The position numbers and the translations under genes were made by a program. Under the pieces are notes generated by a model. That model worked only from the letters and a program-made list of their open reading frames with translations, did no database searches and was not told the origin of the DNA. A stretch of 64,000 nucleotides of DNA from Betaproteobacteria bacterium (GTDB lineage Bacteria > Pseudomonadota > Gammaproteobacteria > Burkholderiales > SG8-39), in contig CANKAJ010000005.1 in assembly GCA_947479645.1 (NCBI GenBank), positions 1-64,000 on the forward strand. Reading direction: 5' to 3'. Of this stretch, positions 1 through 64,000 are shown in pieces. Numbering within the stretch: position 1 is the first letter of the stretch; each line of letters opens with the position of its first letter.

Positions 1-516
1 ATGCCGGACTTCAATATCCAGCCCGGGGAACATGGCATTGCCATGAAGCTGATTCCCGAAATCAAGGACGATCGCGGCCTGGCCGGTTATTCATTGGTGA
101 TGAAACCCAATGCCAAGGGCTTCGCTCCCGATCCTTCCAAGGGTGACGGGCAGTACATCGTCGTGTTGAAGGGCGGCCTGGTGCATGAGGGCAAACTGCG
201 CAATGGCCTGACCGTCGTGTGGGTGGCCAAGAACGAAGGAGCGTTTGAGTTGGTGGCGGGGCCCGAAGGTATGGAAGCCATCGTCCTGAATTTTCCCGTG
301 CCAGGTGTTGCGCCGATTCCCGGCCGATCTGATTTGAATGCGGCTGCCGACTACAAGACCTGGCAATGCATTTTGTGCGCGTTTGTCTATGACGAGGCGC
401 TGGGCATGCCCGATGAAGGCATTGTGCCGGGAACTCGCTGGGAGGATGTGCCGGAGACGTTTGGCTGCCCGGATTGTTCGGCGACCAAGGTCGACTTCGA
501 GATGATCGAGTTCTAG
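1..516 (+). CDS. Cupin-like N-terminal domain fused to C-terminal rubredoxin (may extend upstream of the window)
   Basis: C-terminal [39 protein letters not shown] matches rubredoxin CxxC...CPDC; ~110 aa beta-rich N-terminal region resembles a cupin; starts at base 1 so the 5' end is uncertain. Confidence 0.75.
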
Positions 517-708
517 TCGGCACACGATATCCCGCCGCGGACGATGATGGCCAGGACGCTCAGCCATGCATCGTTGCAGCAGGATAGGTTCTTTCCGGCC
601 GATTTCTCATCGCACAGCTGATCAAGGTAACTGCTATCAAGTGGGGTAGGCCAGCTGTGTTTGGCGAATGACAATGGGGATTTTCAGTGCTGAATTGGAA
701 GGGAAGTC

Positions 709-1089
709 GTGGCGACCGAAAAATTTGAATTTTGGCGCATCTACAGCACTGCCGATGGCTCCAGCAGCATGGAGAGAGTCCACCTGACGCTGGATGAGTA
801 CACCACAGGCTGGATATCCAAGCGCCTGTCGGGCGATGGCGCGGTGCTGCGCCGGGCGCCGCCCGACCGACAGGTCAAGTGGCATACCGCGCCGCGCCGC
901 CAGTTGGGCATCACCATCCAGGGCGAAGGCGAAATCGAAACGGGCGATGGCCAGAGGCTGGTGGTGAAGCCCGGTGTCGTTACGCTGCTCGAAGACCTGA
1001 CCGGCAAGGGGCATCTCACCCGTGGCCGTGGAACCGAAGACCGCCTGGTGGTCTTTGTGGCCGTCAATGATGACGTCAAATTCGTCTGA
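709..1089 (+). CDS. Small cupin-domain protein
   Basis: GTG start; WHTAPRRQLGITIQGEGEIETGDGQRLVVKPGVVTLLEDLTGKGHLTR is cupin-like. Confidence 0.7.
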   Translation: MATEKFEFWRIYSTADGSSSMERVHLTLDEYTTGWISKRLSGDGAVLRRAPPDRQVKWHTAPRRQLGITIQGEGEIETGDGQRLVVKPGVVTLLEDLTGKGHLTRGRGTEDRLVVFVAVNDDVKFV

Positions 1090-1182
1090 TGGGCTGAAGC
1101 ATTGTTCGCGGATAGTCGAATGGATACCGAGCACAAGGCAAATGTGTGGGCGGCTCCGCCGGCTGGCAACAGGAGGCATGCG

Positions 1183-2175
1183 ATGAGTTTTGTTTCACGG
1201 CTGTCTTTGCTGGCTGTCGTCCCGGCCATCGTTGTTTCAGGCTCTGCCTGTGCTCAGGCGGCCATCGATGCGTGGCCATCCAGGCCCGTCACCATCGTGA
1301 TTCCCTATTCACCAGGGTCCGCTACTGAGTCGGAAGTGCGCATCTACGCGCAGAAGATGACGGAAATTCTGGGGCAGCCGTTCCAGGTCGATTTCAAACC
1401 CGGTGGCGGATCCACCATAGGCACCGCCTATGTTGCAAAGGCTGCTCCGGATGGCTACACCTTGTTGCAGGTTTCGTCCGCGTTCATCGTGGCCTCTTTG
1501 CTGTACAAGAACCTGCCCTACGATGCGACAAGGGATTTTGCGCCGATATCGCTGATGAGCAAGAAGCCCAATGTGCTGCTGGTCAGTCCGTCATTTCACG
1601 CAAAATCCCTGTCGGACTATATTGCCTTCGCCAGGGCCTTCCCCGGGAAAATCAATTTCGCGACCTCGGGGGCGGGCGGTCCCCAGCATCTGGTTGGCGC
1701 GATGTTGCATAGCGCGACAAATACCAGGGTGACTTTCATCCATTACAAGGGCGGCGCGCCCGGTGTGCCGGATCTGCTGGCGGGCCGCGTGGATGTGCTG
1801 GTTAATCCGCTCGCAATGTCCCTGTCCTTCATGCAATCGGGAAAAATGCGGGCGCTGGCCATACTCAGTCTTGATCGCACGCCTCTGTCACCCGATACCC
1901 CGACCGTGTCGGAGCAGGACTCGAGCCTGTCTGACTTTGAATATTCAGCGGTGATCGGCATTCTGGCGCCCAGGCAGGTGCCGGGCCCGCTCATCAATAA
2001 GATCAGCGCCAATTTTGCCAGGGCGGCGAAGTCCTCGGATGTCATCCAGAAGCTCGCCAGTGGCGGCAGCGTCATGCTGGGCACAACGTCGGAGCAGTAC
2101 CGCCAGCACATCGCCACCGAATTCGAACGCTGGCGCAAAGTGATTCGGGAAAACGATATCAAGCTGGAGGAGTAG
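1183..2175 (+). CDS. Bug/TctC family tripartite tricarboxylate transporter substrate-binding protein
   Basis: Signal peptide (MSFVSRLSLLAVVPAIVVSGSACAQA) then WPSRPVTIVIPYSPGS...AKAAPDGYTLLQ...YKGGAPGVPDLLAGRVDV; internal ATG after AGGAGG preferred over ORF start 1102. Confidence 0.9.
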   Translation: MSFVSRLSLLAVVPAIVVSGSACAQAAIDAWPSRPVTIVIPYSPGSATESEVRIYAQKMTEILGQPFQVDFKPGGGSTIGTAYVAKAAPDGYTLLQVSSAFIVASLLYKNLPYDATRDFAPISLMSKKPNVLLVSPSFHAKSLSDYIAFARAFPGKINFATSGAGGPQHLVGAMLHSATNTRVTFIHYKGGAPGVPDLLAGRVDVLVNPLAMSLSFMQSGKMRALAILSLDRTPLSPDTPTVSEQDSSLSDFEYSAVIGILAPRQVPGPLINKISANFARAAKSSDVIQKLASGGSVMLGTTSEQYRQHIATEFERWRKVIRENDIKLEE

Positions 2176-2177
2176 CG

Positions 2178-3182
2178 ATGCGTATGCGTGTGATTCGGCA
2201 ATTCCTCGGGAGGGGATTGGTTGTTGGCGTAATCGCGGCGACCGCATCTCCCAGGTTAGGATTGGCGCAAAGCGCCATTGACGCCTATCCATCCAAACCG
2301 GTGACGATTATTTCTCCATTTGGCACAGGCGGGTCGGTCGAAATAGAAATTCGAATGTACCTGCAACACATACTCGAAAGCACCGGCAAGATATTCTTGT
2401 TTGACGCCAAGATCGGGGGTGGCGGTACGGTGGGCATGGCGTATGTCGCGAAGGCGGCGCCGGACGGCTACACGGTGGTCGCAGCCAGTTCCAGCATCAC
2501 GATCGCACCCTCCTTCTATCCCAATCTGGCCTACGACAATGTGCGGGATTTTTCTCCGATATCGCTGCTCAGCAAGAAGGTCTATGTGATGATCGTGAAT
2601 CCCTCATCACCCTATCGGAATCTGGCGGAGTACCTCGCCTACGCCAAGGCCCATCCGGGTGAATTGAATTTTGGCACCGCCGGACGGGGTGGTGCCACCC
2701 ATCTTCCGGGAGAGATGTTGCATTACCTGACCAATACCAGGGTGACCTTCGTGCATTACAAGACGCCACCGCAACGATTGCAGGATCTGATGGCCGATCG
2801 CGTGCATGCCGCCGTGGGCACCTTCACGCTGGTGAATGGGTTGATCAAGGCCGGAAAATTGCGCGCCATTGCGGTGACGACGCGAGAGCGCGATCCCCTG
2901 GCGCCGGATGTGCCCACCATGGAAGAGCAGGGCGTGCCGGGTTATGACATTTCAAGCTGGACTGGATTGATTGCGCCGGCGCGCACGCCACCGGCGATCG
3001 TGGGCAAGCTCAACGCCATGTTTGCAGGCGCGGTGCGCAACCCCGACGTTGCCAGGAAACTGGTGGCCGATGGCGCCATCATGGTCGGCAGTTCGCCTGA
3101 GCAATTCAGGCAGGTGATCGCAACCGAGACCGAGCGCTGGAGAAAACTGATTACTGCGGCGGGTATAAAACCAGAAGAGTAA
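2178..3182 (+). CDS. Bug/TctC family substrate-binding protein
   Basis: YPSKPVTIISPFGTGGSVEIEIRMY...AKAAPDGYTVV; adjacent to and very similar to the next gene. Confidence 0.9.
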   Translation: MRMRVIRQFLGRGLVVGVIAATASPRLGLAQSAIDAYPSKPVTIISPFGTGGSVEIEIRMYLQHILESTGKIFLFDAKIGGGGTVGMAYVAKAAPDGYTVVAASSSITIAPSFYPNLAYDNVRDFSPISLLSKKVYVMIVNPSSPYRNLAEYLAYAKAHPGELNFGTAGRGGATHLPGEMLHYLTNTRVTFVHYKTPPQRLQDLMADRVHAAVGTFTLVNGLIKAGKLRAIAVTTRERDPLAPDVPTMEEQGVPGYDISSWTGLIAPARTPPAIVGKLNAMFAGAVRNPDVARKLVADGAIMVGSSPEQFRQVIATETERWRKLITAAGIKPEE

Positions 3183-3210
3183 TGATCGGATTCGTCATTG
3201 GAGGAAATAA

Positions 3211-4197
3211 ATGAAGATGCTGGCGAAACAAATGTTATCACTGGTAGTTCCGATGACCTTGATGTCCAGTGCTGTTCTCGCACAAGGCACGGCAGACACC
3301 TATCCATCGAAGCCGATCACCATTATTTCGCCATTCGGCAGCGGCGGCTCTGTCGAGATTGAATTCCGTCTGTACATGCAAAGCATCTTCGACAGTACCG
3401 GCAAGCGCTTCATCATTGACTCCAAGGTGGGCGGCGGTGGCACAGTTGGAATCGGTTATGTCGCCAAGTCTGCGCCGGACGGCTATACGCTGCTTGGCTG
3501 CAGTTCGAGTCTGACGATCGCGCCATCCATTTATTCCAATCTGCCCTATGACAATGGCAGGGATCTCTCGCCGGTCTCGTTGCTCAGCAAGAAAGTCTAT
3601 GTGCTGGTGGTGAATGCAGCTTCGCCTTTCAGGAATGTTTCCGATTACCTGGGTTATGCCAGGGCGCATCCGGGGGAACTGAATTTCGGAACTGCCGGCC
3701 TGGGTGGCGCCACGCACCTGCCGGGCGAGTTACTGCATTACCTGACCAACACCAAGGTGACCTTTGTACATTACAAGACGCCGCCGCAACGGGTGCAGGA
3801 CCTGATCGCCGGACGTATTCAGGCGGCGATCGGCACCTTTTCGCTGATCATGCCGCAATTGAAAGCAGGAAAGTTGCGAGCCATCGCCGTGACTTCCAGT
3901 GATCGTGATCCGGTTGCGCCCGATATCGCGAGCATGGAAGAACAAGGGGTTCCGGGCTACGACTTATCCGAGTGGACCGGTTTGATTGCACCGGCGCGCA
4001 CGCCGGTTGCGATCATCAATCAACTCAATGCCCTGTTTCTCAACGCAGTCAAAAATCCGGACATTGCAAAGAAACTGGAGTCTGAAGGCAATATCATGGT
4101 CGGCAGTACACCGGAGTATTTCAGGCAGCGCATCGCCACCGAGACCGAGCGCTGGCGCAAGGTGATTACTGCGGCGGGCATCAAGCCTGAGCTCTGA
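3211..4197 (+). CDS. Bug/TctC family substrate-binding protein
   Basis: YPSKPITIISPFGSGGSVEIEFRLY...AKSAPDGYTLLG; RBS GGAGG upstream. Confidence 0.9.
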   Translation: MKMLAKQMLSLVVPMTLMSSAVLAQGTADTYPSKPITIISPFGSGGSVEIEFRLYMQSIFDSTGKRFIIDSKVGGGGTVGIGYVAKSAPDGYTLLGCSSSLTIAPSIYSNLPYDNGRDLSPVSLLSKKVYVLVVNAASPFRNVSDYLGYARAHPGELNFGTAGLGGATHLPGELLHYLTNTKVTFVHYKTPPQRVQDLIAGRIQAAIGTFSLIMPQLKAGKLRAIAVTSSDRDPVAPDIASMEEQGVPGYDLSEWTGLIAPARTPVAIINQLNALFLNAVKNPDIAKKLESEGNIMVGSTPEYFRQRIATETERWRKVITAAGIKPEL

Positions 4198-4228
4198 GCG
4201 TGTACGGCCATTGGAATTCACGCAATGC

Positions 4229-5014
4229 TCATGCGACAAATCGTGCCGTCGCGCTGCCCAGCCGTGTAAACGCGGCTTCCACAAAATCGCCGGGCTTGAC
4301 CGGCGTCGTGCCGGTGAATGTCCCTGTCATGAGTACCATGCCGGCCTTGAGGCCAACGCCGATTTCCGCCAGTTGATTGGCGATTGCCGCCACTGCCGTC
4401 AGCGGATTTCCCATGATGACCACGCCGGTGGCGGTCGCCATGGGTTCTCCATTGACCCGCATGATGGCGCCTTCCAGTTGCAAATCGATGCCATGGGGCG
4501 CGTGTAACGGATTGCCCAGCACGATTCCTCCGGTAAATTTGCTGCTGACGATGCGCGACAGATGGCTGCCTCTGGGGCCGCCTGTGCTCGGTACGATTTC
4601 AATCGCCGGGAAGTAGCCTTCGACTGCGCCGATGACATCAGCCATGGTGAGGCGAGGGCCCTGCAGGTCGCGCTTCAGAAGCACGGCGACCTCGGCTTCG
4701 ACGACCATTTTTGACGCTGTACCGAATGGCACTGGATCCGGCCCGGCAAACAGCCCTGATCGCATCAGCGAACCAACCACATGTTGCCTGGGTTCGTCAG
4801 TCTCGGCGCGTATGCCGCTGGCACCGCTGGCGATCTTGTAACCGATGTGGGTATCGCCCTGGGCGACTCTGCGAAGCACCAAGGCAGCGTTGAGTCGATA
4901 GGCGTCCGGCGCGGTCAGGTCGGGGGCATGCTTGGCAATATCCACTCCGGTGGGCGTACCGAACAATTCATTTTCGGTCCAGTCGAGCAGTGTCGTCATG
5001 TGGGCGTTATCCAT
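4229..5014 (-). CDS. 2-keto-4-pentenoate hydratase / fumarylacetoacetate hydrolase-like protein
   Basis: GYKIASGASGIRAETDEPRQHVVGSLM...EAEVAVLLKRDL...AVEGYFPAIEIV typical of the MhpD-like family. Confidence 0.85.
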   Translation of the reverse strand: MDNAHMTTLLDWTENELFGTPTGVDIAKHAPDLTAPDAYRLNAALVLRRVAQGDTHIGYKIASGASGIRAETDEPRQHVVGSLMRSGLFAGPDPVPFGTASKMVVEAEVAVLLKRDLQGPRLTMADVIGAVEGYFPAIEIVPSTGGPRGSHLSRIVSSKFTGGIVLGNPLHAPHGIDLQLEGAIMRVNGEPMATATGVVIMGNPLTAVAAIANQLAEIGVGLKAGMVLMTGTFTGTTPVKPGDFVEAAFTRLGSATARFVA

Positions 5015-5059
5015 GGATTGCCTTTATTTGGGTGGGTTCGGAGCAACGAAACATACGAG

Positions 5060-5190
5060 GGTAACGAGTATTAATCAAGAACAGGGTGTCTGCCTGGGCG
5101 CAATGCAGCGTGCAGGTAGCTGCCGCTAAACCAGAACTGTTGTTCTGGTTTAGCGGGTCAAATGCCCCTGCTCGGAGGGGCTTTTTTATT
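5060..5190 (+). ncRNA. Candidate plus-strand small RNA ending in an intrinsic terminator
   Basis: Perfect 15-bp hairpin (5123-5156) followed by GCCCCT/AGGGGC hairpin plus T6 (5164-5190) on the + strand, while both flanking genes are on the - strand; 5' end is a guess. Confidence 0.35.
5164..5190 (+). terminator. Rho-independent terminator
   Basis: GCCCCT GCTCGG AGGGGC TTTTTTATT. Confidence 0.7.
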
Positions 5191-5258
5191 GGAACGGTCA
5201 TTCAGTTTGTACCGCAGCAGAATTCCGATATCGACAGTGGCCGCCGGCATGGTTGGCA

Positions 5259-6170
5259 CTATCTGGAGGCAAATTCGGATTTCCCCCCCAGGTAGTACTG
5301 AATCAACTTGATCGTCTCACGGGCGAGCCTAGTCGTTGGACGTTGCAATGGCACGGCGATGGTGAGTTGCCGGGTAAGCCGTGGTTGCGAAATGACATTC
5401 AGCTGAAGCTTGTTGGCAAAGCGGCTCTCCTGGACGACATGCACGGGCAGTGTCGTGCAGCCGTGACCCTGGCGCACCAGTTCAAGTATGAAATGCGCTC
5501 CTTCCATCTGCAGCACAACATTCAGCCTGGCGCCGGCTTCGGTTGCGGCCGCTTCGACCAGCGCGCGCATGGCATGCGGGAAGCTGGGCAGTATCAACGG
5601 ATATTTGCCCAGGTCGCGAGGCCGGACGATCCGTGATTTGGGCAGTGGCGGGTTGGCTGCCGCCGACACCAGGTAAATTGCCTCGTCTTCGAGGGGAATC
5701 ACTTCGATCAGTGAAGAGGGGCGCGGGTCGTACAGGATGCCGATGTCGATTCGGCCCGTGAGTATCCATTCATGAATCGACCAGCTCTTCGCCTCAATGA
5801 TCTCCAGCGAGGCGCGCGGAAATTTTTCGCGAAACGTGGTCACCAGTTTCGCGGTCAGCGCCTTGCCTGCTGATGGCGGGGCACCGATGATGACCTTGCC
5901 GATGGGGGATTGCTGACTGTCGTTCAATTCCTGGCGCGCTCTGGCGACCTGTTCCAGGATTCCCTTGGCGTGCGCGAAGAGCAGATTGCCCTCGTGGGTG
6001 AGGCCGATGCCGCGGCCATTGCGGTGCAAGAGCGTGTGGCGCAATTCGACTTCCAGCTGGCGCACCTGCTTGCTCAAGGCGGGTTGTGCCACCGACAAGG
6101 TTGCGGCGGCCTTTGTAAAGCTTCCCATTTCGGCAACCTGGACAAAGTATTCGAGCTGTTTCAGGTTCAT
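5259..6170 (-). CDS. LysR-family transcriptional regulator
   Basis: MNLKQLEYFVQVAEMGSFTKAAATLSVAQPALSKQVRQLEVELRHTLLHRNGRGIGLTHEG is a classic LysR HTH. Confidence 0.95.
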   Translation of the reverse strand: MNLKQLEYFVQVAEMGSFTKAAATLSVAQPALSKQVRQLEVELRHTLLHRNGRGIGLTHEGNLLFAHAKGILEQVARARQELNDSQQSPIGKVIIGAPPSAGKALTAKLVTTFREKFPRASLEIIEAKSWSIHEWILTGRIDIGILYDPRPSSLIEVIPLEDEAIYLVSAAANPPLPKSRIVRPRDLGKYPLILPSFPHAMRALVEAAATEAGARLNVVLQMEGAHFILELVRQGHGCTTLPVHVVQESRFANKLQLNVISQPRLTRQLTIAVPLQRPTTRLARETIKLIQYYLGGKSEFASR

Positions 6171-6190
6171 AGTCGTGTTCCAGTCATGCT

Positions 6191-6205
6191 ATTCCAGTCT
6201 GGAAT
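6191..6205. promoter_or_regulatory. Candidate LysR operator between divergent LysR and thiolase genes
   Basis: Perfect palindrome ATTCCAG-T-CTGGAAT containing T-N11-A. Confidence 0.5.
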
Positions 6206-6290
6206 AATAGATAGTTACATTATCAGATTCCATTCTAGGTCGTTATCAGTCACTATCGGGCCAGTCAATCGAGTCTGGAGGGATTTCTTC

Positions 6291-7508
6291 GTGAAGCAGC
6301 TAGGAAGCAGTTGTGCAGTCATCGGCATGGGACGGTCCATCTGCAAGCGCGGTGAACCGGAAAAGAAGACGCCATTGCAGCTGATGGTGGAAGCAGCAGG
6401 CCTGGCGATGAAGGAGGCCGGGATCAATCGCACCCAGGTCGGGGCATTGTTCACGGGGCGCATGCCGCGCACGTATTGTTCCCTGCAATACAACCAGACT
6501 GTCCTCAATGAATTGAAAATCGTACCCACTTTCTGCACTGAGGTGACGGCACACGGAGCAGGCGCACTGGGGACGATCGAACTGGCTATCCTGGCTTTGA
6601 ACAGCGGCATGATCGACTATGCGCTGTGCGTATGCGGTGAGGCGAGCCCGCTGTGGATCGAGATGGTCGAGGGTAGTGCCAACTGGGAAGCGGATCTTCA
6701 GTTCGAAGGTCCCTACGGCGCGACGACGCCATCGCTTTACGCCATGTGCGCACAGCGTTACATGCACGAATACGGTATTACGCCAGCCCAGCTGGCGCGC
6801 GTAGCCGTGGAGAATCGCAAGTGGGCGCTGGATCATCCGCATGCCGCCATGCGGCGCCGCGGGCCAATCACGGTTGACGATGTGTTGTCGTCGAAAATGA
6901 TTGCTTCACCCATGCGCATGCTCGATTGCGCGACGTGGTTTCCTGGTGGCATCGGATCCGCGGCCATCGTGACCCGGGCGGAACTGGCCAAGGGACGCGA
7001 GAAGGCGCCGTTCTACGTTGCCGGATTCGGGCAGTGTTCCACGCATGAGTGGATAGGCGAGCGCATGGGATTCTGGGGCGTGGATCCGGTCAAGGATGGG
7101 CCCAATCTCGTGCGTACGGGCGCCAGCGTTGCGGCGAAGCAGGCATACACCATGTCTGGCTTGTCTCCCAAGGACGTGGATCTGGTGCAGACATCGGCGC
7201 CATTCACATTTGCCAATGTCCTGATGCTGGAAGAACTGGGATTCTGCGGTGTCGGCGAAGGCGGTGCCTTTGTTGAATCGGGCGGCGTCGACTACGACGG
7301 CGGTCTGCCCTTTAACACCACGGGGGGGTATTTATCCTTTGGACAGTCCGGGCAGGGCCTGTATCTGCTGAAGGAAGTCGCCGACCAGATTGCCGGCCAG
7401 CCGGAAGGACGACCGGTACCGGATGCCAAGATTGGAATGGTACATGGTCACGGCGGGCCGAATGCCTGCCATTCGGTGATGTTGGTCAGTGGTGAGCAAC
7501 TGCAGTGA
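6291..7508 (+). CDS. Thiolase-like (SCP-x/lipid-transfer type) protein, no Cys in the nucleophile loop
   Basis: MKQLGSSCAVIGMGRS...LPFNTTGGYLSFGQSGQG; GTG start at 6291 chosen within ORF 5910-7508. Confidence 0.85.
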   Translation: MKQLGSSCAVIGMGRSICKRGEPEKKTPLQLMVEAAGLAMKEAGINRTQVGALFTGRMPRTYCSLQYNQTVLNELKIVPTFCTEVTAHGAGALGTIELAILALNSGMIDYALCVCGEASPLWIEMVEGSANWEADLQFEGPYGATTPSLYAMCAQRYMHEYGITPAQLARVAVENRKWALDHPHAAMRRRGPITVDDVLSSKMIASPMRMLDCATWFPGGIGSAAIVTRAELAKGREKAPFYVAGFGQCSTHEWIGERMGFWGVDPVKDGPNLVRTGASVAAKQAYTMSGLSPKDVDLVQTSAPFTFANVLMLEELGFCGVGEGGAFVESGGVDYDGGLPFNTTGGYLSFGQSGQGLYLLKEVADQIAGQPEGRPVPDAKIGMVHGHGGPNACHSVMLVSGEQLQ

Positions 7509-7557
7509 CAGATCTCATTGCGCAGATAAATTCGAATTCAGCAGGGAGGTAAGTGGT

Positions 7558-7998
7558 ATGGATTGGTCTCAAGGGCAGCCATTGCGTGTCGGGGACATGT
7601 TCCTCGGCCTGTATCAACCGTCACCTGAAACCACCGGGTTCTGGGAGGGAGTCAAGCGTCACGAGTTGCTGCTGAAGGTGTGCAACAGTTGCGGCAAGCT
7701 GCATCATCCGCGCAGGATACTGTGTTCTGGGTGTGGCGAAAGCGGCCTGGGCTGGACGCGGTCCAGTGGCAAAGGCAAGGTCTATGCGTTCAGTGAGATT
7801 CACCGTTCCGCCGGCGTGTTCAGCAAGTCCACCCCTTATGTGGTCGGCATCGCTGAATTGGAAGAGGGCGTTCATCTGTTCAGCCGGTTCATGGCGCGTA
7901 ACAATGCCGATGTGCAGATTGATCGTCCCGTGGATGTGGATTTCCAGGTGCTCGAGCAGGGCTTTCTGCTGCCCGTGTTCAAGCTGCGGGAGGAATAA
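7558..7998 (+). CDS. OB-fold/Zn-ribbon (DUF35) partner protein
   Basis: CNSCGKLHHPRRILCSGCG zinc ribbon plus GKGKVYAFSEIHR. Confidence 0.9.
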   Translation: MDWSQGQPLRVGDMFLGLYQPSPETTGFWEGVKRHELLLKVCNSCGKLHHPRRILCSGCGESGLGWTRSSGKGKVYAFSEIHRSAGVFSKSTPYVVGIAELEEGVHLFSRFMARNNADVQIDRPVDVDFQVLEQGFLLPVFKLREE

Positions 7999-8000
7999 GC

Positions 8001-9179
8001 ATGGCGCAAGGATCTTACGGGCCGCTGACCGGCATCACCGTGCTGGATGTGACCCAGTCGCTGGCGGGGCCGTTTGGCGGAATGCTGTTGGGCGATATCG
8101 GTGCGGATGTCATCAAGATCGAACTGCCCAAGGGCGGCGATGGCGCAAGGCGCTGGGGCCCGCCGTTTGCCGGCGACAGTGGCCCGACTTTTGTCGGGTT
8201 TAATCGCAACAAGCGCAGCGTGGCAATCGACTTGCATACGGTTGAGGGGCAATCCCAGTTCATACAGCTGGTCAAAAAAGCCGACGTGGTGCTGGAGAAC
8301 TTTCGCCCCGGTACCATGAAGAAATTCGGCGTTGACTATGAAACCCTGCGCAGCCACAACAAGAGCCTGATTTATTGCTCAATCTCGGGCTATGGCCAGA
8401 AGGGACCGTTTGCCAATCGCCCGGCCATGGACCTGATGATTCAGGCCATCAGCGGCATGATGTCGATTACCGGCGAACCGGAAGGACGGCCGGTCAAGGC
8501 AGCGGCGCCAATGGCAGATCTGTTTGGCGGATATACCGCCGCGTTCAGCATTCTGGCGGCGATTCGGGAGCGCGATCGTACCGGCGAAGGCCGCGTGATT
8601 GATGTTGCCATGCTCGATGCCATGATGACGCTGCTGGGCCAGACTGTGGTTGCCTACGCCATCAGCGGCGAGTCGCCGGCACGGCAGGGCAATGCGCATC
8701 AATTGATGGCGCCTTATCAGGCTTTCAGGACGGCGACCCGCGATATTGTCATTTCGCTGACCATCCAGAAACGCTGGGAATTGCTGTGCACGATCCCTGA
8801 ATTCGCGCCGTTGTTTGGCAAGGATATCTACGCCAACCAGGAATTGCGTAATGAACACAGGCTGGTGTTGTGTGCGGAAATGGACAAGATATTCTGCACG
8901 CGACCGGCCGAATACTGGCTGGCGGAACTGGAGCGGCTGGGGCTGCCTTCTGCGCCGGTGAATACCATTCCGGAAATCATGGCCGAAGAACATCTGGCAC
9001 TGCGAAACACCTTTATTGAAGTCGAATATCCGCCTGGCAGCGGAAGGCGGATCAAGACGCCGGGAATGCCCTGGCGCGATGTGGCGGCGGACCGACCGGT
9101 ACGCAATCCACCGACCATCGGACAGCATACCGAGGAAGTGTTTGCGCAGTTCGGAGTTAAGAAGACTACCGGCACCTAG
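8001..9179 (+). CDS. CaiB/BaiF family III CoA-transferase
   Basis: GITVLDVTQSLAGPFGGMLLGDIGADVIKIELP...NRNKRSVAIDL...ENFRPGTM; Asp in APMADLFGG. Confidence 0.95.
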   Translation: MAQGSYGPLTGITVLDVTQSLAGPFGGMLLGDIGADVIKIELPKGGDGARRWGPPFAGDSGPTFVGFNRNKRSVAIDLHTVEGQSQFIQLVKKADVVLENFRPGTMKKFGVDYETLRSHNKSLIYCSISGYGQKGPFANRPAMDLMIQAISGMMSITGEPEGRPVKAAAPMADLFGGYTAAFSILAAIRERDRTGEGRVIDVAMLDAMMTLLGQTVVAYAISGESPARQGNAHQLMAPYQAFRTATRDIVISLTIQKRWELLCTIPEFAPLFGKDIYANQELRNEHRLVLCAEMDKIFCTRPAEYWLAELERLGLPSAPVNTIPEIMAEEHLALRNTFIEVEYPPGSGRRIKTPGMPWRDVAADRPVRNPPTIGQHTEEVFAQFGVKKTTGT

Positions 9180-9266
9180 AAAGTGTCAATCGGATGATCT
9201 GTATAGAATAGCCATTGCCATTGCGGCAGCCCCAATGCGGCATACCCAACGCGGAGGAACAATCTC

Positions 9267-10268
9267 ATGAGAGAACTGACGGCAACAGCAGGTTCGAGTC
9301 GGTGTTGCAGTGCCTTCACCCGCTTGATGGCACTGGCTGCTGTGTTGGTCGCATCAACCGCGATGGCTCAATATCCTGATCGTCCGATTCGCGGCATTGT
9401 TCCGTTTGCTCCAGGTGGTGCAAACGATGTCATGGCTCGGGTGATATCGCCGCAGATTACCAAGTTGCTCGGCCAGCCTGTCATTATTGACAACCGTCCC
9501 GGTGCATTGGGGCATATCGGCATTGAAGCGACGGCCAAGTCCAAGCCGGATGGCTACACCATTCTCTTCAGTGCAACGGCATCCACGGTGCTGCCGGCGA
9601 TGTCGAAGGCCATGCGCTACGATCCGATCAAGGACATTCAACCGGTCGCCGAGATTGGCCAGGGCCCTTATGTTGTCGTGGTCAATCCGAAGGTGCCGGC
9701 CACGAACCTGCGTGAGCTCATCGAGTACGCCCGGAAAAACCCCGGCAAGCTCAATGGCGGTGCGGGTGGCGCGGCCGGGACGCGCCTGGCCATCGAGTTG
9801 ATGAAAATCCAGAACAACATTCAGCTTGAAATCATCATGTACAACGGCAATGGGCCCACCGCGACGGCATTGCTCAAGGGCGAGGTCGATTTTGCAACCA
9901 TGGATACGTCGGCTTTCGTAGGCTATCTGGCTTCAGGCCGAATCAAGGCGTTCGCGGTCGCTGGTGAAAAGCGGTTGCCATCGCTGCCCGATGTGCCGAC
10001 CACTGCGGAAGCCGGCTTTCCGGACTTCAGGGCGGGTGCGATTTTTGGTGTTTATGTTGCGGCAGGAACGCCTGCTCCCATCGTGCAGAAGCTCAACGAG
10101 ACTATCAACGCCATCATTGTCATTCCGGAAATAGTCGAGCAACTTCGAAAGCTCGGCTCGGAGCCCAATCCAAAGAGCGTCGAGGTATTTACCCAACTGA
10201 TCCGGCGGGAGATCCAGACGTGGAAGGACGTTGTAGCCAAGGCCAAGATTCCGCTGGATGATCCATGA
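9267..10268 (+). CDS. Bug/TctC family substrate-binding protein
   Basis: YPDRPIRGIVPFAPGGANDVMARVISPQ...SKPDGYTILFSATAS. Confidence 0.9.
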   Translation: MRELTATAGSSRCCSAFTRLMALAAVLVASTAMAQYPDRPIRGIVPFAPGGANDVMARVISPQITKLLGQPVIIDNRPGALGHIGIEATAKSKPDGYTILFSATASTVLPAMSKAMRYDPIKDIQPVAEIGQGPYVVVVNPKVPATNLRELIEYARKNPGKLNGGAGGAAGTRLAIELMKIQNNIQLEIIMYNGNGPTATALLKGEVDFATMDTSAFVGYLASGRIKAFAVAGEKRLPSLPDVPTTAEAGFPDFRAGAIFGVYVAAGTPAPIVQKLNETINAIIVIPEIVEQLRKLGSEPNPKSVEVFTQLIRREIQTWKDVVAKAKIPLDDP

Positions 10269-10331
10269 TCAGCGCGGTGTGTACGTGAGACTCCGTCGCA
10301 ATGAAGTAACAGAATAATCAGGAGGCAGAAG

Positions 10332-12563
10332 ATGGCGGGCAAGTGCGTGTTGGACGGCATTCGCGTTATTGATTTTGGCCAGTACATCGCAGGGCCAATG
10401 GCGGCAATGCTGCTCGCGGATCAGGGGGCTGATGTCATCCGCGTTGATCCGCCGGGGGGAGTGCGCTATGACACACCGGCCAATGCCACCTGGAATCGCG
10501 GCAAACGCAGTATCGTGCTGGACTTGAAGCAGGCAGGCGATGTCGATGTCGCGCGCCGCTTGATTGCCTCTGCGGACGTTGTCATTGAAAACTTCCGTCC
10601 TGGTGTCATGGACAGGCTGGGCCTGGGGCATGTGCAGTCGATGCAGGGTAATCCCAGACTGATTTATTGTTCCATTCCCGGTTTTGCAGCGGATGATCCG
10701 CGGGCCGGCATGCGCGCCTGGGAAGGCGTCATTGCAGCGTCCACTGCGACCTATCGCGCCAGCCCGGACACCGGCAAGGCGCAGCCTGTCTATACCGTGA
10801 TGCCGTTTTCGTCGGCCTACGGGGCATTTCTGTCGGCCGTCAGTATTACCGCATCACTGAATGCCCGCGAATTATCAGGTGTCGGGCAGCGCATTGAAGT
10901 GCCACTTTTTGACGCCACTTTCACGGCGCTGAGTAATCTCGGCCTGAAAGTTCACAATCAGCCAAAGCCGGCCAAGGAGTTCGACTGGTCGCGTCAATTG
11001 CCCACCAAAGATGGCCGTTGGGTGCGATATTTTTCCGGGAACAAGAAGTTCGAGGAATTCATCAAGGTTATCGGTATGGCTGCGTATCGTGATGCGGGGG
11101 CCAGCGCCGAGGAGTTGGGGCGGCGCTTTGACGAAATATTCCGCACGCGTACCGCAATGGAGTGGGAGGAGTTCTGCGCCAATCTCGGCACGGAGGGCGC
11201 GCGTTGCAATACCAGTGCGGAGTGGCTGCAGCATCCGCATGCCTTGGCATCCGGAATCATTGCCGATTTCACTGATCCTGAATTGGGCAACTTTCGCGGA
11301 CCTGGTATCAATGTCCGCTTGTCGCAAACACCTGGGAAGGTGCGCTCACCGCGGCCCAGGCTGGATGCGCATCACGACGAAATTCTCAAGGAACTGTCCA
11401 CGTTTCGTTCGGCGCCTGCGTCCGCGGCGGCGATGCCGGATCTCACTTCCTGCTTGAAGGGCATTCGGGTTCTTGATCTGTGCATCATTCTCGCAGGTCC
11501 CACATGTGGCCGTACGCTGGCCGAATTTGGCGCCGATGTCATCAAGATCGATAGCCCGCATCGCAATCCCGTGTCATCGCACAACGATATCAACCGCGGC
11601 AAGCGCAGCATCTTGCTGGATCTGAAAACTGCGGAAGGCATGCAGATATTGTGGCAACTCATCGATGGTGCGGATGTGATCCTGCAGAACTTCCGTATGG
11701 GGGTCGCCGATCAATTGGGAATAGGCTATGCAGCGGTGCGTGCCCGTCGTCCCGGGATTGTCTATTGCTCTCTCAATACCTTTGGTCAGCTCGGTCCGAA
11801 TGCGCAGCGCCCCGGACATGAGTCAATCGCGCAGGCCATGTCCGGCATGATGGTTCGATTCGGCAGTGCCAAACCGGCGCTGGCGCCGTTCCCGGCCAAT
11901 GATTATGGCACCGGGTTGATGGGATCCTACGCCGTGATGCTGGCGTTACTGCACAAGAAGCATACGGGCAGGGGGCAGCATGTGGACACGGCACTGGCCT
12001 ACACTGCCACCATGCTGCAATCAGGGCTGTTGCAGGATTACCCCGGGAAGAAATGGGATGAGCCGCATGGTCAGGAAGCGCTTGGCAGTGGCCCGTTGCA
12101 CCGGATGTACCAGGCCAGCGATGGCTGGCTGTTTCTTGCCGGGCGACGCGAAGATCTGGCGAGGCTTCCTGAACTCGCTGATGTGGCCGACAAGGAGGGT
12201 ATCAGTCTGGAACGGGCGATTGAAGAGCGCATCGCCGGGCGCACTGTTGATGCGTGGCTACCCATTCTGACCATGGCAGGATTCGGCGCGCAACGCGTTG
12301 TCACCGATATTGCCGTATTGATGGAAGACGCACTGGTGCGAGCGCGAGGATTGAGCATTACACGCGAACATGATGTCATCGGGCCTGTCACCACCACTGC
12401 GCCTGGCGTCAGGCTGTCGCGCACACCCGCCGTTGTCGGACGGCCCGCGCCCAAGCCCGGTGCCGATGCCGGCAGCATTCTTGAAGAGATCGGACTTCGC
12501 GATCAGTTGGATCGCCTTGTGAGTGAACGGGTTGTTGTCATGGATGGTATCGAGGCAGGCTAG
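10332..12563 (+). CDS. Two-domain (tandem-fused) CaiB/BaiF family III CoA-transferase
   Basis: Two complete N-terminal motifs: GIRVIDFGQYIAGPMAAMLLADQGADVIRVDPP and GIRVLDLCIILAGPTCGRTLAEFGADVIKIDSP; 743 aa. Confidence 0.9.
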   Translation: MAGKCVLDGIRVIDFGQYIAGPMAAMLLADQGADVIRVDPPGGVRYDTPANATWNRGKRSIVLDLKQAGDVDVARRLIASADVVIENFRPGVMDRLGLGHVQSMQGNPRLIYCSIPGFAADDPRAGMRAWEGVIAASTATYRASPDTGKAQPVYTVMPFSSAYGAFLSAVSITASLNARELSGVGQRIEVPLFDATFTALSNLGLKVHNQPKPAKEFDWSRQLPTKDGRWVRYFSGNKKFEEFIKVIGMAAYRDAGASAEELGRRFDEIFRTRTAMEWEEFCANLGTEGARCNTSAEWLQHPHALASGIIADFTDPELGNFRGPGINVRLSQTPGKVRSPRPRLDAHHDEILKELSTFRSAPASAAAMPDLTSCLKGIRVLDLCIILAGPTCGRTLAEFGADVIKIDSPHRNPVSSHNDINRGKRSILLDLKTAEGMQILWQLIDGADVILQNFRMGVADQLGIGYAAVRARRPGIVYCSLNTFGQLGPNAQRPGHESIAQAMSGMMVRFGSAKPALAPFPANDYGTGLMGSYAVMLALLHKKHTGRGQHVDTALAYTATMLQSGLLQDYPGKKWDEPHGQEALGSGPLHRMYQASDGWLFLAGRREDLARLPELADVADKEGISLERAIEERIAGRTVDAWLPILTMAGFGAQRVVTDIAVLMEDALVRARGLSITREHDVIGPVTTTAPGVRLSRTPAVVGRPAPKPGADAGSILEEIGLRDQLDRLVSERVVVMDGIEAG

Positions 12564-12591
12564 TGCGGAAGCAGAACATGAGGAATGAAAA

Positions 12592-13791
12592 ATGGACCTG
12601 AGTTATACCGAAGAAGAAATTGCATTTCGTGACGAGGTGCGCGCTTTTTGCAAGGAGAACCTGCCGGAGCATATCCGCCAGAAGCAGATGTGCGGGCAGC
12701 GTTTGGGCAGGGAGGATGTGGTCACCTGGCAGCGCATACTCAACAAGAAAGGCTGGGTCGCGCCGTTGTGGCCGGTCGAAGCCGGCGGAACCGGCTGGGA
12801 TGCAGTGCGCTATTTCATTTTCAAGGAAGAGTGTTACAGGGCCTGGGCCCCGGATGTCCTCGCACAGAATATCCAGAATCTGGGGCCGGTCATCATTGCC
12901 TATGGCACGGATGAGCAGAAGAGTTTCTTTTTGCCCAAGCTGCTGAACCTGGATATCTGGATCTGCCAGGGCTTCTCGGAACCAGGATCGGGATCGGACC
13001 TGGCATCCCTGAAGACACGGGCAGAGCGCGAGGGCGACCATTATGTGGTGAATGGCCAGAAACTGTGGACCAGCGGCGCGCATAACGCGGACTGGATGTA
13101 TGCGCTGGTGCGCACTGATCCCAATGTCAAGCGCCAGCGTGGCATCACCTATCTGCTCATCGACATGAAGTCTCCCGGGATTACCGTACGCCCGGTCATC
13201 ACGCTGGATGGAAACCGGCATGTCAATGAAGTCTTCTTCGAAAATGTGCATGTGCCCGTCGGCAATCTCATTGGCGAAGAGAACAAGGCCTGGAGTTACG
13301 CCAAATATCTGCTCGGCAATGAACGTGTCGGCATTGCCCGTGTCGGGTTGTCCAAGGCCCGCGTGCAATTGGCCAAGGCCATGGCGGAAAAAGTGATGAT
13401 CGATGGCAAGCCGCTGTCTGAGAATCAGCAGTTTCGCGAAAAACTCGCCAGCGTGGAGGTTGAACTGAAAGCGCTGGAAATCACCAACATGATTGTGGTG
13501 GCCGGCATGGGCAAGCGTATGGATCAGGGCCAGGATCCCAGGACTTCGGTACTGAAAATGAAGGGCTCCGACTTGCAGCAGTCCACGACTGAAATCCTGA
13601 TGGAAGTGGCGGGGCCGCAGGCCATGGCGCGCCAGGTCGACGTGCTCGAGGGAAGAAACGAGCATCCCTCAGGCGAAGTCTGGCAGGCCACCTCGGCGCT
13701 CAATTACTACATCGCGCGGGCTGCAACCATTTATGGCGGCACCAGTGAGGTACAGCGCAATGTTGTAGCAAAGGGAATACTGGGCCTGTAG
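12592..13791 (+). CDS. Acyl-CoA dehydrogenase
   Basis: GFSEPGSGSDLASLKTRAEREGDHYVVNGQKLWTSGAHNADW...IYGGTSEVQRNVVAKGILGL. Confidence 0.95.
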   Translation: MDLSYTEEEIAFRDEVRAFCKENLPEHIRQKQMCGQRLGREDVVTWQRILNKKGWVAPLWPVEAGGTGWDAVRYFIFKEECYRAWAPDVLAQNIQNLGPVIIAYGTDEQKSFFLPKLLNLDIWICQGFSEPGSGSDLASLKTRAEREGDHYVVNGQKLWTSGAHNADWMYALVRTDPNVKRQRGITYLLIDMKSPGITVRPVITLDGNRHVNEVFFENVHVPVGNLIGEENKAWSYAKYLLGNERVGIARVGLSKARVQLAKAMAEKVMIDGKPLSENQQFREKLASVEVELKALEITNMIVVAGMGKRMDQGQDPRTSVLKMKGSDLQQSTTEILMEVAGPQAMARQVDVLEGRNEHPSGEVWQATSALNYYIARAATIYGGTSEVQRNVVAKGILGL

Positions 13792-13823
13792 TCAGCGGCG
13801 CCGGTTTGCGTGCATCTCGATGT

Positions 13824-13856
13824 CAGGGTGATTTCATTCAAGGTGAATTCACCCTG
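13824..13856. terminator. Possible bidirectional hairpin between convergent genes
   Basis: CAGGGTGA...TCACCCTG inverted repeat; no T-tract. Confidence 0.3.
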
Positions 13857-13885
13857 CGGCGGGACCTCGTATTGAGACTGCCCTA

Positions 13886-13917
13886 GGTCAGGAGGTCAGG
13901 AGGTCAGGAGGTCAGCA
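13886..13917. repeat. 8-bp tandem repeat GGTCAGGA x4 (last unit GGTCAGCA)
   Basis: ggtcagga ggtcagga ggtcagga ggtcagca read directly, adjacent to the DUF35 stop codon at 13920. Confidence 0.9.
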
Positions 13918-13919
13918 AG

Positions 13920-14318
13920 TCAGCGCAACCGGAAACGTGGCAGAACCGAGCCTGCGGAGTCTTCGGCATACACCAGTTCTAGTTCGGCGCCGATGCAGCC
14001 GTCGGCTGGCATGGCATCCACCAGGTTGCTGACCATCAAGGGGCCTTCGTCCAGTTGCACCACGATGATGTTGTGCGGCGGAGGATAAGCCGGCAGATAT
14101 TTGCGATGAAAAATCGCCCAGGAAAACAGCTTGGCCCGTCCTGTGACCGGGACCCACTGCACTTCGGTAGACAGGCAATGCGGGCATAGCGATGCCACCG
14201 GGTAGCGATAGCGGCTGCATTTTTCGCAGCGTTGAATGGTCATGCGACGGGCCTTGATGCTGTCCCAGAAGGGGGCATCGCCAAAGACCCGGATCAGCGG
14301 CGGGAATGTCGTTTCCAT
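13920..14318 (-). CDS. OB-fold/Zn-ribbon (DUF35) partner protein
   Basis: CEKCSRYRYPVASLCPHC; start METTFPPLIRVFGDAPFWDS chosen within ORF 13920-14417; 2 nt after the thiolase gene. Confidence 0.9.
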   Translation of the reverse strand: METTFPPLIRVFGDAPFWDSIKARRMTIQRCEKCSRYRYPVASLCPHCLSTEVQWVPVTGRAKLFSWAIFHRKYLPAYPPPHNIIVVQLDEGPLMVSNLVDAMPADGCIGAELELVYAEDSAGSVLPRFRLR

Positions 14319-14320
14319 GA

Positions 14321-15493
14321 TCAGCCTTGCGAACCGTAAATAATGGTGACCGCCTTGCCGGCGACGTCGGAGCAGTACTGCACATGCCGGCAATTGGCAA
14401 CCTGACGTTCGCCGCATTCACCGCGCAGTTGGCGCACCGCCTCGACCTGGTGATTCCAGCCCTGCATGTAACTCTCCGACAAATGACCTCCGCCGGTATT
14501 GACGGGCAGGGCGCCTTCAAGGGAAATGCCTTTCTCGGCCATGAATTTGGCGGCTTCGCCTTCTGCGCAATAGCCAAAACCCTCCAGTGCGAACGGAACA
14601 TGGCAACTGAAGCTGTCATAGACCTGTATGGCATCCATGTCTGAGGGGCCGAGTCCCGCCATGTTGAAGACCTGTGCCGCCGCCTTTTGCTGGGCAGGGA
14701 GGTAGAAGTGCACCAGGCGTGGTTCCAGGCTGGTGGCACCTTCGTTCAAGTCATAGCGGCCTATTCCCAGAATGGGCACAGGCTTCTTGGCCATTTTCTT
14801 TGCCCTGGAACTCTCGCTGATGATGAGGCATACCCCGCCGTCATTGATCAGGCAGTAATCCAGCAGGCGCAGTGGCTGGCATACATACGGCGCGGCGAGA
14901 TAATCTTCGATGCTGACCCGCTTGCGCATGATGGCATTGGGATTCAGGCTGGCCGCAAGTCGCTGCGCCATGGCCACAGCACCCAGGTCGCGTTCTGTCA
15001 TGCCATAGATTTCCTTGTAGCGCTGGAACATCACCGCATAGAGCGCTCCCTGCGAGGTCAGGCCCCAAGGGGAATGGTAGATGTAGGACAGGTGGTCACT
15101 GCCGCCGGATACGGTGCCCGAGCCGCCATACTGGACTTTGGAGGTGCGTTGGTCATATCCATAGACCAGTGCCACCACTTCCGCCATGCCGCTGTAGATG
15201 GCCATGCAGGCCTGCGCGACCGCCTGCACCGAGTCGGCCTGACCGCCCCAGCGGGTATTCAGACCGAGCACTTCTCCCATTCTTTCATAGGCCGTCTTTG
15301 GGCCAACGATCAGGCCGTCAATATCGTCGCGTTGCAGACCGGCATCGGCGAGTGCGCGCTGGAAGGCGGCAGCGCCCAGATCATAGGAGTCGCCCGATTC
15401 GAGCCCCTGTCTTGATCGCTCGTAATCCTTGGCCCAGTCGGTATGTCCCACACCGACGACGGAGGCCACGCCGCGCATTCCAGTTTCATTCAT
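14321..15493 (-). CDS. Thiolase-like (SCP-x/lipid-transfer type) protein, no Cys in the nucleophile loop
   Basis: VVGVGHTDWAKD...RWGGQADSVQAVAQACMAI...LPVNTGGGHLSESYMQGWNHQVEAVRQLRG. Confidence 0.9.
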   Translation of the reverse strand: MNETGMRGVASVVGVGHTDWAKDYERSRQGLESGDSYDLGAAAFQRALADAGLQRDDIDGLIVGPKTAYERMGEVLGLNTRWGGQADSVQAVAQACMAIYSGMAEVVALVYGYDQRTSKVQYGGSGTVSGGSDHLSYIYHSPWGLTSQGALYAVMFQRYKEIYGMTERDLGAVAMAQRLAASLNPNAIMRKRVSIEDYLAAPYVCQPLRLLDYCLINDGGVCLIISESSRAKKMAKKPVPILGIGRYDLNEGATSLEPRLVHFYLPAQQKAAAQVFNMAGLGPSDMDAIQVYDSFSCHVPFALEGFGYCAEGEAAKFMAEKGISLEGALPVNTGGGHLSESYMQGWNHQVEAVRQLRGECGERQVANCRHVQYCSDVAGKAVTIIYGSQG

Positions 15494-15831
15494 GATGTGC
15501 CTGTTGTTGTGTTATGCGCGCATTTTCGCAGCATGACGCGATTCTAGAAGCTTCCATGCATTATTGCGATACGCCAGCTTCAGTTCGTGCTGAGTCCGCC
15601 TGAAATGCGGGAATACTTTCACGCTCTCCATTATCAGATGCTCAATAGGAGGCTCTGAATTGGCACAGGTGTTATGCTAAATTCAAACATTGGGCATTGA
15701 TCACACTGTTGCCTGTATTGACTGAATACTGTTCGTTCCCTGTGGTTCAAAGTTGCTGGCGGTTTCCGCGCGAAGTGATTTCACGCGCACTCAGGGTATT
15801 TGAGCGGGTTGGCGAAAGAAGGGGGAATCTG

Positions 15832-16860
15832 ATGTCCATGCGTGGGCCAGAAGGTGCAGGCAGTATGCGCGAAGGGATTAAGCTGCTCGCGTTGTCGCGA
15901 CTGCGGCACGTGGGCATGCTCATGGTTGTGTTTGCCATGATTTGGGCAATCCCGGCCGGCGCGCAGGACTATCCTGCGCGCCCCATTACCCTGGTCAATT
16001 CGTCCACGCCCGGGGGCGGCGGAGACCTGATCGCACGCATCATCAGCGGTCCGTTGACGCGAGACCTCGGGCAGCCTGTCGTGATCCTGAATCGTACCGG
16101 CGGTGCCGGACTGATCGCGATGGAGACGGTTGCGCGGGCTGCGCCGGATGGCCATACCTTGCTCATCGGATTCACCGGGCACGTCATCAGTCCGGGCTTG
16201 TTCAAGGCCATGCCGGTCGATTCGGTCAGGGATTTCACTCCCATTTCATTCATTGCGACCAATCTGACGGTTGCATTGGCGCGTTCCAGCCTCCCGGCGA
16301 AATCCATCAAGGAGTTGATCGAACTTGCCAGGGCCAGCCCGGGCAAGTTGACCATGGGCTATTACTCGGGGACCTCGCAGCATCTGGCTGGGGAGTTGTT
16401 CAACACGATGGCAAAAATCAATGTATTGGGTGTTCCCTACAAGGGCAGCCAGGAGGCGTTGACGGACCTGATCGGCGGGCGTACTGATTATATTTTTTCC
16501 ACCTACTCGACAGCCCAGCCCGCGGTAAGCGCAGGCACCGCGCGTATACTGGGTGTGACTGACGTGACGAGGTCGCAGTTCCTGCCGGACGTCCCCACCA
16601 TCGCAGAGGGAGGCGTACCCGGCTATTCATCAAGAGGCTGGTACGGGTTGCTGGGGCCAGCCGGCATGCCCAAAGTGGCTGTCAGCAAATTGAATGCTGC
16701 GCTATTGAAAATGCTTCAGACTGAAGAGGTCAGGCAGCGGCTTATCACCGCAGGCAGCGAACCGCTGGGCAGTTCGCCTGAGCAATTCGCCGAGTTTATC
16801 CGGACTGAAATACCGCGGTGGTCGAAAGTCATTCGTGATGCGGGCATTACGCCGCAATAG
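15832..16860 (+). CDS. Bug/TctC family substrate-binding protein
   Basis: YPARPITLVNSSTPGGGGDLIARIISGPL...APDGHTLLIGFTGH; start at 15832 inferred within ORF 15697-16860. Confidence 0.88.
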   Translation: MSMRGPEGAGSMREGIKLLALSRLRHVGMLMVVFAMIWAIPAGAQDYPARPITLVNSSTPGGGGDLIARIISGPLTRDLGQPVVILNRTGGAGLIAMETVARAAPDGHTLLIGFTGHVISPGLFKAMPVDSVRDFTPISFIATNLTVALARSSLPAKSIKELIELARASPGKLTMGYYSGTSQHLAGELFNTMAKINVLGVPYKGSQEALTDLIGGRTDYIFSTYSTAQPAVSAGTARILGVTDVTRSQFLPDVPTIAEGGVPGYSSRGWYGLLGPAGMPKVAVSKLNAALLKMLQTEEVRQRLITAGSEPLGSSPEQFAEFIRTEIPRWSKVIRDAGITPQ

Positions 16861-16919
16861 GAGGCAATTCAATTGAAGTCGTTAAATATCATGAAGTGTG
16901 CAGTATGCGAGGGCAATCG

Positions 16920-18122
16920 ATGAACCCGCGTGGCGCAGTTGCCATTGTTGGTGCCGGATCGCCCGGATTGTTCCGTGCCAGTCCGGATACGCCCATCAAT
17001 CTGGCGGAGCAGGCCGTATCGCGCGCGCTGGACGATGCCGGATTGAAGCGCAGTCAGATTGACGGATTGATCATACAAATCGGTTCACCGCGGGGCACCG
17101 ACTACGATCTTGCCGCCAGCATGCTCGGTTTGAATGTCCGGTTTGCTGCGCAGCCGTGGGCCCATGGCCGCTTCGGTGCCACCGTGCTCACGCACGCGGC
17201 AATGGCGCTCTCCTGGGGGCTGGCCGATTACATCCTGTGCTTTGCCGCCTATAACAACTCGAGTTTCGGCCGGCACGGATCCAAGGAGCGTCCGAGTTAT
17301 GGCGAGTCCTTGCGCGAAGGCGGCGGGCCCCACGCCGAAACGCCCCATGCAGGATTGACGGCCCCGGTGGCTGGTGCCGGCATGGCAGCGCAACGCTATT
17401 TCCACAAATACGGCATTAATCCGGGCAAACTCGCGGCGGTGCCGCTGGCATTTCGCCGTCATGCCATGCTCAATCCCGAGGCGGTGATGAGAAAACCACT
17501 GACGCGCGAGGATTATTTTGCTTCGCGCTATATCGTCGAGCCGCTACGCCTGTTTGACTGCTCTGTTCCGGTGGACGGCAGCGTGGCGTTTATCCTGACC
17601 ACGGCAGAGCGTGCTCGTGACTGCAAAAAGCCACCGATTCAGTTGCTCGGCGTTCAGGGTATTCATGCCGGGCCAAATGAGTTCATCTTCGGTCAGCCCG
17701 GACTGGGCGTGAATCAGTCCGACGTGTTCGATTACAAGCCGGCTGGTGCCGATGATCTGGTCTTTCGAATGGCCGGCGTCAAGCCGGCGGATATCGACCT
17801 CTTCACGACCTACGACGCGTTCTCGCCGATCGTGCTGTGGGCGCTTGAACGCTATGGTTATTGCAAACCGGGTGAAGCGGCCGACTGGATCCAGAATGGC
17901 CGAATTGAACTCGGCGGAGAATTGCCAGTGAATACCAACGGCGGCTTTCTGTCCGCCGGCCATTTCAACAGCTGGGGCGAAATACTGGAGATCGTGCGGC
18001 AACTTCGCGGCGAAGCCGGTGAACGCCAGGTTCGCAACGCCGAACTCGCCCAATGGGGCACGGTTGTCGGGGACTCCATCATATTTGGCCGGGATCGCAC
18101 CGGAGCAAAGGAATTGTCATGA
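16920..18122 (+). CDS. Thiolase-like protein, no Cys in the nucleophile loop
   Basis: MNPRGAVAIVGAGSPG...LPVNTNGGFLSAGHFNSWGEILEIVRQLRGEAGERQV. Confidence 0.87.
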   Translation: MNPRGAVAIVGAGSPGLFRASPDTPINLAEQAVSRALDDAGLKRSQIDGLIIQIGSPRGTDYDLAASMLGLNVRFAAQPWAHGRFGATVLTHAAMALSWGLADYILCFAAYNNSSFGRHGSKERPSYGESLREGGGPHAETPHAGLTAPVAGAGMAAQRYFHKYGINPGKLAAVPLAFRRHAMLNPEAVMRKPLTREDYFASRYIVEPLRLFDCSVPVDGSVAFILTTAERARDCKKPPIQLLGVQGIHAGPNEFIFGQPGLGVNQSDVFDYKPAGADDLVFRMAGVKPADIDLFTTYDAFSPIVLWALERYGYCKPGEAADWIQNGRIELGGELPVNTNGGFLSAGHFNSWGEILEIVRQLRGEAGERQVRNAELAQWGTVVGDSIIFGRDRTGAKELS

Positions 18123-18574
18123 CCCTGCCCATCATTGATCGCGTATTTCCGATCGACCCTGAAGATCTGCTGCCGGCCATTACCCCGGACAATCAGCAGT
18201 TCTGGGATGCGCTTGGCCGCGGCGAGGCGATTGCGCAGAACTGCGATGGTTGCAAGCGCACGCGTTACCCCATTGTGCCGGTATGCCCTTATTGCGGCGG
18301 TACGGCATGGAACTGGAAGACGTTAAGCGGCAAAGGGACGGTATTCAGCTGGGTGCGCTACGTGCGCAGTTATCTGCCCGAGTTTGAGGATCTGATGCCT
18401 TATGTCGTGCTGAGCGTTCAGCTGGAAGAGGGCGCGCGCATGTTTGGCCGTCTGCTCGACAAGCTGGACAGGGACGCACCGATCAGTATTGGTGCGCCGG
18501 TGGAGATGGTGATTGAACGATGGCCGGATGGTCGCCACGTTCCGGCGTTTCGCTTTGCAACGAAAGGAAAGTAA
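18119..18574 (+). CDS. OB-fold/Zn-ribbon (DUF35) partner protein
   Basis: CDGCKRTRYPIVPVCPYCGG; ATGA overlap with the thiolase-like gene. Confidence 0.9.
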   Translation: MTLPIIDRVFPIDPEDLLPAITPDNQQFWDALGRGEAIAQNCDGCKRTRYPIVPVCPYCGGTAWNWKTLSGKGTVFSWVRYVRSYLPEFEDLMPYVVLSVQLEEGARMFGRLLDKLDRDAPISIGAPVEMVIERWPDGRHVPAFRFATKGK

Positions 18575-18577
18575 GAA

Positions 18578-19597
18578 ATGAGAGCAGCAGTCATGCATGA
18601 GCAGGGCGCCCCGAGTGTGCTGCGCATCGAGGAGGTGCCGGTTCCCGAGTGCAGGCCCAATGAGGTGTTGCTGAAGGTGGGGGCCTGTGGTGTTTCCTAT
18701 CACGACGTGGTGGAACGCAATGGCACCTACCAGCGCGGCGTGCACTTTCCCATGATCATCGGCAATGAAGTCGCGGGTACGGTGGTAACGACGGGGGGCC
18801 TGGTGACAACGCTGAAAGCGGGTGACCGTGTCTGCTGCAAACCATTTCAGGTTTGCGGCATGTGCCGGCGCTGCCGCAATGGCATGGAGACGGCTTGCAC
18901 CAAGCGTCGTGGCGTGCGCGGCGGTTACGCTGAATTTGTCACCATCACCGAAGAAGCCCTGGTCAGGATTCCCGACAGTGTCAGCTTTGAGCAAGCCTGC
19001 ATGCTCGGGGCTTCCACCGGCGTGGCGCTCAATGCCGTGCGGGATGTGGCCAAAGTGCAGATTGGCGAGAATGTGCTGGTCACCGGCGCCAGCGGCGGTC
19101 TGGGTATCCCCACGATCGAAATTGCACGTGCCGCCGGCGCTACCGTCATTGCCGTGACGCGCGTCGCCAGCAAGCGCGACAGTCTGCTGGAGATCGGCGC
19201 GCACCATGTCGTGGTTGCGCCGGATGGCAAGGACTTCTCCGAGGAGGTAAAGGCATTGACCAACGGCGACGGCGTGGAAGTGGTTGTTGACAATGTCGGC
19301 AGCCGCGTGTTTACGCCGAGCTTTCGCAGTCTGGCCGTGGGCGGACGCTATGCCTTCGTGGGACAATTGTTCCGCGAGGACATTTCGATCAATCCGGCGC
19401 GCATTTTTTTCAAGCGCGCCCACTTCATCGGGGTTGGCAGTGTGCGTCGCGACCAGTTGGAAGATGCGGTCAAACTGGTTGCCGCAGGCACGATTCATCC
19501 GCGCGTCGCAAAAGTGTTGCCGCTGGAAAGCGCGGCTGAAGCGCACGCCATGGTGGAAGCCGGCGAAGTGGTTGGACGTGTAGTGCTGCGACCCTGA
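18578..19597 (+). CDS. Zinc-dependent alcohol dehydrogenase family protein
   Basis: GNEVAGTVV...CKPFQVCGMCRRCRNGMETAC structural Zn cysteines; VTGASGGLGIPTIEIARAAGA cofactor-binding loop. Confidence 0.93.
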   Translation: MRAAVMHEQGAPSVLRIEEVPVPECRPNEVLLKVGACGVSYHDVVERNGTYQRGVHFPMIIGNEVAGTVVTTGGLVTTLKAGDRVCCKPFQVCGMCRRCRNGMETACTKRRGVRGGYAEFVTITEEALVRIPDSVSFEQACMLGASTGVALNAVRDVAKVQIGENVLVTGASGGLGIPTIEIARAAGATVIAVTRVASKRDSLLEIGAHHVVVAPDGKDFSEEVKALTNGDGVEVVVDNVGSRVFTPSFRSLAVGGRYAFVGQLFREDISINPARIFFKRAHFIGVGSVRRDQLEDAVKLVAAGTIHPRVAKVLPLESAAEAHAMVEAGEVVGRVVLRP

Positions 19598-19649
19598 CAA
19601 TTGAATCAGTTCATTTTCGAATATCACCAAGACAAAGCAAGGAGCAACA

Positions 19650-20873
19650 GTGGAATCAAAAGCAAAAATGCCTTTGGAAGGAATTCGCGTCGCCGATCTG
19701 AGTGGTCATGCATCCGGCCCGATGTGCGCCATGATCCTGGGAGACTTCGGCGCTGAAGTCATCAAGATCGAGGCGCCACGCGGCGATCATGCCCGCGGAT
19801 GGGGCGTTGCCAGATTCGGCGCCAAGCAGGACATCAGCTCCGAATATGGCGCGCTGAACCGCAACAAGGAGAGCATCGTCATCGATCTGAAGAATCCCGA
19901 TGGCCTGGCGTTGACCAAGAAGATCATCGAAAAGTCGGATGTGGTTCTGGAAAACTTCAAGCCCGGGGTGCTCGAACGGCTGGGACTGGGATATGAGGTT
20001 GTCGCCAAGCTGAACCCACGCGCCGTGCTGTGCAGCATCTCCGCGTTCGGTCAGACGGGGCCCATGGCCAAGCTGCCTGGATTTGATCTGCTGATGCAGG
20101 CCTATGCCGGTGCGTTGAGCATAACCGGGGAAGAGGGCCGTCCGGCAGTGCGCATCGGACCTTCCACCATCGATTTCATGACGGCGGCGCACGGCGTGAT
20201 CGGCATCATGATGGCCTTGCGTGAGCGCGACATCAGCGGCAAGGGCCAGCATGTGGACACATCGCTATATGAGTCGGCCATCGTGCAGATGACACACATG
20301 ATTCTGGACAGCAGCGCCACCGGCGTGCTGCCCGGCCGTTGGGGTCCGTACTTCCCGTTCCTTGCTCCCTATGGCATTTTCGTTGCCAGCGATCGGGAGT
20401 TCTATATGGGGGCCTCGACCAATGCCATGTGGTCGCGCTTTGTCGAAGCCATCGACCGCAAGGATCTGCTCGAGCATCCACTATTCCAGACCAATGCCGA
20501 TCGCACCAGCAACCAGGGGCCGCTGTACGAAATACTCGTGCCGATCTTCAAGCAGCGCACTGCCAAGGAGTGGACCGAACTCGCCACCTCGCTGGGTATT
20601 CCGAACAGCCTGATCAACAATCTGAACGAGGTCATCGTGCAGGAGCAGGCAATTGCACGCGAAGCCGTGGTGCCGGTGGAGGGCATCCCCAATGGGCGCT
20701 CCGCGGGCATACCCATCAAACTCTCGCGTACGCCCGGCAGCATCCGCAAGCCGCCACCCTCGCTTGGCGAAGACACCGATACCGTGTTGAAGCGCCTGGG
20801 CCTGCCGGACGAGGAAATCAAGCGCCTGCACGCGTCAGGTGCATTGGGTACCGGAAAAATGGAAAGTCACTGA
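19650..20873 (+). CDS. CaiB/BaiF family III CoA-transferase
   Basis: GIRVADLSGHASGPMCAMILGDFGAEVIKIEAP...ENFKPGVLERLGLGY; Asp in GPSTIDFMTAAHG. Confidence 0.95.
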   Translation: MESKAKMPLEGIRVADLSGHASGPMCAMILGDFGAEVIKIEAPRGDHARGWGVARFGAKQDISSEYGALNRNKESIVIDLKNPDGLALTKKIIEKSDVVLENFKPGVLERLGLGYEVVAKLNPRAVLCSISAFGQTGPMAKLPGFDLLMQAYAGALSITGEEGRPAVRIGPSTIDFMTAAHGVIGIMMALRERDISGKGQHVDTSLYESAIVQMTHMILDSSATGVLPGRWGPYFPFLAPYGIFVASDREFYMGASTNAMWSRFVEAIDRKDLLEHPLFQTNADRTSNQGPLYEILVPIFKQRTAKEWTELATSLGIPNSLINNLNEVIVQEQAIAREAVVPVEGIPNGRSAGIPIKLSRTPGSIRKPPPSLGEDTDTVLKRLGLPDEEIKRLHASGALGTGKMESH

Positions 20874-20924
20874 CCGCAGTGATGAATGCCGTTGATGACT
20901 TGCACTGGAAGGAGGTTTGAAACC

Positions 20925-21899
20925 ATGAAAACAGTCGCGCAGACAAAGCGGGTGCTGGGCGTCGCCCTGATGTTGTTGATGATTCCGTTGACGGGTGTCA
21001 GGGCGGAGTTTCCGGAGAAGCCTCTGCGGGCCATCGTGCCGTTCGAACCGGGTGGCGCCAATGACATCATGGCGCGAGTTACCGCGCCACAGCTTGGCAA
21101 GGTTCTGGGGCAGTCGGTCATCGTTGAGAATCGCCCCGGCGCCGGCGGCAATATTGGGGCTGGTGCGGTGGCGAAAGCACCGCCTGATGGCTACACGTTG
21201 CTGTTTACCGCTGGCGGCGCGACGCAGAATCCGGCTCTTTATCGCAATCTGGCCTATGACCCCATCAACGATTTCACGCCGGCGGCCGTGCTCGGATACG
21301 GGCCACATATTTTTGTGGTCAATCCGAAGCTGGATTTCAAGTCGATCAAAGACTTGGTCGAATACGCCAGAAAAAACCCCGGCAAGTTGAATGCGGCGGC
21401 GGGGGGAGCGACGACGCGGCTGGAGAGCGAAATGTTCCAACTGCAAAATCACGTCAAAGTGGAAATCATTCCCTACAGCGGCACCGGCCGCGCTTCCACT
21501 GCCGTACTCTCCGGGGAAGCGGACTTCGTCATCATGGATACTTCGCCCGTGATCTCCCTGATCAAGGCAGGCAAGCTAAGGGGCATTGCCATCATTGGTG
21601 ACGAGCGTCACCCGGCACTGCCGGATGTGCCCACTGCCAGAGAGCAGGGTCACGCCGATTTCCTTGGCGGCATTACCTTTGGCGCCTATGCCAACGCGAG
21701 GACGCCGCGGGACATTCTGGTCAAGTTGAATACGGCGCTCAACAAAACAATGCTGACGCCGGAGATGAAGGAATGGTTCGACAAGGTCGGGGCCAAGCCG
21801 GTCAATATGTCACTTGAGGATGCGCGCTCATGGTATCTGAAGGAAATTGCAACCTGGAAAGACATCGTCGCCAAGGCGAAGATTCCTCTCCTGGATTGA
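20925..21899 (+). CDS. Bug/TctC family substrate-binding protein
   Basis: FPEKPLRAIVPFEPGGANDIMARVTAPQ...PPDGYTLLFTAGG; RBS GGAGG before MKTVAQ. Confidence 0.9.
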   Translation: MKTVAQTKRVLGVALMLLMIPLTGVRAEFPEKPLRAIVPFEPGGANDIMARVTAPQLGKVLGQSVIVENRPGAGGNIGAGAVAKAPPDGYTLLFTAGGATQNPALYRNLAYDPINDFTPAAVLGYGPHIFVVNPKLDFKSIKDLVEYARKNPGKLNAAAGGATTRLESEMFQLQNHVKVEIIPYSGTGRASTAVLSGEADFVIMDTSPVISLIKAGKLRGIAIIGDERHPALPDVPTAREQGHADFLGGITFGAYANARTPRDILVKLNTALNKTMLTPEMKEWFDKVGAKPVNMSLEDARSWYLKEIATWKDIVAKAKIPLLD

Positions 21900-21913
21900 A
21901 GAAGGAAGGCTCG

Positions 21914-22891
21914 ATGAAACGCAGCTATCAATTCATATCCGTATTGCGGCCCCTGGTCATGCTGGCCGTGCTGGTCGCTGCAGGTGCAGTGCGCTCGGAA
22001 TACCCGGAGAAGCCGTTGCGTGCCGTTGTCCCATTTGCACCGGGCGGTGCCAACGATGTCATGGGCAGGCTGGTTTCACCGGAACTGGGCAAGCTGCTCG
22101 GTCAGCCGGTCATTATCGATAACAAGCCGGGTGCGGGTGGCAACATCGGCCTGGATTTCGTTGCCAAGTCCAAGCCGGATGGCTACACCATTCTTTTCAG
22201 CGCGACGGCATCGACTCAAAATCCAGCGCTGTATCGTCATCTGCCATTTGATCCGATCAAGGATCTGCAACCGGTGGCCGAGGTGGGGCAGGCTGCCTAC
22301 GTGATTCTGGTGCATCCCAAGGTGGCTGCGAATAATCCGCTGGAGCTGATTGAACTGGCGCGTCGCAATCCGGGCAAGCTGAACGTGGCTTCGGGCGGAC
22401 TGGGAACGCGCTTGTCGGTTGAGATGTTCCGCATCCAGAACAAGATTAATGTCGAGATCATTCCGTATCAGGGCACCGGACCGGCGGCCATCGCCGTGGT
22501 GAGAGGCGAGGCGGATTTCGCCATCATGGATACGTCGGCCTATACCGGGTTTCTTGCGTCCGGACAGGTCAAGGCATTTGCCGTGGCGGGTGACAAGCGC
22601 CTGAGTTCGCTGCCCAATGTCCCGACCGCGCGGGAAGCCGGCCTGGGAGACTATCTGGCGGGGACTATTTTTGGCGTTTACGTGGCTGGTGCCACTTCGC
22701 CTGAAATCGTGCAGAAGTTGAATACGCTGATCAATCGCATCATCTCCACGCCGGCAACACAGGAGCGGTTGCGTCAGTTGGGCGCGGAACCGAACCCCAA
22801 GAGCGTGGAAGAATTTACCAAACTGATCCATCGCGAAATTGCACTGTGGAAGACCATCGTGAAGCAGGCCAACCTGCCCTACGTGGATTGA
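21914..22891 (+). CDS. Bug/TctC family substrate-binding protein
   Basis: YPEKPLRAVVPFAPGGANDVMGRLVSPE...SKPDGYTILFSATAS. Confidence 0.9.
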   Translation: MKRSYQFISVLRPLVMLAVLVAAGAVRSEYPEKPLRAVVPFAPGGANDVMGRLVSPELGKLLGQPVIIDNKPGAGGNIGLDFVAKSKPDGYTILFSATASTQNPALYRHLPFDPIKDLQPVAEVGQAAYVILVHPKVAANNPLELIELARRNPGKLNVASGGLGTRLSVEMFRIQNKINVEIIPYQGTGPAAIAVVRGEADFAIMDTSAYTGFLASGQVKAFAVAGDKRLSSLPNVPTAREAGLGDYLAGTIFGVYVAGATSPEIVQKLNTLINRIISTPATQERLRQLGAEPNPKSVEEFTKLIHREIALWKTIVKQANLPYVD

Positions 22892-22982
22892 GTTCGGCTG
22901 CGATGAGCATGCCGGACCAGAGACAGTGTTGGTTTACATGGGGCGGGAGCGCCCTTTATCAAGCGGCTGAAAGGGTTGCTCT

Positions 22983-24143
22983 ATGATGTCCGCACCAGAG
23001 TCATTTCCCGAATTGCGTGATGCCGTGCGCGAGTTATGCGCACACTTTCCCGACGAATATTTTCGCAAGGTTGATGCCGTCCGCGGCTTCCCGGAGGAAT
23101 TCGTCAATGCGCTCACCAAGGCTGGCTGGCTGGCCGCCCTGATTCCTCAGGAGTACGGTGGGTCCGGGCTAAGCCTCACCGAAGCGTCCATCATCATGGA
23201 AGAAATCAACCGCTGTGGCGGCAACTCCGGGGCATGTCATGGTCAGATGTACAACATGGGAACACTGCTGCGCCATGGTTCTGCGGCGCAGAAAAAGACC
23301 TATCTGCCCAAGATTGCCAGCGGGGAATTGCGCTTGCAGTCGATGGCTGTGACCGAGCCTACGACGGGTACCGATACCACCAAGATCAAGACCACCGCAG
23401 TGAGAAAGGGTGATCACTACGTCGTGAACGGCCAGAAGGTCTGGATATCGCGCGTGCAGCATTCGGACCTGATGATCCTGCTGGCGCGCACCACGCCGCT
23501 GGCCGAGGTCAAGAAAAAATCCGAAGGCATGTCCATCTTCCTGGTCGATCTGCGCGACGCCATCGGTCATGGACTGACCGTGCAACCCATACGCAACATG
23601 GTCAATCACGAGACCAACGAATTGTTCTTCGAGAACCTGCAGATTCCTGTGGAAAATCTGATTGGAGAAGAAGGACAGGGCTTCAAGTACATTCTGGATG
23701 GACTGAATGCTGAACGGGCATTGATTGCCGGAGAGTGCATTGGCGATGGCTACTGGTTCATCGACAAGGTGGTCAAGTACACCAAGGAGCGGATCGTTTT
23801 CGGTCGTCCGATCGGCCAGAACCAGGGTGTGCAGTTTCCAATAGCAAAAGCATTCGTCAATGTTGAGGCGGCCAGTCTCATGCGGTACAAGGCCTGTGAG
23901 CTGTTCGATGCGCACCAGCCCTGTGGTGCGCAGGCCAATATGGCCAAGATGCTGGCGGCGGATGCCTCCTGGGAGGCTGCCAATGCCTGTCTGCAATTTC
24001 ACGGTGGCTTCGGCTTTGCGCACGACTATGGCATTGAGCGGAAATTTCGCGAGACGCGCCTGTATCAGGTGGCGCCGATCTCCACCAACCTGATTCTTTC
24101 GTATGTCGCCGAGCACGTGCTCGGATTGCCACGCTCGTTCTAG
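22983..24143 (+). CDS. Acyl-CoA dehydrogenase
   Basis: AVTEPTTGTDTTKIKTTAVRKGDHYVVNGQKVWISRVQHSDL...FRETRLYQVAPISTNLILSYVAEHVLGLPRSF. Confidence 0.93.
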   Translation: MMSAPESFPELRDAVRELCAHFPDEYFRKVDAVRGFPEEFVNALTKAGWLAALIPQEYGGSGLSLTEASIIMEEINRCGGNSGACHGQMYNMGTLLRHGSAAQKKTYLPKIASGELRLQSMAVTEPTTGTDTTKIKTTAVRKGDHYVVNGQKVWISRVQHSDLMILLARTTPLAEVKKKSEGMSIFLVDLRDAIGHGLTVQPIRNMVNHETNELFFENLQIPVENLIGEEGQGFKYILDGLNAERALIAGECIGDGYWFIDKVVKYTKERIVFGRPIGQNQGVQFPIAKAFVNVEAASLMRYKACELFDAHQPCGAQANMAKMLAADASWEAANACLQFHGGFGFAHDYGIERKFRETRLYQVAPISTNLILSYVAEHVLGLPRSF

Positions 24144-24244
24144 CACCATGGGAACTGCGGAGAGTGCGGAGACTGCGAAGATTGCATCGCCGTAATTATC
24201 GCCGCGCAGCTTGAAGCGGCCATTGCCTGAATGGAATCGAAAAG

Positions 24245-25291
24245 ATGAAACGATCGCTGGTCTTGTCGAGTCGTGTTTGGAAGCCGCTCCCGGCAACCGT
24301 ATTGGCAGCTGAAGCAGCCGGATTCTCCCGGGTATGGACGACCGAAGGACCGCGTCGTGACGCGCTGGTCAGAGCAGCAGCGCTGCTGGCGATTACCTCG
24401 CGCATCGAGGTGGGTTCCGGCATTGCATTCGCGTTTTCCCGCAATCCGCTGGCACTGGCCGGTGCCGCGGCGGATCTGGCACTCATATCCGGAGGGCGAT
24501 TCACACTGGGTCTGGGTGCGGGGACGCGCGGGGTGCGCCGGCAATATGGCGTGGACATTGACAAGGTCGCGCCCTGGTTCGAGGAGGTGGTGGCGGTTGT
24601 TCGTCAGGGCGTTGCTGCGACCTCTCAGGGAGTCTCCTTTGATGGACAGTATTTCAAGGTGAAGTTGAGCGGTGCGCGTCTCGCGGATGTGGCGGAAGCC
24701 CCGCCTGAGCCGCCGATCTTCGGTGGCGCGCTCAATCCGATCATGGTGCAGCGGGTGGCCAAGTGTTGTGATGGTCTGGCGCTGTTGTCCATCGGCATCG
24801 GTCAGCCCTATTTCGAGGATGTCGTGATACCGGCCTTTCGTCGCGGCAGGGAGCGTGCCGGCAAGAGTCCGCTGGGCGGCTTCACCTGCTGGATCATTAC
24901 CGCCGTGGACGATGATCGTGAGCGGGCACGCATGATGGCCAGACGCCAGCTCGCATTTTATTTCAGTACGCCGAGTTATCGCGCGCCCAGTGACGCGCTC
25001 GGATTTCAGGTTCCGGTGCAGCGCTTGCAGGATCAGTTCAGGGCTTCCGGCGCGAACTGGGACCGGCTGGCGGAATTGATTCCGGATGAAATGGTGGATG
25101 CCTTTGCGGTGGCTGGAACGCCTGCGGAGGCGCGCGACCAGTTGAACCGGATTGAAGCGCGTCTTGCCCCCATGGGAGTCGATGAACTGGCGCTGCAGCT
25201 GCCCACGGCCAATCTCGATGATGATGGTGTTGATCGGTTGTCGAGGGCCGTGATCAAGTCCTGCGCGCCGTTGGCGGGGGCATTGCTATGA
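24245..25291 (+). CDS. LLM-class (luciferase-like) flavin-dependent oxidoreductase
   Basis: GIAFAFSRNPLALAGAAADLALISGGRFTLGLGAGTRGVRRQYG...EAPPEPPIFGGALNP. Confidence 0.88.
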   Translation: MKRSLVLSSRVWKPLPATVLAAEAAGFSRVWTTEGPRRDALVRAAALLAITSRIEVGSGIAFAFSRNPLALAGAAADLALISGGRFTLGLGAGTRGVRRQYGVDIDKVAPWFEEVVAVVRQGVAATSQGVSFDGQYFKVKLSGARLADVAEAPPEPPIFGGALNPIMVQRVAKCCDGLALLSIGIGQPYFEDVVIPAFRRGRERAGKSPLGGFTCWIITAVDDDRERARMMARRQLAFYFSTPSYRAPSDALGFQVPVQRLQDQFRASGANWDRLAELIPDEMVDAFAVAGTPAEARDQLNRIEARLAPMGVDELALQLPTANLDDDGVDRLSRAVIKSCAPLAGALL

Positions 25292-27369
25292 GCGGGATTG
25301 CGGTTGTCGGTGCGTCCGAGTCCGGAATCTGGACGCTGTGGCTGCTGCGCAATCTGCAAGCCTACGGTTATCGCGGCGATATCTGGCTGATCAATCCCGG
25401 ACGCAAGGAAGTGTTCGGGCAACCATGCCTGGCTTCTATCGACCAGGTGCGTGGTGACATCAGCCTGGGCGTCGTGATCACCAGTCCCGGTCGTGCGGTG
25501 GAAGCCTGCGCGGAATTTGCTGCCCGTGGCGTGCGCGAAATATTGCTGATCTCCAATGGCTTCAGGGAAACCGGCACGCCTGAAGGTATCGCCGCGGAAG
25601 CCAGGCTGGCAGAAATCTGCAAGCAGAATGGGATACGCCTGGTCGGACCCAATTGCGTCGGGTTTGCGCGTTTCCACGAAGGACTGTGCGCCATTGCGGA
25701 GCCCATTTCCCACAGCATGCGTCCGGGGAATGTTTCGCTCATCAGCAACAGCGGCGCCTTGCTGTCCGGATTGCTGTACAGCCTGACGCTGGATGGCGCC
25801 GGCCTGGATGTGTGTTACTCCATTGGCAATGGCACGGCATTCGATCTTGCGGATGCCATCGAGCATGCAGGTACGCGCGAGACCACGAAGGTGGTGTGCG
25901 CGCTGGTGGAGGCCATTCCGAGCAAGCAGCGTCTGGCCGCGGCCATACGCAGCGGGCGCGAGCGCGGTTGCGAGTACGTGTTCCTGCTGCTGGGGCAATC
26001 GGAGAGCGCCAAGGCCATAGCAGCTTCGCATACCGGTGCGGTGCTGGGTGAGGGCAGGCTGACGCGCGCCTGGCTGGAGTCCGAAGGTGTCGCCGTGGTG
26101 AGTTCCGTGGTGGAGCTGTCGCACACGGCGGCCTTGATGTCAAAGATCGGACCCATGCATGCGGAGCGCGGCGTCATGGTGGTATCGGGTTCGGGTGGCG
26201 CCTGTGGTCTGGGAATCGATGCCCTGGTCCGTGAGGGCGTGCCGTTGGCCTGTTTGAGCGAGCCGACGGTGGAGGTTGTTCGCAAGCTACTGCCGGTGGG
26301 TGCGTTCATCGGCAATCCGCTCGATATCATCACCGGTACCCCTGAGGAACGTGCCGTCATCTGCCGCCATATTTCGGCAGATCCGGGTGTGGGCCTGCTG
26401 CTGGAACCGTTTGCGGTGGTATGGCCGGATGATTCCGAGGTACGCCTGCGGCATCGTGAGTTCATTGATTTCGCCGCGGCGGCGGTGGCAGAAAATGGCA
26501 TTCCCTATGTGGTGAGCAGTACCTTTCCCGGCCCTTTGACCGGGCACATGGAGGCGGTACAGGCAAGGCCGGACATTGTGGTGCAGGCCGGCGTCGAAGT
26601 GACGGCGCGTGCGCTGCGCCACCTGTACCAAACGCGCGGTCTGCTGGGCCGGAAGGAAAAATCCGCAGATCACGCGCACAAGAACGCATCGGATCAATCC
26701 GGCCTCACCATTGGCGAAGCCGAAGGCCGTGTCATTCTCGAGCGGGCAGGCATGCGTGTGGTGCCTGGCGTGCATGCGCAAAATGCCGAAGAAGTCATCG
26801 CCGCGGCAAAGACAATGCGCGGTCCCTGGGTGGTCAAGATCGGCAACAGCGGCATCGCCCACAAGGGACGTGTCGGGGGTGTGCAAGTCGGTCTGTGCAA
26901 CGAGGACGAATTGCGCGAGGCTTGCCGGAGTATTGCCGACTCCGCGATTCGACATGGCGTCGCACAATCGGCCGGGGAAGTCAGCTATCTTCTGCAGCAG
27001 ATGGTCATTGGACCGGAAATGCTGATGGCGGCCATCCGGGATCCCATTGTCGGCCCCAGCTTGACGGTTGGCATCGGCGGATGGGCGGCGGAGGCAGGGC
27101 ACATCTTTTTCACCGTGCCGCTACCGGTCGAAGCCAATGCGTTTGCCGGACATGTTGCGGGCAGCGCGCTGGCCGGTTTGTTGAATGAGCGACAGTCAGG
27201 CGCGCTGATCGAAGTACTGGAAGCGGTAGGCACGGCCTTCGTCGGCGATGCAATGGCGGGGTTTGATGTGCTCGAATGCAATCCGGTGATCTTGACCGAG
27301 CAAGGCGGTGTAGTCGCAGATGTGCTCATACTGCGCACTGCCGCAGGAAAATCCACAGTTTCGCATTGA
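25288..27369 (+). CDS. NDP-forming acyl-CoA synthetase (fused CoA-binding/ATP-grasp)
   Basis: Rossmann start GIAVVGASESGIW; SHTGAVLGEG catalytic His motif; C-terminal ATP-grasp WVVKIGNSGIAHKGRVGGVQVGL; 4-nt overlap with upstream gene. Confidence 0.9.
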   Translation: MSGIAVVGASESGIWTLWLLRNLQAYGYRGDIWLINPGRKEVFGQPCLASIDQVRGDISLGVVITSPGRAVEACAEFAARGVREILLISNGFRETGTPEGIAAEARLAEICKQNGIRLVGPNCVGFARFHEGLCAIAEPISHSMRPGNVSLISNSGALLSGLLYSLTLDGAGLDVCYSIGNGTAFDLADAIEHAGTRETTKVVCALVEAIPSKQRLAAAIRSGRERGCEYVFLLLGQSESAKAIAASHTGAVLGEGRLTRAWLESEGVAVVSSVVELSHTAALMSKIGPMHAERGVMVVSGSGGACGLGIDALVREGVPLACLSEPTVEVVRKLLPVGAFIGNPLDIITGTPEERAVICRHISADPGVGLLLEPFAVVWPDDSEVRLRHREFIDFAAAAVAENGIPYVVSSTFPGPLTGHMEAVQARPDIVVQAGVEVTARALRHLYQTRGLLGRKEKSADHAHKNASDQSGLTIGEAEGRVILERAGMRVVPGVHAQNAEEVIAAAKTMRGPWVVKIGNSGIAHKGRVGGVQVGLCNEDELREACRSIADSAIRHGVAQSAGEVSYLLQQMVIGPEMLMAAIRDPIVGPSLTVGIGGWAAEAGHIFFTVPLPVEANAFAGHVAGSALAGLLNERQSGALIEVLEAVGTAFVGDAMAGFDVLECNPVILTEQGGVVADVLILRTAAGKSTVSH

Positions 27370-27383
27370 TATTTTCAGGAGGG

Positions 27384-28331
27384 ATGATGAAAGCAATTCC
27401 AAAGTACAAGGATCTGCCCGAGTTCAAGGAGCTCGACTGCCGTCATGCATGGGGAGTTTTTGGCAAGGATGATCAGCTCGGCCGCATCAACCTGATGACC
27501 GCCGAGACAGTACAGGCCGCGGCGGCGGAAGTGCGGCGCGGTGCGCGCTTCAATATTTCGCTGCCGCTCGATCATCCGGAGCCGTCCTGGAGCCACAATC
27601 GCAAGAATTACAAGCACAACATTTTCAGCGCGAACCGCAATTCCCAGGACGATTACCTCGACTCTTTCTACATGCAGCGCTCCACGCAGTGGGACAGCCT
27701 GCGCCATGTCAGGGCGCGCGAGTTTGGTTTCTGGGGTGGCAGGCAGGAGGCCGAAGCGGGGCCAGGCGGCGCCTTTCTGGGCATCGAGAAATGGGTGGAG
27801 CATGGCATGGTGGGGCGCGGCGTGTTGCTGGATGTCGCCCGCTATCAGGCGTCCATCGGGCAACCGCTGGATGCACGCAAGGGCACGCCGATTACCGTTG
27901 ACATGCTCAAGGCCACCCTGGACAAGCAGGGCAGCACGCTGCAATCCGGCGATGTGCTCATGCTCCGGACGGGCTATGTCGATTACTACCTGCAGGCGTC
28001 GAAAGAAGAGCGCATCCACATGAGCGAACACCACGATTGCCCCGGGCTGCATGCGGGACATGAGGTGACTGAATTTCTGTGGGACAGCGGCATCTCGGCG
28101 ATTGCCGCCGACAATCCGGCGGTCGAGGTCGTGCCGGGTGCGCCCGAAAGCGGATCGATGCATCGCCGGTTGATTCCCTTGCTGGGTTTTGCGCTGGGCG
28201 AATTTTTCTCACTCGGGGAAATTGCCGAGGACTGCGCCAAGGATGGGCGCTATACCTGCATGTTCGTGGCCGTGCCCTTGAATGTGCCGGGCGCGGTGGG
28301 TTCGCCGGGGAATGCCATCGCCATCAAGTAG
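27384..28331 (+). CDS. Cyclase-family (kynurenine formamidase-like) hydrolase
   Basis: FNISLPLDHPEPSW...STQWDSLRHVRAREFGFWGG...RGVLLDVARY...GDVLMLRTGY. Confidence 0.8.
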   Translation: MMKAIPKYKDLPEFKELDCRHAWGVFGKDDQLGRINLMTAETVQAAAAEVRRGARFNISLPLDHPEPSWSHNRKNYKHNIFSANRNSQDDYLDSFYMQRSTQWDSLRHVRAREFGFWGGRQEAEAGPGGAFLGIEKWVEHGMVGRGVLLDVARYQASIGQPLDARKGTPITVDMLKATLDKQGSTLQSGDVLMLRTGYVDYYLQASKEERIHMSEHHDCPGLHAGHEVTEFLWDSGISAIAADNPAVEVVPGAPESGSMHRRLIPLLGFALGEFFSLGEIAEDCAKDGRYTCMFVAVPLNVPGAVGSPGNAIAIK

Positions 28332-28418
28332 CAGCAAAGCGTACTCGCTTCCTGGCTGAAGCACACGACCAGACCGCAACAGCAACGCGGGAAAGATCAA
28401 CTCAAACGGAGGTGGCAA

Positions 28419-29246
28419 ATGGCTTTCATCGATATCGAAGTGTCCGGAAAAATCGGCACCATGACGCTCAATCGTCCGGAGCGACTTAATGCATTCAATG
28501 CGGAAATGATTGCGGAGTTCGATGCCGGATTGCAGACCCTTGCCAATGACAAGAGCGTTGTCTGCATCATCGTGCGCGGGGCGGGGAAATCATTTTCGGT
28601 TGGCAACGATGTGGCCAAAGGCGGCAGCGGGTACGAAAGCGGCAAGCATGACTATGACCCGGTTGCGGATTCGATGCGCATTCGCAGTCGCGTTGAACTG
28701 TGGCTGGATATTCGCCGCTGCCCCAAGCCGGTCATCGCGCAGGTGCATGGCTACTGCATGGGTGTCGCCACCCAACTGGCGGTCTGCTGTGATCTGACTG
28801 TCGTGGCCGAGGATGCCGTGATCGGCTGGCCCTCGGTGCCGCTGGGCGGAGGCTATATCGGGCCTTTCAGCGCCTGGCTCATCGGGCCGAAAAAAGCCAA
28901 GGAACTCTCATTCATCGTCGGCAGTCGCATGAGTGGCACGGACGCTGCCGCGCTGGGCTGGGCCAATCGCGCCGTTCCTGCCGCGGATCTGGAGAAAGCA
29001 ACCATGGCACTGGCGCGACAGATTTGCAAGACGCCAGCGGATTTGCTGGCCATCAAGAAGCGCGCCTTGAACCGGGTGGAAGACATTCAGGGATTCTCCG
29101 AGAGTGTCATGATGGGCGCGGAGTTTGACGCCATCGCGCATGGCTCCAAGGGTGCGCGTGCGACCAAGGCAACCATTGCCAAAGTGGGCCTCAAGGAAAC
29201 CATTCGTCGTTTCAAGGAAGGTGATGGCGAGTTGGAGTCTGAATAG
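28419..29246 (+). CDS. Enoyl-CoA hydratase/isomerase family protein
   Basis: GTMTLNRPERLNAFNAEMIAEFD...GAGKSFSVGNDVAKG...VHGYCMGVATQLAVCCDL. Confidence 0.92.
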   Translation: MAFIDIEVSGKIGTMTLNRPERLNAFNAEMIAEFDAGLQTLANDKSVVCIIVRGAGKSFSVGNDVAKGGSGYESGKHDYDPVADSMRIRSRVELWLDIRRCPKPVIAQVHGYCMGVATQLAVCCDLTVVAEDAVIGWPSVPLGGGYIGPFSAWLIGPKKAKELSFIVGSRMSGTDAAALGWANRAVPAADLEKATMALARQICKTPADLLAIKKRALNRVEDIQGFSESVMMGAEFDAIAHGSKGARATKATIAKVGLKETIRRFKEGDGELESE

Positions 29247-29248
29247 GG

Positions 29249-29275
29249 CCGCCGCTTTTTTGTTCGGCGGTTTTT
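29249..29275 (+). terminator. Probable rho-independent terminator
   Basis: CCGCCG CTTTTTTGTT CGGCGG TTTTT directly after the enoyl-CoA hydratase gene. Confidence 0.6.
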
Positions 29276-29403
29276 GCGTACACGGAAAATAACAGGCGGG
29301 GGCGCCTCTTTTTGCTGACCCCACCACGGGCATCTTTCGCAGGGGGGGCATGGCGTAGTCGCCATGGCCTTTCGGCCGGGCAATCGGGAAAAGGAGCAGC
29401 AAG

Positions 29404-30384
29404 ATGGTGATCTTCAAGTGGCTTCCGTCTGTTTTCATGGCAGTCTGCGTGCTATCTCCGTCATTGGTGACACAGGCGCAGACTTTCCCGTCAAGCCGCA
29501 TTACCGTCGTCGTGCCATTTCCGCCGGCGGGCGGGCCGGACGTGATCGCGCGCCTGGTGAATGCGAAGCTTTCCGAGAACATCAAATTGCCGGTGGTCAT
29601 CGATAACCGGCCCGGTGCAAGCAACATGATCGGCGCCGATTACGTGAAGAAGGCGGCGCCCACCGGCTACACCTTGCTGCATGCCTCAACCACTTTTTCG
29701 CTGGCTCCGCTGCTGTACAAGGATCCGGCGGTTTCCTATGATCCGGCCAGGGATTTCCAGCCTGTCACGCAACTCGTCAATGGCTGGGCCATCATGGAGG
29801 TTCCGGCGCAAAGCCCGGTGCGGTCGATCGCCGATCTGATTGCATTGGGCAAGCAAAAGCCCAAGGGCCTGATTTACGGTTCCTCGGGCAGTGGCGCTCC
29901 CAACCATCTGCTGGGTGAAATGTTCAGACTGGCTTCCGGACTGGACATGGTCCACGTCCCTTACAAGGGCTCGGGGCCGGCCTTGCAGGATCTGATGGGT
30001 GGCAATTTTGATTTCATGTTTGATCCGCTCAGTTCCTCGACGGTGCTGGTCAGAAGCGGCAAATTGCGGGCCATTGGCTTTGCCGGGCGAGCGCGCACGC
30101 CGGCACTGCCTGACGTGCCAACAATGACCGAGGCTGGCTTCCCGTCGGTCGAATTGGACCAGTGGAACGGTGTCATCGCACCCAAGGGTACGCCGAAGGA
30201 TGTGGTGGCAAAGTTGCAGCAGGAATATGTCCGGGCCGTGCGCAGTCCTGATGTGCAGAGGCGCATCGAGGATCTGGGCTCGGTGGTCAGCACCAGCAAT
30301 CCGGAGGAATTTCTCGCCCAGATTGCGCGCGAGTCGAGCAAGGTGAGTGCGCTTTTGAGGGATGCCAACATCAAGGTTGAATAG
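29404..30384 (+). CDS. Bug/TctC family substrate-binding protein
   Basis: FPSSRITVVVPFPPAGGPDVIARLVNAKL...APTGYTLLHASTTF. Confidence 0.9.
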   Translation: MVIFKWLPSVFMAVCVLSPSLVTQAQTFPSSRITVVVPFPPAGGPDVIARLVNAKLSENIKLPVVIDNRPGASNMIGADYVKKAAPTGYTLLHASTTFSLAPLLYKDPAVSYDPARDFQPVTQLVNGWAIMEVPAQSPVRSIADLIALGKQKPKGLIYGSSGSGAPNHLLGEMFRLASGLDMVHVPYKGSGPALQDLMGGNFDFMFDPLSSSTVLVRSGKLRAIGFAGRARTPALPDVPTMTEAGFPSVELDQWNGVIAPKGTPKDVVAKLQQEYVRAVRSPDVQRRIEDLGSVVSTSNPEEFLAQIARESSKVSALLRDANIKVE

Positions 30385-30450
30385 GCGCGGGTCTTCGGGC
30401 GCAATCGCGGTCTGACAATTCATTCAGCAATCCGGTGAAGGAGCGGCAAG

Positions 30451-31431
30451 ATGGTGGTCTTGAAATGGCTTCATGCGATTGTGCTTGCAACTGGCCTGTG
30501 CAGTTTGCACGGCATCAGCCTGGCGCAGGGCTTCCCGTCAGGACGCATCACCGTGATCGTGCCCTTTCCGCCCGCTGGCGGGCCGGATGTGATCGCGCGG
30601 CTGGTCAATACCAAGCTTGCCGAGAATCTGAAACTACCGGTCATCATCGAAAACCGGCCTGGCGCAGGCAGCATGGTCGGAGCCGACTATGTGAAGAAGT
30701 CGCCTCCCAATGGCTACACACTGCTGCACGCCTCAGCGACCTTTTCGCTGTCCCCCAGCCTGTATGTCAATTCCAGCAACGCCTATGATCCGGCCAGGGA
30801 TTTCCAGCCCATTACGCAATTGGTGAATGGCTGGGCCTTGATGATGGTACCGGCGCAGAGCACAGTGCGCTCGGTAGCTGATCTGGTGGCGCTCGGCAAA
30901 CAAAAGACAAAAGGGTTGAGTTTCGGATCTGCTGGCAGCGGCACCGGCAATCATCTCCTTGGCGAGATGTTCAGGCTGGCCACCGGGCTCAATCTGGTTC
31001 ACGTCCCGTACAAGGGTTCGGCGCCGGCGCTTCAGGACATGGTAGGCAACAGCCTGGACTTCATGTTCGATCCGATGAGTTCATCAATCAATCTGGTCCG
31101 GAGCGGAAAGCTTCGGGCCATCGGCTTTGCCACGCGTACCCGCACGCCGGTGCTGCCGGAGGTGCCCACGATGGCGGAGACGGGCTATCCCTCGGTCGAA
31201 CTGGATCAGTGGCAAGGCGTGATTGCGCCCAGGGGGACGCCGAAGGATGTCGTGGCAAAGCTGCAGCAGGAATATATCCGTGCCGTGCGCAGTCCCGATG
31301 TGCAGGGCCGCATCGAGGACCTGGGTGTGGTGGTCAGCACCAGTAATCCGGATGATTTTCAGTCGCAGATCGGGCGGGAAATCGTCAAACTGGGCAAACT
31401 GGTCAAGGATGCAAATATAAAGGTTGAGTAG
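30451..31431 (+). CDS. Bug/TctC family substrate-binding protein (close paralogue of 29404-30384)
   Basis: FPSGRITVIVPFPPAGGPDVIARLVNTKL...SPPNGYTLLHASATF. Confidence 0.9.
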   Translation: MVVLKWLHAIVLATGLCSLHGISLAQGFPSGRITVIVPFPPAGGPDVIARLVNTKLAENLKLPVIIENRPGAGSMVGADYVKKSPPNGYTLLHASATFSLSPSLYVNSSNAYDPARDFQPITQLVNGWALMMVPAQSTVRSVADLVALGKQKTKGLSFGSAGSGTGNHLLGEMFRLATGLNLVHVPYKGSAPALQDMVGNSLDFMFDPMSSSINLVRSGKLRAIGFATRTRTPVLPEVPTMAETGYPSVELDQWQGVIAPRGTPKDVVAKLQQEYIRAVRSPDVQGRIEDLGVVVSTSNPDDFQSQIGREIVKLGKLVKDANIKVE

Positions 31432-31490
31432 TTGCGCCAGGCACAAGTGAAAATGATTGCTTGTCTGGCGATGACAAATGAGAGCGGACA

Positions 31491-32534
31491 ATGATGAGGA
31501 AAAATATGCATGAGCCTATCCGGAAAATACGATCATTACTGGACAAACCTGTTCAAGGAAAGAGCGCTTTCACGGCGATTGTGATCGCGGTATTCGCGGC
31601 GAGTGGATTGCTTCCGGCAACGGCCGCCGCCGCCGGCTATCCCGACAAGCCGATCCGGATGGTTGTTCCCTACGCACCAGGCGCTTCGGGAGATGTCTCG
31701 GCGCGCCAGTTGTCGCCGAAGTATTCCGAATTCATCGGCCAGCAGATCTATATCGAGAACCGCGCCGGCGCCAGCGGTATTGTGGGAACCGAAGCCGTGG
31801 CCAAGGCGGCGCCGGATGGCTACACCATCATGTATGCCACAGCGCAGACACATGCCATCAACAAGGGTCTGTTTGAAAAGCTGCCTTACGACCCGGTCAC
31901 TGATTTCAGCGCAATCGGGCGCATATCGACATTGAAGTTTGTGCTGGTCGTTCCGCCGGATCTGCCGGTGAAGTCACCAATGGAACTGGCCGCCTACGTC
32001 AAGGCCAATACGGGCAAGGTGAATTATGCCTCCGCTGGAAATGGCACTACAGCCCACCTTGCGGGTGTTTATTTCAGCAAGGTGATTGGCAGTCCGATAA
32101 CTCATGTGCCTTATAACAATATCGGTCAGGCCATTGCGGATTTGTCGGGTGGGCGGGTATCGATGATGATCTATCCCTATGCACCCTTGCGTGGTGCCGT
32201 GCAGGCGGGAAAGCTGAAGTTGATTGCCAGCACGGGCGAGACGCGCTCGATTGGCTTGCCTGATACGCCAACGATGGTCGAGCTGGGTTTCCCGGGATTT
32301 GTTGTCACCACCTGGAACGGAATTTACTCCCCGGCGCGAACGCCCAGACCCATTGTTGATGCACTCAATGCCGCGCTGGCCAAGTCCTTGAAAGATTCAC
32401 AGGTACTCAAAAGCATGGAAGCGGGAGGCTATGTTCCGGACCCGACATCCCCGGATGAATTCGCCGCATTTACGCGTGCCGAGGCCGGGCGCTATGCGGA
32501 GATTCTCCGCAATTCCGGCGTGACGGTGGATTGA
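31491..32534 (+). CDS. Bug/TctC family substrate-binding protein
   Basis: YPDKPIRMVVPYAPGASGDVSARQLSPKY...APDGYTIMYATAQ. Confidence 0.88.
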   Translation: MMRKNMHEPIRKIRSLLDKPVQGKSAFTAIVIAVFAASGLLPATAAAAGYPDKPIRMVVPYAPGASGDVSARQLSPKYSEFIGQQIYIENRAGASGIVGTEAVAKAAPDGYTIMYATAQTHAINKGLFEKLPYDPVTDFSAIGRISTLKFVLVVPPDLPVKSPMELAAYVKANTGKVNYASAGNGTTAHLAGVYFSKVIGSPITHVPYNNIGQAIADLSGGRVSMMIYPYAPLRGAVQAGKLKLIASTGETRSIGLPDTPTMVELGFPGFVVTTWNGIYSPARTPRPIVDALNAALAKSLKDSQVLKSMEAGGYVPDPTSPDEFAAFTRAEAGRYAEILRNSGVTVD

Positions 32535-32624
32535 ACCAGGCATTGCGTATGGTCAGTACTGTTATCATCGGCAAGACCGCACCGGCCGGTGCAGGCTGTT
32601 CCTTATTTCAGTGAGAGTCCATAC

Positions 32625-33587
32625 ATGAATGCACCGCTCGGCGCAGGCACAAGACTTCCCGGCACACCGGACCCCATGCACCTGTGGCAGGGATACGGCG
32701 GCGTCAGAATAGCCGGTGATGCCTGGGGCGATCCCAACGGGCCGCTGGTGTTGCTGCAGCATGGTGGCGGCCAGACGCGTCATGCCTGGCGCGGTGTCGG
32801 CCAGACGCTGGGCGCGGCGGGTTATCACGTGGTTGCCTTTGATGCGCGCGGGCATGGAGACTCTGACTGGGCGCCTGACGGGGTCTACGGGCAGGATGTC
32901 ATGGTGCAGGACCTCAAGTGCTTGTTGACGCAATTGGGTAATCGTCGTCCGGTTCTGGTAGGGGCCTCGATGGGGGGCGGCACCAGTCTGGTCGCGGCCG
33001 GCGAGGATCATGTCGATGCCACGGCGCTGGTGCTGGTTGATATTGCCCCGCAGACCGAGGCTGAAGGTGGCAACAAGATTCAGGCTTTCATGAATCAGAA
33101 GCCTGAAGGTTTTGATTCCCTCGATGAAGTCGCCGATGTCATCGCAAGTTACCAGCCGCATCGCCAGCGGCCGAAACATCTGGACGGATTGGCGAAGAAC
33201 CTGCGGCGCGGTGCCAATGGCAAATTCGTCTGGCATTGGGACCCGCGTTTTCGCGAAATCGTGCGTGATCGCGTCAAGCGCCGTGCGCGCCTTGAAGCCT
33301 GCGCCAAGAGTCTGGTGTTGCCCACGCTGCTCGTTCGCGGCGGACTGTCCGACCTGCTCAGTGAGGAAGGCGCAAAAAATTTCCTGGAACTTTGTCCTCA
33401 CAGCGAATTCGTCAGCGTCGCCGATGCGGGCCATATGGTGGCGGGCGATCGCAACGACATTTTTGGCAATGCGGTCATTGAATTTCTGTACCGCGTCGTT
33501 CCTGTCGGTGGTGTCCCGTTGCAGCCGGCGCATCAGCCGCATCCGCATCATGTCGGGCCGGCAGGGGATGTCAACGACGAACCTTGA
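32625..33587 (+). CDS. Alpha/beta hydrolase
   Basis: LVLLQHGGGQTRHAW...HVVAFDARGHGDSDWAPDG...VLVGASMGGGTSLVAA nucleophile elbow. Confidence 0.92.
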   Translation: MNAPLGAGTRLPGTPDPMHLWQGYGGVRIAGDAWGDPNGPLVLLQHGGGQTRHAWRGVGQTLGAAGYHVVAFDARGHGDSDWAPDGVYGQDVMVQDLKCLLTQLGNRRPVLVGASMGGGTSLVAAGEDHVDATALVLVDIAPQTEAEGGNKIQAFMNQKPEGFDSLDEVADVIASYQPHRQRPKHLDGLAKNLRRGANGKFVWHWDPRFREIVRDRVKRRARLEACAKSLVLPTLLVRGGLSDLLSEEGAKNFLELCPHSEFVSVADAGHMVAGDRNDIFGNAVIEFLYRVVPVGGVPLQPAHQPHPHHVGPAGDVNDEP

Positions 33588-33632
33588 TCGGGATCGACAT
33601 CACGCAGATGAAGAACAGGTGCCAGATTCGAT

Positions 33633-34259
33633 ATGACGAATGAATCGCAGGATCTGTCATCGCTCGCGATACGGACGCTTGATCACTATAACCAGCGGGC
33701 GAGGTCCTTCTGGGAAGGCACGCGCGATCATGATGTCTCACAGAATATCGCGGCGCTGCTGCAGCATATTCAGGGCGAGCCTCCCAGCACCATTCTGGAT
33801 CTGGGTTGCGGCCCGGGGCGGGACCTGAAGGCGTTTGCCGAACGGGGTCATGTTGCCATTGGGCTGGATGGCGCCGAGCAGTTCGTAACCATGGCGCGCG
33901 AAAACAGCGGTTGCGAAGTGTGGAATCAGAATTTTCTGGAAATGAAGCTTCCTGAAACACGCTTCGATGGCATCTTTGCCAATGCGGTGTTATTTCATGT
34001 GCCGAGCAGCGAATTGCCGCGGGTGTTGCGCCAACTGCATGCAACGCTCAAGCCCGGTGGAGTGCTGTTCAGCTCGAACCCGCGCGGCAATAACGAGGAG
34101 GGATGGAGCCACGGGCGTTACGGTTGCTATCACGACCTGGACCACTGGCGAGGCTTCGTGACGGATGCGGGCTTTCTTGAATTGATGCACTACTACCGGC
34201 CGGACGGGTTGCCGCGCGAGCAGCAGCCATGGCTGGCGAGTGTGTGGCGCAAGCCCTAG
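33633..34259 (+). CDS. Class I SAM-dependent methyltransferase
   Basis: TILDLGCGPGRDLKAFAERGHVAIGLDGAEQFVTMAREN. Confidence 0.9.
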   Translation: MTNESQDLSSLAIRTLDHYNQRARSFWEGTRDHDVSQNIAALLQHIQGEPPSTILDLGCGPGRDLKAFAERGHVAIGLDGAEQFVTMARENSGCEVWNQNFLEMKLPETRFDGIFANAVLFHVPSSELPRVLRQLHATLKPGGVLFSSNPRGNNEEGWSHGRYGCYHDLDHWRGFVTDAGFLELMHYYRPDGLPREQQPWLASVWRKP

Positions 34260-34535
34260 CGTCGGCCACAGGCAGGATGAGCGGTGTCGAGTGGGGGCGG
34301 CGAACGCAATGAAAAACACTTGCAGGCAATGCGGCGCGAACTCGAGTCGAAATGGAGTCAAATATTGCGAGTAAATTTCAAACGACTACAATACGTTCTC
34401 AACCGTTATTCAGGTGTGCATTCCAGGTTCGAGTCATTTTCGGCGATGCGCAATTGTCGCTGATGAAGGCGCAGGCAATGATTCGATTCGCTCGCAACAT
34501 TGAACTCTCAACTGTCTAGATCAGGAACTGAAACT

Positions 34536-35711
34536 ATGTCTTTGTCCTTGGGCGCGTGGGAATTACCCGAAGAACTTCGCATGGTGCGGGATACCGCGCG
34601 GCGATTCATGAAGGAAGAGGTCTGTCCGCAGGAGGAAAAACTGCCGCATGATGCGGTGGAGATGCCTCCGGCAATGTTTGAACCACTCTGCGAAAAAGGT
34701 CGCCAGATCGGCCTGTGGGGTTATCGTTCTCCTCTCGAATTTGGCGGCGCCGGGCTGAATCTGCTGGGGCAGGCGGTCGTGGCCGAAGAGATCGCCAAGT
34801 GTCGCATGGGCCTTTACATACCGGCCTGCGGCACCCTGGGTTCGGATCCGCCCAATGCGGTATTTCTGGGATCCAAGTTTCAGATAGAAAAGTACGGCAT
34901 GCCCGCCGTGAAGAAGGGGAAAAAGTGCTTCGTTGCCATCAGTGAACCTTCCGGTGGTGCCGACCCGGGGCGTGCCATCCGCACGCGTGCCGAGAAGAAG
35001 GGTGACCGTTACATCATCAATGGCCAGAAGATGTGGATCACCGGCGCGGCGGGTGCGGAATGGGGTCTGGTATTCGCGCGTACTGGTGCCGGCGGCCGTG
35101 GCGGCATCTCCTGCTTCATCGTCGATGGCAATTCCAAGGGCATGACCACCAAGTTGATTCCGGTCATTCGCGCCTTTGCTCCGTATGAGGTCTTTTTCGA
35201 TGATGTCGAGGTGCCCGAAGAAAATCGCCTTGGTGAAGAAGGCCAGGGCTTTGCGATGTGCGAGAAATGGCTGGTGGATGGGCGCATTCCCTACTCCGCA
35301 GCGACGATCGGCGTTGCCCAGGCCGCGTTGGAAATTGCCATCGAGTACGCCAAGACACGCGAAACATTCGGCTCGCGGCTGTCCGACAAGCAGGCCATCC
35401 AGTGGATGATCGCCGACAGCCACATGGAACTGCAGGCAGCGCGCCTGCTCACCTGGCAGGCGGCATGGCGCGGCGATCTCGGACACAACTGCAAGGTCGA
35501 AGCCTCGATCGCCAAGGTGACTGCCACCGAGACGGCCGGACGTGTCATTGACCGCGCGGTGCAGATCATGGGCGGGCTGGGCGTGAGCAAGGCGTTGCCG
35601 CTGGAGCGCTGGTATCGCGAGTCGCGCATCCGGCGCATCGGCGAAGGTCCGTCGGAGGTGCAACGGATGGTGGTTGCACGCCACATTCTCGGTGGTGGTG
35701 GCCGGGACTGA
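34536..35711 (+). CDS. Acyl-CoA dehydrogenase
   Basis: AISEPSGGADPGRAIRTRAEKKGDRYIINGQKMWITGAAGAEW...GEGPSEVQRMVVARHILGG. Confidence 0.94.
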   Translation: MSLSLGAWELPEELRMVRDTARRFMKEEVCPQEEKLPHDAVEMPPAMFEPLCEKGRQIGLWGYRSPLEFGGAGLNLLGQAVVAEEIAKCRMGLYIPACGTLGSDPPNAVFLGSKFQIEKYGMPAVKKGKKCFVAISEPSGGADPGRAIRTRAEKKGDRYIINGQKMWITGAAGAEWGLVFARTGAGGRGGISCFIVDGNSKGMTTKLIPVIRAFAPYEVFFDDVEVPEENRLGEEGQGFAMCEKWLVDGRIPYSAATIGVAQAALEIAIEYAKTRETFGSRLSDKQAIQWMIADSHMELQAARLLTWQAAWRGDLGHNCKVEASIAKVTATETAGRVIDRAVQIMGGLGVSKALPLERWYRESRIRRIGEGPSEVQRMVVARHILGGGGRD

Positions 35712-35782
35712 TTGCCTGTATTGCCGATCCGAAACCCACTGCAAATATCATTCAACGAACCAATAAATCAGGACGCTAATCA

Positions 35783-36559
35783 ATGTCTATCGATTTCAAA
35801 CTCGACGAAGAAGGTATCGCGCTGATCACGATGAATCGGCCCGAGAAACTCAATGCACTCGATGCCGATCATTACCGCATGCTGTCGGAAGCCTGGGAGC
35901 GTGTGCGTGATGACCCGGCGGTGCGCGTCGCCATCATTACCGGTGCCGGCGAACGGTCTTTTTGTGCAGGGGCTGACATCAAGGCCTGGATCGGCCGCGA
36001 TGTGGAACTGTCCGAATTGTGGCTGACCCAGAAGGGGCAGTTGCTCAATCGCGGCCTGGAGGTGTGGAAGCCCGTGATCGCGGCCGTGAACGGTCTGGCC
36101 ATCGGTGGCGGCACGACGCTGCTGCTGGCGACGGATATTCGCGTGGCCGTGCCCGAAGCGACCTTCGGTGTCGCCGAGGTCAAGCGCGGTGTCATTGCCG
36201 GCAATGGCGGCACGCAGCGTATTGCCAAACAACTGCCGCATTGCATCGCCATGGAAATGCTGCTGGTGGGCAGCACCATCACGGCGGAGACGGCCGAGCG
36301 CTGGGGACTCATCAATGCCGTGGTGCCGCGCGAGAAGCTCATGGAAGTCGCCTACGACTATGCCCGCAAGATTGCGGCGAATGCGCCGCTGGCGGTGCAG
36401 GCGTGCAAGGAACTGGCCATACGTTCGCTTGATCTTGATCTGGCCCAGGGCCTGCGCCTGGAACAGATGACCAGCCATATCCTGCAGAGGACCGAAGACG
36501 TGAAGGAAGGGCGCGCCGCATTTGCCGAGAAGCGCGCGCCCAAGTTCCAAGGGCGATGA
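35783..36559 (+). CDS. Enoyl-CoA hydratase/isomerase family protein
   Basis: ALITMNRPEKLNALDADHYRML...GAGERSFCAGADIKAWIG. Confidence 0.93.
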   Translation: MSIDFKLDEEGIALITMNRPEKLNALDADHYRMLSEAWERVRDDPAVRVAIITGAGERSFCAGADIKAWIGRDVELSELWLTQKGQLLNRGLEVWKPVIAAVNGLAIGGGTTLLLATDIRVAVPEATFGVAEVKRGVIAGNGGTQRIAKQLPHCIAMEMLLVGSTITAETAERWGLINAVVPREKLMEVAYDYARKIAANAPLAVQACKELAIRSLDLDLAQGLRLEQMTSHILQRTEDVKEGRAAFAEKRAPKFQGR

Positions 36560-37782
36560 CCGCAGCTTCGACCGAAACACCAGCGGCGGAGCGGCCGCTG
36601 GCCGGACTGGTCGTTGTCGATCTCACGCAGATCTACAACGGGCCGTACGCGACGTTCATGCTGGCGGCGGCCGGCGCTGAAGTCATCAAGATCGAACCCC
36701 ATGAAGGCGAGCATCTGCGCCGGCGCACGATCGCGGCGACGTCCACGTCCAAGCTGCCGTTTGCGATGCTCAATGCCGGCAAGCGCTCGCTGCGACTGGA
36801 CCTGAAGACCGAAGCTGGGCGCGACATCGTGTTGCGACTGGTGGAACAGGCTGATGTGCTGGTGGAGAATTTCGCGCCTGGCGTGCTGACCCGACTGGGG
36901 CTGGGGCCGCAAGTGGTGCAGGCGCGCAATCCGCGCATCGTCTACGCCTCTTCCACCGGCTACGGCGACACCGGGCCCTATCGTGATTATCTGGCGATGG
37001 ACTTGTCGGTGCAGGCGATGAGCGGCGTCATGAGCGTGACCGGTTATCCCGACCAGCCGCCGCTGAAGTCCGGCCCGGCCGTTTGCGATTTCTTTGCCGG
37101 CGTTCATCTGTATGGCGCCATCGTCACGGCATTGCTGGAGCGTACCCGTACCGGTCGCGGCCGGCTGGTGCACGTCACGATGATGGAGGCCTCCTACTTC
37201 TCGCTGACTTCCAACCTCGGTATGGTGCACGCGCAGCCGGGTCTGCAATATGCGCGCACCGGCAACCGCCAGGGCGGCATGTCGATCAGTCCCTACAATG
37301 TCTATGAAGCCAAGGACGGCCATATCGCCATCGTGGTCAATCATGACAAGCACTGGCAGTCGCTGTTGACTGCCTTTGGCCAGGAGGCACTGGCCGATGA
37401 TCCGCGCTACCTGACCAATGTCGCGCGCGTCAGCCGCATGGATGAAGTCGATGACATGATCACGAGCTGGACAAAGCAGCTCACAAAGCAGGAAATTTTC
37501 GAGCGCCTGAACGCGCATCACGTGCCGGGAGCGCCGGTGCGTGATCTGTCCGAAGTCATGGAAGATCCGCAATTGCATTCGCGTGGCGCCCTGCGCTGGG
37601 TGGATCATCCTGAATACGGGCGCATTGCCGCGCCGGCCAGCCCGCTGCGATTCGACGGCGAAGCCATGCTGCCCGAGCGGCCCAGCGTTCCATTGGGTAC
37701 CGACAGCCGCGCCGTATTGCAGGAAAGGCTGGGCATGACCGATGCGGAAATAGAATTGCTGGAAAAATCGGGCGTCATCTGA
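36556..37782 (+). CDS. CaiB/BaiF family III CoA-transferase
   Basis: GLVVVDLTQIYNGPYATFMLAAAGAEVIKIEPHEGEHLRRR; Asp in GPAVCDFFAGVH; ATGA overlap with previous gene. Confidence 0.95.
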   Translation: MTAASTETPAAERPLAGLVVVDLTQIYNGPYATFMLAAAGAEVIKIEPHEGEHLRRRTIAATSTSKLPFAMLNAGKRSLRLDLKTEAGRDIVLRLVEQADVLVENFAPGVLTRLGLGPQVVQARNPRIVYASSTGYGDTGPYRDYLAMDLSVQAMSGVMSVTGYPDQPPLKSGPAVCDFFAGVHLYGAIVTALLERTRTGRGRLVHVTMMEASYFSLTSNLGMVHAQPGLQYARTGNRQGGMSISPYNVYEAKDGHIAIVVNHDKHWQSLLTAFGQEALADDPRYLTNVARVSRMDEVDDMITSWTKQLTKQEIFERLNAHHVPGAPVRDLSEVMEDPQLHSRGALRWVDHPEYGRIAAPASPLRFDGEAMLPERPSVPLGTDSRAVLQERLGMTDAEIELLEKSGVI

Positions 37783-37835
37783 ACAGCAGTGCCGCCAGAC
37801 TTGGGCTAATAGCATCACTCACTGGGGAGATCGTA

Positions 37836-38816
37836 ATGCGCTTCACCATGCCGGGAAATTCTGTATCGATTGCGCTGGCGCTGCTGGTTGGCGTTGTTCT
37901 GCCAGGAACGACGCTGGCCCAGGGCAGTTGGCCAGACAAGCCGGTGAAAGTCCTGGTGCCATCGGCCCCGGGTGGCCCTTCTGATCTGTCTGCGCGGCTG
38001 ATTACCGCGCGCATGCTGGTCGAACTCAAGCAGCCGCTGATCGCGGATAATCGTGCCGGCGGTGGCGGCATGATCGCGCTGCGCATGGCGGCGCAGGCAG
38101 CGCCCGATGGTTACACCCTGGTCATCGGCAATCCGGGGCCGGTTGCGGTGGTGCCGCATACCGAGTCCGATGTGGGGTATGACATCGTGAAGGACTTCGA
38201 GCCGATCTCGACAGTCATGATCGTCCCCATTGTGTTGAACGTGCGCGACGATGTGCCGGCAAAAACGGTGGCAGAACTGGCTGCGCTGATCAAGGCCAGG
38301 CCAACGGCGATCAATTTCGGGTCTTCCGGCATTGGACAATCACCACACATGGCGGCGGAATTGTTCCAGAAGATGATCGGGGTGGAGTTCGTGATCAGCC
38401 CCTACAAGGGCGCGCCTCCCGCAGTGCAGGATCTGCTGGTGGGCAGCATCCAGGCGATGTTTGATACCACCACGGGGTTGCCCATGGTGAAGGCGGGGCG
38501 CCTGCGCACGCTGGCCATCGCCAGCAGCAAACGCTCCACGCTGATGCCGGCCATTCCCACGCTGGGCGAGCTGGGGTATGCCGATTTCGTGATGAGTTCG
38601 TGGTACATCCTGCTGGCACCGGCGCGCACGCCTCAGCCCATCGTCAGGCGTCTCAACAAGCTGGTGAACGACACACTCAATACGCCCGATGTGCGCCAGC
38701 AGTTGGCCGCGATCAATGCCGAAGCGATTCCCAGCACGACCGAAGAGGCGCGCGAGTTCGTGCGCTCCGAGCTGGTGAACTGGGGCAATATCGTGAAGCG
38801 TATCCGCGGCAAGTGA
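37836..38816 (+). CDS. Bug/TctC family substrate-binding protein
   Basis: WPDKPVKVLVPSAPGGPSDLSARLITARM...APDGYTLVIGNPG. Confidence 0.9.
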   Translation: MRFTMPGNSVSIALALLVGVVLPGTTLAQGSWPDKPVKVLVPSAPGGPSDLSARLITARMLVELKQPLIADNRAGGGGMIALRMAAQAAPDGYTLVIGNPGPVAVVPHTESDVGYDIVKDFEPISTVMIVPIVLNVRDDVPAKTVAELAALIKARPTAINFGSSGIGQSPHMAAELFQKMIGVEFVISPYKGAPPAVQDLLVGSIQAMFDTTTGLPMVKAGRLRTLAIASSKRSTLMPAIPTLGELGYADFVMSSWYILLAPARTPQPIVRRLNKLVNDTLNTPDVRQQLAAINAEAIPSTTEEAREFVRSELVNWGNIVKRIRGK

Positions 38817-38868
38817 CATTGCCTTTTGACAGGATTGCCCAAATTTTTATGCAGCCAGGAGATATGAC

Positions 38869-39993
38869 ATGAGAGGCAAAGCCGTCATTGCCGGCGTCGG
38901 TCACACCGCGTTCGGAAAATTGCCCGGACGCAGCACCGTTTCGATGAATGTCGAGGCCTGCCGCAAGGCGCTCGAAGATGCCAATATCCCCAAGGATCGG
39001 GTCGATGCGGTGTTTGTGAAAACGCCCAGTTCCGCCCGTGAACTCATGTACGGGCAGAAGCTGACCGAGGCGCTGGGCATACAGCCGAAAATGAACTTCG
39101 CGCTGGACCAGGGCGGGGCGGCCAATATTTCGCTGATCTCGATTGCCATCATGGCGATCGATGCCGGTCAGATCGATGTCGCGCTGGTCTGCTATGCGGA
39201 CAACCCGCGTTCGGGTGACCGCGCCATTTATTCACGACCGCGCGGCGATGATGCCGCCTATGGCTGGTTCTCCACCGCGGCCGGTTACGCCATGATTCAT
39301 CAGCGCTATCTCATCGAGCATGGCGCCAGGCCGGAACATTTCGGCGCGGTGGCCGTCGCCTGCCGCAAGCATGGCGCGGCCAACCCCAATGCCCAGGTCA
39401 GAAAAGCCATCACCATGGACCAGTACATGGCCTCGCCCTGGGTGGTCGATCCGCTGCGGCGCGATGACTGCTGTCTGGTGTCCGACGGAGGCGCGGCCAT
39501 TGTCATCATGAGCGCGAAGCGCGCCAGGGAACTGGGCGTCGACAAGCCCGTCTCGATTCTGGGTTTCGGCCACGGCAACACCGGCTGGGAAGTGCCGTTG
39601 CGCCCCGAGCTCACCAGCACGCTGGCGAAAACCGCGGCCAAGACCGCATTTGCCATGGCCGGCCTCGGACCGAAGGACATCGATGTGGCCGAACTGTATG
39701 ACTGCTTCACCATCACGCCGCTGATGACGCTGGAGGATTACGGCTTTTGCAAGCCGGGTCAGGCCGGGCCGTTCGTGTCCGATGGTTGTATTGAAATCGG
39801 CGGTGACCTGCCGTTGAACACCAGCGGCGGACTGCTTTCGGAAACCGGCATGCCCGGCATGCAATTGACCATTGAGGCGGTGCGGCAGTTGCGCGGCGTC
39901 GCCGTCACGCAGGTCAAGGGCGCCAAGGTTGCGCTGGTGAGCAACCAGGGCGGCACCATGCATACCCACGCCACACTTATTCTGGGAAACTGA
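38869..39993 (+). CDS. Thiolase-like protein, no Cys in the nucleophile loop
   Basis: AVIAGVGHTAFGKLPGRST...LDQGGAANISLISIAIMAI...LPLNTSGGLLSETGMPGMQLTIEAVRQLRG. Confidence 0.9.
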   Translation: MRGKAVIAGVGHTAFGKLPGRSTVSMNVEACRKALEDANIPKDRVDAVFVKTPSSARELMYGQKLTEALGIQPKMNFALDQGGAANISLISIAIMAIDAGQIDVALVCYADNPRSGDRAIYSRPRGDDAAYGWFSTAAGYAMIHQRYLIEHGARPEHFGAVAVACRKHGAANPNAQVRKAITMDQYMASPWVVDPLRRDDCCLVSDGGAAIVIMSAKRARELGVDKPVSILGFGHGNTGWEVPLRPELTSTLAKTAAKTAFAMAGLGPKDIDVAELYDCFTITPLMTLEDYGFCKPGQAGPFVSDGCIEIGGDLPLNTSGGLLSETGMPGMQLTIEAVRQLRGVAVTQVKGAKVALVSNQGGTMHTHATLILGN

Positions 39994-39996
39994 ATC

Positions 39997-40392
39997 ATGG
40001 CCGACTATCCACTGCCCCAGGTCACTGAGCTGACCAAGCCCTACTGGGATGCCCTGGACCAGGGGCATATGGTGTTTCAACGCTGCAACGCCTGCGCCAA
40101 TGCCTGGTTGCCGGCACGGCAGGAATGCCCCAACTGCCTCAAGGCCGACATGCGCTGGGAAAAGGCCAGCGGTCGCGGCAAGGTGGTCAGCTGGGTGGTC
40201 TATCACTCGGCCTATCACGATGCCTTCAAGGACCGCCTGCCCTATGTGGTCGCCCTGATCGAACTCGATGAAGGGCCGCGCCTGATGAGCAATTTCCTGG
40301 GGGCGCGCGAGGCACTGCGCGGTGATCTGCCGGTTACGCTGGTGATCGAGCGCGAGCAGGGTTTCGCGCTGGGAAAATTCAAGGCGGCGTAA
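39997..40392 (+). CDS. OB-fold/Zn-ribbon (DUF35) partner protein
   Basis: CNACANAWLPARQECPNC; starts 3 nt after the thiolase-like gene. Confidence 0.9.
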   Translation: MADYPLPQVTELTKPYWDALDQGHMVFQRCNACANAWLPARQECPNCLKADMRWEKASGRGKVVSWVVYHSAYHDAFKDRLPYVVALIELDEGPRLMSNFLGAREALRGDLPVTLVIEREQGFALGKFKAA

Positions 40393-40510
40393 CTGCGCGG
40401 GCCTGCATGGCCTATTTATTCTGAAGACTGGCAGTAGCTTGGGCCGTGGCCCGAACCGCAGCAGAAACCGGGCCGTGCGGATTGCGAACGCTGCTGAGGA
40501 CATCATTGCA

Positions 40511-41716
40511 ATGGCACACAAAATCCTTTCAAAAATTACCGTCGTGGACATGACCGAGGGTGTCGCCGGGCCATATGCCGCCACCATACTCGGCGATATG
40601 GGGGCAAACGTCATCAAGGTGGAGCGCCAGGAGGGTGACTGGTCGCGCACCGCGGGCACTGGCAGCTATGGCAATGTCGGCAGCGCCCACTTCATCACGC
40701 TCAACCGCAACAAGCGCGATCTTGGGCTGGATATCCGCGCCGCCGACGGCAAGCAGATCATGCAGCGGCTGGTGTCGCGCGCCGATGTGGTCATTTCCAA
40801 TTTCAGACCCGGCGCCATGGCCAAACTGGGGCTGGATTATGATCAATGCAGGGCGCTGAATCCCGATGTCGTGTACTGCACCGTATCGGGCTTCGGGCAG
40901 GAAGGTCCGTACTCGAAGTTTCCGGCCAGTGACACCATCATGCAATCGGTGAGCGGGGTGATGAACATGGTCGGCGAGGCCGATGGCCCGCCGTTGCGCG
41001 TGGGGTTCCCGCTCGTTGATACCACCGCGGCCAATCATGCGGTGCAGGCCATTCTGCTTGCCTTGTACGGCAAGCTGGCCGGACAGCGCGGTGGCGCCAA
41101 TATCGACATCAGCCTCATGGCGGCGGCGATGAGCCTGATGAACGTGAACTTCACCGATTACCTGATCAGCGGCAAGACGCCGCAGCGGCATGGCAACCAG
41201 AACGCCTCGCTCGCGCCGGCAGGCGCCTTCAAGGTGGCCGGCGGGCGCTACGTTACCGTTGCGGTGCTGCGCGATTCGCACTGGAAGAAATTCTGCGCCG
41301 CGATGAGTCTGGAGCATCTGGAAAACGACGAGCGCTTTCGCACCAATACGCTGCGCGTCGGCAATCGCAAGGCGCTCGACGAAATTATCGAGCCGATGTT
41401 CCTGTCGCAGTCGTCGGCCTACTGGCTGGAGCGACTGCGCGCGTCCGACATTCTGTGCGGCCCGATCAATACCTTTGCCGACATTGCCGAAGACGAAGCA
41501 CTGGCGTCGCGGCTGCCCCTGATCGATCCGCGCATCCCCGGCGTATCCCGCACCATGGGCATTCCCATCCGTTTCAATGGCGACTATTTCGGCGTCGAGC
41601 AGCCGCCGCCCGCCAAAGGCCAGCACACGCGCGAACTCCTGGCGGAGCTGGAATTCAGTACCGAAGAAATCGAAGGCTTCTTTCGCTCGGGCACGGCGTT
41701 TTCTGCGGCGGCGTAG
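40511..41716 (+). CDS. CaiB/BaiF family III CoA-transferase
   Basis: KITVVDMTEGVAGPYAATILGDMGANVIKVERQEGD...NRNKRDLGLDI; Asp in GFPLVDTTAANHA. Confidence 0.94.
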   Translation: MAHKILSKITVVDMTEGVAGPYAATILGDMGANVIKVERQEGDWSRTAGTGSYGNVGSAHFITLNRNKRDLGLDIRAADGKQIMQRLVSRADVVISNFRPGAMAKLGLDYDQCRALNPDVVYCTVSGFGQEGPYSKFPASDTIMQSVSGVMNMVGEADGPPLRVGFPLVDTTAANHAVQAILLALYGKLAGQRGGANIDISLMAAAMSLMNVNFTDYLISGKTPQRHGNQNASLAPAGAFKVAGGRYVTVAVLRDSHWKKFCAAMSLEHLENDERFRTNTLRVGNRKALDEIIEPMFLSQSSAYWLERLRASDILCGPINTFADIAEDEALASRLPLIDPRIPGVSRTMGIPIRFNGDYFGVEQPPPAKGQHTRELLAELEFSTEEIEGFFRSGTAFSAAA

Positions 41717-41759
41717 CAATACGCGGTTCGTTGAGCGTCTCCTTGATACGCTCAATTCC

Positions 41760-41853
41760 TGTCATCCTGAGCGTAGCGAAGGATCTGCTGTGTGCCTTTG
41801 AATCAGCAACTTGAAAAAGCAGATTCTTCGTAGCTACGCTCATCAGAATGACA
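41760..41853. repeat. Dispersed palindromic repeat, copy A (diverged)
   Basis: TGTCATCCTGAGCGTAGCGAAGGATCTGCTG ... AAGCAGATTCTTCGTAGCTACGCTCATCAGAATGACA. Confidence 0.75.
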
Positions 41854-41909
41854 TTCCCGCGGACTTAAACGAACCGTAAAGGGGGGAGGGGGCTGCCAAG
41901 GGTGCTGCC

Positions 41910-41982
41910 CTACTTGCCGTCACGCCGAAGTTGCCTGAAGTTGCCTGAGGATCTGAAGGCACGCATCTACAACCTGGCTCCC
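41910..41982 (+). pseudogene. Degraded 5' fragment of an RHH antitoxin gene related to 44530-44814
   Basis: gccgtcacgccgaagttgcctgaagttgcctgaggatctgaaggcacgcatctacaacctggct vs gccgtcacgctgaaattgcctgaagagctgaagacacgcatcaacgacctggct. Confidence 0.65.
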
Positions 41983-42099
41983 CGACCAGGGCAAAAGTGG
42001 GCATTGGTACGGTGTAATTACCATGCCTTGACAGACCGAAATCGCCCGGAGCCGCCTCTGACGCTGATCAGGATGTCTGCTTACGCCAACACCGGCCAT

Positions 42100-44244
42100 T
42101 CACGTACCAGCGACATCATAAAACCGAATCAAGTTGCGCCCTGCCGCTTTCGCCTGATACATGGCCGTGTCCGCCCGCTTGAGAACATCCTCCTGGCTGG
42201 TGTCATTCTTGCCGAACAAGGCCACGCCGATGCTCGCCGTGCACCGATGCTCTACCGTTGTTTCCGCTGTTCCCTCGTGCCGAACCTGAAGCACATAAGG
42301 TTTGGCGAGTGCGGCGTGGATCTTTTCTGCGATGAAACCTCCTTTGGTTGCAGACTCGGATTTGTCAGCATCCAGTTCGTTGATCATCACCACAAACTCA
42401 TCGCCGCCGAAGCGCGCCACGGTGTCCACCGTGCGTACACAGTTCTTTAGCCGGCTTGCCGCCTCAATCAACAGCAAATCGCCGACTTCGTGCCCGTGGG
42501 TATCATTCAACGGCTTGAAGTTATCCAGGTCAAGGAACATAAGTGCGCCATATTGCTCATTACGCTTACTGGCTGCTATGGCCTGCCTGAGGCGGTCGTT
42601 TAGCAGGCGACGGTTTGCCAGTTCAGTTAGCGTGTCATAGAACGCCAGTTGACGCACTTGATCTTCCATCTGCTTGCGCTCAGTAATGTCACGAAGGATG
42701 CCGGTGATGAACCAACCATCGGCGAGTTCCCACTTTGCGAGCGAGAGTTCAAGGGGGAACTCGCTTCCATCCTTGCGCAGTCCGCTCAGTTCAACCGTCT
42801 TGCCGATGATGCGATGCTCTCCGCCGCAGCGTATGCGATTCATTCCCTCGAGATGCCCACCACGGTATCGCTCTGGTATCAGCAGTGTCATGGGTTGACC
42901 CATAATCTCCGATTCGGCGTAGCCGAAGATAGTTTCAGCCCCATGGTTCCAGCCCAAAATGTTTCCGTCACTGCCAGAAGTTATGACGGCGTCGTAGGCG
43001 GACTGGGTGATCGCACGGTTTTGTGCCTCGCTTTTATTCAATGCTTTTTCCCGAATCGCGAGAGCTTCCAGCAACCGGTTAAAACCACCGATCAGGTCAC
43101 CGATTTCGTCCCGACTGGTGATGGGCAGCGGCTGCGTGGGCCGGTTTGCATCGGACAGACTAGCCAGCGTTTCCACCGTGGCAAGCATCGGTGCCAGTTG
43201 GCGCTTTATCATCCACCAAGTCAGACCAGCCGCCAGCATGGTGAGAACGATCGTGATCTGCAGTATGCTCCGCTGCATGTCTTTGATGTGCGCAAAAGCT
43301 TCCGAGGTTGGCAGTGCGACATTTACATACCAACCCGCGACCGGAACGCTTTTGGCTGAGGCCAGGACTTCCACGCCTGATGAGTTGACTTCAACACCAG
43401 AGCCCTCGTAACCCTGAAGAAACCGGTCGAACAACGGGTAAAGGCCTGGGGTGGGGGACGCTTGCATGATGCGACTTTTATCCGTGGCGGTAACAATCAG
43501 TCGGTGCTGCGGCGCGACCAGCAAATAACCGCCGGTCTTGCCGTAGCGACTCCCCGTAAGAGAGTCCAGGAAATGTGGCTTGCTTAAATCGGTAGTGCCT
43601 ATCAAAGCAGCCACCACCTTGGCGTGAGCGTCGCGGATCGCGGTTACGATAAAGAATTCGGGTTGCTTTAGCCGTGGCCCTATCTGGGGACGATCAATGG
43701 TGGTCTTTCCCTCTGTCAGGGCCGCATGGACGGCCTCGCTGAAGGAATAGTCCGTCCCGATGCGGCCTGCCACGGTAGGCATATCCGCGATCGCAACACC
43801 ATCGCGACCGACAATATGAACACCGGCATTGAAGAGCACTGGCAAAGCGACCAGCTGCGAAAGCTTCTTTTGTATAGCCGCCGGCTTTTCCAGCATTGGA
43901 TAATCAATGGTGCGGGCGACCGCTTCCAGCGCATTAATCCGTTCGACCAGTCCCTGATTAATCTCTGCGGCTACGATAGACGCCGTTGAGAACTGCTGCT
44001 CGCTCAGTAGTTGCTGCGTATCCTCGCGCAGCATGCGGTTGGTGAAGAACGCCAGCACCCAGATACTGAGCACGAAAATGGCCAGTGTGAAGATGGTCAC
44101 CCTGGTCTTGAGTGAGCGCCACTGGAAGATATTCCAGATCAAGCGAATGCCCACCTGCGGGGGGGCGGCAGCCTGCTGGCTATGTTCCGCAGGCTTGGCT
44201 GAGGCCTTGCCGGGGGCTCTTGCTATGGGCTTCTTGGTCGCCAT
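42100..44244 (-). CDS. Membrane diguanylate cyclase: periplasmic sensor + HAMP + PAS + GGDEF
   Basis: Two TM segments flanking a Cache-like region; SRDEIGDLIGGFNRLLEAL HAMP; PAS AVITSGSDGNILGWNHGAETIFGYAESEIMGQ; RTVDTVARFGGDEF. Confidence 0.93.
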   Translation of the reverse strand: MATKKPIARAPGKASAKPAEHSQQAAAPPQVGIRLIWNIFQWRSLKTRVTIFTLAIFVLSIWVLAFFTNRMLREDTQQLLSEQQFSTASIVAAEINQGLVERINALEAVARTIDYPMLEKPAAIQKKLSQLVALPVLFNAGVHIVGRDGVAIADMPTVAGRIGTDYSFSEAVHAALTEGKTTIDRPQIGPRLKQPEFFIVTAIRDAHAKVVAALIGTTDLSKPHFLDSLTGSRYGKTGGYLLVAPQHRLIVTATDKSRIMQASPTPGLYPLFDRFLQGYEGSGVEVNSSGVEVLASAKSVPVAGWYVNVALPTSEAFAHIKDMQRSILQITIVLTMLAAGLTWWMIKRQLAPMLATVETLASLSDANRPTQPLPITSRDEIGDLIGGFNRLLEALAIREKALNKSEAQNRAITQSAYDAVITSGSDGNILGWNHGAETIFGYAESEIMGQPMTLLIPERYRGGHLEGMNRIRCGGEHRIIGKTVELSGLRKDGSEFPLELSLAKWELADGWFITGILRDITERKQMEDQVRQLAFYDTLTELANRRLLNDRLRQAIAASKRNEQYGALMFLDLDNFKPLNDTHGHEVGDLLLIEAASRLKNCVRTVDTVARFGGDEFVVMINELDADKSESATKGGFIAEKIHAALAKPYVLQVRHEGTAETTVEHRCTASIGVALFGKNDTSQEDVLKRADTAMYQAKAAGRNLIRFYDVAGT

Positions 44245-44469
44245 GAAAATCCCGTTGCGTGAGGTTGGCACGTTTATGCTGCAATGCTACTCGTATCTAT
44301 ACGCCGGGTCTTTTTTTCGCAGCGGCGGATGACGGACACTTAACCGCCGCTCAGGCGAAGCGTTTGATTTGCTTCTGGGCGTCTCTTCATGGCCGGTTGG
44401 CGTCGCACTGCCTCTGTTGCATTAACAAGGGGTTGACTGCATCGCCAGGCAGTTGCTGCGTGCATCTAT

Positions 44470-44507
44470 TTGACCCGCCATGTTCGTGGTATTACCATGG
44501 TGATACC
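44470..44507 (+). promoter_or_regulatory. Candidate TA promoter with overlapping operator palindrome
   Basis: TTGACC - 17 bp - TACCAT with imperfect palindrome GGTATTACCATGGTGATACC (44488-44507) over the -10. Confidence 0.5.
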
Positions 44508-44529
44508 TTTTGTATGAGAAGGCGCCGCC

Positions 44530-44814
44530 ATGCCCGCCGTCACGCTGAAATTGCCTGAAGAGCTGAAGACACGCATCAACGACCTGGCTGCCGCCGGCGG
44601 CAAATCGCCGCATGCATTCATGGTCGATGCACTCGCTGCGCAGGTGACTCGAGAGGAGTTGCGCAGTGCATTCGTTGCCTCTGCGCTACAAGCGCGCCAG
44701 GACGTGGCCCGCTATGGTCAGGTGATGGAAGCCACGGATGTGCATAAATGGCTGCTCGCTCGTGCCGGGGGTGGCAAGGCGGTTCGTCCCCGGGCGAGAA
44801 AGCTTCTGAAGTAG
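44530..44814 (+). CDS. RHH (CopG/ParD-like) antitoxin
   Basis: MPAVTLKLPEELKTRINDLAAAGGKSPHAFMVDALAAQV ribbon-helix-helix. Confidence 0.85.
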   Translation: MPAVTLKLPEELKTRINDLAAAGGKSPHAFMVDALAAQVTREELRSAFVASALQARQDVARYGQVMEATDVHKWLLARAGGGKAVRPRARKLLK

Positions 44815-44818
44815 TGCT

Positions 44819-45109
44819 GTGGCCCGCCTCACCTACGCTCCCGCTGCGGTGCTTGATCTGGATCGCTTGCGGGAATTCATCGAGCAGCATGATCCCAGGG
44901 CAGCGCCGGCAGTGGCTGAAGCGATTGTGGAGGCTGTTTTCGTACTGGAGCGTCATCCTCTTATCGGTCGTCCGGCCGAAGAAGGGATGCGCGAACTGGT
45001 GATTTCTCACGGACGCACGGGCTATGTTGCCTTGTACGATTGGCTGGAGCCCATCGATACCGTGGTCATTCTGGCCCTGCGACATCAGCGCGAGGCAGGC
45101 TATGAGTGA
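44819..45109 (+). CDS. ParE/RelE-type toxin
   Basis: ARLTYAPAAVLDLDRLREFIEQHDPRAAPAVAEAIVEAVFVLERHPLIGRPAEEGMRELVI...VVILALRHQREAGY; GTG start 4 nt after antitoxin stop. Confidence 0.88.
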   Translation: MARLTYAPAAVLDLDRLREFIEQHDPRAAPAVAEAIVEAVFVLERHPLIGRPAEEGMRELVISHGRTGYVALYDWLEPIDTVVILALRHQREAGYE

Positions 45110-45287
45110 TTGAACGGCTGGCCGTACCAGTGCTCGTTCCGTGCGCAAGCGTTCGGCGATACCTCGCAGCGTGATATTGCGGGTGATTTGATCGTGGGAA
45201 TTCCTGTTCCATTACATTGAGTTCCCGGCCGCACCCCGCGACGGCTAGAATGTGTTCTCCGCGTTATCATCCCTACCGGAATTCCCC

Positions 45288-45401
45288 ATGCCCATTTCCA
45301 TGTACCAGGCGAGCGCGCCGCGCTTCGTCCATACCCTGTCCAATCGGCAAACGCGATTTTCTGGGAAGTGCACAGGATTGTTGTTATCAAATCAAAAATA
45401 A
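45288..45401 (+). pseudogene. Truncated DUF1993-family gene (N-terminal ~19 codons only)
   Basis: MPISMYQASAPRFVHTLSN resembles the DUF1993 N-terminus, then unrelated sequence to TAA. Confidence 0.55.
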
Positions 45402-45443
45402 TCCGATTTATCCATGGTATTTTTCTAGTGAATTGTGATCGCA

Positions 45444-46829
45444 ATGTCCGGTGATATAAATCCGTTTTCGGTCGCCGTCATCGGTGGCGGGCCGGCCGGG
45501 TTGATGGCGGCCGAGGTGCTGGTGCGCGGCGGTGCGCGCGTCGATGTCTATGACAGCATGCCCTCGGTGGGACGCAAGTTCCTGCTGGCGGGCAAGGGCG
45601 GGCTGAATCTGACGCACTCCGAACCGGTCGAAGCCTTCATTACGCGCTATGGCGATCGCAGTGACCGTATTGCGCCGCTGCTGCAGGCCTTCGGCCCCGA
45701 CCAGCTGGTGGCGTGGGTGCGCGAACTGGGATTCGATGTCTTCGTGGGCAGCTCGGGAAGGGTATTTCCCGCCGATATGAAGGCAGCGCCGATACTGCGC
45801 ACCTGGCTGCATCGTCTGCGCGCAGCCGGTGTGCGCTTTCATTTGCGTCATCGCTGGGTCGGCTGGGATGAAGCGGGCCTGCTGCGGTTCGCCACACCGC
45901 AGGGTGAGACGCCGGTGCAGGCTGGCGCCACGCTGCTGGCACTGGGCGGTGGCAGCTGGCCGCGGCTGGGTTCGGATGGCGCATGGGTGCCCCTGCTGGC
46001 CGCACGCGGTGTCGCGGTGGCGGCGCTGCGTCCGTCCAACAGCGGCTTCGAGGTGGCTTCGCCGCTCAAAGTGGAAGGCGGCGGCTGGAGCGAACACTTC
46101 CGCACGCGCTTTGCCGGGCATCCCCTGAAGGCGGTCACCGTTACTTTTACCGATCGCAATGGTGTGACGGTGAAGAAGCAGGGCGAGTTTGTCGTCACCG
46201 AAACCGGCATCGAGGGCAGCCTGATCTATGCCTTGTCGGCGGGCCTGCGCGAGGAAATCGCCGCGACCGGCGGCGCGCTCATTCATCTGGACCTGCTGCC
46301 CGACCGTGACCTGCCGCGCGTCATCGGCGAGGTGGCGCATCCGCGCGGCGCCAAATCGATGTCGTCGCATCTGCAAAGCCGTGTCGGCATCAAGGGCGTC
46401 AAGACGGCGCTGTTGCGCGAACTGGTGCCTGCGGCCGACTTTGCCAATGCCGAGCGGCTGGCGATGGCCATGAAGTCGCTGCCCATCCGGCTCTCCGCCC
46501 CACGGCCACTTGAAGAAGCCATTAGCAGCGCCGGCGGTGTGGAATTCGCTGCGCTGAATACGCAACTCATGGCGCCAGCCTTGCCCGGTGTGTTCTGCGC
46601 GGGCGAGATGCTGGACTGGGAAGCGCCGACCGGCGGTTATCTGCTTACCGCCTGTTTTGCCTCCGGCCATGCCGCTGGCGAAGGTGCGCTGGCGTGGTTG
46701 AATAATGCTGCGGGCGTTGTGGTCGAACCCCCGGCCGAACCACAGATCATTCCCCCGGTTCGGAAAAAGCGCGCTGCCAAAAAGCCGGCAGAAGATGCGA
46801 CACCACTGAACCAGATGCCGTTGTTTTAA
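45444..46829 (+). CDS. HI0933/YhiN-like FAD-dependent flavoprotein
   Basis: VAVIGGGPAGLMAAEVLVRGGARVDVYDSMPSVGRKFLLAGKGGLNLTHSEP...FCAGEMLDWEAPTGGYLLTACFASGHAAG. Confidence 0.95.
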   Translation: MSGDINPFSVAVIGGGPAGLMAAEVLVRGGARVDVYDSMPSVGRKFLLAGKGGLNLTHSEPVEAFITRYGDRSDRIAPLLQAFGPDQLVAWVRELGFDVFVGSSGRVFPADMKAAPILRTWLHRLRAAGVRFHLRHRWVGWDEAGLLRFATPQGETPVQAGATLLALGGGSWPRLGSDGAWVPLLAARGVAVAALRPSNSGFEVASPLKVEGGGWSEHFRTRFAGHPLKAVTVTFTDRNGVTVKKQGEFVVTETGIEGSLIYALSAGLREEIAATGGALIHLDLLPDRDLPRVIGEVAHPRGAKSMSSHLQSRVGIKGVKTALLRELVPAADFANAERLAMAMKSLPIRLSAPRPLEEAISSAGGVEFAALNTQLMAPALPGVFCAGEMLDWEAPTGGYLLTACFASGHAAGEGALAWLNNAAGVVVEPPAEPQIIPPVRKKRAAKKPAEDATPLNQMPLF

Positions 46830-46847
46830 GAATCGGTTTCAAAAACC

Positions 46848-46996
46848 TGTCATTCCGAGCATTCCGAGCATAGCGAGCATAGCGAGGAATCTGCTGATTA
46901 GACTGTGAAGCATCCCCCAGGGGGACTTCTTTCAGGGCGGATTCCTCAGCCTGTGCCCCGAAGGAAGTCCCCTTGAGGGGCTGCTTCGGAATGACA
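46848..46996. repeat. Dispersed palindromic repeat, copy B (expanded)
   Basis: TGTCATTCCGAGCATTCCGAGCATAGCGAGCATAGCGAGGAATCTGCTG ... CTTCGGAATGACA. Confidence 0.8.
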
Positions 46997-47046
46997 TTTT
47001 TCCGGGATTTCATTTTTGCAACGAGTTCCAAGTACCCTGTGAATGT

Positions 47047-47400
47047 ATGGCCTGGTACCTCTATCTGCTCGAATGCACGGATGGCAGCATCTACACGGGA
47101 ATCACCGTTGATGTCGCCGCGCGCTATGCCGCCCACGTGGCGGGCAAGGGCGCGCGCTATACCCGCTCGCATCCGCCGGCGCGCCTGCTGGCCAGTGTGG
47201 CGTATGCTGATCGTTCTGCCGCTTCAAAAGCGGAATATGCCATGAAGCAGCTCAGCGCGGCCGCAAAGCGCGCGGCAGCCGCAAAGTTGAAGAAATCGCC
47301 TAAGAAAGCGCTGAAGAAGGCGCCGAAACAGAAGACTGCAGTCAAAAAGTCCGCAAAGAAAACGCCCGCAACCCAACGCAAGACCCAACATGACCGCTGA
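47047..47400 (+). CDS. GIY-YIG nuclease-family protein with Lys/Ala-rich C-terminal tail
   Basis: WYLYLLECTDGSIYTGITVDVAARYAAHVAGKGARYTRSHPPARLL; tail KLKKSPKKALKKAPKQKTAVKKSAKKTPATQRK. Confidence 0.93.
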   Translation: MAWYLYLLECTDGSIYTGITVDVAARYAAHVAGKGARYTRSHPPARLLASVAYADRSAASKAEYAMKQLSAAAKRAAAAKLKKSPKKALKKAPKQKTAVKKSAKKTPATQRKTQHDR

Positions 47401-47956
47401 CATCACCGAACTTTCCTCTGAGCAGGTCATCACTGCCACCCGACGCTGGATGGAGCGTGCCGTGATCGGCCTCAACCTGTGCCCGTTCGCCAAGGCCGTG
47501 CACATCAAGCAGCAGATCCGCTGGGTAGCCAGCGCCGCGACAACCGAGGACGCACTGGTGGCGGAGCTCTCGCGCGAACTGGAAGTGCTGGCCGAGGCGC
47601 ATCCGGACAGGATTGAGACGACGCTGTTGATTCATCCGCATGTGCTGGGTGATTTTCTGGCCTACAATGATTTCCTCGATATTGCCGACGCCACGGTCAC
47701 GGCGCTGGACCTGGATGGCATACTGCAGGTGGCGAGCTTTCATCCGGATTACCAGTTTGCCGATACCCTGCCAGGCGACATCGGCAATTTCAGCAATCGT
47801 TCTCCCTATCCCACGTTGCACCTGTTGCGCGAGGACAGTATCGAACGTGCCGTCGCATCAATGCCGGACACGGCGCGAATTTACGAAACCAACATTGAAA
47901 CGCTGCGCCGACTGGGGCACGAGGGCTGGCGGCGGCTATGGACAGATAATGGATAG
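47390..47956 (+). CDS. DUF1415-family protein
   Basis: TRRWMERAVIGLNLCPFAKAVH...SFHPDYQFADTLPGDIGNFSNRSPYPTLHLLREDSI. Confidence 0.9.
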   Translation: MTADITELSSEQVITATRRWMERAVIGLNLCPFAKAVHIKQQIRWVASAATTEDALVAELSRELEVLAEAHPDRIETTLLIHPHVLGDFLAYNDFLDIADATVTALDLDGILQVASFHPDYQFADTLPGDIGNFSNRSPYPTLHLLREDSIERAVASMPDTARIYETNIETLRRLGHEGWRRLWTDNG

Positions 47957-47968
47957 CGAGTAGCAAAC

Positions 47969-49351
47969 ATGAGTACAGAACGATCAGGAAAATCTGCGCC
48001 GAGGCAGACCTTGCGGCTGAAGGAGTCGGGTGCCAAATCCGGTGCAATGACGGGGGCCAGGCCGCCGGTACGGGCTGGTGCGCGCCCGGGCGGCAAGCCG
48101 TTCGTGAAACGCGCAGCGCCGGCGGCTGCGAGGCCTGCGAGCGGTGCCGGTGACGGACCCAAAGCAGGTCCCAAAGCAGGTGCCAAAGGGAGTCCCAATA
48201 CCCGCGCCCGATTCAACTCCAGCGCAACGGCAGCACCGCGGCACGCCGGCAAACCGTCGGACGGGCAGGCGCCTCGCTCCGCGCCTCGTTCCGATCCACG
48301 CCCGGCGCCACGCCCGGAGCCAAGATGGGAGGCCAAACGAAAGCCCGTGACGCCCGCGCCTGCATCACAGAGCCACGGCCCCTCGGAGAGAGTCCGCGTC
48401 TCCAAACTCATGGCCGAGATGGGCATGACCAAACGACGCGAAGCGGACGACTTTATCGAGCGCGGCTGGGTGCTGGTGGATGGCAAGCCAGTGCCTGAAC
48501 TGGGCACGCGCATTTTTCCGCATCAGAAAATCACGCTGACCAGCGAAGCCCTGGCCGAACAAAAGGAGCGTGCCGCGCGGGAACTCAATCGTCCGCGGCC
48601 GGATCTGGATGCTGCGAATGCCGGCAAGATCCGCCTCTCCAAGCTGATGTCGCAGCAGGGGCTGTGTTCGCGGCGCGAGGCCGACTCCTACATCACGCGC
48701 GGCTGGGTGCTGGTCGATGACAAGCCGGTGACCGAACTGGGCTCGCGCATCTTCCCGCACCAGAAAATCACGTTGAAGCGCGCTGCGCAGAACCAGCAGG
48801 AGGCGCGCGTCACCATCATCCTCAACAAGCCCATTGGTTATGTGTCGGCCCAGGCCGAGCGCGATTACGTGCCGGCGGTGACGCTGATCACGGCGCCAGC
48901 CCGCTGGGCTGCGGACACCTCGCCGATACGCTTTTCCAACGAGCATCTCGTGGGGCTCGCGCCGGCCGGACGCCTCGACATCGACTCGCAGGGCCTGTTG
49001 ATCATGACCCAGGACGGGCGCATCGCCAAGCAGTTGATCGGTGCGGATTCCGAGACCGACAAGGAGTACCTGGTGCGCGTCGAGGGTCGGCTGAGTCCGG
49101 CCGATCTCGCGCTGCTCAACCACGGCATTAGTCTGGATGACGAACCACTCAAGCCCGCCATCGTCGAATGGCAGAACCGCGACCAGTTGCGCTTCGTGCT
49201 GCGCGAAGGCAAGAAGCGCCAGATCCGGCGCATGTGCGAACTGGTCGGGTTGAAAGTGGTCGGTCTCAAGCGCATTCGCATCGGCAATATTGTGCTGGGT
49301 GAGTTGCCGGTGGGGGAGTGGCGGTATCTGGGGCCGGGGGAAACGTTCTAA
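47969..49351 (+). CDS. RsuA/RluB-type pseudouridine synthase with two tandem S4 domains and a basic low-complexity N-terminus
   Basis: Two S4 units [34 protein letters not shown] and [34 protein letters not shown]; catalytic [17 protein letters not shown]. Confidence 0.93.
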
Positions 49352-49529
49352 GGAAGTACTGAACAAGTGGGCGATCCCGCAACGGATCGAAGCGCAGACC
49401 GAAAAAACCGCGTGAAAGGGAAGTTTTCACCAAACACTGCGCGATTGACCGCTGCTCGGTCCGGCAATACAGTCGCCCGTGAACAAAAGGTGGCTGGTAT
49501 TTCCCATGCGGCCTCAAAAGGAGAAGTCA

Positions 49530-50306
49530 ATGGCGTTGGTCGAATATAAGGCTGTCAAGGGGATTGGATACATCACACTAAACCGCCCTGACAAGTTGAA
49601 TGCCATCACCGATGAAATGGCTCTTGATTTCGCGAAAGCAATGTTCGATCTGGATGAAGACGATGATGCTTTCGTTGGAATTATCTCCGGAAGTGGAAGG
49701 GCATTCTGCAGTGGAGCGGATGTGCAGAAGCGACAATTGGGGAAAGCCGATGATGCGCACGGAATGCGTAAAGGGCATACATGGGATGGCGTGGTCCAGA
49801 CCCCATTTTTCCGCTCAACTCGATCCAAGCCCGTCATAGCCGCGGTTCATGGTTATGCATTCGGAGCCGGGTTGCGGATCGCGCTTTATTGCGACCTGGT
49901 TGTCGCGAGCAATGAGGCCAAATTTCAGATAACAGAAGTCCCCAGAGGAATCAGTGGATCACACTTCTGGATGCATCTGATAAACAGGGGCGTCGGAGGC
50001 TTCGCCAGCGAGGTTGCACTGACCGGCCGCGTTTGGACGGCAGAGGAAGGACTGCAAGTGGGACTCGTCAATCGTTTGGCGGAGTCAAATCAACATCTCG
50101 ATGTTGCGACAGCCCTTGCAGTAGAAATAATGAGAAATCCGCCTTTGGCTGTTCGCGCCGTTGTAGAAGCGCGGCGAGCGGCCGTGGAAGAGGTTGATAT
50201 ACGCGCGTATGCGATGCGGCCGAGGAATTTGCATCAGTCGCAGGATTCCAAGGAAAGTGCACTTGCGTTTCTGGAAAAGCGTCCGCCAGTTTTCATGGGT
50301 CGCTAG
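49530..50306 (+). CDS. Enoyl-CoA hydratase/isomerase family protein
   Basis: GIGYITLNRPDKLNAITDEMALDFAKAM...GSGRAFCSGADVQKRQ...VHGYAFGAGLRIALYCDL. Confidence 0.92.
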   Translation: MALVEYKAVKGIGYITLNRPDKLNAITDEMALDFAKAMFDLDEDDDAFVGIISGSGRAFCSGADVQKRQLGKADDAHGMRKGHTWDGVVQTPFFRSTRSKPVIAAVHGYAFGAGLRIALYCDLVVASNEAKFQITEVPRGISGSHFWMHLINRGVGGFASEVALTGRVWTAEEGLQVGLVNRLAESNQHLDVATALAVEIMRNPPLAVRAVVEARRAAVEEVDIRAYAMRPRNLHQSQDSKESALAFLEKRPPVFMGR

Positions 50307-50315
50307 TTGTTCTCG

Positions 50316-50350
50316 GTTCTGATGCAATATAGAGTCAATTGCATCAGAAC
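50316..50350. terminator. Perfect 13-bp hairpin downstream of enoyl-CoA hydratase gene
   Basis: GTTCTGATGCAAT-ATAGAGTCA-ATTGCATCAGAAC; no T-tract. Confidence 0.45.
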
Positions 50351-50521
50351 CTTGTAGCGCAAGTATCAAGGAAAGTACTGAACGAAGTGGGCGACGTCCC
50401 CTGGTATATCCTCCACTGCAGAGGAAGCACCGTGTACGCCTTACCCGGATTTGCGACTTGTTCAGTGTTTTCCAAACTTATCAGTGCCGACAGTCGTTTT
50501 GTATTCTTCAGGAGAATAAAA

Positions 50522-51490
50522 ATTAAGCAAAAGACCCTGGCGATATGCGCTCAATTGGGATTCTGCATGCTTGTCGGATCAGTTCATGCGCAAACATATC
50601 CTTCCAAGCCAATCAAGGTGATTGTTCCGTTCGCACCGGGTGGCGGGGTGGATATCACTGTGCGGCCAGTAATGGAGCATATGAGCAGGGCCGTGCGTCA
50701 AGCGGTTGTGATCGATAACAGAGCGGGAGGAGGAGGAACCATAGGGGCCAATCTCGTGGCCAAATCGGCTCCGGACGGCTATACCCTTCTGATCGGTTCC
50801 AGTACGATACTTTCTGTCAATCCGGTCATCATGGATGTTCCATACGACCCCAAGAAAGATTTCGCAGCCATCACCATGATTGGCACACAACCCAAGGTTG
50901 CCATAAGCAACCCTTCATCTCCGTACAAAACCTTGCGTGAATTTGTTGCTGCCGCTCGCGCGAGGCCGAACCAGATTTTCTATTCGTCATCCGGCAACGG
51001 CGGTCCAGGTCACTTGGGAACTGAATTGTTCAAGTTCCGGACTGGTATTGAAATGGTCCATGTGCCTTATAAAGGCACCCCCCCGTCAATCCTTGCTGTA
51101 GTGACGGGGGAGGCGCAATTTAGTCTGGGATCCATTGCGCCGGTAATTGGCATGGTGAAGTCGGGAAAACTCCGTGCCCTTGCTGTAAGCAGCACTACGC
51201 GCTCGAAGGCGCTGCCAGACGTTCCCACCTTTTCAGAAGAAGGCTTCAAAGACATGAATCTGAATGCATGGACAGGACTTTTTGCTCCCGCGAAAACCCC
51301 GCCATCCATCATTGCCTTTCTGCAAAAGCAGGTGCACGGGTCCTTGCAGGATCCCGGCGTGGTTGAAAGGCTCGCGGCAGATGACGTTGAGCCGGTTGGA
51401 AACGCTCCCCGCGAATTTGCAGCGTTTGTGCAAAACGATCAGCAAGAGACAAGAGAACTTCTTGAAAAACTGAAAATAAAAGTTGACTGA
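50522..51490 (+). CDS. Bug/TctC family substrate-binding protein, possible ATT start
   Basis: YPSKPIKVIVPFAPGGGVDITVRPVMEHM...SAPDGYTLLIGSS; RBS AGGAG 7 nt before ATT AAG CAA AAG, start of a typical signal peptide. Confidence 0.85.
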   Translation: MKQKTLAICAQLGFCMLVGSVHAQTYPSKPIKVIVPFAPGGGVDITVRPVMEHMSRAVRQAVVIDNRAGGGGTIGANLVAKSAPDGYTLLIGSSTILSVNPVIMDVPYDPKKDFAAITMIGTQPKVAISNPSSPYKTLREFVAAARARPNQIFYSSSGNGGPGHLGTELFKFRTGIEMVHVPYKGTPPSILAVVTGEAQFSLGSIAPVIGMVKSGKLRALAVSSTTRSKALPDVPTFSEEGFKDMNLNAWTGLFAPAKTPPSIIAFLQKQVHGSLQDPGVVERLAADDVEPVGNAPREFAAFVQNDQQETRELLEKLKIKVD

Positions 51491-51547
51491 TCACTTGCAT
51501 TGAAATGGGTGACCCCCGCTTCGATCAATCTTCGACGAGCAATACCC

Positions 51548-52720
51548 CTAATCCCCCTCCCGCCCCGGTCTCCCCAGCACCGATCTTGCAATCAACATGC
51601 GCTGTATCTCCGAAGCGCCTTCCCCCACGCGCAAGAACCGCACGTCGCGATACAACTGCTCGACCAGCACGCCGCGGATCAAACCCATGCCGCCGAACAC
51701 CTGCACGGCGCGGTCGGCGATGCGGTTGACCATTTCGCTGCAATGCAGTTTGCAGATGCTGGCGTTGGCCCCAATGGGTTGGCCGCGCTCCAGTTTGGCG
51801 ATGGATTCTCTCAGCAAGGCGCGGCCCAGTTCGATCTCGACAACGGAGTCGGCGATCATCCAGCGTATGCCCTGGCGATCGGACAGCGGGGCGCCGAAGG
51901 TGCGGCGGGTCTTGACGTGTTCGGTCATCAGTTCCAGCAATCGGCTGGCGACACCCACGCAGGTGCTGGCCACCGCCAGGCGCCCGTCGTCCAGCGTGCT
52001 CATGGCGGCGGCGAAGCCCTGGCCGACTTCGCCCAGCACCGCATCGGCCGGCACGAAGCAATCCTCGAAACCGAGTTCGGCGAGCTTGTGCAGGCGCGAG
52101 CCCATCGACTCGTCGGTGCGCGTGACCGTGAAGCCGGGCGTGCCGCGATCCACCAGAAACGTGGTGATGCCGCCGCGCGCGCCCTTGCCGGCGTCGGTCT
52201 TGGCGGTGACGAGCACGAAGTGGGCGGACTCGGCGCGCGAGCTGTAGTGCTTGCGGCCATTGATGACCCAGCCGCCGTCGCGCGGCTCGGCCCGGGTGCG
52301 GATCGCCGACGCATCGGAACCGGCTTCGGGTTCGCTGAAGGCGAGCGAGCCGCGGAGCTGCCACTGCGCATAGGGGCGCAGGTATTTTTCCTTCTGCGCG
52401 GGGGTGCCCAGGCGCTGCACCGTCAGGCCGATACTGTCGGTCAGCCAGAAGTGCAGGGTGGGCCCGAGGCGCGCGAACTCCTCCAGCACGGCGCAGAACT
52501 GCGAGAAGCGCAATCCCTTGCCGCCCCATTCCTCCGCGATGCGCAGGCCGGAATAACCCTGCTGGCGGATCAGTTCCAGCAGTTCCGGCGACATGGTGCC
52601 GGCGGCTTCGGATGCGGCCAGCAGGGGTGTGACCGGACCGTCGACGAATTTGCGCGTTGCGGCGCGCAGGTCGGCGGTGTCGTCGTCAAGGTTGCTGCTG
52701 GAATTGCTCATGACATGCAC
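51548..52720 (-). CDS. Acyl-CoA dehydrogenase
   Basis: AFSEPEAGSDASAIRTRAEPRDGGWVINGRKHYSS...GEGASEIQRMLIARSVLG. Confidence 0.95.
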   Translation of the reverse strand: MHVMSNSSSNLDDDTADLRAATRKFVDGPVTPLLAASEAAGTMSPELLELIRQQGYSGLRIAEEWGGKGLRFSQFCAVLEEFARLGPTLHFWLTDSIGLTVQRLGTPAQKEKYLRPYAQWQLRGSLAFSEPEAGSDASAIRTRAEPRDGGWVINGRKHYSSRAESAHFVLVTAKTDAGKGARGGITTFLVDRGTPGFTVTRTDESMGSRLHKLAELGFEDCFVPADAVLGEVGQGFAAAMSTLDDGRLAVASTCVGVASRLLELMTEHVKTRRTFGAPLSDRQGIRWMIADSVVEIELGRALLRESIAKLERGQPIGANASICKLHCSEMVNRIADRAVQVFGGMGLIRGVLVEQLYRDVRFLRVGEGASEIQRMLIARSVLGRPGREGD

Positions 52721-52743
52721 CTTTCAAATTGACGATCTGCGCT

Positions 52744-52776
52744 AAAAGCAGATTCCTCGCGTTGCTCGGAATGACA
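52744..52776. repeat. Dispersed palindromic repeat, copy C (half-unit)
   Basis: AAAAGCAGATTCCTCGCGTTGCTCGGAATGACA. Confidence 0.8.
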
Positions 52777-52808
52777 GCTTTGGCAGGGATTGATTTTGAA
52801 GCAAATTC

Positions 52809-53228
52809 TCAGGCGAGTAATTGGAAGCAGGGCAGGCGGCGCTTTTCTTCGCCCTGCACGTCAACAAAGACCAGGCTAACTTTGGAGCCGATTCTGACCT
52901 GCTCGCGATCATCGCCGACGATGCGGCTCATGAAACGCACGCCTTCTTCCAGGTCGATGTGCGCGACGCAATAGGGAAGGTCGGATTTCCAGTGCGTGCC
53001 AAAGGGCGAGAAACGCACATGCGCAAAGGTGTACACCACGCCCTTGCCGCTGACGGCGCGCGGGGTCACGGCGCGGTTGCCGCAATGCGGGCAATGCTGG
53101 CGCGGGAAGTGCGAATTGCGCTGGCAGGCGTCGCAATGGTTGATGCGAAGTTCGCCACGATCACAATGGTCCCAGAACGCCTTGGTATCCAGGGTTGGAT
53201 TATCGAAAAGGGATATAACGGGTTTCAT
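52809..53228 (-). CDS. OB-fold/Zn-ribbon (DUF35) partner protein
   Basis: CDACQRNSHFPRQHCPHCG; 4-nt overlap with the thiolase-like gene. Confidence 0.9.
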   Translation of the reverse strand: MKPVISLFDNPTLDTKAFWDHCDRGELRINHCDACQRNSHFPRQHCPHCGNRAVTPRAVSGKGVVYTFAHVRFSPFGTHWKSDLPYCVAHIDLEEGVRFMSRIVGDDREQVRIGSKVSLVFVDVQGEEKRRLPCFQLLA

Positions 53229-54394
53229 GCTTCGCCTCTTTCCAGCACCATCACGCCGAACACCGAAAAGATGCCGCCATTACCGCACCATAGCGCGCGC
53301 CGGGCATTGGCCACCTGCCGGCCACTGGCATCGCCACGCAACTGGCGCACCGCTTCAATGCCGTGCACGCCGCCGCCGAAGTGCGCCTGGCTGAGCAGAC
53401 CGCCGTGCGGATTGACCGGAAAGCGCCCGCTGATATCGGCGTCGCCGCGCGCGAACAGCGCACCGGCCTCGCCACGCGCGCACACGCCCAGCGCTTCCAG
53501 TTGCAGCAGCACCGAGAAGGTGAAGGCATCATGCACCAGCAACACATCCATGTCGGCGATGCCTACGCCGGCCGCCTCGAAGGCGCGTTTGGCTACCCGG
53601 GGCAGTGACAGCGCCGACAGATCCGGTTGCGAGGCGATGGAGCAATGCGTGGCCTGCATGGCGAAACTGCGCATCACCACGCGGCGCTCACGTGGCACGC
53701 CCAGCCGATCGGCTTCGGCGCGCGTGGTCAGCACGAACGCGATGCCGCCGTCGGACACCAGCGAGCAGTCCAGGCGTCGCAGCGGGTCGGCCAGCACCGG
53801 GCTGGCGCGATAGTCGTCCATGCTGATCGGTTCGCGCGTCTGGCGATTGGTGAGGCGCATGGCATTCGTGCGCATCTGCACCGCGACGGCGCCGCAATCG
53901 TCGTCGCTGGCGCCGGATTCGTCGCGGTAACGCCGCGCCACCATGGCATACGGAATCAGCGCGCCCTGCACGCCGAAGGGTTTCTTGAATTCATCGCCAC
54001 CCTGCTCGGTATGGAACACGTGGCCCTGCGAATTGGGCGGCCGGGCGGTGGCCATGTTCTCGCCCTGCAGCACCAGGCAATGGCGGCAATGCCCGGCCTG
54101 GATGGCCCAGGCCGCCTGCTGCAGCATGCTCATCACCGTGACCGAGCCGCCCACGTCGGCGGCGCTGGCGTAGGTGGGGGTGATGCCGAGATACTCCGAC
54201 AGCGTCAGCGCGAACATCGATTGCGAGGTGGAGTACGGATTCTGGTTGATCAGCCCGTCGACGTCCTGCAGCGCAATGCCGGCGTCCCGGATGGCGTCCA
54301 GCGCAGCCCAGGCCTGCAACTGCGTGGCACCATGGCCATTCAGCTTGCCGAATTGCGTTTCACCGACGCCGATGATGACGATGTCGTCAGTCAT
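53225..54394 (-). CDS. Thiolase-like protein, no Cys in the nucleophile loop
   Basis: IVIIGVGETQFGKLNGHG...ADVGGSVTVMSMLQQAAWAI...FPVNPHGGLLSQAHFGGGVHGIEAVRQLRG. Confidence 0.9.
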   Translation of the reverse strand: MTDDIVIIGVGETQFGKLNGHGATQLQAWAALDAIRDAGIALQDVDGLINQNPYSTSQSMFALTLSEYLGITPTYASAADVGGSVTVMSMLQQAAWAIQAGHCRHCLVLQGENMATARPPNSQGHVFHTEQGGDEFKKPFGVQGALIPYAMVARRYRDESGASDDDCGAVAVQMRTNAMRLTNRQTREPISMDDYRASPVLADPLRRLDCSLVSDGGIAFVLTTRAEADRLGVPRERRVVMRSFAMQATHCSIASQPDLSALSLPRVAKRAFEAAGVGIADMDVLLVHDAFTFSVLLQLEALGVCARGEAGALFARGDADISGRFPVNPHGGLLSQAHFGGGVHGIEAVRQLRGDASGRQVANARRALWCGNGGIFSVFGVMVLERGEA

Positions 54395-54465
54395 GCGATT
54401 CCCTGTCTATGCGTTGCAATGTTGCATGTTGAATGGGGGCGCTGCCAATTTTCGCCGAAAGAAAA

Positions 54466-56037
54466 TCATTCAAGATAGGCCGCCTGCAGCAGCGCCTTGA
54501 CGCGCACGCGATCGACCTTGCCGGTGGCAGCCACCGGAAACTCATGCGCGAACACCACCTTGCGCGGATGCGCGTAGCCGGGACCGTGCTGCAGGAAGAA
54601 CTGCTTGAGTTCGTCTTCCGACAGCGTTGCGTCCTTGACCGCGATCACCATGGCGGCCGGCGCTTCGCCCTTGGAACTGTGGGTCACCGCGACGACGCAG
54701 GCGCTCAACACCGCCGGGTGGCGCTGCAGAATGTTTTCCACTTCGGTGGGATAAACCTTCTCGCCGCCGACGTTGAACATCTCGTCGGTGCGCCCGCGAA
54801 AATAATGCAGCCCGCGCTCATCGCGCTCGAACAGGTCGCCCGAGCGATACCAGCCGTTGACGAATTTCTCCGCGGTGATTTCGGGGCGCTGCCAGTAGCC
54901 AGAGGCCAGCGATTCGCCGCGTATCCACAGTTCGCCGAAATTGCTTTCCTGGCCGCTTTCCACGTCGATGATCTTCACATCGACGGCGGGGGTGGGGCGG
55001 CCGCAACTGGCCAGCGGGCATTCTTCATCCGGACGCATCTGCAATACCACGCCGGCTTCGGTGCTGCCATAGGTGTGGATCACGCGCACGCCCAGCGCCC
55101 GCGCGATGCGCGGCATCACGTCGCCGCCCGACGTGGCCGAGCCCACGTACACATGCGTGAGCGAAGAGAAATCCAGCGACTCGAGCAGGTCGTGTTCCTT
55201 GAGCATGGCGGCGTAGGCCGGCGCGACACCGAGAATATAGGTGATGCGATAGCGCGACAGATTCTGCAGCGCCTGCCGCGCATCGAACTTCGGCTGTATC
55301 ACCACCATGCCGCCCGTTTCGAACGCCGAGCCGATGGACAGGCGCCCGTTGGCATGAAAGATGGGCAGTGACACCAGCGTGCGCAGCGTGCCGCCAACGA
55401 TGGATTGCGTGAGCGGCGCGTACACATGCAGTTTCATCAGGATATTACGATGCGTATTCATGACCGCCTTGGGGCGGCCCGACGAGCCGGAGGTGAAGCA
55501 CAACTCGGACACGCTGTCGGAGGCCAGGCGCGGCGGCTCAAAGTGGTCGGCCGCCGCATCGGTGATGGCGGCCATGGTCTCCGTGTAATTCAGCCAGCCT
55601 TCATCGGTCTTACCTGCCTCGTCGAGCAGTAGCCGATACGTGCAGCCGGCGTTCAATGCGGCCTGCATCGCGGATGCATTGCATTCGCGATCAACGATGG
55701 CCACCGTGGCGCCCGCCTCGCGTATCGATTGCTCCATGCCGTCCTGGCCGAGTTTGGTATTGACCATGACCGGCACGCAGCCGGCACGCATGGAGCCATA
55801 CATGGCCTCGATGAATTCGATGCGATTGCCCAGCAGCAGCGCCACGCGCTCGCCCACGGGCACGCCGAGTCGCTGCAACGCGGCGGCAAAGCGGTTCAGA
55901 CGACGTTCCAGTTGCCGGTAGGTAATCTGATTTTCACGGCCGTCATGCAGATCGATCACGGCGATATTGTCCGGCACGGATTCTGCCGCGCGGGCACTGA
56001 TATAGCCGAGGTTGAACCGTTTGTGGTCAGGCAACAT
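54466..56037 (-). CDS. AMP-forming acyl-CoA synthetase
   Basis: LCFTSGSSGRPKAVMNTHRN, YGSTEAGVV, GWYRSGDLFERDERGLHYFRGRTDEMFNVGGEKVYPTEVE. Confidence 0.95.
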   Translation of the reverse strand: MLPDHKRFNLGYISARAAESVPDNIAVIDLHDGRENQITYRQLERRLNRFAAALQRLGVPVGERVALLLGNRIEFIEAMYGSMRAGCVPVMVNTKLGQDGMEQSIREAGATVAIVDRECNASAMQAALNAGCTYRLLLDEAGKTDEGWLNYTETMAAITDAAADHFEPPRLASDSVSELCFTSGSSGRPKAVMNTHRNILMKLHVYAPLTQSIVGGTLRTLVSLPIFHANGRLSIGSAFETGGMVVIQPKFDARQALQNLSRYRITYILGVAPAYAAMLKEHDLLESLDFSSLTHVYVGSATSGGDVMPRIARALGVRVIHTYGSTEAGVVLQMRPDEECPLASCGRPTPAVDVKIIDVESGQESNFGELWIRGESLASGYWQRPEITAEKFVNGWYRSGDLFERDERGLHYFRGRTDEMFNVGGEKVYPTEVENILQRHPAVLSACVVAVTHSSKGEAPAAMVIAVKDATLSEDELKQFFLQHGPGYAHPRKVVFAHEFPVAATGKVDRVRVKALLQAAYLE

Positions 56038-56311
56038 GAGGGTCAGTCCTTTTGGAAAGCAAGAGTGCCTGCGAGCGCGGCGGCATACACGGCAAAACAA
56101 CGACGTACGAAAATGGCCTGCCGAGGATAGCGCAATCCATTGGCGAAGTCAGCCGCGTGTCAGCCGCGACCGGGAAGCAGGGCAAGGCCAATTGGTGTAT
56201 AAAAGTATGCGCTGCATGCCGCATGATGAGATTGATTCTGCTGCAACAACCGGGGGAGAACAGGACGTGGTTGAACCATACCAATTTGTGTCGAGCATGC
56301 TTGTGTTACAC

Positions 56312-57277
56312 ATGCGTACCCTGGCCATGCTTGTGGGCGCGGCATGCTGCATGCCCTTGTTGGCCGCCGAGCCGGTTGCGGAGTTTCCCAGCAAGCCTGT
56401 CAAGATCATCGTGACCTTTCCGCCGGGTGGTGGCACCGACATTGTGGCGCGCACGGTCGGGCCGCGCCTGGCCGGCGTGCTGAAGCAACCGGTGCTGATC
56501 GAGAATCGTGGCGGCGCGAGCGGCACCATCGGCACCGACGCAGTCGCCAAGGCGCCCGCCGATGGCTACACGTTGTTGTTCGGCACCACCGCCGGCCTGG
56601 TGATGGGGCCATTGATGATGAAGCTGCCCTATGATCCGGTGAAGGATCTGGCACCGGTGTCATTGCTGCTGACCAATCCGCTGATGCTGGTGGTGAACAG
56701 CAGCATGCCGATTCATTCGGTGAAGGAGCTGATTACCTATGCCAAGGCCAATCCGGGCAAACTCAATTACGCCTCGGTGGGCAATGGCTCGCCGAATCAC
56801 ATTTCCACCGAGATGCTGAAGTGGCTGACCGCAATCAATCTGGTGCACGTGCCCTACAAGGGCGTGAGCCTGTCCATCACCGACATGCTGGGCGGGCAGA
56901 TACAGGTGATGTTCAGCCCCATGCCGGCGCTGATGCCGCATATCCAGTCGGGCAAGTTTCGAGCGCTTGGCGTGAGTTCGAGCAAGCGCGCAGCCGCGGC
57001 GCCCGATCAACCGACCATGATCGAAGCCGGCGTGCCCGGATTCAACGCCGATTTCTGGTATGCGATATTCGCGCCGGGGCAGACCCCGGCAGCCATCATC
57101 GCCAAGCTCAACGGCGGGTTCGTGAAGATTCTGGCCGAGCCCGACCTGATCAAGTCGCTGGCGGATCAGGGTACCGACCCGCGCAGCAGCACGCCGGCGG
57201 AACTGGGCAGCCTGATGCAGGCGGACATTGAACGCATGGGCAACGTGATCAAGGCCGCGTCGATCAAGGCGGAATAG
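56312..57277 (+). CDS. Bug/TctC family substrate-binding protein
   Basis: FPSKPVKIIVTFPPGGGTDIVARTVGPRL...APADGYTLLFGTTAG; start 56312 or 56297. Confidence 0.9.
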   Translation: MRTLAMLVGAACCMPLLAAEPVAEFPSKPVKIIVTFPPGGGTDIVARTVGPRLAGVLKQPVLIENRGGASGTIGTDAVAKAPADGYTLLFGTTAGLVMGPLMMKLPYDPVKDLAPVSLLLTNPLMLVVNSSMPIHSVKELITYAKANPGKLNYASVGNGSPNHISTEMLKWLTAINLVHVPYKGVSLSITDMLGGQIQVMFSPMPALMPHIQSGKFRALGVSSSKRAAAAPDQPTMIEAGVPGFNADFWYAIFAPGQTPAAIIAKLNGGFVKILAEPDLIKSLADQGTDPRSSTPAELGSLMQADIERMGNVIKAASIKAE

Positions 57278-57310
57278 AGCGTCACGTTCAAAATGCCAAG
57301 TTGGAAAATA

Positions 57311-57391
57311 TGTCATTCCGAGCGCGGCGAGGAATCTGCTGTTGAATCTGGCCATAAAGCAGATTCCTCAGCCCTGGGCTTCGGAATGACA
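57311..57391. repeat. Dispersed palindromic repeat, copy D (full inverted unit, T-tract after)
   Basis: TGTCATTCCGAGCGCGGCGAGGAATCTGCT ... AGCAGATTCCTCAGCCCTGGGCTTCGGAATGACA then CTTTTTT. Confidence 0.85.
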
Positions 57392-57450
57392 CTTTTTTCG
57401 GAATGTTTTTGTGGTACCAGAAAAACTGTAGACACAAGGGGAGAACAAAC

Positions 57451-58266
57451 ATGTCGAAAATGAGGCGTCATCTGATCGATACGCGATTCGGGCAGATTCA
57501 CTGCCGCACCGTGGGCGCGGGGCCGGCCGTGGTCATGGTGCATATCAACAACCAGTCGTCGGCCGGGTTCCTCGAGTTGATGGCCAATCTCGCGCCGAAT
57601 GCGACGGCGGTGGCGATGGACTATCCCAGCCACGGCATGTCCGACCATATCAGCTATACCCCGACGATTGCCGATTACGCCACCTGCGTCACCGAAGTCA
57701 TGCAGGGGCTGGGCATCCCGCGCTATGCGGTGCTGGGCGAAGCCACTGGCGCCGTGGTTGCCGTCGAGATGGGGGCCAACAATCTTGACCGGGTGAATGG
57801 CATCATCATGCTCAACTGCCCCATCTACAAGGACACCAAACAGGCGCACGAGGTTCACTCGCAGGTGAAGTCGCAAACCCTGCGACCGGTGGATTCCTCC
57901 GGCTTTCCGCTGACCCGCACGCTGGAATACGTGCTGGCCAATGACCCGTCCCACGCGCCGCTGAAACCCGATCAATCCTGGCTGGACCGCGTCAGCCTGG
58001 GCCAGATCCAGGCCGGCCGCAGCAGTTGGCAGGCACTCGATGCGGTGAATGCCTATGACCTCGCCAACACCTTCGGCAAGGTCGGCTGCGAAGCCATGCT
58101 GCTGATGGGCGAGCATTTTCACTACACAGGGCAGATCGGCGAGTACACGAAGCGCTTCAAGCGCCTGACCGCCGAGGTGATTCCGAATGCGCGCTTCTGC
58201 ATGGGCTGGGAAAAAGCCGATGTGATCGCGCCGAAGGTGGTTGAGTTTCTGAAGCGGGTGAATTGA
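57451..58266 (+). CDS. Alpha/beta hydrolase
   Basis: AVVMVHINNQSSAGFLELMANLAPNATAVAMDYPSHGMSDH...YAVLGEATGAVVAVEMG. Confidence 0.85.
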   Translation: MSKMRRHLIDTRFGQIHCRTVGAGPAVVMVHINNQSSAGFLELMANLAPNATAVAMDYPSHGMSDHISYTPTIADYATCVTEVMQGLGIPRYAVLGEATGAVVAVEMGANNLDRVNGIIMLNCPIYKDTKQAHEVHSQVKSQTLRPVDSSGFPLTRTLEYVLANDPSHAPLKPDQSWLDRVSLGQIQAGRSSWQALDAVNAYDLANTFGKVGCEAMLLMGEHFHYTGQIGEYTKRFKRLTAEVIPNARFCMGWEKADVIAPKVVEFLKRVN

Positions 58267-58407
58267 TCTGCCGCCTTGATAATGCCTCGGAAGCCCTGAA
58301 CAGGGCTCGATAGTCCGAACGACGGGCCTGCGCAGGGAACTTGACCTGCATCAACCCGGGGGCCTCAAACGCATGCCAGACTTCATCCATCGAAAGGAGA
58401 AACTCGC

Positions 58408-59064
58408 ATGCTGGCCAAGACCATCGGAAGACTGATTGCCGCAATGTCGCCTCGTAGCGACAATTATTTCCGGCTGTTTGACGAATTGACTGCCTGCACG
58501 GTGCGCGGCGCCAAGCTGCTCGCAAAAATGACTTCGGTGCGGGATCCGGTCGCTTTTGAGCAGCTGTTTGTCGACATCCAGCGCGCCGAAGGCGATGCCG
58601 ACAAAGTCACGAGCAGCATTTTCATCACGCTGCACAAGTCCTTCATCACGCCCTTTGATCGCTGGGAGATCAAGGAACTGGCCAAGGCGCTGGATGACAT
58701 GATCGACTGCATCGAGGATATTCCCCAGCGCGCCAAGCTCTACGGTGCCGGCAGCTTTACGCCGGAGATGGCGGCGCTTGGCCAGATTACACTGCGTGCT
58801 GCGGAGAAGGTGCAGGAGGCCGTCGCGCTGTTGTCCGACATGAAGAATGCCGAGCGCATCCTGAAAATCTGCCAGGAAATCGGCGGTATCGAAAGCGAGG
58901 CGGACAGCGTCATGCGCGCGGGGATGGAACGCCTCTTTGCCGAGTCCACCGAGGCGCGCAAGTTGATCCGTGACAAGGAACTCTACGAGTTGTTCGAGGA
59001 GGCGGTGGACCGCAGCGAGGACGTGGCCGACGTCATTCACGGCGTCGTGCTCGAGCGCATATGA
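58408..59064 (+). CDS. DUF47-family (PhoU-like) phosphate transport regulator
   Basis: PRSDNYFRLFDELTACTVRGAKLL...DKVTSSIFITLHKSFITPFDRWEIKELAKALDDMIDCIED. Confidence 0.93.
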   Translation: MLAKTIGRLIAAMSPRSDNYFRLFDELTACTVRGAKLLAKMTSVRDPVAFEQLFVDIQRAEGDADKVTSSIFITLHKSFITPFDRWEIKELAKALDDMIDCIEDIPQRAKLYGAGSFTPEMAALGQITLRAAEKVQEAVALLSDMKNAERILKICQEIGGIESEADSVMRAGMERLFAESTEARKLIRDKELYELFEEAVDRSEDVADVIHGVVLERI

Positions 59065-60065
59065 TCGACCAGGCGTTCCTGGTCGTGGCGATTCTGGTCG
59101 TCGTGGCGTTGCTGTTCGATTTCATGAACGGCTTTCACGATTCGGCCAACTCGATCGCGCTGATGGTGTCGACGCGGCTGCTGACGCCACAGGCCGCGGT
59201 GGCCTGGGCGGCCTTCTTCAACTTCATTGCCTTCCTGGTGTTCGGGCTGCAGGTGGCGATGACCGTCGGGTCGGGGATCATCGACCCCGCCATCGTTGAC
59301 AATGCGGTCATCTTTGGCGCGCTGTGCGGCGCCATCATCTGGAACGTCATTACCTGGTGGTTCGGCATTCCCTCATCGTCGTCACACGCATTGGTGGGAG
59401 GGCTGGTCGGGGCGGCACTGGCCAAGGCCGATACCAGCGTCATCATCGCCAAGGGCCTGCTGAAGACCTCCAGCGCGATTATTCTTTCGCCTTTGCTGGG
59501 TTTGTTGCTCGCGCTGATGCTGTCAATTGTGGTGCTGTGGGTATTCAGGAAATCGTCGCCATCACGCACCGAGCGCCACTTCAACACGGCGCAATTTGTA
59601 TCTTCTTCGCTTTACAGCCTGGGCCATGGCGGCAACGACGCGCAAAAGACCATGGGGATCATCACGGTGCTGCTGTATGCCAACGGCTACCTGCAGGGTG
59701 AGATGCACGTGCCGTTCTGGGTGGTGATTTCATGCCACCTTGCCATCGCGCTCGGCACCCTGTTCGGCGGCTGGCGCATTGTCAGGACCATGGGCATGGG
59801 GATTACCCGGGTCAGGCCGTCGGGGGCGTTCAGCGCGCAGACGGCGGGTGCTGCGACCTTGTTTCTGGCAACCTATCTGGGCATACCGGTATCGACGACG
59901 CACACCATCACCGGCGCCATCGTCGGCATCGGACTGTCGCGGCGCGTGTCGGCGGTGCGCTGGAATATCGCGACGCGCATCGTGTGGGCCTGGGTGCTGA
60001 CCATTCCGGCATCAGGTCTGATTGCTGCGCTGTTCTGGTATCTGGGGCGCAACTTCCTGTTGTAA
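59061..60065 (+). CDS. Inorganic phosphate transporter, Pit family
   Basis: FDFMNGFHDSANSIALMVSTRLLTP...GIPSSSSHALVGGLVGAA...GHGGNDAQKTMGII; ATGA overlap with DUF47 gene. Confidence 0.95.
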   Translation: MIDQAFLVVAILVVVALLFDFMNGFHDSANSIALMVSTRLLTPQAAVAWAAFFNFIAFLVFGLQVAMTVGSGIIDPAIVDNAVIFGALCGAIIWNVITWWFGIPSSSSHALVGGLVGAALAKADTSVIIAKGLLKTSSAIILSPLLGLLLALMLSIVVLWVFRKSSPSRTERHFNTAQFVSSSLYSLGHGGNDAQKTMGIITVLLYANGYLQGEMHVPFWVVISCHLAIALGTLFGGWRIVRTMGMGITRVRPSGAFSAQTAGAATLFLATYLGIPVSTTHTITGAIVGIGLSRRVSAVRWNIATRIVWAWVLTIPASGLIAALFWYLGRNFLL

Positions 60066-60102
60066 GCAAGGTCGCATGGCAACGCGCATGTCCGTCGCGG
60101 CA

Positions 60103-61101
60103 TCATTCCGTGGTTTTGATGTTGTTGTCCTTGACCAGTTTTTTCCATCTGGCGACATCGCTGGCAACCACCCGGACCAGTTCCGCAGGCGTGCTGCCGA
60201 CCGGCGCGATGGCCTCGGATTCGAGCTTGGCCAGCAGGTCCGGTGCCCGTACCGCCTTGCCCAGTTCCGCACTCATGCGGTTGACGATGTCGACCGGCGT
60301 TGTCGCCGGGGCGAGCAGCCCGAGCCAGCTCGGATACTCATAGTCCGGAATGCCCAGTTCGGCCACCGTGCGCAGTTGCGGCAAGGCCGACACGCGATTG
60401 CCGGTGAGGAGCGCCAGCGCCTTCAGTTTGCCGGATTTGAAATGCTGCAGGCCGGTGCCGATGGAGATGGTGACCACGTCGATGCGGCCGGCCAGCGCAT
60501 CGATGACGGCAGGCGCCGAGCCCTTGTAATGCACGAAGGTCACCTCGGTTCTGGTGGCATTGTGCAACCACGCGCCGACCAGATGCGTCACGCCCCCCTG
60601 TGCCGCGCTGCCCCAGTTGAGTTTGCCGGGATTGGCGCGGGCATAGGCGATGTACTCCTCATAGCTGTTGGCAGGAACCGCTGCACTCACCACCAGCAGC
60701 ATGGCGCGTTTGCTGACGAGCGAGGTCGGCGCGAAGTCCTTCAGCGTGTCATAAGGCAGGTCGTCACGGAAGGCCGGAATGATGGCAAAACCCGATGAGG
60801 TCAGCAGCCAGGTGTAACCATCCGGTTTCGATTTTGCGACGTAGTTGTTGCCGATGACGGCATTGCCGCCGGGCTTGAAGTCAACGACGAAGGGCTGGCC
60901 GGTACTCTGTTGCAGCCGCTCATTGTAGAGGCGGATTTCGCGATCGCTGGGACCGCCCGCGGTGAGGGGAATGATGAAGGTGACCAAACGGTTCGGCCAG
61001 GTTGACGCTGCATTGGAAGCCGTCTGCGCAAAGCCCGGGGGCGTCGCCAGCGTTACCGCGGCAGCGCCGGCCGCGAGCAGGAGGTATCCGAAAAAACGCA
61101 T
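60103..61101 (-). CDS. Bug/TctC family substrate-binding protein
   Basis: WPNRLVTFIIPLTAGGPSDREIRLYNERL...SKPDGYTWLLTSSG; start MRFFGYLLLAAGAAAV. Confidence 0.9.
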   Translation of the reverse strand: MRFFGYLLLAAGAAAVTLATPPGFAQTASNAASTWPNRLVTFIIPLTAGGPSDREIRLYNERLQQSTGQPFVVDFKPGGNAVIGNNYVAKSKPDGYTWLLTSSGFAIIPAFRDDLPYDTLKDFAPTSLVSKRAMLLVVSAAVPANSYEEYIAYARANPGKLNWGSAAQGGVTHLVGAWLHNATRTEVTFVHYKGSAPAVIDALAGRIDVVTISIGTGLQHFKSGKLKALALLTGNRVSALPQLRTVAELGIPDYEYPSWLGLLAPATTPVDIVNRMSAELGKAVRAPDLLAKLESEAIAPVGSTPAELVRVVASDVARWKKLVKDNNIKTTE

Positions 61102-61157
61102 GACTTGCTCCTTGGCGCGATCTTGGGTCCAGATGCAGTGCCGCAACCAGTGCTTCC

Positions 61158-62147
61158 CTAAATTTTGGGCACGCCGATGGCACTGACGAGTTTTTTCCAT
61201 TTGGCGATTTCCTGATCGACTTCCTCGGCGAGTTGCTCCGGGGTGTTGCCGACGATTTCCGATTCGGTAGTGCCGTTCTTCAGCAGTTGCGCGCGCACAC
61301 CGGCATCCTTGAGAATGGCCACGATTTCGGTGTTCAATCGGGTGACGATGCTTTTGGGCACGCCGGACGGCGCGAAGTAGGCAATCCAGGACGTCGCCTG
61401 GAAGCCCGGATAGCCCTGTTCCTCAACGGTGGGAACCGTCGGCGCCTGTACCGACCGGATGCGGGAGGTGATGGCCAGCGCCTTCATGCGCCCCGCCGCG
61501 ATTTGCGGCATTGCCGGCGGCGTCCCGATGAACAGCATGTCCACCCGCCCGGCGGCAATATCGACAAACGCGCCCGAAGGCGCCTTGTATGGCACGTCGG
61601 TCAATTTGATGCCGGTCGTATGCTTGAACAACTCCCCGGTCAGCTGCGAGATGCCCCCGGTAGTGGCCAGCGTATATTTCCCCGGATTGGCCTTTGCCAG
61701 CGCCACCAGCTCCGCCACGGAACCGGCGGGCAATGAATTGCTCGCCACCAGCAGGTAGACGATATGCAGAACCTGCGTGATGGGCTGAAAATCCCTGACA
61801 GGATCATATTGCATCTTTTCAAACAGGCTGACGTTGGCGCCATGCGTGGCATTGGTGCCCAGAAGCAATGTGTAGCCATCGGGCTCTGCTTTTGACACCG
61901 CTTCGGTGCCGATCATGCCGTTGGCGCCGGGGCGATTATCGATGACCACCGGTTGCCCTATCCGGGTTGCCAGCACCCCTCCGACAATCCGGCCGGTTAA
62001 GTCGGTGCTGCTGCCCGAGGCAAATGGCACGACCACGCGCACAGCTCGTGCCGGATAGGCCTGTCCCATTGCCTGGTCCGCCAGGAACAGGAGTCCCGAC
62101 GCCGTCAGCAGCAAAATATTAACCATGCATTTCACTCTCATCTCCAA
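61158..62147 (-). CDS. Bug/TctC family substrate-binding protein
   Basis: YPARAVRVVVPFASGSSTDLTGRIVGGVL...AEPDGYTLLLGTNA. Confidence 0.9.
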   Translation of the reverse strand: MEMRVKCMVNILLLTASGLLFLADQAMGQAYPARAVRVVVPFASGSSTDLTGRIVGGVLATRIGQPVVIDNRPGANGMIGTEAVSKAEPDGYTLLLGTNATHGANVSLFEKMQYDPVRDFQPITQVLHIVYLLVASNSLPAGSVAELVALAKANPGKYTLATTGGISQLTGELFKHTTGIKLTDVPYKAPSGAFVDIAAGRVDMLFIGTPPAMPQIAAGRMKALAITSRIRSVQAPTVPTVEEQGYPGFQATSWIAYFAPSGVPKSIVTRLNTEIVAILKDAGVRAQLLKNGTTESEIVGNTPEQLAEEVDQEIAKWKKLVSAIGVPKI

Positions 62148-62646
62148 TCTCAGAGCAACGGGACGGACCCAACAGGAAAAACTTCATTGCCAGCCCCGAT
62201 TTTACTCGTCCCCGAACAGGCGGCTTGACGCATTGCCATTGGCCTGAATCAAGGAGCGGGTCCGTGCGCCAATTTGAGCTGGAGGAAGGACCGGCGGATT
62301 CGGTGAATGGTTGCCTGTAAGGAATGCCAGGAATAATCTGCCGATCATTGGTGTTTACCACGCAGCAAGCAGTCATTCCCCAGCGTATTCGAAGGGAATT
62401 TCCTGTATTGTTAAAATGATCAATTATTAAAACAGGTCATTAATTGAAAGCAATATATTAAAACATTGTTATCAATTTTATTGCTCGGAAAGCAGGCCCG
62501 GCCAACACCATTTTCGATTGAAGGCTAAACAGGAGCTGGCGCAGGCGGCGGATCTCATGCGGCTCTGGTACCCTTGCGCATGGCTGGCTTTCCAAACGTG
62601 TAAAACCGATTGAATTCAAGCCATTTTCAAACCGAGGAGAACTGTA

Positions 62647-63336
62647 TTGAATACCAAAATGAGAATCGCCATCCTGGCGGGATTTGCTTTTGCTGCGGCG
62701 AGCGCCGGTCTGCAGGCGCAACAGGGTGATACCAAAAAATCAGCGGCACAAAAGCCCATGGGATTCTTCGTGACCAGTGTCGGCTCCGGCAAGGGTGCCG
62801 ACCTTGGCGGTCTTGAGGGCGCGGACAAGCATTGCCAGGCTTTGGCGCAGGCAGCTGGCGCGGGCAAGCGCACCTGGCATGCGTACCTGAGCGCCAATGA
62901 GGCCGGTGGCGCAAAGAAGGTGGTGAACGCGCGTGATCGCATCGGCAAGGGGCCCTGGTACAACGCCAACGGTGATCTGATCGCGAGCAATGTGGATCAG
63001 CTGCACACCGAGAACAATCTGAACAAGAAAACCGCACTGACCGAAAAGGGTGCGGTCGTCAACGGTCGTGGCGATACCCCAAACATGCATGACATGCTTA
63101 CCGGATCGGATACCCAGGGCATGGCGTTTTCCGGCGCCAACGATACCACCTGCGGCAACTGGACCAAGAGCAGTGCCGCTGGCTTTGCCCAGGTGGGTCA
63201 TCACGATCGTACCGGGCTGGACGAGAAGCCGCCAGCCAAGTCCTGGAATCATTCGCATCAGACGATTGGATGCAGCCAGGAGGCATTGGTAAAGACCGGT
63301 GGCGCCGGCCGCTTCTACTGCTTCGCGGCCAAGTAA
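62647..63336 (+). CDS. Secreted lectin-like hypothetical protein
   Basis: Signal peptide; GFFVTSVGSGKGADLGGLEGADKHCQALAQAAGAGKRTWHAYLS...CGNWTKS...RFYCFAAK resembles proteins annotated as lectin in proteobacteria; TTG start. Confidence 0.75.
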   Translation: MNTKMRIAILAGFAFAAASAGLQAQQGDTKKSAAQKPMGFFVTSVGSGKGADLGGLEGADKHCQALAQAAGAGKRTWHAYLSANEAGGAKKVVNARDRIGKGPWYNANGDLIASNVDQLHTENNLNKKTALTEKGAVVNGRGDTPNMHDMLTGSDTQGMAFSGANDTTCGNWTKSSAAGFAQVGHHDRTGLDEKPPAKSWNHSHQTIGCSQEALVKTGGAGRFYCFAAK

Positions 63337-63357
63337 TTCCGGTTCTGCCAAATGCAA

Positions 63358-63390
63358 ACGGGGCGCGAGAAATCGCGCCCCGTTTTTTTA
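63358..63390 (+). terminator. Rho-independent terminator
   Basis: ACGGGGCGCGA GAAA TCGCGCCCCGT TTTTTTA. Confidence 0.9.
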
Positions 63391-63407
63391 TGGTTGTCTG
63401 ATGTAAT

Positions 63408-64000
63408 TCAGTTCAATCCCTGGCTGTTCAGGTAGTCGTCGTAGCTGCCACGGTAATCGATGATCTGCGTTGGTTCGCCTTCCTTGCCTGGCTTCAGCTC
63501 GATGATGCGTGTCGCCAGTGACGACACGAACTCGCGATCATGCGAAACGAAGATCAGGGTGCCCTTGTATTTGTCCAGCGCCGTGTTCAGCGATTCGATG
63601 GATTCCATGTCGAGGTGATTGGTCGGCTCATCGAGCATGAGCACATTGGGCATCTTCAGCATCAGCTTGCCGAAGATCATGCGCTGCTCTTCACCACCGG
63701 AAATTACCTTGACCGATTTCTTGGTTTCGTCGCCCGAGAACAGCAGCCGGCCCAGCGTGGCGCGCATGATCTGATCGTCGTCGCCTTCGCGACGCCAGCG
63801 CGACATCCATTCGATCAGGGTGTCTTCCGTGGTGAAATCGGCCGCGTGATCCTGGGCACAGTAGCCCGGCCGCGCCTTTTCAGCCCACTTGACTTCACCG
63901 GCATCCGGCTGCAGCCCACCCGTAGTTTCCTTCGCGAATGCTTCACCGAGCAGGCAGCGCAGCAGCGTAGTCTTGCCGATGCCGTTGGGGCCGATGATGG
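63408..64000 (-). CDS. ybiT: ABC-F ATPase, YbiT type (5' end outside window)
   Basis: [21 protein letters not shown] Walker A read through to the window end; [69 protein letters not shown]. Confidence 0.93.

Follow-up and report, generated by a model that had tools for sequence, protein, structure and literature searches.

The window, which is the whole 64 kb stretch of DNA that was analysed, encodes a thiolase-fold protein of 405 aa (THL1; 6291..7508, + strand) in which both the catalytic cysteine of thiolases and the catalytic tyrosine of the related aldolases have been lost. THL1 belongs to a single clade, is maintained by purifying selection and is encoded within a conserved gene cassette. 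With the chances for and against about evenly balanced, this clade, found in Beta- and Alphaproteobacteria and Haloarchaea, may represent a third kind of catalytic site for the thiolase fold, in which C-C cleavage (or decarboxylation) of CoA esters would proceed without Cys, Tyr or HDCF/YDxF motifs and with an invariant T-x-H-[GS]-[AG]-G / H-E-(x4)-R / G-Q set. To our knowledge, catalysis in this fold relies either on Cys pairs, as in thiolases, or on Tyr together with Tyr or Cys, as in Ltp2 and Sal. A conserved clade that lacks both sets and has fixed a new polar set is a clean and testable example of an active site being replaced while the fold is kept, and it calls for caution over the current annotations of such genes (acetyl-CoA acetyltransferase, lipid-transfer protein). 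As sequenced strains of Cupriavidus and Paracoccus carry clade members, genetic analysis should be feasible.

Fold and active-site columns of THL1

Translation of THL1 was assigned to the GTG at 6291, directly preceded by a GGAGGG ribosome site. The protein matched Thiolase_C_1 (PF22691; E 7e-35) and, weakly, Thiolase_N, and its nearest PDB entries by sequence were 4u4e, 9myr (Sal), 6ok1 (Ltp2), 7yvy and 6esq. An AlphaFold2 model (pLDDT 80.3, pTM 0.85), with loops of only moderate pLDDT and low values at 253-269, retrieved 4u4e and 6ok1 first and 9myr among the top six in a fold search, and gave TM values of 0.76-0.82 to 4u4e, 6ok1, 6esq and 9myr. Because Pfam, sequence and fold searches agree, the fold and the pairing with a DUF35 protein proposed in an earlier, sequence-only reading are correct.

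THL1 and its homologs were aligned (MAFFT) with Sal, Ltp2, 6esq, 7yvy and 4u4e. The register was confirmed by the positions of Ltp2 Tyr294, His296 and Tyr344 and of Sal Gly89, Tyr302, Cys304, Gln347 and Gln352, which match the numbering of PMC12329534, the source of the Ltp2 catalytic residues; the chain numbering of 9myr is offset by 24 residues from the published Sal numbering. The nucleophile-loop segment quoted in the sequence-only reading, CTEVTAHGAGALGTIELAILAL, is present in the open reading frame 6291-7508, and the loop equivalent runs E84-V-T86-A-H88-G89-A-G91 (6540..6563, +). It had been described as carrying His/Gly where CxSG is expected. The Cys column is indeed occupied by Gly (G89), shared with CtSal Gly89 and Ltp2 Gly83 in both MAFFT and profile-profile alignments, but the His is not the replacement, H88 being the residue at -1. 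As this loop is kept in six homologs of 52-85% identity, neither sequencing error nor chance accounts for it. None of the Cys residues of THL1 (8, 18, 63, 82, 113, 115, 153, 213, 249, 319 and 393) aligned with the nucleophile column, nor did any in the clade relatives (14/14). The HDCF second-site motif and the His of GHP are also absent from the alignment, with TSAPF and FGQSG in their places. The replacement of GHP by GQSGQ had been read correctly; it lies at residues 351-355, resembles FGQSGT of Sal and forms part of the segment GG-Y347-LSFG-Q352-SGQ (7323..7355, +), with Q352 in the column of CtSal Gln352 and Ltp2 Tyr344. In the C-terminal oxyanion loop, H385-G-H387-G-G-P390 (7443..7460, +), G389 falls in the column of CtSal Gly391 and H387 is specific to the closest relatives of THL1 (clade A).

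On these alignments, the conclusion that THL1 is not a thiolase is well supported. Family models do give such proteins the name acetyl-CoA acetyltransferase, but all NCBIfam thiolase scores for THL1 were far under cut-off and the nucleophile column is Gly throughout clade A. A true thiolase recruiting its Cys from elsewhere is therefore hardly credible, the only Cys residues invariant in clade A being C113, which lies in a strand, and C319, the common LGFC Cys that is also found in Ltp2.

The sequence-only reading had further proposed a retro-aldolase of the Ltp2 type. Its fold, DUF35 partner and lineage were borne out, but the catalytic residues were not; the loss of the aldolase motif YDHF/YDCY had been overlooked. 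In THL1 this motif is replaced by TSAPF (residues 301-305), the aldolase columns being S302 (Tyr), A303 (Asp), P304 (His/Cys) and F305 (S302-A-P304-F305; 7194..7205, +). Ltp2 Tyr294/His296/Tyr344 thus correspond to S302/P304/Q352, and Sal Tyr302/Cys304 to S302/P304. A gap-free HMM-HMM alignment of the clade against Tyr-bearing paralogs, which is independent of MAFFT, returned the identical register. As aligned, both the thiolase catalytic set and the known aldolase set are missing from THL1, and an Ltp2-type assignment on catalytic residues is not supported. The known retro-aldolase mechanism cannot operate with S302/P304/Q352 in the Tyr/His/Cys columns, and an aldolase would be possible only with different residues. 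A conventional retro-aldolase of the Ltp2/Sal kind, relying on the YDHF/YDCY Tyr, would be consistent with the shared fold and DUF35 partner and with Gly89 and Q352 being as in Sal. It is nevertheless very unlikely, since two alignment methods agree that Ser replaces this Tyr in clade A, and Ser, Ala, Thr or Asp elsewhere in the clade, and since the CtSal Y302F and C304 mutants were essentially dead (PMC12329534).

A clade-specific loop (7035..7100, +) carries H252-E253-W-I-G-E-R258 and, compared with Ltp2-, Sal- and 4u4e-type proteins, some 13 inserted residues. In the AlphaFold2 model, where pLDDT is low from 253, H252-E253 were placed on the loop between a strand ending near 250 and a helix starting at 278.

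Clade membership and constraint

The genome encodes at least 20 DUF35-type thiolase paralogs. Among 20 that were aligned, 19 lacked the Cys, whereas the 302 column held a Tyr or a His in 18, the only exceptions to the latter being THL1 and the paralog C13 (52% identity). By alignment, the Cys-less state is therefore the norm in this family. Five thiolase-like genes were present in the window itself, at least four of them with an adjoining DUF35 gene. The nucleophile loop of THL2 (14321-15493, -) seems to be several residues short, with a gap before GGQADSV, while YDSF is kept. THL3 (16911-18122) and a Natronosalvus paralog (L070 3247-4422) have in common an AHGR loop with His at -1, together with YDAF, and form another Cys-less subtype.

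In a tree of 66 proteins built with the motif columns removed, a single branch separated all Cys-bearing proteins from the others, requiring one Cys change, and THL1 still grouped in the Cys-less half with Ltp2, Sal and 4u4e, in keeping with the earlier claim that it is no thiolase. THL1 was placed in a clade of 15 proteins (support 100/99) that was recovered in 200/200 bootstrap trees, and the loss of Tyr/His required two changes, one for this clade and the other for a distant row, L060. No clade member has a Tyr at the aldolase Tyr column. Clade A comprises THL1 and homologs of 85% (G032), 75% (G382), 73% (L051), 71% (G225), 68% (G151) and 52% (C13) identity, all six of which share T-S-[AV]-P-F with THL1 at the YDHF/YDCY column; the wider clade has ISVNF, LAGNF, VTYMF or TDAGT there. 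This remainder consists of a Cupriavidus/Burkholderia/Paracoccus plasmid group together with G107 and G010 (38-40%), and of two Natronosalvus halobius genes, so that the 15 sequences span Burkholderiales, an alphaproteobacterium and a haloarchaeon. Clade members are rare, being carried by 5 of the 399 genomes of the order, and at close-relative thresholds the class- and phylum-wide genome samples contained one only in the window's own genome. In the literature, no Cys-less thiolase/DUF35 protein without the Tyr was found.

Two side observations arose from the homologs. Tandem thiolase-like gene pairs, possibly encoding heterodimers, were seen in an actinobacterial MAG (L055 6584-8902) and in two archaeal MAGs (L059 3044-5496 and L060 2769-5161), the second gene of L055 having YLPY for YDxF. 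Furthermore, a MAG labelled Bordetella parapertussis (L049) holds an 85% ortholog and appears to be the same contig as G032; as G032 is placed in the window's genus, that label is probably wrong.

Strong purifying selection on THL1 was evident from a pN/pS ratio of 0.15 in the comparison with G032 and of 0.23-0.32 in those with the other orthologs, these values being uncorrected and pS near saturation. Invariant positions were concentrated in the active-site loops, both in clade A (26/39 versus 119/366 in the rest of the protein, p=7e-5) and in the wider clade (11/39 versus 34/366, p=0.0015). All 15 members have T86, H88, G91, H252, E253, R258, G351 and Q352, and of these T86, H88, G91, R258 and Q352 occur in at most 5% of the remaining Cys-less proteins. 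Y347, H387 and P304 are additionally fixed in clade A, H387 not being kept outside it. His88 is also found in the Tyr-bearing paralogs THL3, C3, C165 and Natr_2; it may therefore serve another role and is no exclusive mark of Tyr loss. As selection is strong and the cassette is kept in every ortholog, THL1 is not a decayed gene but, as judged from the alignments, encodes a protein that is being maintained and whose pocket differs.

The DUF35 partner and neighbouring genes

The gene directly downstream of THL1 encodes a DUF35 partner of 146 aa (7558..7998, +), with zf-ChsH2 and OB_ChsH2_C matches that were both over cut-off, a match to ChsH2-type domains, and with a conserved N-terminal extension, FLGLYQPSPET. 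All four zinc-ribbon Cys noticed earlier were confirmed (C42-x2-C45-x10-C56-x2-C59; 7681..7734, +). It is followed by a class III (CaiB) CoA-transferase (8001..9179, +), whose catalytic Asp motif reads AMDLMIQA. The THL-DUF35-CaiB cassette was observed in the window and in five of five clade-A ortholog loci, and its CaiB genes are orthologs (tree support 100, 60-72% identity), which establishes the neighbouring CoA-transferase, to which the sequence-only reading had drawn attention, as a conserved partner in six of six clade-A loci. Further downstream lie genes for a tripartite tricarboxylate transporter (TTT) substrate-binding protein of the Bug type (9267..10268, +; 75% to the G032 ortholog), a fused double CaiB-type protein (10332..12563, +) and an acyl-CoA dehydrogenase (ACDH; 12592..13791, +; 76% to G032), all three of which are kept in G032 besides the cassette. 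Both halves of the fused protein carry Glu (RAWEGV, PGHESI) at the position of the Asp of the active CaiB neighbours, and a fused double CaiB with this Glu is kept both in G032 (L041) and next to the C13 paralog (L039). A divergent LysR-type regulator, assigned by sequence, lies on the other side of THL1 (5259..6170, -); none was found beside the other THL1 orthologs.

Several assignments from context were considered and rejected. A benzylsuccinate-like pathway was prompted by the fused CaiB pair, the ACDH and the thiolase/DUF35 genes occurring together, but BbsA and BbsB models scored far under cut-off and Glu takes the place of Asp in each half of the fused CaiB. The clade-A cassette contains no hydratase, and the only candidates for a dedicated one in the window were crotonase-like ORFs far downstream that are not conserved alongside the cassette. 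Nor could a specific substrate be named, as the TTT-Bug protein and the CoA-transferases suggest carboxylic acids without fixing the compound; the window contains more than a dozen Bug/TTT substrate-binding proteins.

Outside clade A, the plasmid group (two Cupriavidus, one Burkholderia and one Paracoccus) has the order ACDH-MaoC-THL-DUF35-(Bug or CaiB)-CoA-transferase, G107 has MaoC-ACDH-ACDH-THL-DUF35, and Natronosalvus has a THL-DUF35-CaiB run. The CaiB neighbours of Natronosalvus and the plasmid group are not orthologous to that of clade A. A CoA-transferase as the ancestral partner of the whole clade was therefore rejected, and recruitment of a CoA-transferase seems to have occurred on more than one occasion. 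The same finding makes a dedicated scaffold pairing unlikely, and it bears on the possibility that THL1 is a catalytically silent subunit which binds CoA esters or scaffolds the DUF35 protein and the CoA-transferase. Such a role would fit the loss of both known catalytic sets, the constancy of the DUF35 and CoA-transferase genes as neighbours, and the scaffold function known for DUF35 in thiolase/HMGCS and PhlABC complexes (PMC12329534). It is, however, unlikely, since few parts of the protein are as conserved as its active-site loops and new polar residues have become fixed in bacteria and an archaeon alike.

Candidate reaction and known systems

The favoured reading, held tentatively and with slightly less than an even chance of being right, is that THL1 and its DUF35 partner constitute a rewired retro-aldol-type lyase, possibly with a His88-based site. 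It is suggested by the phylogeny and by the gene order in relatives, as the plasmid-group and G107 operons resemble the igr-type ChsE1/E2-ChsH1/H2-Ltp2 gene set, which carries out a hydration followed by a retro-aldol step (PMC12502768; PMC11321319). The two proteins would most probably assemble into an Ltp2/Sal-type alpha2-beta2 complex, acting on a CoA thioester made by the adjoining CaiB CoA-transferase from a carboxylic acid that may be imported by the Bug/TTT system, and the predicted reaction is retro-aldol-type cleavage of a 3-hydroxyacyl-CoA with a rebuilt catalytic set. In Sal, where modelling puts the beta-hydroxyl at the Gly89 amide, Tyr302 acts as its proton acceptor and Cys304 as the proton donor to the enolate, with an oxyanion hole made up of Gly391 and Gln161 (PMC12329534). 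The alignment indicates that THL1 retains the equivalents of Gly89 and Gly391 as well as Gln352, while base and acid are gone. The Gly89 backbone would bind the beta-hydroxyl, as in Sal, and the Gly389 loop would hold the enolate, which Gln352 and the H252-E253 loop may shape or protonate. The most straightforward replacement for the lost Tyr as base would be His88, which is invariant and adjoins Gly89. As the clade-A cassette holds no hydratase, one would have to be supplied from elsewhere for the retro-aldol reading. MaoC hydratases usually have Asp at the motif position. The MaoC-like protein beside the Cys-less THL of the plasmid group (L068 7457-7972, L069 and L071) has Asn there instead (TGNWIEIH), which leaves the hydratase argument uncertain too.

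It is also conceivable, although rather unlikely, that the complex is an active enzyme with different enolate chemistry, in which H88 together with H252/E253 and, in clade A, H387 would serve either to decarboxylate a beta-keto or malonyl-type CoA ester or to bring about hydrolytic (retro-Claisen) cleavage. In KAS-type decarboxylases, which have a related fold, His residues perform decarboxylation chemistry, and clade A adds two His (H88 and H387) on loops lining the thiolase active site. This chemistry would require only the CoA-transferase of the clade-A cassette and no hydratase, and slow decarboxylation of malonyl-CoA was described for TbSLP (PMC12329534). H387, however, is not kept in the wider clade, and the MaoC and ACDH genes beside the relatives fit beta-oxidation-like steps better.

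Among known systems, the thiolase fold is also combined with DUF35 in BbsAB (benzoylsuccinyl-CoA thiolase), where BbsEF is likewise a CaiB-type CoA-transferase pair, and in the archaeal thiolase/DUF35/HMGCS complex. The BbsA/BbsB models score far under cut-off on the THL1 pair, and the archaeal thiolase, unlike THL1, has the catalytic Cys in the alignment, as the sequence-only reading had stated. The best match of THL1, both by sequence (E 1e-45) and by fold, is 4U4E, a putative Sphaerobacter thermophilus thiolase that is likewise Cys-less but keeps YDSF and the HP of GHP and lacks the insertion; no literature report of its activity was found. Ltp2-ChsH2(DUF35) (6OK1; 27% identity in the fold search) shares with THL1 the fold, a C4 zinc-ribbon DUF35 partner and Gly at the Cys column. 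It differs in having Tyr294/His296/Tyr344 for Ser302/Pro304/Gln352, in lacking the THEW loop and in a DUF35 protein that is fused to a MaoC domain, whereas that of THL1 stands alone with a CoA-transferase as its conserved neighbour. The bile acid aldolase Sal-Shy(DUF35) (9MYR) resembles THL1 in Gly89, Gln352, the FGQSG segment, Tyr165 (Y150 in THL1) and the oxyanion Gly391 (G389), but its Tyr302/Cys304 and Gln347 are replaced by Ser/Pro and Tyr347, and its partner Shy is a MaoC-fused C3H1 DUF35 protein in contrast to the unfused C4 partner of THL1. Within the clade, the C13 paralog (52%) and the Cupriavidus, Burkholderia, Paracoccus and Natronosalvus homologs (38-40%) like THL1 have neither Cys nor Tyr and carry T-x-H-[GS]-[AG]-G, the THE loop and GQ, the plasmid-group homologs differing from THL1 in having MaoC and ACDH as neighbours.
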